21,858 bases of DNA, from positions 1 to 21,858 of the IMG/VR virus record IMGVR_UViG_3300030382_000918, one strand, 5' to 3'. The position numbers and the translations under genes were made by a program. Every line of letters begins with the position of its first letter. Position 1 is the first letter of the stretch. The notes below the pieces were generated by a model that was not told the DNA's origin, searched no databases, and saw only the letters and a list, made by a program, of their open reading frames with translations. Source of the stretch: a virus. Below are positions 1 through 21,858 of the stretch, piece after piece.

Positions 1-1099
1 CGTCTTCACCAGGTTTAACTAAGTGAGCAAAAGCGTCTTGATTGTATTGATCAATTAATCTTTCAAACTCTTTCTTTTTTTCTTCGTTGTCAAATATATC
101 CCAAAAAGTATATAATGCTCCTGCGCCTATAGCTTTAAGATTATCGTAACCAGTTTTCATCCCAGCCGTTACATCCCAATCATCTAAATTTGTTGGGTCA
201 TCTAATTGAGTAGGCTCTAATCCATATCTCCAAAGATAACCTTGGCTCATCATGTAGTTTTCAGCTTCGCCACTCTTCAAGTATTCTTTTGTTTGAGTGT
301 CATCAAATTCTGCTGGTACAGGAATTCTTACGTTTGGATTATCAAAAGTTATATATTTTACTTTTCTTGTTGGTTTAATTGATTCTTCTTCTCTTGGGCC
401 AATGTATACTGCATCTGCTCCAGAATAATAACCTTTAGGTATGGGAAGTGGGGCTTGCACGCTTGCATCTATAGCCTCAATTCTTTGTTGAACTTTTGGA
501 TCTTGATTTGGAAGTACCATGCCACTTTGATTAGGTACAATAAGTTCTGGCCCTTGTTCTCCTACTAAGTAAGGTTGCCCCGCTTCTACTGGGCCGCCTT
601 GTTGTCTTTTTACAATACCAAATATGTCGGCTATTCTTTCATCTTCTGTAATACCTTTTGTAGTATGATGAAATTGTTCATACAATTGGGAAGCAGCTTT
701 AGAATCTCCTTCTAAAACTCCTGTAAAGTATTCATCTGTTCCAACTTGTTGATACAAGTTAGCTAACATTACATCTTCTTGTTGCTTTTTTGATAATTTA
801 TTTGGATCGTTATGTTCTTTGGCTTTTATTACCCACTCAGGAATAGAGCCCATTTTTCCATACATAGCTGCGGTACGATTTAATCCTGTTTGAAATGCGT
901 TACCTTCTCCTTCAGTTAAGAATTGATATATACCACGTGCAGAACTTTCCTTACTGACAGTATTTTTACCGCCAGAGCTTTCTACTTGTGCTACATCTTT
1001 TATGAATTTATCTAAGTTGGAAAGGTCACGAGCATTATATATTGCTCCTAACATTGTACGAATATCTGTTGGCCGTTTCATCGGCTTCTTGTCTGCCAT
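1..1099 (-). CDS. Large ejection-type virion protein with lytic-transglycosylase-like N-terminus (partial, 3' end beyond window)
   Basis: An open frame of 366 codons starts at ATG 1099 after a good ribosome site (AAGGAA, about 4 bases away) and runs off the left edge without a stop. Residues 30-75 resemble a soluble lytic transglycosylase: Glu40 in VESSGG, then SARGIYQF at residues 53-60, matching the family's Glu-Ser and GA-GL-Q blocks. Residues 168-189 carry GGPVEAG followed by YLVGEQGPELIVP, a motif common near the C-terminus of phage tape-measure proteins. The rest is hydrophilic with no recognised domain. It is last in a run of four probable internal proteins. A wall-cutting protein in that place recalls T7 gp16, which degrades peptidoglycan during DNA entry. 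That role is inferred. The true length is unknown, and it could also be a tail-lysozyme or tape-measure-like protein. Confidence 0.75.
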   Translation of the reverse strand, partial: MADKKPMKRPTDIRTMLGAIYNARDLSNLDKFIKDVAQVESSGGKNTVSKESSARGIYQFLTEGEGNAFQTGLNRTAAMYGKMGSIPEWVIKAKEHNDPNKLSKKQQEDVMLANLYQQVGTDEYFTGVLEGDSKAASQLYEQFHHTTKGITEDERIADIFGIVKRQQGGPVEAGQPYLVGEQGPELIVPNQSGMVLPNQDPKVQQRIEAIDASVQAPLPIPKGYYSGADAVYIGPREEESIKPTRKVKYITFDNPNVRIPVPAEFDDTQTKEYLKSGEAENYMMSQGYLWRYGLEPTQLDDPTNLDDWDVTAGMKTGYDNLKAIGAGALYTFWDIFDNEEKKKEFERLIDQYNQDAFAHLVKPGED

Positions 1100-1122
1100 T
1101 TGTTTCCTTACGTATAGTATTC

Positions 1123-1138
1123 AGAGAGCGGACTCTCT
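1123..1138 (-). other. Intergenic hairpin with UCCG tetraloop
   Basis: In the 50-base gap between two ejection-type genes, AGAGAG and CTCTCT form a perfect 6-bp stem closed by the loop TCCG. No U-tract follows, so it is a poor terminator. It may be an RNA-stability or processing element. Confidence 0.45.
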
Positions 1139-1149
1139 TAGGTTATTTG

Positions 1150-2211
1150 TTATTCTTTTTCTTTGCCTTCCATCAACTCAGCTTGTGATTGTGTTGATTG
1201 GTTGTCTTCAGTTTCAAGAGAGGATGTTATTCCTGCGTAATTTTCTAATTCAGCAATTTGTTTATTAATTTTTGCTATTTCATTTGCATCTGTTGTAGTT
1301 AATAGTTGTTGTTTTAAATCAGCTATTTTTGTGTAGAAAGTTCCTATCTCACCAAGGTTTCCAATTACTCTTTGTTGTTGTAAAACTTTAACAATGTAAT
1401 CATTGTATGCTTGAGTGTTTGGTTTCAAACCATAAGCTGCAGCTTCAAGTGAGGCCATTTGCCATTCTTCTGGGAAGTCTTGTTTCAATGCTTCCGCTTG
1501 TATCTTTACAGTCTCTGCTATTACTTTATTAATATCTGCTGATTCTTTTCGTTCTTTATACCATTTATCAACTGCGTCTTGTCGTTTTGCAACTATGTCT
1601 TCTTCTTTAGCAGTTACAGCTTCTTCACCTTCCAGAACTCCACCAAATATTCTAGAGAAAGTATCAGTACCTTCTTTGCCACCAATCTTACGACGCTCTA
1701 ATAAGTTCTTACTTATTTCTTTTAAATATAAACGAGTCTTTTCTCTGTTAGATAATTCTTCACCAGGCTTAGTTCTCTTATCAAATATTCTTTCTAAGAA
1801 TTTTTCTTTTGGTACAAATGGTTTCTTTGCTGGAACGTTTTTCATCATTGCATCTTCTTCTTCTTGTTTTTTCTTTTTCTGATCAGAAATAGCCTTTAGT
1901 AGGTTTTGGCCTACTTCTAATTTTTTACCAGATTCTATATTTTGTAATTCAAGATTCCCTAACATTAATTCTTGTCCTGGCATTTTTTGTTGGACAGCTT
2001 GCTCTAAAATATTTACAGGTTTGTAGTTAGGATCTGCATATTGTTCTAATATAGATTTTGGTTCGTAGTTAGGATCTGCATATTTTTTCAATAGTTCTTC
2101 ATTAAAAATTAACTTTTCTGGAATTCGGCCACCTCCAAAATATTCCTCCCAAGTATCTTTCTCTTTAACAGTATCTTCTAAATCTTCCATATAATCTTTA
2201 TCTAAAGCCAT
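1150..2211 (-). CDS. Hypothetical helical virion or ejection protein (353 aa)
   Basis: Product not recognised. The protein is hydrophilic, highly charged and mostly helical in character, with no signal peptide or membrane segment. Residues 40-70 hold a 14-residue tandem repeat (YADPNYEPKSILEQ then YADPNYKPVNILEQ). A lysine-rich stretch near residues 110-140 includes KKKKQEEED. Residues 190-320 are glutamate and lysine rich and could form coiled coil. It lies 3 bases after the 424-residue gene with no strong ribosome site of its own (only GGTGG upstream), so its translation may depend on its neighbour. Position between a Gln/Ala-rich protein and a transglycosylase-bearing protein suggests an internal or ejection protein like T7 gp15 or P22 gp20, by context only. 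Confidence 0.8.
   Translation of the reverse strand: MALDKDYMEDLEDTVKEKDTWEEYFGGGRIPEKLIFNEELLKKYADPNYEPKSILEQYADPNYKPVNILEQAVQQKMPGQELMLGNLELQNIESGKKLEVGQNLLKAISDQKKKKQEEEDAMMKNVPAKKPFVPKEKFLERIFDKRTKPGEELSNREKTRLYLKEISKNLLERRKIGGKEGTDTFSRIFGGVLEGEEAVTAKEEDIVAKRQDAVDKWYKERKESADINKVIAETVKIQAEALKQDFPEEWQMASLEAAAYGLKPNTQAYNDYIVKVLQQQRVIGNLGEIGTFYTKIADLKQQLLTTTDANEIAKINKQIAELENYAGITSSLETEDNQSTQSQAELMEGKEKE
2023..2084 (-). repeat. 20-base direct repeat encoding a 14-residue tandem unit
   Basis: Two identical 20-base copies (2023-2042 and 2065-2084, starting GTAGTTAGGATC on the plus strand) are spaced 42 bases apart. They encode the tandem 14-residue repeat near the N-terminus of the 353-residue protein. 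The near-identical DNA suggests a recent duplication. Confidence 0.8.
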
Positions 2212-2214
2212 ATC

Positions 2215-3489
2215 TTACCACCAATCCTGAGATTGACCATACCAGTCGCCAATTTGCATACCAACCCCCATTATTTTATCAAATGTACTTGGATCATCAT
2301 ATCGTTCTGGTGCTTGACCAGGCGCAATCACAGGATATCCTTTAACTACTCCTGTTAACCAATCTAATTGAGTTTTAGGATATTGTTGCTCTCTTAAGAA
2401 ATCAGCATAAGCTACATCCATAGATTTTTGATCTAGTGCCTGTTGTAATCCTGCCACGCCTAATTGACCTGCAACATCAGTTGTTCCAATTCTTTGTCTA
2501 GCTTCTGCTGCTTTAATTTGATCCATTCCAAGAGCACGTCTTTCTCCTGCAGCTTTAAGTTGTTGTCCAGCTAATTGATTTTGTAATGCACCAAGTTGTC
2601 TCATTTCACCAGTTGCCCCTCTTGCTAATTGTCCAGCTTGAGTAGTTTGTCCTGCTGCTTGTAGTTGTGCAAGAGTTGCTTGATTGGCTAATTGACCTGC
2701 TTGAGTTTGTGCTTGTGCTCCTGTTATTTGACGCTTACGTCCTTCTTGTGCTGCAGCTAATGCAGACTCGTAAGCAGTAGATAATCCTTTAGTATATAAA
2801 TCTCCGATACCTTCTTGTTCTTTAGCCATTTGCATGCCTTGTAAAACAGCAGCTCTACTTCCACCGAAGCCACCAGCCATTGCTGCTTGACTTGCTAACT
2901 GTTGTCTTTCTGTTTGACCTTGCTCTAAAAATTTACGTGCTGCAACATCTGTAACTTGTTGAGTATAAGGATTCATAAATCCTTGAATATCTGCGCCAGT
3001 AACTCCTTGTGCTCCAAGTCCTGCTAAACCGTAAGCTCCTCCTGCCATTCCTTGAGTACCAGCAGTTGATCCGAAACCAGCCGCAGCCATTGCACGTGCT
3101 TGATCGGCAGCATCAAATGATGTACCTAAAGTTCCCAGTGCCCCCGCTGCTGTGCCTGCTCCTCCTGCAATATAACCAGTTGCTGTATCTCCTAAACCTC
3201 TAGATGTTCCTAATGTTCCAATACCTATATCAGCTCCTGCAACACCTTCACCAGCCATACCATATTGTTGTTGAATTGCTCGTTGTTGTTCTGCATTTAA
3301 TCCTGAAACTCTTGGGCCGCCATAAGCTATGTATGGTTCAGCAGCAACTGCTTTAGCTGCTTCAATTGCTCTAGCTGATGCATCTCTTATATATTCTGGT
3401 AATGGAGACTCAGCGGTTTGTGTTTGTCCTATAGAACCATATTGACCTGCGCCTGCTTGTGATACTAAATAATCGTATAATGTTGCCAT
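2215..3489 (-). CDS. Gln/Ala/Gly-rich probable internal (DNA-ejection) virion protein (424 aa)
   Basis: This protein is rich in Ala, Gly and Gln. Residues 75-175 are Gly/Ala rich with repeated AGG and LGT steps. Residues 185-355 are Gln/Ala-rich helix with loosely repeated segments such as AGQLANQAT and AGQLARGAT. A conserved-looking block, YADFLREQQYPKTQLDWLTG, starts at residue 361; I recall blocks of this type from uncultured marine podovirus genes. There is no signal peptide. The start has AAAGGA seven bases upstream. Composition and place before the transglycosylase gene fit an ejection protein like T7 gp14 or P22 gp7/gp20. No catalytic motif is visible, and the function is inferred from context. 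Confidence 0.8.
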   Translation of the reverse strand: MATLYDYLVSQAGAGQYGSIGQTQTAESPLPEYIRDASARAIEAAKAVAAEPYIAYGGPRVSGLNAEQQRAIQQQYGMAGEGVAGADIGIGTLGTSRGLGDTATGYIAGGAGTAAGALGTLGTSFDAADQARAMAAAGFGSTAGTQGMAGGAYGLAGLGAQGVTGADIQGFMNPYTQQVTDVAARKFLEQGQTERQQLASQAAMAGGFGGSRAAVLQGMQMAKEQEGIGDLYTKGLSTAYESALAAAQEGRKRQITGAQAQTQAGQLANQATLAQLQAAGQTTQAGQLARGATGEMRQLGALQNQLAGQQLKAAGERRALGMDQIKAAEARQRIGTTDVAGQLGVAGLQQALDQKSMDVAYADFLREQQYPKTQLDWLTGVVKGYPVIAPGQAPERYDDPSTFDKIMGVGMQIGDWYGQSQDWW

Positions 3490-3499
3490 AATTTATCCT

Positions 3500-5155
3500 T
3501 TATGCGTTTGCCACTCCATAAGGAGAAAGTTGTGAGTATCCTCCTTGTGTAGCATATTTTCTTATTTCTCCTAATGTTACTGGCCCAGTATAATATCTAT
3601 TCGCAAATGCTCTTTCAAATCTATCAACTTCTGAAGCATCTTCTTCTTCTTCTTCTATTGCGTCTATTAATTCCTCTGGAATAATCCGACTGTCTCGCTC
3701 TCTACCTCTACCTTGATTGGCCACGCCTAGTCCTGAGTAATTACTTGGTAAACCAGAATACATGGTAGCAGCAGATTCTGAAGTTGGATCATCACCTATG
3801 CCTAAATATCCTGCAATTGCACTTGGAGATATTGCTTCACCAATATTATAACCATATTCTCCTTCACTCACATCTTGTGCTATTTGATTAAGCCCAAGCA
3901 CACCTGATACTATACCCACAGGATGGCCACTTGAAATTTGACCATAAGATCTTAAACCTGCTAAAGCACTCCCTATTGCTGAAACTACACCAGGCATAGA
4001 TGATTCGTCCTCTCCTTCTCCTTCTGCAGCATCTTCACCAACGTCTGGTAAATCTGATATAGACATTGGTTTAGGTTTGCTAAATTTTTTAGATAATTTC
4101 ATAGCAGAGGAAAGCTTAGCCAAAGGGCCTCCATATATCAATCCAGCAATACCCATAACTGTACCTAAAATGTTGCCTAAATCTGCAAGATCAGATTTGA
4201 AATCTGTGCTTGTAAAATTATAAGTTAAATTTTGCATAATCCCCATACCTGTAGCTGGACTTTCTCCAAAGAAAGAATTCAATTGCCCCATCTCGTCTAA
4301 TTCAGCTACTGATATATCATTATCCTCCGCTTTATCTTTTAAAGTACCTAGACGATCTTGCATATTTTGTGAAAATGCTGCAACTGATGATGCTGTTGGA
4401 TTAACTTCTTTCGCTTCTTCTGCTTGAATCATAGATCTAATGGCATCTTCTTGAGCTGCTTCTAAGGCCATCTTGTCTCTATGAGCAGATAATGCTCCAC
4501 CTGCTGCGACTAGACCACCTCCACCTGTTACCAAACCACCTGAATAGGTAACTTGAGCATCAGCTTCCAGAGTTTCTGCATCTGGGCCTTGGAAACCTCC
4601 TTCTACTCCGTCTGGATCTGTTCCAATACTGCCCACTGAGGGATCAAATCCCAATCCTGGCGTATTACCTAAAAATCCTCTATTCGGATCATCTCCATTC
4701 GAATCATCTCCATCATTGTTTCCACCACCTCCATTAGAACTAGAAGAACCATCCGTTCCTGCACCCATAGGATTGCCTTGTGGTTGAAAAGAAGGGATTC
4801 CCGCAGGAGTCATTTCACCAGAACCTCCAAGTAATCTTAAAATACTTGCCTCATCATCATTGATATATGCTAAACGTTCTCCCATAGGAGCTATTGCATT
4901 TAAGTCATTAACCATTGTACGATTCTGATTATTTAAATTTTGTTGAGATATATTCATATATTCTGGAGTAGGTGCTTCTCTTTCAGGTATTTGATACATA
5001 CCTTGAATACCTCGCTGTGCCCCTTTTCTAGCCTGTTTCATAGCAAGAGATGCGATACCTGGAATAGTTTCACCTATTTCAGATGCACGTAATACTATGT
5101 CATTTTCCCTGATTGGGCCTGCTACATTCATTTGATTATTCGGAGATACAGCCAT
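3500..5155 (-). CDS. Gly/Asp-rich probable virion protein (551 aa)
   Basis: Product not firmly recognised. Residues 98-125 contain INDDEASILRLLGGSG followed by MTPAGIPSF, a block I recall from many marine phage structural genes. Residues 133-160 are a flexible linker of Ser, Gly, Asn and Asp. Residues 205-225 are Gly rich, and residues 325-350 are a hydrophobic Gly-rich segment (GTVMGIAGLIYGG) that could insert into a membrane. Near residue 505 is an acidic run (IEEEEEDASE). The start codon lies only 6 bases below a perfect TATAAT, and the nearest ribosome-site-like AAGG is about 13 bases away. It opens the four-gene ejection-like block, so an internal virion protein is the best guess. Confidence 0.8.
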   Translation of the reverse strand: MAVSPNNQMNVAGPIRENDIVLRASEIGETIPGIASLAMKQARKGAQRGIQGMYQIPEREAPTPEYMNISQQNLNNQNRTMVNDLNAIAPMGERLAYINDDEASILRLLGGSGEMTPAGIPSFQPQGNPMGAGTDGSSSSNGGGGNNDGDDSNGDDPNRGFLGNTPGLGFDPSVGSIGTDPDGVEGGFQGPDAETLEADAQVTYSGGLVTGGGGLVAAGGALSAHRDKMALEAAQEDAIRSMIQAEEAKEVNPTASSVAAFSQNMQDRLGTLKDKAEDNDISVAELDEMGQLNSFFGESPATGMGIMQNLTYNFTSTDFKSDLADLGNILGTVMGIAGLIYGGPLAKLSSAMKLSKKFSKPKPMSISDLPDVGEDAAEGEGEDESSMPGVVSAIGSALAGLRSYGQISSGHPVGIVSGVLGLNQIAQDVSEGEYGYNIGEAISPSAIAGYLGIGDDPTSESAATMYSGLPSNYSGLGVANQGRGRERDSRIIPEELIDAIEEEEEDASEVDRFERAFANRYYTGPVTLGEIRKYATQGGYSQLSPYGVANA

Positions 5156-5160
5156 GATAT

Positions 5161-5189
5161 ATTATACCTTAATTACTGCCCTTATGCAA
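5161..5189 (-). promoter_or_regulatory. Possible promoter (TTGCAT-17-TATAAT) for ejection genes
   Basis: A perfect -10 box (minus-strand TATAAT, 5161-5166) lies 17 bases from TTGCAT (5184-5189). Only TTG of the -35 box matches consensus. Transcription would start near 5154, at the ATG of the 551-residue gene, giving an almost leaderless message. The -35 overlaps a small hairpin (CCCTT, GCAT, AAGGG). In AT-rich DNA this could be chance. Confidence 0.35.
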
Positions 5190-5201
5190 GGGGGCACATG
5201 A

Positions 5202-5552
5202 TTAGTTAATAATGTCATCTACGACCTCCATTATACTTGCTACCACATGAATCTGATTAGTGGCGGATGCTTGTACTTTAAGTAATTCACCCGCTGTGAG
5301 AACTAAGGGTTGAGATAATAACTCTGTTGTGCCGTTTGCTGTAAGAGCTTTTGTTTTAAATAGATTAAATGTTGCTGGCGTATCAGCTGTATCTACAATG
5401 GTAATAGTAATAGTAGGAGTAGCTCCTGCATCTTCAGATATAATTAAAGATTTTACAACACCTGTAGTTGATGGTGAAGAAGCTGGCTGATACAAAGTTG
5501 TTAAATTTGTAGTAGTTAAATCTACTTTTGCGTTTGTGTATTTTACCGACAT
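5202..5552 (-). CDS. Small beta-rich virion protein (116 aa)
   Basis: A small Thr/Ser/Val-rich protein with alternating hydrophobic residues, typical of a beta-sandwich. Examples are SLIISEDAGATPTITITIVD near residues 35-55 and LVLTAGELLKVQAS near residue 85. No signal peptide or membrane segment is present. I place the start at ATG 5552, where the stop of the upstream gene overlaps it as TAATG with GGGA just before. A TTG start 15 bases further up (5567) is possible but lies inside the upstream gene and lacks an advantage. Similar small proteins occur in phage tail and neck operons, sometimes as decoration or Ig-like proteins. The exact role is unknown. Confidence 0.8.
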   Translation of the reverse strand: MSVKYTNAKVDLTTTNLTTLYQPASSPSTTGVVKSLIISEDAGATPTITITIVDTADTPATFNLFKTKALTANGTTELLSQPLVLTAGELLKVQASATNQIHVVASIMEVVDDIIN

Positions 5553-5740
5553 TATCCCATAAACCAATTCATTGAACGTTGCTCATCTTCACTCGCTATA
5601 CGTGTTGGAACTTTACCTATAGATTGATCTCTCAACATTAAAGATATAAGTAAGTTGTTATATGTTTTTGTATTTACTAATCCTAATTGTCTTTCACCAT
5701 ATGATAGTGCTGGATATATTATTCTTTTATATAAACTCAT
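5552..5740 (-). CDS. Hypothetical small protein (62 aa)
   Basis: A short protein starting MSLYKRIIYPALSYGERQLG and ending in NWFMG. It has no membrane segment or known motif. It is locked between two genes by TAATG stop-start overlaps on both sides (5738-5742 and 5550-5554), which supports real translation by coupling. It follows the stabilisation protein and precedes a small beta-rich protein, so a minor tail or neck role is possible. I do not recognise the family. Confidence 0.7.
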   Translation of the reverse strand: MSLYKRIIYPALSYGERQLGLVNTKTYNNLLISLMLRDQSIGKVPTRIASEDEQRSMNWFMG

Positions 5741-7725
5741 TATCTTGTTCCATCTGGTTGGCCACTAGCACGCCATGTTCCTAAACGCCATTGAGTATCT
5801 ACTGCGTCACTATAATATTTAACTTGAAAAGATCTACCTCTTGCACGTAGATTTAATTTGTTAGTACTTGATGTTAAAGAGTAAGGGCCTTTAGTTGTTT
5901 CTGTTCCATTAGGATATCTTTTACTTTTCATTTGAAATTTAATTGTATCACCTGAAGCAAAAGTTGTATCAGGTATAATTTTATCCATAAAATATAAATT
6001 TTGTCCTGTTTCATCTCCATTAAAAAATCCTGTTTCAACGTAAGCAGTCATTGCAGATGATTCAGCATTGTAACCAGTTTCTTGTTCAAAGATATCAGAT
6101 ATAGTATCTGTAGTAGTGTTAACGCCAGCGGCAATTGGTTTATTAAATATATTATAATCTGACCATCCTGTTCTTTTTAAAGAAGAACCAATTGACCAAG
6201 TTCTTTCTAGATAATTATATATAACATATTTATCAATCTCTGATGTAGAACTTGAAGAAGTGTTTGAAGGATAGAACCACCAAATTTCATTGAACTTTGA
6301 GTTAGTAGCAGCTATAACTTTTTCTATTTGGTTTTTATCTAAATCATTAAATACTTTATCCATTACTGTACATTCTAATGTTTGGACTGTTCCGTCAAAA
6401 GCATAGAAAGCATTGTTGGTCATCCAATAAGCGGCACCTTCTACCATAGCTACACAATTTTCAGAAATTGCACCAGCTGTATCAGATGTTTGTTGAAATG
6501 TAAATGTAAAAGGAGGCCCAACAAATTGCATTGAATAAACATCTACATCTGTAAAGATCATCATTTGTCCTCTGCCTTTACTAACTGCTTGTATTTTTGT
6601 TCCAGTACCTAAACGTTGATCACCTGCCGTATTTTCAATTGCTGGTAACCAAGTTGCTAAATCTTCTTGATTAGAAAATCTAACTAATAAAGGATCAAAA
6701 GAAGTAGTACCTACTGCATTAGACCCAAAGAATGTTAAGTGTCTGTCAGGTGTTGATACCATAAGTTTTCCACAAACAACAGGAACTTGAGAACCATCTC
6801 CACTTAGAGTGTTATCAATAAAATATTTTAAAGTCGTCCCACGATAAGTTGTCTTGTTATCTTCAAATGCGCTAGTGTCAATATAATAAGCTGTGTCAGT
6901 TCCTTCTGCAGGAGCACAAATAATATCTTCACCCCAAGAATCCACACTCCATACTCTAGGAGATATTTGAGTTCCTGCTATACCAGATGTTCTTGCTGTA
7001 CCCCAAGTAGATTGTCCCCATAAACCAGAACCCCAACCAAAAGCAGTTGAACCATCTACTGCCCCATTACTTACAATATATCTAATAGTCATTGCACCGC
7101 CACCTGTTTGTGAACCAGTAGATGCAGTTCCTGAAATAGATGCCCCTGTTCCAGATACAGCAGTTAATGAATATGTAGATGAGCTTATATATTTACAAAG
7201 ATATTCGCCAACAGTTAATGTGATGCCATCAAGAACAACTTGTTCATTGTTAGTTCCAGATAGTGAAGTAATTAATATTCTTGATTGTGGATCAGTTTGC
7301 GCTATGGCATTGCCTGTATCTGTTATAATTACAGTAGATGTGCCCGATGATCCAGTTGTTATCCCGTTTGTCAATGTTACAGGATCTGTTCTAAATGGTG
7401 TTATATCGTATTTATAGCCACCCAACTCTGTGTAAACGTGAGTGGTTGTAAAATAAAATAAATATCTATTTCCTTGAAGATCTTTGTGTTGGAATATTTG
7501 TCGACAAATGCCAGGTACTGTAGTAGTAGATGTTGTAGTTTCTGTATCAGCTACATAATCATATTGAACTAAAGGAGAAACATTTTTTGCCCAACCGCCA
7601 ATTTTTTCTGGAGCGCCCGCACGAAAGCGTACAAGATCAGCGTCCGTATAACGAAGTTGAGCTTGGTAATCTGTAATATCACTAACAATTCCTGCAGTTG
7701 GTGTAAGCTTTACTAACGAGCCCAT
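5740..7725 (-). CDS. P22 gp10-like packaged-DNA stabilisation / tail hub protein (661 aa)
   Basis: The N-terminus reads as strands typical of this group: LTPTAGIVSDITDYQAQLRY, then DLVRFRAGAPEKIGGW at residues 30-45. The body has many Trp, Gly and Thr residues in blade-like repeats, such as WGSGLWGQSTWG near residue 228, RVWSVDSWGEDIICAP near 256 and NEIWWFYPS near 470. This is compatible with the beta-propeller hub seen in P22 gp10. The family seals the portal channel after packaging and links the connector to tail fibres. A clear ribosome site (AGGAG) lies 6 bases before the ATG. The gp4-like and adaptor proteins are encoded upstream, as expected for this connector set. Assignment rests on motif style and synteny, not on alignment. 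A general tail protein is the alternative. Confidence 0.7.
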   Translation of the reverse strand: MGSLVKLTPTAGIVSDITDYQAQLRYTDADLVRFRAGAPEKIGGWAKNVSPLVQYDYVADTETTTSTTTVPGICRQIFQHKDLQGNRYLFYFTTTHVYTELGGYKYDITPFRTDPVTLTNGITTGSSGTSTVIITDTGNAIAQTDPQSRILITSLSGTNNEQVVLDGITLTVGEYLCKYISSSTYSLTAVSGTGASISGTASTGSQTGGGAMTIRYIVSNGAVDGSTAFGWGSGLWGQSTWGTARTSGIAGTQISPRVWSVDSWGEDIICAPAEGTDTAYYIDTSAFEDNKTTYRGTTLKYFIDNTLSGDGSQVPVVCGKLMVSTPDRHLTFFGSNAVGTTSFDPLLVRFSNQEDLATWLPAIENTAGDQRLGTGTKIQAVSKGRGQMMIFTDVDVYSMQFVGPPFTFTFQQTSDTAGAISENCVAMVEGAAYWMTNNAFYAFDGTVQTLECTVMDKVFNDLDKNQIEKVIAATNSKFNEIWWFYPSNTSSSSTSEIDKYVIYNYLERTWSIGSSLKRTGWSDYNIFNKPIAAGVNTTTDTISDIFEQETGYNAESSAMTAYVETGFFNGDETGQNLYFMDKIIPDTTFASGDTIKFQMKSKRYPNGTETTKGPYSLTSSTNKLNLRARGRSFQVKYYSDAVDTQWRLGTWRASGQPDGTR

Positions 7726-7742
7726 ATTCGCTCCTATTTAGT

Positions 7743-8051
7743 TTAACTTAATGAGTTAACATCAAATGAATTGTCAACAGTTTCAACTACTGGTGTAGCT
7801 ACAGAGACAGTATACTTTTTGTTGAACATATCATCCCAATGGTCTTTATCCATTAGAGTTAATAGTTCAGCTTTAGTATAGCTACCAGGTGCTTTTGATG
7901 GTGTTTCAATCTTTTCAATTTTATTAAATGTGTGTTCAAATGAATTTAAAGTGTATTTGTATTTCACTGTCCATTCAATTACATTACCATCAGCATTATT
8001 TCTTGGTATAGCTGATACCCATGTTTTTGTTGCGTCGTCTGCGTGTGCCAT
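7743..8051 (-). CDS. Hypothetical tail-associated protein (102 aa)
   Basis: A small soluble protein with an N-terminal beta-like region (GNVIEWTVKYKYTLNSFEHT) and a short helix around ELLTLMDKDHWDDMF near residue 63. It has no membrane segment, signal peptide or cysteine. The start has AGGAG about 7 bases upstream. It follows the fibre gene after one base and precedes the stabilisation protein gene. Small proteins of this shape are common beside phage fibre genes, possibly as fibre chaperones or adaptors. I cannot assign a specific function. Confidence 0.75.
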   Translation of the reverse strand: MAHADDATKTWVSAIPRNNADGNVIEWTVKYKYTLNSFEHTFNKIEKIETPSKAPGSYTKAELLTLMDKDHWDDMFNKKYTVSVATPVVETVDNSFDVNSLS

Positions 8052-8052
8052 A

Positions 8053-10803
8053 TTATTCTCCTTTTAGAGTATTTACTTCTTGTTGTAGAGTTGTAACTGT
8101 AGCCGACAACTCTTGTACGGCTTTTACTAAGATAGGAACAAAGTTACTATATTTAATACCATATTGTTTACCATCGTCTGTTAAAGAAGTTGTAAGATTT
8201 GTTTTTTCTGCAATTTTATATCCAGCTGCATCTTCTAAAGCTTCTACGTCTTGTGCTTTAAATCCTATGTCTAACCAATCTTCTTTATGTGTACCATCAT
8301 GAGTAATAGTATCTAAATCAATAGTGTCTCTGTCTTCATCTGATACATATTTAACACGTTTATCCCATTTATAAGTATAAGGTTTAAGGTCATTTACAAA
8401 ATCTAATCCTACATCTAAAGCAGTAAAATCTGTTTTATCTCTTTGGTCAGAAGCTACTGTCCAGTCAGTTTGTATATTACAAGAAGATATATTTTCATCT
8501 CCAAAACCTATATTGTTACTACCAGTTGTTATGTTACCACCTGGACTACCTGTAACTCCAGCATCAACACCAATCATTATGTTGTTACTACCAGTGCTTA
8601 TATTATGAGCACAATCATAACCAAGTGTAGTATTTGATGCACCTGTAGTAATCCCCCAACCAGAATAGTTTCCTAGTGAAGTGTTTTCACTTCCTGTACA
8701 AGTAGCCTCTCCACCCATAGCTGAATAACCTATTCCAGTGTTATGGTTTCCTCCTGTTACGTGGTCACCTGCTTGCTCACCATAGAAATTATTAAAATTA
8801 CCTGTTGTCAATCTACGTGCACAATTATAACCATGTGCATTATTGCTATCACCAGAAGTCAAAGCAGTTAAAGCATAAGTACCAAAAGCTGTATTATATT
8901 CTCCACCAGCTATTGATCCTCCTAATACACCAGTTCCGACTCCTACATTGTGACTTTCAGTATCATATCCATCCCCAGCTTCTCTACCAATCATAATATT
9001 GTCTCCACCAGTTGTTATACTAGCCCCAGCGTCTGCACCTATTAACACATTTTGAGAAGAAGTAGTATGTGCTGTACCAGCATTTTTACCTATAAAAACA
9101 TTATTGCCACCTGAAGTAGTGGCAGTTCCAGCGTTATGTCCAATAGCAACATTGTTATCAGCAGAAGTCAAAGCATCTAAAGTAAAACTACCAATAGCTA
9201 CGTTGTATTCTCCACCAGCAAGGCTACCTCCGCCTAATGCACCACTTCCGATTCCTATATTATATGATTCAGTATCGTATCCGTCACCCGCTTGTTCGCC
9301 TATCATTATATTATGTATTCCTGTTGTAATTAATAAGCCAGCATCTCTGCCAATACCTACATTACTTCCGCCTGAACTAACTGCAGATAAAGCATTATAA
9401 CCAACAGCAACACAATAATCAGCACTTGTTAAAGCATCTAAAGCATAGTTACCAATAGCTATATTATACTCTCCTCCATTAACTGAACCAGACAAAGCTG
9501 ATGTTCCTATTGCTAAATTGTGAGATTCAGCATCCCAGTTATCACCAGCAGAATGTCCTATAAGAGTATTATGGGTACCTGTTGTTAAAGCACTACCAGC
9601 GTGTCTACCTATTATATTATTACTATGTCCTGAAGTTAAAGCATAACCAGCAATTTTACCAATAATAACATTGGCATCGCCAGTAATAGCAGCATTAGAA
9701 CCAGCATTCTCTCCAATTATCGTGTTTTCACTTCCTGTTGTTAATGCACCACCAGCGTCATAACCAATACAGACATTTTTATCACCAGTAGTCAAAGCAT
9801 CTAAAGAAGCATTTCCAATGGCTATGTTATATTCTCCGCCATCTATTGCGCCACCTAATGCATTTTTACCTATTCCAATATTATTAGTTTCAGCGTCGTG
9901 ACCATCACCAGCAGCAGTTCCTATAAATATATTATCCCCACCAGTCGTAAGTGCTTCTCCAGCTGCTTGACCAATTAAAATATTGTTGTCTGCGTCTGTT
10001 TGATTTGCTCCAGCATCTTCACCAATAATTACATTTGAATCTGCAGATGTTAAATCATTACCAGCAAGTTTACCAATAACTACATTATTGTTACCAACAA
10101 ATGTTCCAGTACTAACAGCATTAGTTCCAATAACTACATTACCTTGAAGTGTTGTAGAAGCTCCAGCCGCACCATAACCAATTACTGTATTGTTATCTCC
10201 AGTTGTAATTGCATCTAAAGCCGTTAAACCATAAGCTGAGTTGTAAGTTGCTGTACTATCTGTTCCAGATACATCATGTGTATAAATTGACCCTGTGTCA
10301 CCATAGAAAAACGGAATACCACCAAGGGTAATTCCAGTCGTGCCTTGAGATCCAAGTGTCACAGCTCCTGATGTTGTTACAGTTGTTGCAGCTAAATTTG
10401 CTAATGCATTATGAACTTCGTCAGAACCATCTACATAAATAGCCATGTCTTTTCCCGCAGCTAATGAAGCAGTTGTCGCTCCAGTACCTGATGTTAAAGT
10501 AAGAGTAGAATCTGAATCGTTTAAAAGAAAGTAAGTTTTTTCAATATCGGGAAATGTAATAACACGAGTGCCCCCTGCGGATCCTGTAAATACAATAACT
10601 TTATTACGCCCATTTTCATCAGAATATCCAGTAGGATTTACTGTAAAATCTAATGCATGATTACCAGTTACTGCTAAAGTTGCATAACCATCGGATGCAT
10701 CTTCCATTCTGTTCCAGTTGTAATTAGTTTGATCACCCCAAGCGTTTGAATTTTCGCCTGTTGTCATTAATCTCAAACCAAGATTTGACCATGTTGATGC
10801 CAT
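8053..10803 (-). CDS. Tail fibre/spike with YadA-like beta-roll repeats and C-terminal S74 intramolecular chaperone (916 aa)
   Basis: The host-contact fibre. Residues 1-135 are a probable virion-attachment head (STWSNLGLRLMTTGE, then NAWGDQTNYNWN). Residues 204-774 hold about 33 rungs of 17-18 residues of the form N-h-h-I-G-x-x-A-G-x-x-L-T-T-G, the pattern of trimeric YadA/Hia head beta-rolls. The C-terminal 132 residues are an intramolecular chaperone of endosialidase (Peptidase_S74). It starts SDQRDKTDF, and Ser785-Asp786 are the expected cleavage dyad. LKPYTYKW and GFKAQDVEAL follow, then a short coiled coil (ELSATVTTLQQEVNTL). By family knowledge this domain trimerises, guides folding and cuts itself off before Ser785, leaving a mature fibre of about 784 residues. 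The ribosome site AAAGGAA precedes the ATG. The receptor is unknown. Confidence 0.93.
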   Translation of the reverse strand: MASTWSNLGLRLMTTGENSNAWGDQTNYNWNRMEDASDGYATLAVTGNHALDFTVNPTGYSDENGRNKVIVFTGSAGGTRVITFPDIEKTYFLLNDSDSTLTLTSGTGATTASLAAGKDMAIYVDGSDEVHNALANLAATTVTTSGAVTLGSQGTTGITLGGIPFFYGDTGSIYTHDVSGTDSTATYNSAYGLTALDAITTGDNNTVIGYGAAGASTTLQGNVVIGTNAVSTGTFVGNNNVVIGKLAGNDLTSADSNVIIGEDAGANQTDADNNILIGQAAGEALTTGGDNIFIGTAAGDGHDAETNNIGIGKNALGGAIDGGEYNIAIGNASLDALTTGDKNVCIGYDAGGALTTGSENTIIGENAGSNAAITGDANVIIGKIAGYALTSGHSNNIIGRHAGSALTTGTHNTLIGHSAGDNWDAESHNLAIGTSALSGSVNGGEYNIAIGNYALDALTSADYCVAVGYNALSAVSSGGSNVGIGRDAGLLITTGIHNIMIGEQAGDGYDTESYNIGIGSGALGGGSLAGGEYNVAIGSFTLDALTSADNNVAIGHNAGTATTSGGNNVFIGKNAGTAHTTSSQNVLIGADAGASITTGGDNIMIGREAGDGYDTESHNVGVGTGVLGGSIAGGEYNTAFGTYALTALTSGDSNNAHGYNCARRLTTGNFNNFYGEQAGDHVTGGNHNTGIGYSAMGGEATCTGSENTSLGNYSGWGITTGASNTTLGYDCAHNISTGSNNIMIGVDAGVTGSPGGNITTGSNNIGFGDENISSCNIQTDWTVASDQRDKTDFTALDVGLDFVNDLKPYTYKWDKRVKYVSDEDRDTIDLDTITHDGTHKEDWLDIGFKAQDVEALEDAAGYKIAEKTNLTTSLTDDGKQYGIKYSNFVPILVKAVQELSATVTTLQQEVNTLKGE
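8482..10194 (-). repeat. Beta-roll repeat region of the fibre gene, with five copies of a three-rung module
   Basis: The region encodes about 33 rungs of roughly 17 residues. A larger unit of about 52 residues (three rungs: GDGxDxES, then a GALGG-GGEYN rung, then NxAIGxxxLDALTSxD) recurs at residues 291-342, 412-463, 498-550 and 602-653, with a degraded fifth copy at 671-723. Distances between starts are 121, 86, 104 and 69 residues, so copies are separated by different numbers of plain rungs. Confidence 0.85.
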
Positions 10804-10833
10804 ATTATGTTTCCTTTAAATATTAAATATTAA

Positions 10834-11301
10834 TTATGTTATTCTCAAAATTGCGTTAGACTCATCTGCAGTTGGAAATTGAATTGTAAATGTTCCGCCT
10901 GCTACAGAATAATCTGCACCAAAATCAATAACCATTACAGCTGGATCACCAGATGCTGAATCATTATAAATGACACAACCTCTAGTAGTAAACGTAGCAC
11001 TTGTCCATGAAGAATCTGCAAAATCAGTAAGCGCAGTTGTGGTTGTACTAGTACCATTTGTTGGTGTAACATTTGTTAATGTATTACCCCCAGTAGTATA
11101 TCCATTTCCATTTGCTAACTCATCCGAGTTGCCTGTTATTGTTGTATATGAAGTAGTTGCTGCGCTGTATGTACCAGTTTGTGAAGCTTGTGCTTTAATT
11201 AAAGCAACTTTCATTGTATTTCCACTTGTAGCAGTAAAGTTATGCGTAGCAGTCATGAGCTCTTTTTTAAATGTTGAGCATATTGCTGATGTAATTCCCA
11301 T
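10834..11301 (-). CDS. Probable small structural (tail/neck) beta protein (155 aa)
   Basis: A Thr/Ser/Gly-rich protein of about the size and composition of a beta-sandwich virion protein. Residues 25-40 read GNTMKVALIKAQASQTGTYS, and the C-terminus ends in GGTFTIQFPT then NAILRIT. It contains no membrane segment. Its ATG overlaps the adaptor gene stop (TAATG), with AAGGGA about 9 bases upstream. It lies directly before the fibre gene, where many marine podoviruses carry a similar conserved protein of unknown role. A fibre-anchor or neck decoration function is plausible but unproven. Confidence 0.75.
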   Translation of the reverse strand: MGITSAICSTFKKELMTATHNFTATSGNTMKVALIKAQASQTGTYSAATTSYTTITGNSDELANGNGYTTGGNTLTNVTPTNGTSTTTTALTDFADSSWTSATFTTRGCVIYNDSASGDPAVMVIDFGADYSVAGGTFTIQFPTADESNAILRIT

Positions 11302-12002
11302 TATCTATTTTCCCTTGTTCTTGATAATTCGTTAAGTTCACCTTGTAGTAGTGTAGAATTTCTCATTCTTACTTGTTCCTCAGTGGCTAGTACTTGTGCT
11401 GACCTCTGATATAATTGTTGATACTTGGCTAGTTCTTGATCTGCTTTCATAAATGTAGCAGCTTCTACTAAACAAGCATATAACAGCGTATCTCCACAAT
11501 AATCACCTAAATACGTATTTGCATTAGATGAAGACAACCCTGCTGGTCTTATATTATAACTAATTTCAATGGTTTTGTCAACCGATGAAGTGGGGGCAAA
11601 GATAAAATTTGTTTGCCTATCAGAAGAAGTATAAGCTGATCCATCATGAGTAAATGACCAATAATAAGGTTGGTCAGTTTGAGTAGCAGATGTCCCACCT
11701 CTCCAATATTCTTTTATAAAAGATTCATCTTTTTCATAAATCCAATCACCCTTTTGTACCTGCATCCAACGAACTACGACTAAATCCTGTGGTACAGCTA
11801 CTATATTAGTATTTGCTGTTAATGTCATTGTAGTTGTTTTTTGAGCTGAAGTAAAGTCAATTTCCTTATACATTCGCTGTTCAGCTAATTCTATGCATAA
11901 ATTAATAGGAGCTATACCAGATCCTGTCGCTGCAGTAAATTCTGCCGCATCGTTTTCCATCCAATCTTGGATAGCTTGTACTAAAGTTGTATATGTAAAC
12001 AT
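11301..12002 (-). CDS. SU10-type head-tail adaptor protein (233 aa)
   Basis: I place the start at ATG 12002 (MFTYTTLVQAIQDW), which overlaps the previous stop as TAATG and has AGGAG 8 bases upstream. A longer frame up to 12065 overlaps the neighbour and has no ribosome site. Features of phage adaptor proteins of the SU10 group are visible: an N-terminal helix (LVQAIQDWMENDAAEF), CIELAEQRMYKEIDF near residue 37, a central beta domain (VPQDLVVVRWMQV, residue 74 on), then DKTIEISYNIRPAG and a C-terminal helical part (TLLYACLVEAATFMKAD, LAKYQQLYQRSAQV). The protein docks under the portal and joins head to tail. It comes after the gp4-like gene and before the tail genes, as expected. An internal perfect promoter sequence overlaps codons 141-150. 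Confidence 0.7.
   Translation of the reverse strand: MFTYTTLVQAIQDWMENDAAEFTAATGSGIAPINLCIELAEQRMYKEIDFTSAQKTTTMTLTANTNIVAVPQDLVVVRWMQVQKGDWIYEKDESFIKEYWRGGTSATQTDQPYYWSFTHDGSAYTSSDRQTNFIFAPTSSVDKTIEISYNIRPAGLSSSNANTYLGDYCGDTLLYACLVEAATFMKADQELAKYQQLYQRSAQVLATEEQVRMRNSTLLQGELNELSRTRENR
11553..11581 (-). promoter_or_regulatory. Intragenic perfect sigma-70 consensus promoter
   Basis: The minus strand reads TTGACA (11576-11581), a 17-base spacer, then TATAAT (11553-11558), an exact match at optimal spacing. It lies inside the adaptor gene (codons about 141-150). The predicted start near 11546 would give a message carrying the 155-residue gene and the fibre gene. Location in coding sequence makes activity uncertain. 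Confidence 0.5.
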
Positions 12003-12691
12003 TATAATGCTCCTCCTTGTTGTCCATAACCATAAGCTCCTTGACCCCAAGTACCTTGAGACCATCCACTAACTACTGGAGTTACCGAACCTTGAGCTGA
12101 ACCAGCCGCTATTCCAGTTGGTAATGCAGCAGCATTAACAATTACTGTACCTAAAGCAGTTGCAGTTGCTATACCTGGTGGTAATTCTGTTGCTCCAAAG
12201 AATAATCCAGATGAACCTTGAGCTGTTCCTGCAGCAATACCTGCTGGTTGATCTGCTAAGTTTTGTTCTAATGTACCTAAACTAGTACCTGCTGCAATAC
12301 CTGCAACATTTTCTGCAGAACTAAATGCCAATGAGCCAAGAGACGTGCCTGCAGATTGTCCTGGAGGTACTTCAACAACATCAATAGTTCCGTCTGGCCC
12401 TGTGTGTAATGTGCCATTATAGGCAGCCATTACTCCAGAGTAACCTTGATATAATGAACCTAATCTTACTATTGTTTCATCATCAGAATTATCAGGACGA
12501 GGATTTTGTACAACATCACTTAATGTCTTTTTAAAATATTTAGATGGATCTAATTGAGGTTGTTTTGATTCCCAATCATTTTTGTGAACCATGTAACCAT
12601 TCCATTCTTTTCTAAGATCTTTATGTTTAACCTTAAAACCAGAACGGTCATCAATTGCTACTGCATATTTTCCTCTAGTGTATCGTGCCAT
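12002..12691 (-). CDS. Virion structural protein with conserved N-terminus and Gly/Ala repeats (229 aa)
   Basis: Residues 1-55 (ARYTRGKYAVAIDDRSGFKV, then KDLRKEWNGYMVHKNDWE) match a conserved N-terminal block I recall from many marine phage structural genes. Residues 109-207 are five imperfect repeats of about 20 residues built on AGIAAGTSLGT. The C-terminus is Trp/Gly/Tyr rich (GWSQGTWGQGAYGYGQQGG). There is no membrane segment or signal. TAATG overlaps join it to both neighbours, the gp4-like gene and the adaptor gene, so it should be made together with the connector. Function is unknown; a neck or portal-associated structural part is the likely role. Confidence 0.75.
   Translation of the reverse strand: MARYTRGKYAVAIDDRSGFKVKHKDLRKEWNGYMVHKNDWESKQPQLDPSKYFKKTLSDVVQNPRPDNSDDETIVRLGSLYQGYSGVMAAYNGTLHTGPDGTIDVVEVPPGQSAGTSLGSLAFSSAENVAGIAAGTSLGTLEQNLADQPAGIAAGTAQGSSGLFFGATELPPGIATATALGTVIVNAAALPTGIAAGSAQGSVTPVVSGWSQGTWGQGAYGYGQQGGAL
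12071..12367 (-). repeat. Five degenerate ~20-residue Gly/Ala repeats
   Basis: Residues 109-207 of the 229-residue protein repeat the pattern (A/P/T)GIAAGT-x-LGT with intervals of about 20-22 residues. The DNA copies have diverged, so this is an old tandem duplication. Confidence 0.7.
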
Positions 12692-13452
12692 TAGTAATAT
12701 ACCGCTGGTTGTACAAAGAAACTTACACGTTCTCTATCTTCTTCTTTAGCTTTTTCCCAATCAGCTGCATAAACTTGTGCTAATTCATTTCGTCTGTTAA
12801 TATCTACTGTACCTGGATGTTTATGAGCTAACTTTAAAGTTAATCCACTAATCATTGCAGGTAACATGCGTTTCGGAATTTCTACTTGTTGATTATAATT
12901 AATATATGGAGAAGTAACTTGACCTGCTGTATCACCACTAGCTGCAGCTGCCCATGCTACATCTTCTGGATATTTAATCATCCATGCTTTTAATTTGTAA
13001 TATGTTTGATCTGGAACAGGCCATAAATAAACTTTATGTGTGCCCACTCCTGAACTTGTGTATTGAGCATTACGCTCAACAGAAAATTGAGAAGGTTTGC
13101 CGCTTGTTGTTTTTGTTGGAATTTGTAAATAGTCTGCTAGACTAACACGTTCTATTTGAGTATCAGAATCTGGATCAGCATTAGTATCTAATATAACCGC
13201 ATCCATAATATCTGAATATGTATTAGAACTAAATGTAATATAGTTTTGATCCTTAGTCATGGTATGTTCAATCAAATCAAGCGTAAATAAATTTACACCT
13301 TCATTGATCCATTCTACCATTAATAAATTCAAAGAACGTCTAGCTGTAATTAGGTCATAGCCACCCTTTGAGCTTACTCCTAATCTTTCGTAAGCTTCTT
13401 GTATTACAGTATCAATCGTTAGATTGAATGTATTAGTGCCTGATGTGGCCAT
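12691..13452 (-). CDS. P22 gp4-like tail accessory / head-completion protein (253 aa)
   Basis: The N-terminal half matches the style of P22 gp4-type proteins: TVIQEAYERLGV at residues 14-25, then YDLITARRSLNLLMVEWINE at residues 32-51, a helix pair that binds the portal rim. The middle is beta-rich (NYITFSSNTY, KVYLWPVPDQTYYKLKAWM), and the C-terminal helix includes ISGLTLKLAHKHP and AQVYAADWEKAKEEDRER. P22 gp4 is shorter (about 166 residues), so this is an extended relative. It stabilises packaged DNA and starts tail assembly. The ribosome site GGAAGGA is clear, and the stop overlaps the next ATG as TAATG. The downstream adaptor and stabilisation genes support the call. Confidence 0.7.
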   Translation of the reverse strand: MATSGTNTFNLTIDTVIQEAYERLGVSSKGGYDLITARRSLNLLMVEWINEGVNLFTLDLIEHTMTKDQNYITFSSNTYSDIMDAVILDTNADPDSDTQIERVSLADYLQIPTKTTSGKPSQFSVERNAQYTSSGVGTHKVYLWPVPDQTYYKLKAWMIKYPEDVAWAAAASGDTAGQVTSPYINYNQQVEIPKRMLPAMISGLTLKLAHKHPGTVDINRRNELAQVYAADWEKAKEEDRERVSFFVQPAVYY

Positions 13453-13464
13453 GTTTTGTCCTTC

Positions 13465-13665
13465 CTATATTAAGGTACGAACAATCAAATAACACATTTG
13501 AGCAAAAACTGTGCCACCAATAACCCAAATAAATTTAGAAAGTTTATCTATATCTATTTGCATATGGGCCAAGTGGTTGTCTTTTATTGTATCAATTTTT
13601 TCATGTACTAACTTAAGTTCACCTTTGATCTCAATAATTGCTTCCTTATTTGTTTGTTCGCCCAT
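13465..13665 (-). CDS. Small membrane protein, XhlA/holin-like (66 aa)
   Basis: Residues 1-42 are charged and helical (IIEIKGELKLVHEKIDTIKD), likely coiled coil. Residues 45-63 form a single membrane segment (FIWVIGGTVFAQMCYLIV), and the protein ends shortly after. This layout, a coiled coil then one C-terminal membrane helix in fewer than 90 residues, is that of haemolysin XhlA-type phage proteins, which act with holins. It begins one base after the previous stop with no strong ribosome site, so it is probably coupled. The placement inside the connector operon, away from any visible endolysin, is unusual. A membrane-anchored virion or injection factor is an alternative. Confidence 0.7.
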   Translation of the reverse strand: MGEQTNKEAIIEIKGELKLVHEKIDTIKDNHLAHMQIDIDKLSKFIWVIGGTVFAQMCYLIVRTLI

Positions 13666-13666
13666 A

Positions 13667-14086
13667 TTATTCTGTATAAGTTTTAGTGCATTCCATCACA
13701 ACTGTAAACATACTACCATTAACGGCTGTGCTAGGTACTACAAGATTAATATCATCTTCGTTATCATTTGCTGTTTGGTTTGCGGGAAGTCCGCCAAATT
13801 CTCTAAAGTCCCAATAGCCTGTACCAACTAATCCGAGAATAGGAATATCTCCATCATCATCTTCATAATCTAAACGAGCATATGCAGGTGAAGAGTTGTC
13901 AGTTGCAAACCATACTCTTTGTATACTTAAAGTTTTACAAGTTTTTCCATTTGGTAATGACGGCCTTGCTGATCGATCACCAAATACTGTAGTACTTCCT
14001 GAACCATCAGATTGTACTACTAGTTTAATAGTAACTCGTTTTTCATTTTCTTGTAATATAGTTGGCCCTGTTACTGTATCTGCCAT
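13667..14086 (-). CDS. Hypothetical structural protein (139 aa)
   Basis: A beta-rich, acidic protein with RVTIKLVVQSDGSGSTTVFG at residues 17-36, then LSIQRVWFATDNSSPAYARL and a late FTVVMECTKTYTE. DDDGDIP near residue 75 is an acidic loop. There is no membrane or export signal. A good ribosome site (AAGGGG) precedes the ATG, and a hairpin terminator candidate lies just upstream. Its place between capsid-region and connector genes suggests a decoration or head-tail joining protein. I do not recognise the family. Confidence 0.7.
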   Translation of the reverse strand: MADTVTGPTILQENEKRVTIKLVVQSDGSGSTTVFGDRSARPSLPNGKTCKTLSIQRVWFATDNSSPAYARLDYEDDDGDIPILGLVGTGYWDFREFGGLPANQTANDNEDDINLVVPSTAVNGSMFTVVMECTKTYTE

Positions 14087-14114
14087 ATTGTTTTCCCCTT
14101 CTTAATTAAGAAAT

Positions 14115-14136
14115 ATGAGGGCCCGAAGGCCCCCAT
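14115..14136 (-). terminator. GC-rich UUCG hairpin, possible terminator
   Basis: On the minus strand a GGGCC/GGCCC stem closed by a UUCG tetraloop, with a further 3-bp outer stem after one mismatch, lies 19 bases past the stop of the 194-residue gene. The following sequence (TATTTCTTAATT) is only moderately U-rich, so termination may be partial. Confidence 0.55.
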
Positions 14137-14154
14137 TAATTGTTATTATGATTC

Positions 14155-14739
14155 TTATGAATCAGTAAAAGGTGTTGCTAGTGTTCCATCACCCATCAAG
14201 AATGCTTCAACAAACCATGTTGTTGTATTCACTCCTGTAAGTCTAATGAAACCACCAGTTAACCAACCTTGTTCAACCGCACCTAAATCGATAACATCGT
14301 TAGATGATGTTGGATGAAAGTTATCAGTTTCACCAATCTGTCCTGTATCAAACAAGAAAGCTGTTCCTAAGAAACCATCAGTTCCATCAGTTGTAGCAGT
14401 TTTAATTTGTCCTGCTCCTGTGAAAGTAGTTTCTACAAGAAAAGTATAAGTAAGACCAGCTGCTGGTGTAGGTAAAGTTGCTACGATTCCTGCTGCTCTG
14501 TTAAAACCAAAAGTTGTTCCTGACATTGCTGTTGTTACAGTATATGTAGCATCAGTAATTGAAGTATAAGCTTTTAGAAGATTGGTAGCACCAGTCATTT
14601 TCATAGTACCAGTACCTGATACGTTACCACTTGAATCGATATCAAAGTTAGTTGTTACGGTACCAGTTCCAGACGCTTTGCTGATTTGTTCAAAACCACC
14701 TTCAGATCTGACTGGGCCGTTAAAAGTTGAATTTGCCAT
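14155..14739 (-). CDS. Probable head-region structural protein (194 aa)
   Basis: The N-terminus NSTFNGPVRSEGGFEQISKA is followed by beta-rich sequence. Examples are NFDIDSSGNVSGTGTMKMTG at residues 31-50, LTYTFLVETTFTG near 100 and GGFIRLTGVNTTTWFVEAFL near 160. I recall this GPVRSE start from uncultured marine phage proteins encoded just after the capsid gene. There is no membrane segment. The start has AGAAGGA about 8 bases upstream. It is flanked by terminator-like hairpins on both sides (14842-14873 and 14115-14136), so it may be its own transcription step. A decoration or fibrous head protein is the most likely role. Confidence 0.75.
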   Translation of the reverse strand: MANSTFNGPVRSEGGFEQISKASGTGTVTTNFDIDSSGNVSGTGTMKMTGATNLLKAYTSITDATYTVTTAMSGTTFGFNRAAGIVATLPTPAAGLTYTFLVETTFTGAGQIKTATTDGTDGFLGTAFLFDTGQIGETDNFHPTSSNDVIDLGAVEQGWLTGGFIRLTGVNTTTWFVEAFLMGDGTLATPFTDS

Positions 14740-14841
14740 TCGTTAATCCTTCTGGGAATATAGTCCCAAGTTATTTTCTTATTGTCTCTATAACGTCTGC
14801 TTGGTCAGTCAATAAGATTTGTTAAGTCCAAGATATAATAA

Positions 14842-14873
14842 AAGCAAGAGGGACATTTCTGCCCCCCTTACTT
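14842..14873 (-). terminator. Intrinsic terminator after the major capsid gene
   Basis: On the minus strand an 11-bp stem (AAGTAAGGGGG with CCCTCTTGCTT, two G-U pairs, no mismatch) with a 10-base loop is followed by TTTATTATAT. It starts 7 bases past the capsid stop codon. This is the best rho-independent terminator in the window and probably sets a high capsid-message level relative to downstream genes. Confidence 0.8.
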
Positions 14874-14880
14874 AAATTAA

Positions 14881-15789
14881 TTATACGCCTTCAGAACCGT
14901 ATACGCCTCTCCAGTCAGACCAGCCGAAGCTGTATCTTTCTCTAGATTTGTATCTTACGTTTCCAGTTTCAAAGTCGCCTTCCATATTAGTAGCAATAGA
15001 TGCTCTGTTGAACATCTTTGTACCATTAGGAACGTCAGTTCTAATGAACCAAGCATCATCATCTGTAAATCTATGATTCACATAATATCCGCCTGGTAGC
15101 ATTCCAGTTGATTTAACTGCATTCACATCATTGTCTGATGATCCTGGTCTATATGGAGATGCTAATAGTCTTTCCGCTACAAAAACCAATTGTCTTGGCA
15201 CATGTAGTGTACGACCTTGAGCTGCGATTGGAACACCTTTATCGTCAGTTAAACCAGCGATATCAATCAAACCAGTTTCCAAAGATGTTTCTGACAAGTC
15301 AGCATAAGAAGATGGTCTGTTAGATCCATTAGTTCCAGAAGCTTGCGGGTGCGAGCTTGAGATTAATGGTTGACCATCGCCGCCTGTGTAGTCTGTATCA
15401 AATGCGTTATTATATACATTTGAAGCTTTAGTTTGTTTAGCAGAAGCCATTGAACGTGCTAATGCTTTTGTTAATCGAGTAGATAACTTGTCATACAAAT
15501 TGTCTTCCATAGCTTCCTCAGTAATTGAGAATGCCATAGCGACAGTTTCATTAGTATAACGAGAAACATACCCTTCACCAGTATTACCGTAGTTTACTGC
15601 TTGGCCTTCAAATTTAGTTGAAGCTTCTCCGAATCCTGGGAAAAGAACTTCTTCTTCAAAGGCTCTATTTGATGATTCCTCATCGAACAGTACCGCATGT
15701 TCATTTTCGTAACGAGCATACTCAGTTCCGAAAATTGCATTCAAGCCAGGTACTAATTCTTTAAGGATTTGACCTCTAGTAATTGCCAT
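14881..15789 (-). CDS. Major capsid protein, HK97-fold, Mu gpT-like (302 aa)
   Basis: This builds the icosahedral head shell. The N-terminus (AITRGQILKELVPGLNAIFG) is the long helix of the N-arm. Residues 75-115 (RYTNETVAMAFSITEEAMED) and 115-130 resemble the spine region. GQPLISSSHPQ near residue 138 and a late block with LHVPRQLVFVAERLLASPYR at residues 194-213 are characteristic of the Mu gpT-like group. TDDDAWFIRTDVPNGTKMF then leads to a C-terminal strand with RYSFGWSDWRGVYG. The ribosome site AGGAGGA lies about 8 bases upstream. Scaffold and head proteins are encoded immediately before, and a strong terminator follows. I see no sign of a fused protease. Confidence 0.88.
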   Translation of the reverse strand: MAITRGQILKELVPGLNAIFGTEYARYENEHAVLFDEESSNRAFEEEVLFPGFGEASTKFEGQAVNYGNTGEGYVSRYTNETVAMAFSITEEAMEDNLYDKLSTRLTKALARSMASAKQTKASNVYNNAFDTDYTGGDGQPLISSSHPQASGTNGSNRPSSYADLSETSLETGLIDIAGLTDDKGVPIAAQGRTLHVPRQLVFVAERLLASPYRPGSSDNDVNAVKSTGMLPGGYYVNHRFTDDDAWFIRTDVPNGTKMFNRASIATNMEGDFETGNVRYKSRERYSFGWSDWRGVYGSEGV

Positions 15790-15809
15790 TTTTTATATCC
15801 TCCTAGATA

Positions 15810-16415
15810 TTATATACCTGTAACGCCAGTAGCGCCATTTAGGTGTTGGTGTGAGTTAATTTTAACAAGTATGTCCATAACAGTACCAGTTGCAGTATAA
15901 CTTCCATCAGTTTCTGCACTACCATAAACTGATAGTGGGAAAGTGTTAGTAGTTGCTACTGTAGAAGCATCAGCTACCATTCCTGATTTATGTGTATAAG
16001 CATTACCACTTGGAGAAGCTACGATTTGTACTAGCTTTCCAGTTGAATTTGCTGCCGTTAAGCCTGTTCCTGCTTGATCCGATTGAATTTTAAAAATTGT
16101 AAACGGATCGTCATAAACATATGCCTTGTATTGTGCGCTCGCCACAGTACCATTTGCGATACTACGAACGAACTTTACATCACCTGTGGAATTATCCGCG
16201 TATTCAGCTCCCCAGAAGACTCCGACAACCGCACCTGGAGATGCAGCGCCAATGTCTGTTACAAGAAGTCCTGAACTGTAAGTAACCAAGTCGCCTTCGA
16301 AATAAGCACTTGGAGCAGTTGCAGCAATTCTGTAACCATTCATGTCTGTGTAGTTGTTTACTCGATTCTGTCCGCCAGCTGCGTGATGCATTGGTGATAG
16401 ACCGTATCCAGCCAT
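15810..16415 (-). CDS. Probable head decoration/structural protein (201 aa)
   Basis: The N-terminus GYGLSPMHHAAGGQNRVNNY leads into a small-residue-rich beta protein. PSAYFEGDLVTYSSGLLVTD (residues 35-54) and GAVVGVFWGAEY (residues 61-72) recall phage proteins encoded beside Mu-like capsid genes. The C-terminus has a His-rich SHQHLNG. No signal or membrane segment is visible. AGGAGGAAATTAT before the ATG is one of the strongest ribosome sites in the window, which suggests high expression. Place (before the capsid gene) and composition fit a capsid-cementing protein, but this is inferred. Confidence 0.75.
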   Translation of the reverse strand: MAGYGLSPMHHAAGGQNRVNNYTDMNGYRIAATAPSAYFEGDLVTYSSGLLVTDIGAASPGAVVGVFWGAEYADNSTGDVKFVRSIANGTVASAQYKAYVYDDPFTIFKIQSDQAGTGLTAANSTGKLVQIVASPSGNAYTHKSGMVADASTVATTNTFPLSVYGSAETDGSYTATGTVMDILVKINSHQHLNGATGVTGI

Positions 16416-16488
16416 ATAATTTCCTCCTTTAGAAAATTAAATTGTTTATTATTAAAAGAAAACTAGATAACTAGATATGTCTAATTAT

Positions 16489-16956
16489 TTAGTCTTCAAA
16501 TTTAGTTTCTCTTGCACCACCAGAGCTAACTGTAGTTGATGACTCGTCTACGCTTCGCATGTCACCTTGTCCTGCCTGTTTGAATTCATTAGAATAAGCT
16601 TGTCCCATTACTCGATTTTGTTCTTTGTAATAGGTAGCTCTTTGATCTACGATTTCTTGTGGGACTTTCATTAATATTAAATCCCCAGAGCGGACTGTAC
16701 CTGCGTGTTTACCTGTATCCAAAATATCAGGAACTTCTCCGTCCCCTAGTTCTTCTGGTCTAACAAGTTCGTATCCTTGTCGGATTCTACTGTTAACATT
16801 TGCATCATCAGGTTGATTTAACAATTCATGTCTAACCCACCTATAATGCATTCCTTCAGGAGCTTCTTGAGTTTGTAGCTTCTGAGGAGGTGTCCAAGTT
16901 TTTTTACGAGTTGTCGATGCCCGTGTTTTTCGACTGCTTTGAGTTGCTTTTGTCAT
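16489..16956 (-). CDS. Conserved head-region protein of unknown function (155 aa)
   Basis: The basic N-terminus (residues 1-20, rich in Lys, Arg, Thr, Ser) precedes TWTPPQKLQTQEAPEG and HYRWVRHELL. RIRQGYELVRPEEL near residue 57 and GTVRSGDLILMKVPQEIVDQ near residue 86 follow, then a helical region (RATYYKEQNRVMGQAY). I recall this WVR, GYELVR, GLML-VP pattern from marine phage genes between scaffold and capsid. It starts one base after the scaffold stop with GGGAGGA as ribosome site, so the two are co-translated. A minor head or assembly role is likely; no enzyme motif is seen. Confidence 0.75.
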   Translation of the reverse strand: MTKATQSSRKTRASTTRKKTWTPPQKLQTQEAPEGMHYRWVRHELLNQPDDANVNSRIRQGYELVRPEELGDGEVPDILDTGKHAGTVRSGDLILMKVPQEIVDQRATYYKEQNRVMGQAYSNEFKQAGQGDMRSVDESSTTVSSGGARETKFED

Positions 16957-16957
16957 A

Positions 16958-17974
16958 TTATCCTCCCGCCTTTAACTGGCGTTGTTTTTGGCGTGCATAT
17001 TCTTTTAGGTCTACTCCAAGTCTATTAGCCATCTCAACTTCCGTTTTACTTAGCTTAATCTTGGAACTACCAGGGTTTGCACGTGATCCCCCTACGACTG
17101 TCGGAACCTTATTAACATTCTTCTGCTTAAATCGTTCAGGAAATTCTGTACGTATTCTAGCATCAAGTTCATTATAATATTCATTGGAATCATTAGATGG
17201 AATAATACCATCGTCAGTTAACTCTTTATGAATAACTAATGCTGCTTGAGTCATAATTCTATCAGAAGTATCATTGCCCCCAAACCATCTATTTCTCTTT
17301 TGCCATTCAACAGCCTTTCTATCAGGTGTTGGCGCATAAGGATTTATAGGATTTGTGGACTTAGGTTTTTCTTTAGAATTATTTGAAGATTGTTCTTTTG
17401 GTTTTTCTATTTGAGACTCAGCCGTAACTTTATATTGTTGAGCCACTAATGTTTCAGCCTTCACTGAAGCTAACTCATCTTGTGCTTTTATCTCATCATC
17501 AATGTTACCGTTTTCTTTAGCAATCTTCAAAGCAGATAGGGCTTGTTTTTCTTGGCTACTTAATTTATCAATATAATTATTGATTGCACTTAACTCATTG
17601 CTTCTATTTTTAGCATCAAGTTCTTGCGCTTGAGATAACCAACCAGCTTTATCTTGCTCTGCAGCTCGTAACTTTTCTTCAAGTTCCTTCTTTTGTGCAA
17701 CAAGGCGCTTTATCCGTTTTTCAGCACGCTTGCCGAATACTTTCTTTGAATCCTCAGTATCATCTTCTTCAATTTCTGATTCAGATTCAGTTTCAATTGA
17801 CTCTTCCGATTCAAGTTCCGCTGATTCTTTTTCTTCTTCTTCAGTAGAATCTACTTCCGTGACTGGAGCAGTTGTATCCTTCTGCTCTTCAGGAGTATCT
17901 CCTTCATTTTCAGATAAGTCTATTTCTATTTCTTCAGTAGATTCGACTTCATCTTTTATTCCTTCGTCTATCAT
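16958..17974 (-). CDS. Capsid scaffold protein (338 aa)
   Basis: Residues 1-75 are extremely acidic (IEIDLSENEGDTPEE, SESEIEEDDTEDS). Residues 78-185 are a basic then heptad-like helical part (KRIKRLVAQKKELEEKLRAA), probably coiled coil. Residues 185-215 are a Lys/Ser/Pro linker. The C-terminal domain has NRWFGGNDTSDRIMTQAAL and SNEYYNELDARIRTEF, a block found in scaffold-type proteins of marine phages. The last 30 residues (KTEVEMANRLGVDLKEYARQ) look like a helix-turn-helix capsid-binding tail. I choose ATG 17974 because GGAGGT lies 6 bases upstream. A GTG at 18001 in the same frame has no ribosome site and sits in a hairpin. No protease motif is visible. Confidence 0.8.
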   Translation of the reverse strand: MIDEGIKDEVESTEEIEIDLSENEGDTPEEQKDTTAPVTEVDSTEEEEKESAELESEESIETESESEIEEDDTEDSKKVFGKRAEKRIKRLVAQKKELEEKLRAAEQDKAGWLSQAQELDAKNRSNELSAINNYIDKLSSQEKQALSALKIAKENGNIDDEIKAQDELASVKAETLVAQQYKVTAESQIEKPKEQSSNNSKEKPKSTNPINPYAPTPDRKAVEWQKRNRWFGGNDTSDRIMTQAALVIHKELTDDGIIPSNDSNEYYNELDARIRTEFPERFKQKNVNKVPTVVGGSRANPGSSKIKLSKTEVEMANRLGVDLKEYARQKQRQLKAGG

Positions 17975-17987
17975 ATCAGACCTCCAT

Positions 17988-18030
17988 TGGGTGCGACCCA
18001 CGTTTAACGCTGTTAAGCCATTATGGCTTT
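17988..18030 (-). other. Scaffold leader with palindrome and hairpin
   Basis: The untranslated stretch before the scaffold gene holds two inverted repeats. AAGCCATNATGGCTT (18016-18030) is a 15-base palindrome. TGGGT-CGC-ACCCA (17988-18000) is a 5-bp hairpin placed 3 bases before the GGAGG ribosome site. Neither is followed by a U-tract. They may be an operator, or a leader structure controlling translation or RNA stability. Confidence 0.5.
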
Positions 18031-18036
18031 GTTACA

Positions 18037-18065
18037 ATTGTACAGTATATTTAACAACAATACAA
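18037..18065 (-). promoter_or_regulatory. Probable promoter for the scaffold-capsid operon
   Basis: The minus strand has TTGTAT (18060-18065), 17 bases, then TACAAT (18037-18042). The -10 matches consensus at five of six bases, the -35 at TTG only. It lies in the 100-base gap before the scaffold gene, the longest gap between GroES and the capsid gene, and the predicted start near 18030 gives a leader of about 55 bases. Confidence 0.5.
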
Positions 18066-18074
18066 GTGTATTTC

Positions 18075-18410
18075 TTACTTTAATGATATTTTTTCAGGCT
18101 TTTGCACTATTGCAATAACTTCATCGTCATTGATAATAGTATAATCTTCATTATCATACTTAAATTTACTACCAACATATTTTCCAGTAAGCACCCAGTC
18201 ACCTACTTTACACCAGTTTTTTCCTTTTTCTTCGTAACATTCAGGCCCCATAGATACTACTTTAGATATATTTGTGGCATGTTTCTGCCATTCTTTAGTA
18301 GTATCAGCAAGTATAATACCTCCTGTTGTTTTTTCTTGTATTTCCCTAGGCTTTAATAATATTCTAAAACCTGCGGGAATTGGTAAATTTTCATCATATT
18401 GCATGATCAT
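18075..18410 (-). CDS. groES: GroES-like co-chaperonin (111 aa)
   Basis: A Cpn10-family lid for the GroEL folding chamber. PAGFRILLKPREIQ (residues 12-25) is the first conserved strand. The mobile loop at residues 26-37 (EKTTGGIILADT) carries the GroEL-binding hydrophobic tripeptide Ile32-Ile33-Leu34 after Gly-Gly. VVSMGPECY then KVGDWVLTGKYVGSKF and INDDEVIAIV complete the fold. It is slightly longer than bacterial GroES (about 97 residues). No GroEL is encoded in the window, so it probably works with the host chaperonin, as T4 gp31 does for capsid folding. It is followed directly by scaffold and capsid genes. The start could be 18410, overlapping the previous stop, or 18404, seven bases after AGGAG; both fit. 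Confidence 0.85.
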   Translation of the reverse strand: MIMQYDENLPIPAGFRILLKPREIQEKTTGGIILADTTKEWQKHATNISKVVSMGPECYEEKGKNWCKVGDWVLTGKYVGSKFKYDNEDYTIINDDEVIAIVQKPEKISLK

Positions 18411-18613
18411 TCTCCTTCTCCTGTTTTAAATAATTTAATATACTCATCATGAAACCTTGATTTCATATCTGCTAAAGTTTGACCAACTCCAACCAAATAT
18501 TTATAAGTAGGAAAATCATCTGCTGCGCCGCCTATAATTTGTTCCTTATTAGTTTCTATTGCATCATTAAGTATTTTATCTATTTTTTCTTTATATGAAT
18601 TTACATCTGACAT
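18407..18613 (-). CDS. Conserved small phage protein (68 aa)
   Basis: A soluble, mostly helical protein: SYKEKIDKILNDAIETNKEQ at residues 6-25, then IIGGAADDFPTYKYLVGVGQ and a C-terminal helix (ADMKSRFHDEYIKLF). The YKYLVGVGQTL block resembles a small conserved marine phage protein encoded near structural genes. There is a clear ribosome site (AGGAG). Its stop overlaps the GroES start region, so the two are coupled. Function is unknown. Confidence 0.75.
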   Translation of the reverse strand: MSDVNSYKEKIDKILNDAIETNKEQIIGGAADDFPTYKYLVGVGQTLADMKSRFHDEYIKLFKTGEGE

Positions 18614-18647
18614 TGTGTTTCTCCTGTAAGAGGGGGCACGATTGTTA

Positions 18648-19061
18648 TTATTTAATTTTAATTGTTTTAGGTTTCTTTTCCTCTGGTACTATTTTCTCTA
18701 ATTCAATAGATAGCATACCATTAGTAAATTCTGCTCCATTAACAATTACATCTTCAGCAAGACAAAAAGATCTTGTAAAGGCTCTTTGTGAGATACCTTT
18801 ATGCATTATATCTTTTTCTTCTTGATCTTGTTTTTTGGATTTTATTTTAAGTGTATTATCAGCATAGCTTATATCAATACTCTTTTTATCAAAGCCAGCT
18901 AATGCTACTTCAATTGAATATTTAAAATCATCTATCTTTCTGATATTGTATGGTGGATAACTCGGTGCATCCATTTGTATGGTTGTGAGTCTGTCCATCA
19001 GGGAATCAAAGCCAACTGTAAATGGTCTATATGGTTCCCAGTCTATTAGTGATCTAATCAT
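18648..19061 (-). CDS. hsp20: Small heat-shock protein Hsp20/IbpA-like (137 aa)
   Basis: An ATP-independent holdase that keeps unfolding proteins soluble. An N-terminal arm (residues 1-33, with FTVGFDSLMDRL) precedes the alpha-crystallin domain. This begins YPPYNIRKIDDFKYSIEVAL (residues 35-54), continues with GFDKKSIDISYADNTLKIKS and FTRSFCLAEDV, and ends with the signature NGMLSIELEK. The C-terminal I-x-I motif is present (IKI, residues 134-136), used for oligomer assembly. Length and YPPYNI are typical of IbpA-type proteins. It has its own perfect sigma-70 promoter (19117-19145), and its ribosome site lies in a hairpin directly before the ATG (19062-19085), so host sigma-70 transcription and temperature-sensitive translation are both possible. 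GroES follows two genes later. Confidence 0.93.
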   Translation of the reverse strand: MIRSLIDWEPYRPFTVGFDSLMDRLTTIQMDAPSYPPYNIRKIDDFKYSIEVALAGFDKKSIDISYADNTLKIKSKKQDQEEKDIMHKGISQRAFTRSFCLAEDVIVNGAEFTNGMLSIELEKIVPEEKKPKTIKIK

Positions 19062-19085
19062 AATTTCCTCCTTTTAAGCAAAATT
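19062..19085 (-). promoter_or_regulatory. ROSE-like RNA thermometer candidate in hsp20 leader
   Basis: The minus strand has AATTTTGCTTAAAA followed by GGAGGAAATT, ending at the base before the hsp20 ATG. AATTT pairs with AAATT. TTGCT lies opposite the GGAGG ribosome site, with a G-G mismatch, a C-G pair and wobble pairs. U(U/C)GCU facing the ribosome site is the hallmark of ROSE thermometers in small heat-shock gene leaders. A small GAAA-loop hairpin lies upstream (about 19094-19107). Folding is judged by eye. Confidence 0.45.
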
Positions 19086-19116
19086 AAATCTAACCCCTTT
19101 CGGCGGCTATAGCTTA

Positions 19117-19145
19117 ATTATATAGAAATTATTCAGAATTGTCAA
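19117..19145 (-). promoter_or_regulatory. Perfect sigma-70 consensus promoter for hsp20
   Basis: The minus strand reads TTGACA (19140-19145), 17 bases, TATAAT (19117-19122): all twelve bases match at optimal spacing. The -35 and most of the spacer lie in the last codons of the upstream secreted-protein gene, whose stop is inside the spacer. Transcription should start near 19110, giving a leader of about 49 bases before the hsp20 ATG. Confidence 0.8.
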
Positions 19146-19602
19146 GTGGAGTATTGATGTCTATATCTGAAGGTTTAGGTTGAATATCTTTACATTTCTC
19201 TCGAACGGTTGCAAACTCTGGGCCTAATTCTAAATTTTTATAACGACCACATAACTTAAGAAGTTCTAATTCTTGTTTAAGTTTCATATTGTCTTTCATT
19301 GTTCTTTTGAATGTATCATTACAAGTAGAGCCTAATTCCCACCTCAATCTTAAACCCACTCTGTATTCGTCTCTTTCTCCTTGTGGATATATGAAAGTAT
19401 TTAAGCTATCATTAGTTGTATAGTAGCTTCCGCTTTCAGAATTACTTAAGCTATAATCTACATAAGGTTCAATACTTCCCCTACTACAATGAGTAGGATA
19501 ATCATTTAAATATTCATTAGCAGCTTTTGCTGTTGTAGAACTAGACCAGATATAGCCTAAAGCCAAAGCTAGTAGAATTAAATAAAATTTAATTTCTTTC
19601 AT
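19129..19602 (-). CDS. Secreted periplasmic/envelope protein of unknown function (157 aa)
   Basis: A Sec signal peptide is clear: a Lys-containing start, a hydrophobic core (FYLILLALALGYIW, residues 6-19) and a probable cut after Ala27 (AKA/AN). There is no lipobox cysteine, so it is not a lipoprotein. The mature part has Tyr/Ser-rich sequence with EPYVDYSLSN, a strand-like DEYRVGLRLRWELGSTC (residues 78-94), then a helix (MKLKQELELLKLCGRYKNL) and four Cys that could pair. I recall a similar family in marine cyanophages. Its start overlaps the membrane coiled-coil gene stop (TAATG), so the pair is made together and could span the periplasm in a spanin-like way. Without a lipobox that remains speculative. 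The hsp20 promoter is embedded in its 3' end. Confidence 0.8.
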   Translation of the reverse strand: MKEIKFYLILLALALGYIWSSSTTAKAANEYLNDYPTHCSRGSIEPYVDYSLSNSESGSYYTTNDSLNTFIYPQGERDEYRVGLRLRWELGSTCNDTFKRTMKDNMKLKQELELLKLCGRYKNLELGPEFATVREKCKDIQPKPSDIDINTPLDNSE

Positions 19603-19949
19603 TACCAGCCTCCGTTTAATTGTCTAGTAAGTTCCTTAATGTCATATGTGTTTTGCCTAATGGTGTCTTCGATTTTATAACCATTTTCTCTAGCAGCTTG
19701 TATGTATGCAGTACCTTCGGCAAGTTCGGTAGCTATTCTAGTCATCTCTCTAGTAAAGTCTTCTTTGGTTCGAGTCATCTCGTTATCCCAATAGCTGAGA
19801 TCTTTTCTTATCATCTCAATCTCACGAGCTGCACTTTCTATAGCATTTGTCATTTGGTTAAAAGTTGTAATAGCATAATACATAGAAGATAGTAATGCTG
19901 CTACTACAGGTATATAAATAAAATACCTTTTGATATCATCTAAATTCAT
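19602..19949 (-). CDS. Membrane-anchored coiled-coil protein (115 aa), possible inner-membrane spanin-like
   Basis: The N-terminus is short, then one membrane segment (YIPVVAALLSSMYYAITTF, residues 12-30) and a long charged helical domain to the end (ESAAREIEMIRKDLSYWDNE, KEDFTREMTRIATELAEG). The topology, a membrane anchor then periplasmic coiled coil, is that of inner-membrane spanins, and it is coupled by TAATG to a signal-peptide protein. It has a perfect sigma-70 promoter 25 bases above the ATG and a GGAG ribosome site. No lysis enzyme is visible in the window, so spanin function is an inference. A host-membrane effector or injection-related factor is the alternative. Confidence 0.75.
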   Translation of the reverse strand: MNLDDIKRYFIYIPVVAALLSSMYYAITTFNQMTNAIESAAREIEMIRKDLSYWDNEMTRTKEDFTREMTRIATELAEGTAYIQAARENGYKIEDTIRQNTYDIKELTRQLNGGW

Positions 19950-19973
19950 TGTAATTCTCCAAGATTTTTAAGT

Positions 19974-20002
19974 ATTATAATGTTATTGAATTACTTTGTC
20001 AA
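19974..20002 (-). promoter_or_regulatory. Perfect sigma-70 consensus promoter for the membrane/secreted protein pair
   Basis: The minus strand reads TTGACA (19997-20002), a 17-base spacer, TATAAT (19974-19979), matching all twelve consensus bases. It lies in the 59-base gap before the 115-residue membrane protein gene. The predicted start near 19967 gives a leader of about 18 bases with GGAG as ribosome site. Confidence 0.8.
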
Positions 20003-20008
20003 CTAATG

Positions 20009-20653
20009 CTAATGGTTTTGTATACTTGTTTTAATAAATTCAGTAAGATAAGAATCATCAGTCTCTGTATGTTCTCTTTTATCTTCTATGGTATAAACAG
20101 TTTGATCAATTTTATATCCTGGATTTATTTTTAATCGATCTCCAATAAAAGCATCATCTTCCCAGACTATTCTATTGTTAGGATATGCAAAGAAATTTCC
20201 TTCATCCATTTTAAACATATGAGCACATTTATGTTCTGGATCTTCTGAATAATCGGTATCTAACATTGCAGCATTTTCATGTCCCCAGTCGATAGTAAAC
20301 ATATATGTTCCTCTTAATAATTCTCTTTCAACTGTTAATAAATCAGCTCTCATAAATTTTAATCGTTCTCGAACTTGTACATCTGGGTAATGTGAAAAAC
20401 AATCCCAATACATGTGTTCATGAATTGGTCTAACGGGTGCGTCTTCTTTCCAACAAAACGCAGTTATAGGTCTTCTAGTCCAGTTAACTCCATTATCTAG
20501 AATAGCTTCAAATAAAACAGCTCTTCTTCGCATACTAGTTATAGAATGAACTTCACACTCTGTAAATTCTCCGTGCCCCTTTTCATGATTATACATGTAT
20601 TCATTTCTTATTTGGGCACCAAATGGTGGGATATTATGGTTTAAATAGGCCAT
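20009..20653 (-). CDS. Conserved marine phage protein of unknown function (214 aa)
   Basis: A soluble protein rich in Trp, His, Tyr and acidic residues. YMYNHEKGHGEFTECEVHSI (residues 19-38), WTRRPITAFCWKEDAPVRP (58-76), YMFTIDWGHEN and YSEDPEHKCAHMFKMDEGNF (134-153) form a series of conserved-looking blocks I recall from cyanophage and pelagiphage genomes, always without known function. HEKGH and HKCAH could bind metal, but spacing is not that of a known hydrolase. It starts 6 bases after the previous stop with no visible ribosome site, so it probably depends on coupling. No membrane segment. A perfect promoter for the next gene follows its stop. Confidence 0.8.
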   Translation of the reverse strand: MAYLNHNIPPFGAQIRNEYMYNHEKGHGEFTECEVHSITSMRRRAVLFEAILDNGVNWTRRPITAFCWKEDAPVRPIHEHMYWDCFSHYPDVQVRERLKFMRADLLTVERELLRGTYMFTIDWGHENAAMLDTDYSEDPEHKCAHMFKMDEGNFFAYPNNRIVWEDDAFIGDRLKINPGYKIDQTVYTIEDKREHTETDDSYLTEFIKTSIQNH

Positions 20654-20659
20654 GTAATT

Positions 20660-20857
20660 TTATTTATTTCTTTTTAAACTACTGCTTATTTTCTTCTTCT
20701 TTTTTTTCTTCTTTTTCTTGCCATATTTTTTCTCCCATTCTTTAGCAAGTTTGGATTCATTGGCATGTAAATATTTTCTTTGCTTCTCAGATTTAAAAGG
20801 CATTTTTTTTATTCCTTGTTTTACTGTTTGTTCTGTTTGTGCTCTAGTTATAACCAT
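20660..20857 (-). CDS. Small poly-lysine basic protein (65 aa)
   Basis: It contains PFKSEKQRKYLHANESKLAK (residues 20-39), a short block recurring in small basic proteins of many phages, then a run of ten Lys (residues 46-55) and ISSSLKRNK. It probably binds nucleic acid by charge. The ATG at 20857 has AGGA 7 bases upstream and overlaps the upstream gene by 14 bases. A second ATG at 20803 (giving 47 residues) also has AAGGA 9 bases away and would match the usual length, so both starts may be used. The Lys run contains A AAA AAG in the correct frame for a -1 slip, leading to a stop seven codons later. Confidence 0.75.
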   Translation of the reverse strand: MVITRAQTEQTVKQGIKKMPFKSEKQRKYLHANESKLAKEWEKKYGKKKKKKKKKKISSSLKRNK

Positions 20858-21107
20858 AGTTATATCCTGAAGATGATTGATTATTTTCTAATTGTCTAAA
20901 TAAATTTTCATGTTGTTCCATAATTTCTTCATCCATATTTATCATATTATCCATTTGAGTTTGAAGTTTTTCAACATGTCTTTCTAATTTATCAACCTTA
21001 TCATCTAAGACAGCTTGTGTTGTAGATAGTGTAAAAGTTTTTGCAAGACTCCAACCACCTAACATAATTAAAATTCCAATTAACATACTAATAATTTTTT
21101 CGTTCAT
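20844..21107 (-). CDS. Membrane-anchored coiled-coil small protein (87 aa)
   Basis: Residues 4-22 form one membrane segment (KIISMLIGILIMLGGWSLA). Residues 33-72 are a strong heptad coiled coil (LDDKVDKLERHVEKLQTQMD), and the end is Ser/Asn/Tyr rich (SSSGYNYGYN). It starts directly after the previous stop (TAA then ATG). The topology resembles a spanin inner-membrane subunit or a XhlA-type protein with its membrane helix at the other end. No partner lipoprotein is seen. Function unknown. Confidence 0.75.
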   Translation of the reverse strand: MNEKIISMLIGILIMLGGWSLAKTFTLSTTQAVLDDKVDKLERHVEKLQTQMDNMINMDEEIMEQHENLFRQLENNQSSSGYNYGYN

Positions 21108-21245
21108 TTAATAATCTTTTAATTTTTGATCAATTATTTTTTTTGTATCTTCTAAATATTTTTTTTTATTATTAATAACTTGAGATTTATATTTAGGCCT
21201 TCTCAATGCTTTAGCTACTGGATTATCTTTTAATGTTTTTATCAT
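21108..21245 (-). CDS. Very small basic protein (45 aa)
   Basis: A 46-codon frame fills an otherwise empty 137-base gap exactly. It starts at ATG 21245, overlapping the previous stop as TAATG, and its TAA abuts the ATG of the next gene. The product begins MIKTLKDNPVAKALRRPKY and is about 29% Lys/Arg (11 Lys, 2 Arg of 45). The NPVAKAL-R block resembles short basic proteins I recall from marine phages, usually near the poly-lysine protein, as here. Perfect fit between neighbours and the protein pattern make it likely real. A DNA- or RNA-binding role is only suggested by charge. Confidence 0.7.
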   Translation of the reverse strand: MIKTLKDNPVAKALRRPKYKSQVINNKKKYLEDTKKIIDQKLKDY

Positions 21246-21478
21246 TAATTTCCAGTAGGATTCTCCGTTAAGATCTTAATGATTCTCTTTCTCCCCATGT
21301 CTATCTCAACCTCAGCCTCCACTTGCACACACTGCATGAATATTCCCTCTTGATCGGGGCCAATGTTTTGCATAGCTACACGTTTGGTTTTAAGACAATC
21401 AGCCATTCCCTCAGTTGGCACTGTCTCAATTATCGAACCGTTAGTTATAAGTAGTACTGCGAATAGTGTTTCAATCAT
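21245..21478 (-). CDS. Small exported or membrane-associated protein (77 aa)
   Basis: The first 15 residues (MIETLFAVLLITNGS) are hydrophobic and may be a short signal or membrane anchor. The rest is small and mixed, with Cys28 (MADCLKTKR) and Cys50 (GIFMQCVQVEAEVEIDMG), which could form a disulfide outside the cytoplasm. TAATG overlaps join it to both neighbours. I recall similar two-Cys short proteins in marine phage late regions, but no function is known. It belongs to the run of envelope-directed small proteins. Confidence 0.7.
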   Translation of the reverse strand: MIETLFAVLLITNGSIIETVPTEGMADCLKTKRVAMQNIGPDQEGIFMQCVQVEAEVEIDMGRKRIIKILTENPTGN

Positions 21479-21840
21479 TAGTGTGATAACCCATTCGCTC
21501 TAATTTTATCAAGTAGCATTTCAACATCTATCATACGTTCTTCAATGAATTGTATTTGCATATTTAATTTTGAAATTTCAGGAATCTCTGCATTAACATG
21601 AGTACGAAGTTCTTCTTGTGTTTTTGACAGCCATTCCACGAGCATGTAGAGCTCGTTTACTTGTGGACTGACCATGGTGCCTTTGGGGACACCCTCAATA
21701 AAATCATTAGCAGCTTCCATGTCTTGTGCCATCAACTGTTGATTTGTTTCAATTTTATTTAAGCGCTCAATCACCCCGAAATATGACATAGTTCCTATCC
21801 CGACGGCGAATAATATGGCCAAAAGGTTTTTGGCCGGCAT
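21478..21840 (-). CDS. Membrane-anchored coiled-coil protein (120 aa), start uncertain
   Basis: Residues 4-22 form a membrane segment (KNLLAILFAVGIGTMSYFG). The remainder is helical and charged (VIERLNKIETNQQLMAQDME, EELRTHVNAEIPEISKLNMQ, IQFIEERMIDVEMLLDKI) with heptad character, placing a coiled coil in the periplasm or on the inner face. It is the first gene in the window. The frame stays open to the right edge, and the ATG at 21840 has no obvious ribosome site, so the real start may lie outside. Its stop overlaps the next start as TAATG. It could be an inner-membrane spanin or other envelope protein. Confidence 0.7.
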   Translation of the reverse strand: MPAKNLLAILFAVGIGTMSYFGVIERLNKIETNQQLMAQDMEAANDFIEGVPKGTMVSPQVNELYMLVEWLSKTQEELRTHVNAEIPEISKLNMQIQFIEERMIDVEMLLDKIRANGLSH

Positions 21841-21858
21841 GCTGATGTTTGTGGCTTC

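Follow-up and report, generated by a model that had tools for sequence, protein, structure and literature searches.

By its structure, the leader of hsp20 in the window, a 21,858-base virus record, is a conserved ROSE-type element that recurs in several phage groups. The element consists of two hairpins, the second of which covers the ribosome site, and it probably serves as a short translational control element through which Hsp20 is made on demand as temperature rises. The longer open reading frames (ORFs) of the window lie on the minus strand, among them hsp20 itself (18648 to 19061, 137 amino acids), which encodes a small heat-shock protein (PF00011, E = 9.1e-18) and whose ATG (19061-19059) directly follows a 24-base inverted repeat. 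Downstream, a 68-amino-acid ORF (18407 to 18613, minus strand) with no Pfam match at E ≤ 0.01 overlaps the start of a gene for a groES-like co-chaperonin (Cpn10; 18075 to 18410, minus strand, 111 amino acids, PF00166, E = 6.2e-16), and a capsid gene (PF25209) lies further downstream. The adjoining hsp20 and groES-like genes (18075-19061, minus strand) form a small chaperone set upstream of the capsid gene, whose product is nearest to its counterparts in DSL-LC04, HTVC023P, and HTVC027P (58 to 60% identity).

A perfect sigma-70-type promoter, TTGACA-17-TATAAT (19145-19117, minus strand, 12/12 consensus positions), stands above hsp20, as the preliminary description of this DNA had reported. This predicted promoter precedes the element, and the transcript would begin near 19110, approximately 49 nt before the ATG and upstream of the repeat; a start downstream of 19085, against which that description had cautioned, is not what this promoter predicts. 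The constant transcription proposed there would follow from the consensus match of the promoter. Among 19 promoter-like sites between 17000 and 21858, the only other site to score 12/12 is a second TTGACA-17-TATAAT at 20002-19974 (minus strand), upstream of a 115-amino-acid ORF (19602-19949). A 65-amino-acid ORF (20660-20857, minus strand) carries a long lysine run near its end (KKYGKKKKKKKKKK).

On the minus strand, the leader reads TATAAT-TAAGCTA-TAGCCGCCGAAAGGGGTTA-GATTT-AATTTTGCTTAAAAGGAGGAAATT-ATG. The 24-base inverted repeat over the ribosome site, AATTTTGCTTAAAAGGAGGAAATT, was found exactly where it had been described, at 19085-19062, ending immediately before the hsp20 ATG. It can form hairpin II (19062 to 19085, AAUUUU[G]CUU-AAAAG-GAG-GAAAUU), in which UUGCU (19081-19077, bulged G at 19079) lies opposite the Shine-Dalgarno (SD) sequence AGGAGG (19067 to 19072). 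The element proved larger than first described, with an upstream hairpin added at 19109-19091 and a covariance model match (see below) that spans 19113-19059. This hairpin I (UAGCC[G]CC-GAAA-GGGGUUA, minus strand) has its bulged G at 19104, and its core was predicted to fold in this manner at 5 to 37°C. Nearest-neighbor folding of the 24-mer gave UUU-G-CUU / GAG-G-AAA at 10 to 37°C, which bears out the G-G mismatch that had been proposed between UUGCU and the SD, and gave the single-bulged-G register, AAUUUU[G]CUU AAAAG GAG GAAAUU, at 5°C. The best predicted fold of the window leader runs into the hsp20 coding start and does not close at the 24-mer. In this fold (19090-19049, minus strand), leader GAUUUAAU pairs with the hsp20 codons AUUAGAUC; the partner of this leader stretch reads AUUAAAUC in locus L009, and by eye the pairing is not kept in L005 and L012.

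Taken alone, the window repeat is not beyond chance. When the last 20 nt of the leader (including UUGCUU and the SD) were kept and the 40 nt preceding them were shuffled, 387/2000 shuffles gave a bulged-G hairpin of at least 9 pairs, and 50/500 shuffles were as stable as the window leader at 20°C. Since the window sequence is not significant by itself, the evidence must come from its relatives, across which the arrangement is far beyond chance.

We collected 290 loci from scans of viral contigs with five phage Hsp20 proteins, one scan of genome contigs, eight named phages, and a copy of the window (L081). Removal of two loci lacking an Hsp20 ORF by profile, six lacking an ATG, and six with a leader of <60 nt left 276 loci, whose leaders, all 60 nt or longer, comprise 147 distinct sequences (141 phage and 6 bacterial). 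The sample is uneven, as each viral scan contributed at most 80 loci, of 199, 130, and at least 590 relatives found in three of the scans; metagenomic contigs were counted without regard to habitat, and 18 phage records were examined out of the 506 in which Hsp20 was matched. The loci include the Pelagibacter phages HTVC103P, HTVC104P, HTVC115P, and HTVC008M, the Methylophilales phage Melnitz-3, and the cyanophages S-PM2 and Syn33, along with bacterial assemblies labelled SAR86, SAR324, Gammaproteobacteria, and Alphaproteobacteria.

A YGCT motif occurs 12 to 35 nt before the ATG in 142/147 leaders. A mechanical matcher, which looks for paired arms around one unpaired G, found a ribosome-site hairpin with one bulged G in 143/147 hsp20 leaders versus 11/336 control start sites, these being other start sites of the same loci (337 minus that of L081) taken from mechanical ORFs of at least 80 amino acids that have an SD but are not proven to be genes. 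The 143 positives include at least one spurious case (L195), and in L164 the matcher took the wrong site, although the canonical hairpin is present. An upstream hairpin I with a bulged G was found in 140/147 leaders. For named isolates (ten more cyanophages and the seven obtained earlier), the matcher found hairpin II in 17/17 and hairpin I in 15/17. In HTVC115P, hairpin I contains AGCU, which falls outside the rules of the matcher but can pair by eye. The annotated Hsp20 start of S-SSM4 (L309) seems too far downstream, being preceded by an ATG behind an SD and a ROSE-type hairpin; for this reason, hairpin I of this isolate was left unscored.

Several variants of the arrangement were observed. 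The first base of U(U/C)GCU varies among relatives (e.g., ACGCU), and in an HTVC008M-like subgroup (L194, L195, L196, L199, and L201), UGUCU replaces the motif; by eye, an unpaired G can persist in this subgroup in a shifted register. By eye, SAR86 and other gammaproteobacterial loci (L091-L095) have two tandem copies of a hairpin-I-type structure (GAUGCC..GGGUUC and GCAUGCC..GGAUGC) before the ribosome-site hairpin. In five loci (L009, L035, L036, L043, and L045), ORFs of 302 to 303 amino acids, which is the size of a capsid protein, start behind GACUGCUUAA..GGAGU, a weaker ROSE-like arrangement. A similar arrangement was looked for at the start of the window's capsid gene and was absent.

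Promoter motifs are frequent directly upstream of the element in three groups of leaders that we defined by locus number. Among 30 distinct window-clade leaders, 27 have a −10 box (TATAAT/TATACT) upstream of the element and 20 have a TTGACN −35 box; −10 boxes stand just before hairpin I in 32/37 HTVC103P-type leaders. In the T4/Melnitz-like group, 41/74 leaders have TATAAATA-like motifs just before hairpin I, which we take to be T4 late promoters. With promoter motifs in this position, the 5′ leader would amount to little more than the two hairpins.

Compensating base changes in related leaders, on which the preliminary description had staked its reading, were abundant. RNAalifold on whole MAFFT alignments of 76 leaders returned only a weak consensus because registers and loop lengths differ between leaders. 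We relied on an alignable subset, a model-fitted alignment, and swap tests that do not depend on register. In the swap tests, 3′ arms were exchanged between cluster representatives, with the best register chosen equally for native and exchanged arms. Native hairpin I arms formed 8.37 bp versus 2.90 (SD 0.27) after exchange (73 representatives; the highest of 20,000 permutations reached 3.86), and native hairpin II arms formed 7.48 bp versus 5.82 (SD 0.16; 75 representatives), a value reached by 0/20,000 permutations.

For the alignable subset, 24 leaders that aligned alike at the SD were taken from 62 and five were dropped, three of them after a shifted hairpin I was seen; selection thus favored rows that aligned cleanly, and these same rows supplied the structure. 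This plain MAFFT alignment comprises 19 leaders; paired cells made up 95.3% versus 83.4% in shuffles, 8/16 pairs were changed on both sides (seven in hairpin I and one in hairpin II), and 0/500 shuffles matched the native covariation. The model-fitted alignment of 68 distinct leaders, which leans towards its own structure, had 92.7% of cells paired versus 70.5% in shuffles and at most 57.2% in slid controls. Here 14/16 pairs were changed on both sides (nine in hairpin I and five in hairpin II), doubly changed cells numbered 219 versus 71 in shuffles, and covariation was 0.599 versus 0.206 in shuffles and at most 0.130 in slid controls. This alignment lacks 6 of 77 sources (L066, L068, L091, L092, L094, and L285), and L085 and L093 are aligned on hairpin I only. 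The bulged G is constant in all ungapped rows (70/70 for hairpin I and 69/69 for hairpin II), while the stem bases before the G in hairpin II vary freely (CUC, AUC, GUC, UAAC, and CUU).

The Rfam ROSE covariance search that had been suggested as a check gave no match in the window, even at E ≤ 10, and in 13 other loci Rfam returned only a tRNA over cutoff and no ROSE element. None of the examined phage leaders scored over the gathering cutoff of RF01832, RF02523, or the other Rfam ROSE model. ROSE_3 matched the hsp20 leaders of Melnitz-3 (34.1 bits, with a cutoff of 43), G006, and AG-345-P14 below cutoff (3/14 records). These matches are weak evidence because ROSE_3 at E ≤ 1 also matched in 6/14 control genomes. 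ROSE_3 further had an off-target match in the phage record G005 (E = 8.9e-5), which outscores two of the three matches to leaders; by eye, this site lacks U(U/C)GCU opposite an SD and was rejected as a further element.

With no window match in Rfam and no ROSE element over cutoff in the 13 loci, we built our own covariance model, R1, from 19 leaders (that of Melnitz-3 and 18 found with the Melnitz-3 Hsp20). In a search of 434 kb, R1 scored 28.3 bits (E = 1.1e-5) for the window element at 19113-19059. At E ≤ 10, it matched the leader in 79/85 sources, none of which had been used for building, although four of these matches (L085, L091, L093, and L094) cover the 5′ part only; the misses were five phage leaders (L066, L068, L178, L196, and L285) and E. 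coli ibpA. Outside hsp20 leaders, no match in this search had an E value below 0.29, the value of the best one. When whole records were searched, the hsp20 leader was the best R1 match in 14/14 records, including Melnitz-3, which is a training row, and HTVC008M, where the match is to the 5′ part; the next best match anywhere had an E value of 0.005, and no U(U/C)GCU hairpin at an SD was seen at its site. The second-best sites in W04 and G004 were rejected, as by eye they lack U(U/C)GCU opposite an SD. In 299 further genomes from the phylum of an alphaproteobacterial assembly, R1 reached E ≤ 0.001 in two, in each case upstream of an Hsp20 gene; by our reading, one of these genes has a GTG start. 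This count (2/299) is a lower bound, as the strict filters missed the known leader of G013.

ROSE elements are described as RNAs of two to four hairpins in which U(U/C)GCU pairs with the SD and a G is bulged (Krajewski et al., PMC3669281; PMC11182007 and PMC11342760, in the portions relied on here), and the presence of these features is the reason that the phage leaders are filed as ROSE type on structure. The leader lies directly before a small heat-shock gene, with hairpin II ending immediately before the ATG. U(U/C)GCU pairs with the SD in the 3′ hairpin (UUGCU opposite AGGAGG), and the guanine of the motif is bulged or G-paired (G in 69/69 rows and in the predicted fold). The 5′ hairpin is stable, as in ROSE elements of two to four hairpins (hairpin I in 140/147), and compensating changes keep the structure. 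Of the ROSE-like thermometer originally proposed for hsp20, the gene assignment (PF00011, E = 9e-18), the motif, and the layout held, and a match of the window to Rfam ROSE models did not materialize. A FourU thermometer was considered and rejected: in L001, whose leader is identical to that of the window, UUUU (19083-19080) faces GAAA and not AGGA, and relatives swap the Us (UAAC, AUC, GUC, and CUC) while keeping [G]CU.

Among known systems, ROSE_2 (RF01832) of E. coli ibpA likewise precedes a small heat-shock gene and has the same order, with a hairpin carrying one bulged base first and then CUC[G]CUG AUUU CAGGAG over the ribosome site. Rfam ROSE_2 scores E. coli ibpA at 100.4 bits, and both of its two hairpins have one bulged base on the 5′ arm. 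In contrast, the phage leaders examined fall below the Rfam cutoff, and R1 does not match E. coli ibpA. The short ROSE-like thermometers of Pseudomonas ibpA also consist of two hairpins only, with a GC-rich hairpin I and a hairpin II in which U(U/C)GCU faces the SD (PMC3669281, in part). Their heat response has been tested and is sigma-32 dependent according to the same source, while the phage elements are known from sequence; unlike Pseudomonas ibpA, many phage leaders stand behind sigma-70-like or TATAAATA promoter motifs. In ROSE-G, the bulged G of the motif faces a bulged G of the SD, as in the window fold at 10 to 37°C, but the motif is CUGCU and its description, in the sections drawn on here, places it before ABC transporter genes (PMC12857270). 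As in lambda cIII, the SPbeta blyA fourU, and the Caudoviricetes sigma70 fourU, a phage leader structure at the ribosome site would control translation, but as presented in portions of the two source papers none of these is ROSE type or located before hsp20 (PMC11182007 and PMC10586365). Synechocystis hsp17 is a cyanobacterial small heat-shock gene under an RNA thermometer, although its layout, as given in the relevant part of PMC4477652, is not that of the phage leaders.

Folding models of the nearest-neighbor type handle G-G and other noncanonical pairs poorly. The predicted SD accessibility of the window-type leader was 0.50 to 0.53 from 5 to 30°C. At 20°C, the median ViennaRNA accessibility was 0.51 for 76 hsp20 leaders versus 0.56 for 150 controls sampled from the 336, and the change from 10 to 37°C was 0.05 versus 0.04. 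In this comparison, hsp20 leaders were not predicted to be more closed than controls at 5 to 30°C (P = 0.15 to 0.25; P = 0.01 only at 50°C) or more temperature dependent (P = 0.27). The same calculation for E. coli ibpA, a thermometer that is among the most thoroughly studied (PMC3669281, in part), gave 0.13 at 10°C and 0.33 at 37°C. Heat opening is neither supported nor excluded by the ViennaRNA predictions.

On the analogy with characterized ROSE elements, from which we infer the role of hairpin I, the block to translation, and the opening by heat, temperature control of phage hsp20 by its leader is likely. Transcription from the promoter at 19145-19117 would start approximately 49 nt before the ATG and place hairpin I, a stable stem, at the 5′ end, where it may aid folding and protect the message. 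Hairpin II would hold the ribosome site, with the U(U/C)GCU strand pairing imperfectly with AGGAGG so that a guanine is left unpaired or paired with another G. Owing to this imperfect pairing, the ribosome site would open easily when the RNA warms, and phage Hsp20 would then be produced on demand.

Among other readings of the leader, the idea that an inverted repeat arose by chance at a ribosome site rich in A and T would be compatible with the window alone (387/2000 shuffles) but is opposed by the covariation, the swap tests, and the model matches, and we give it next to no weight. It is very unlikely that the leader instead serves a different regulator, for example the RegA repressor of phages. 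The regA gene is annotated just upstream of hsp20 in S-PM2, S-CAM4, and ACG-2014e, but the element is also found where the annotated neighbor is not regA (HTVC115P, HTVC103P, HTVC008M, and Syn33), and RegA targets are sites around the AUG. Plain translational damping, in which the hairpins fix a low initiation rate or protect the mRNA 5′ end and sense nothing, would agree with a predicted accessibility that is nearly flat with temperature and with the presumably small temperature changes met by seawater hosts. We nonetheless regard damping as improbable, as it leaves a constant bulged G and GCU unexplained across groups whose stems have otherwise changed.

A reading that is compatible with a thermometer, and which we hold as a tentative possibility, is proteostasis feedback, in which the leader serves above all to bind phage Hsp20. 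Free Hsp20 on both hairpins would stop translation, unfolded proteins late in infection would titrate it away, and temperature would have a minor or indirect part. There is precedent in E. coli, where IbpA represses its own translation via the 5′ untranslated region and Arg93 is needed (PMC10474464, in part). The window Hsp20 has an arginine at this position (read from the identical protein of L001). Across 167 distinct phage proteins, the Arg93 column holds Arg in 159 and Lys in 8, the Tyr34 column an aromatic residue in 167/167, and the Arg97 column Arg or Lys in 164/167. Moreover, hairpin I is stable and its bulged G does not vary (70/70 rows), which is more than a melting switch would seem to need. 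Against this reading, the Lys98 column is Lys in only 39/167 phage proteins and Ser in the window's protein, and the Lys98-to-Ala mutant of IbpA is inactive in E. coli. R93 is also common to alpha- and gammaproteobacterial IbpA in the portion of that paper used here (PMC10474464) and may be kept for other reasons. An extension of this idea, more speculative and on balance doubtful, is a folding-stress sensor of marine phages: Hsp20 on its own two bulged-G hairpins would be titrated off by unfolded proteins as late proteins accumulate, so that its output would track assembly load and temperature would tune the set point, and the cyanophage versions would be a proteobacterial-style ROSE-type RNA inside cyanobacteria. 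With these alternatives weighed, heat-responsive translational control by a two-hairpin ROSE-type leader remains the reading that we consider probable.

That few thermometers had been described in phages, as the preliminary description supposed, fits the literature (PMC11182007 and PMC10586365, in part). Phage thermometers named in the portion of a 2024 paper relied on here are a Caudoviricetes sigma70 leader, lambda cIII, and SPbeta blyA (PMC11182007). By title or abstract, we found no ROSE element in a phage and no thermometer before a phage hsp20 in the open-access literature, a scope that leaves most subscription papers and all bioRxiv preprints outside. Two papers about the Hsp20 proteins of cyanophages, searched by word, yielded no leader or thermometer in the text covered (PMC3827213 and PMC5028025). 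The covered text of the Melnitz paper mentions hsp20 as well as a glutamine riboswitch, and the word "thermometer" is absent from it (PMC9004378). In the pertinent sections of a survey of 104 motifs, the cyanophage motifs are manA, PhotoRC-II, and wcaG, with none tied to hsp20 (PMC2864571). Part of the Melnitz paper calls hsp20 a core gene of T4-like cyanomyophages (PMC9004378), and no account of its control was found in the papers searched.

The element is present in isolates infecting Pelagibacter, Methylophilales, Synechococcus, and Prochlorococcus. The same RNA type before hsp20 in several groups of ocean phages suggests that phages may adjust this chaperone to temperature or folding stress. 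The natural variants have value as a resource as well: in them, bulged guanines stay constant while the stems around them are compensated in many ways, which shows how much variation the ROSE motif can bear. Should the leaders act as ROSE elements, RNA thermometers would not be a rarity in phages, and one could ask directly whether the supply of phage chaperone, and through it burst size, follows sea temperature or folding stress.
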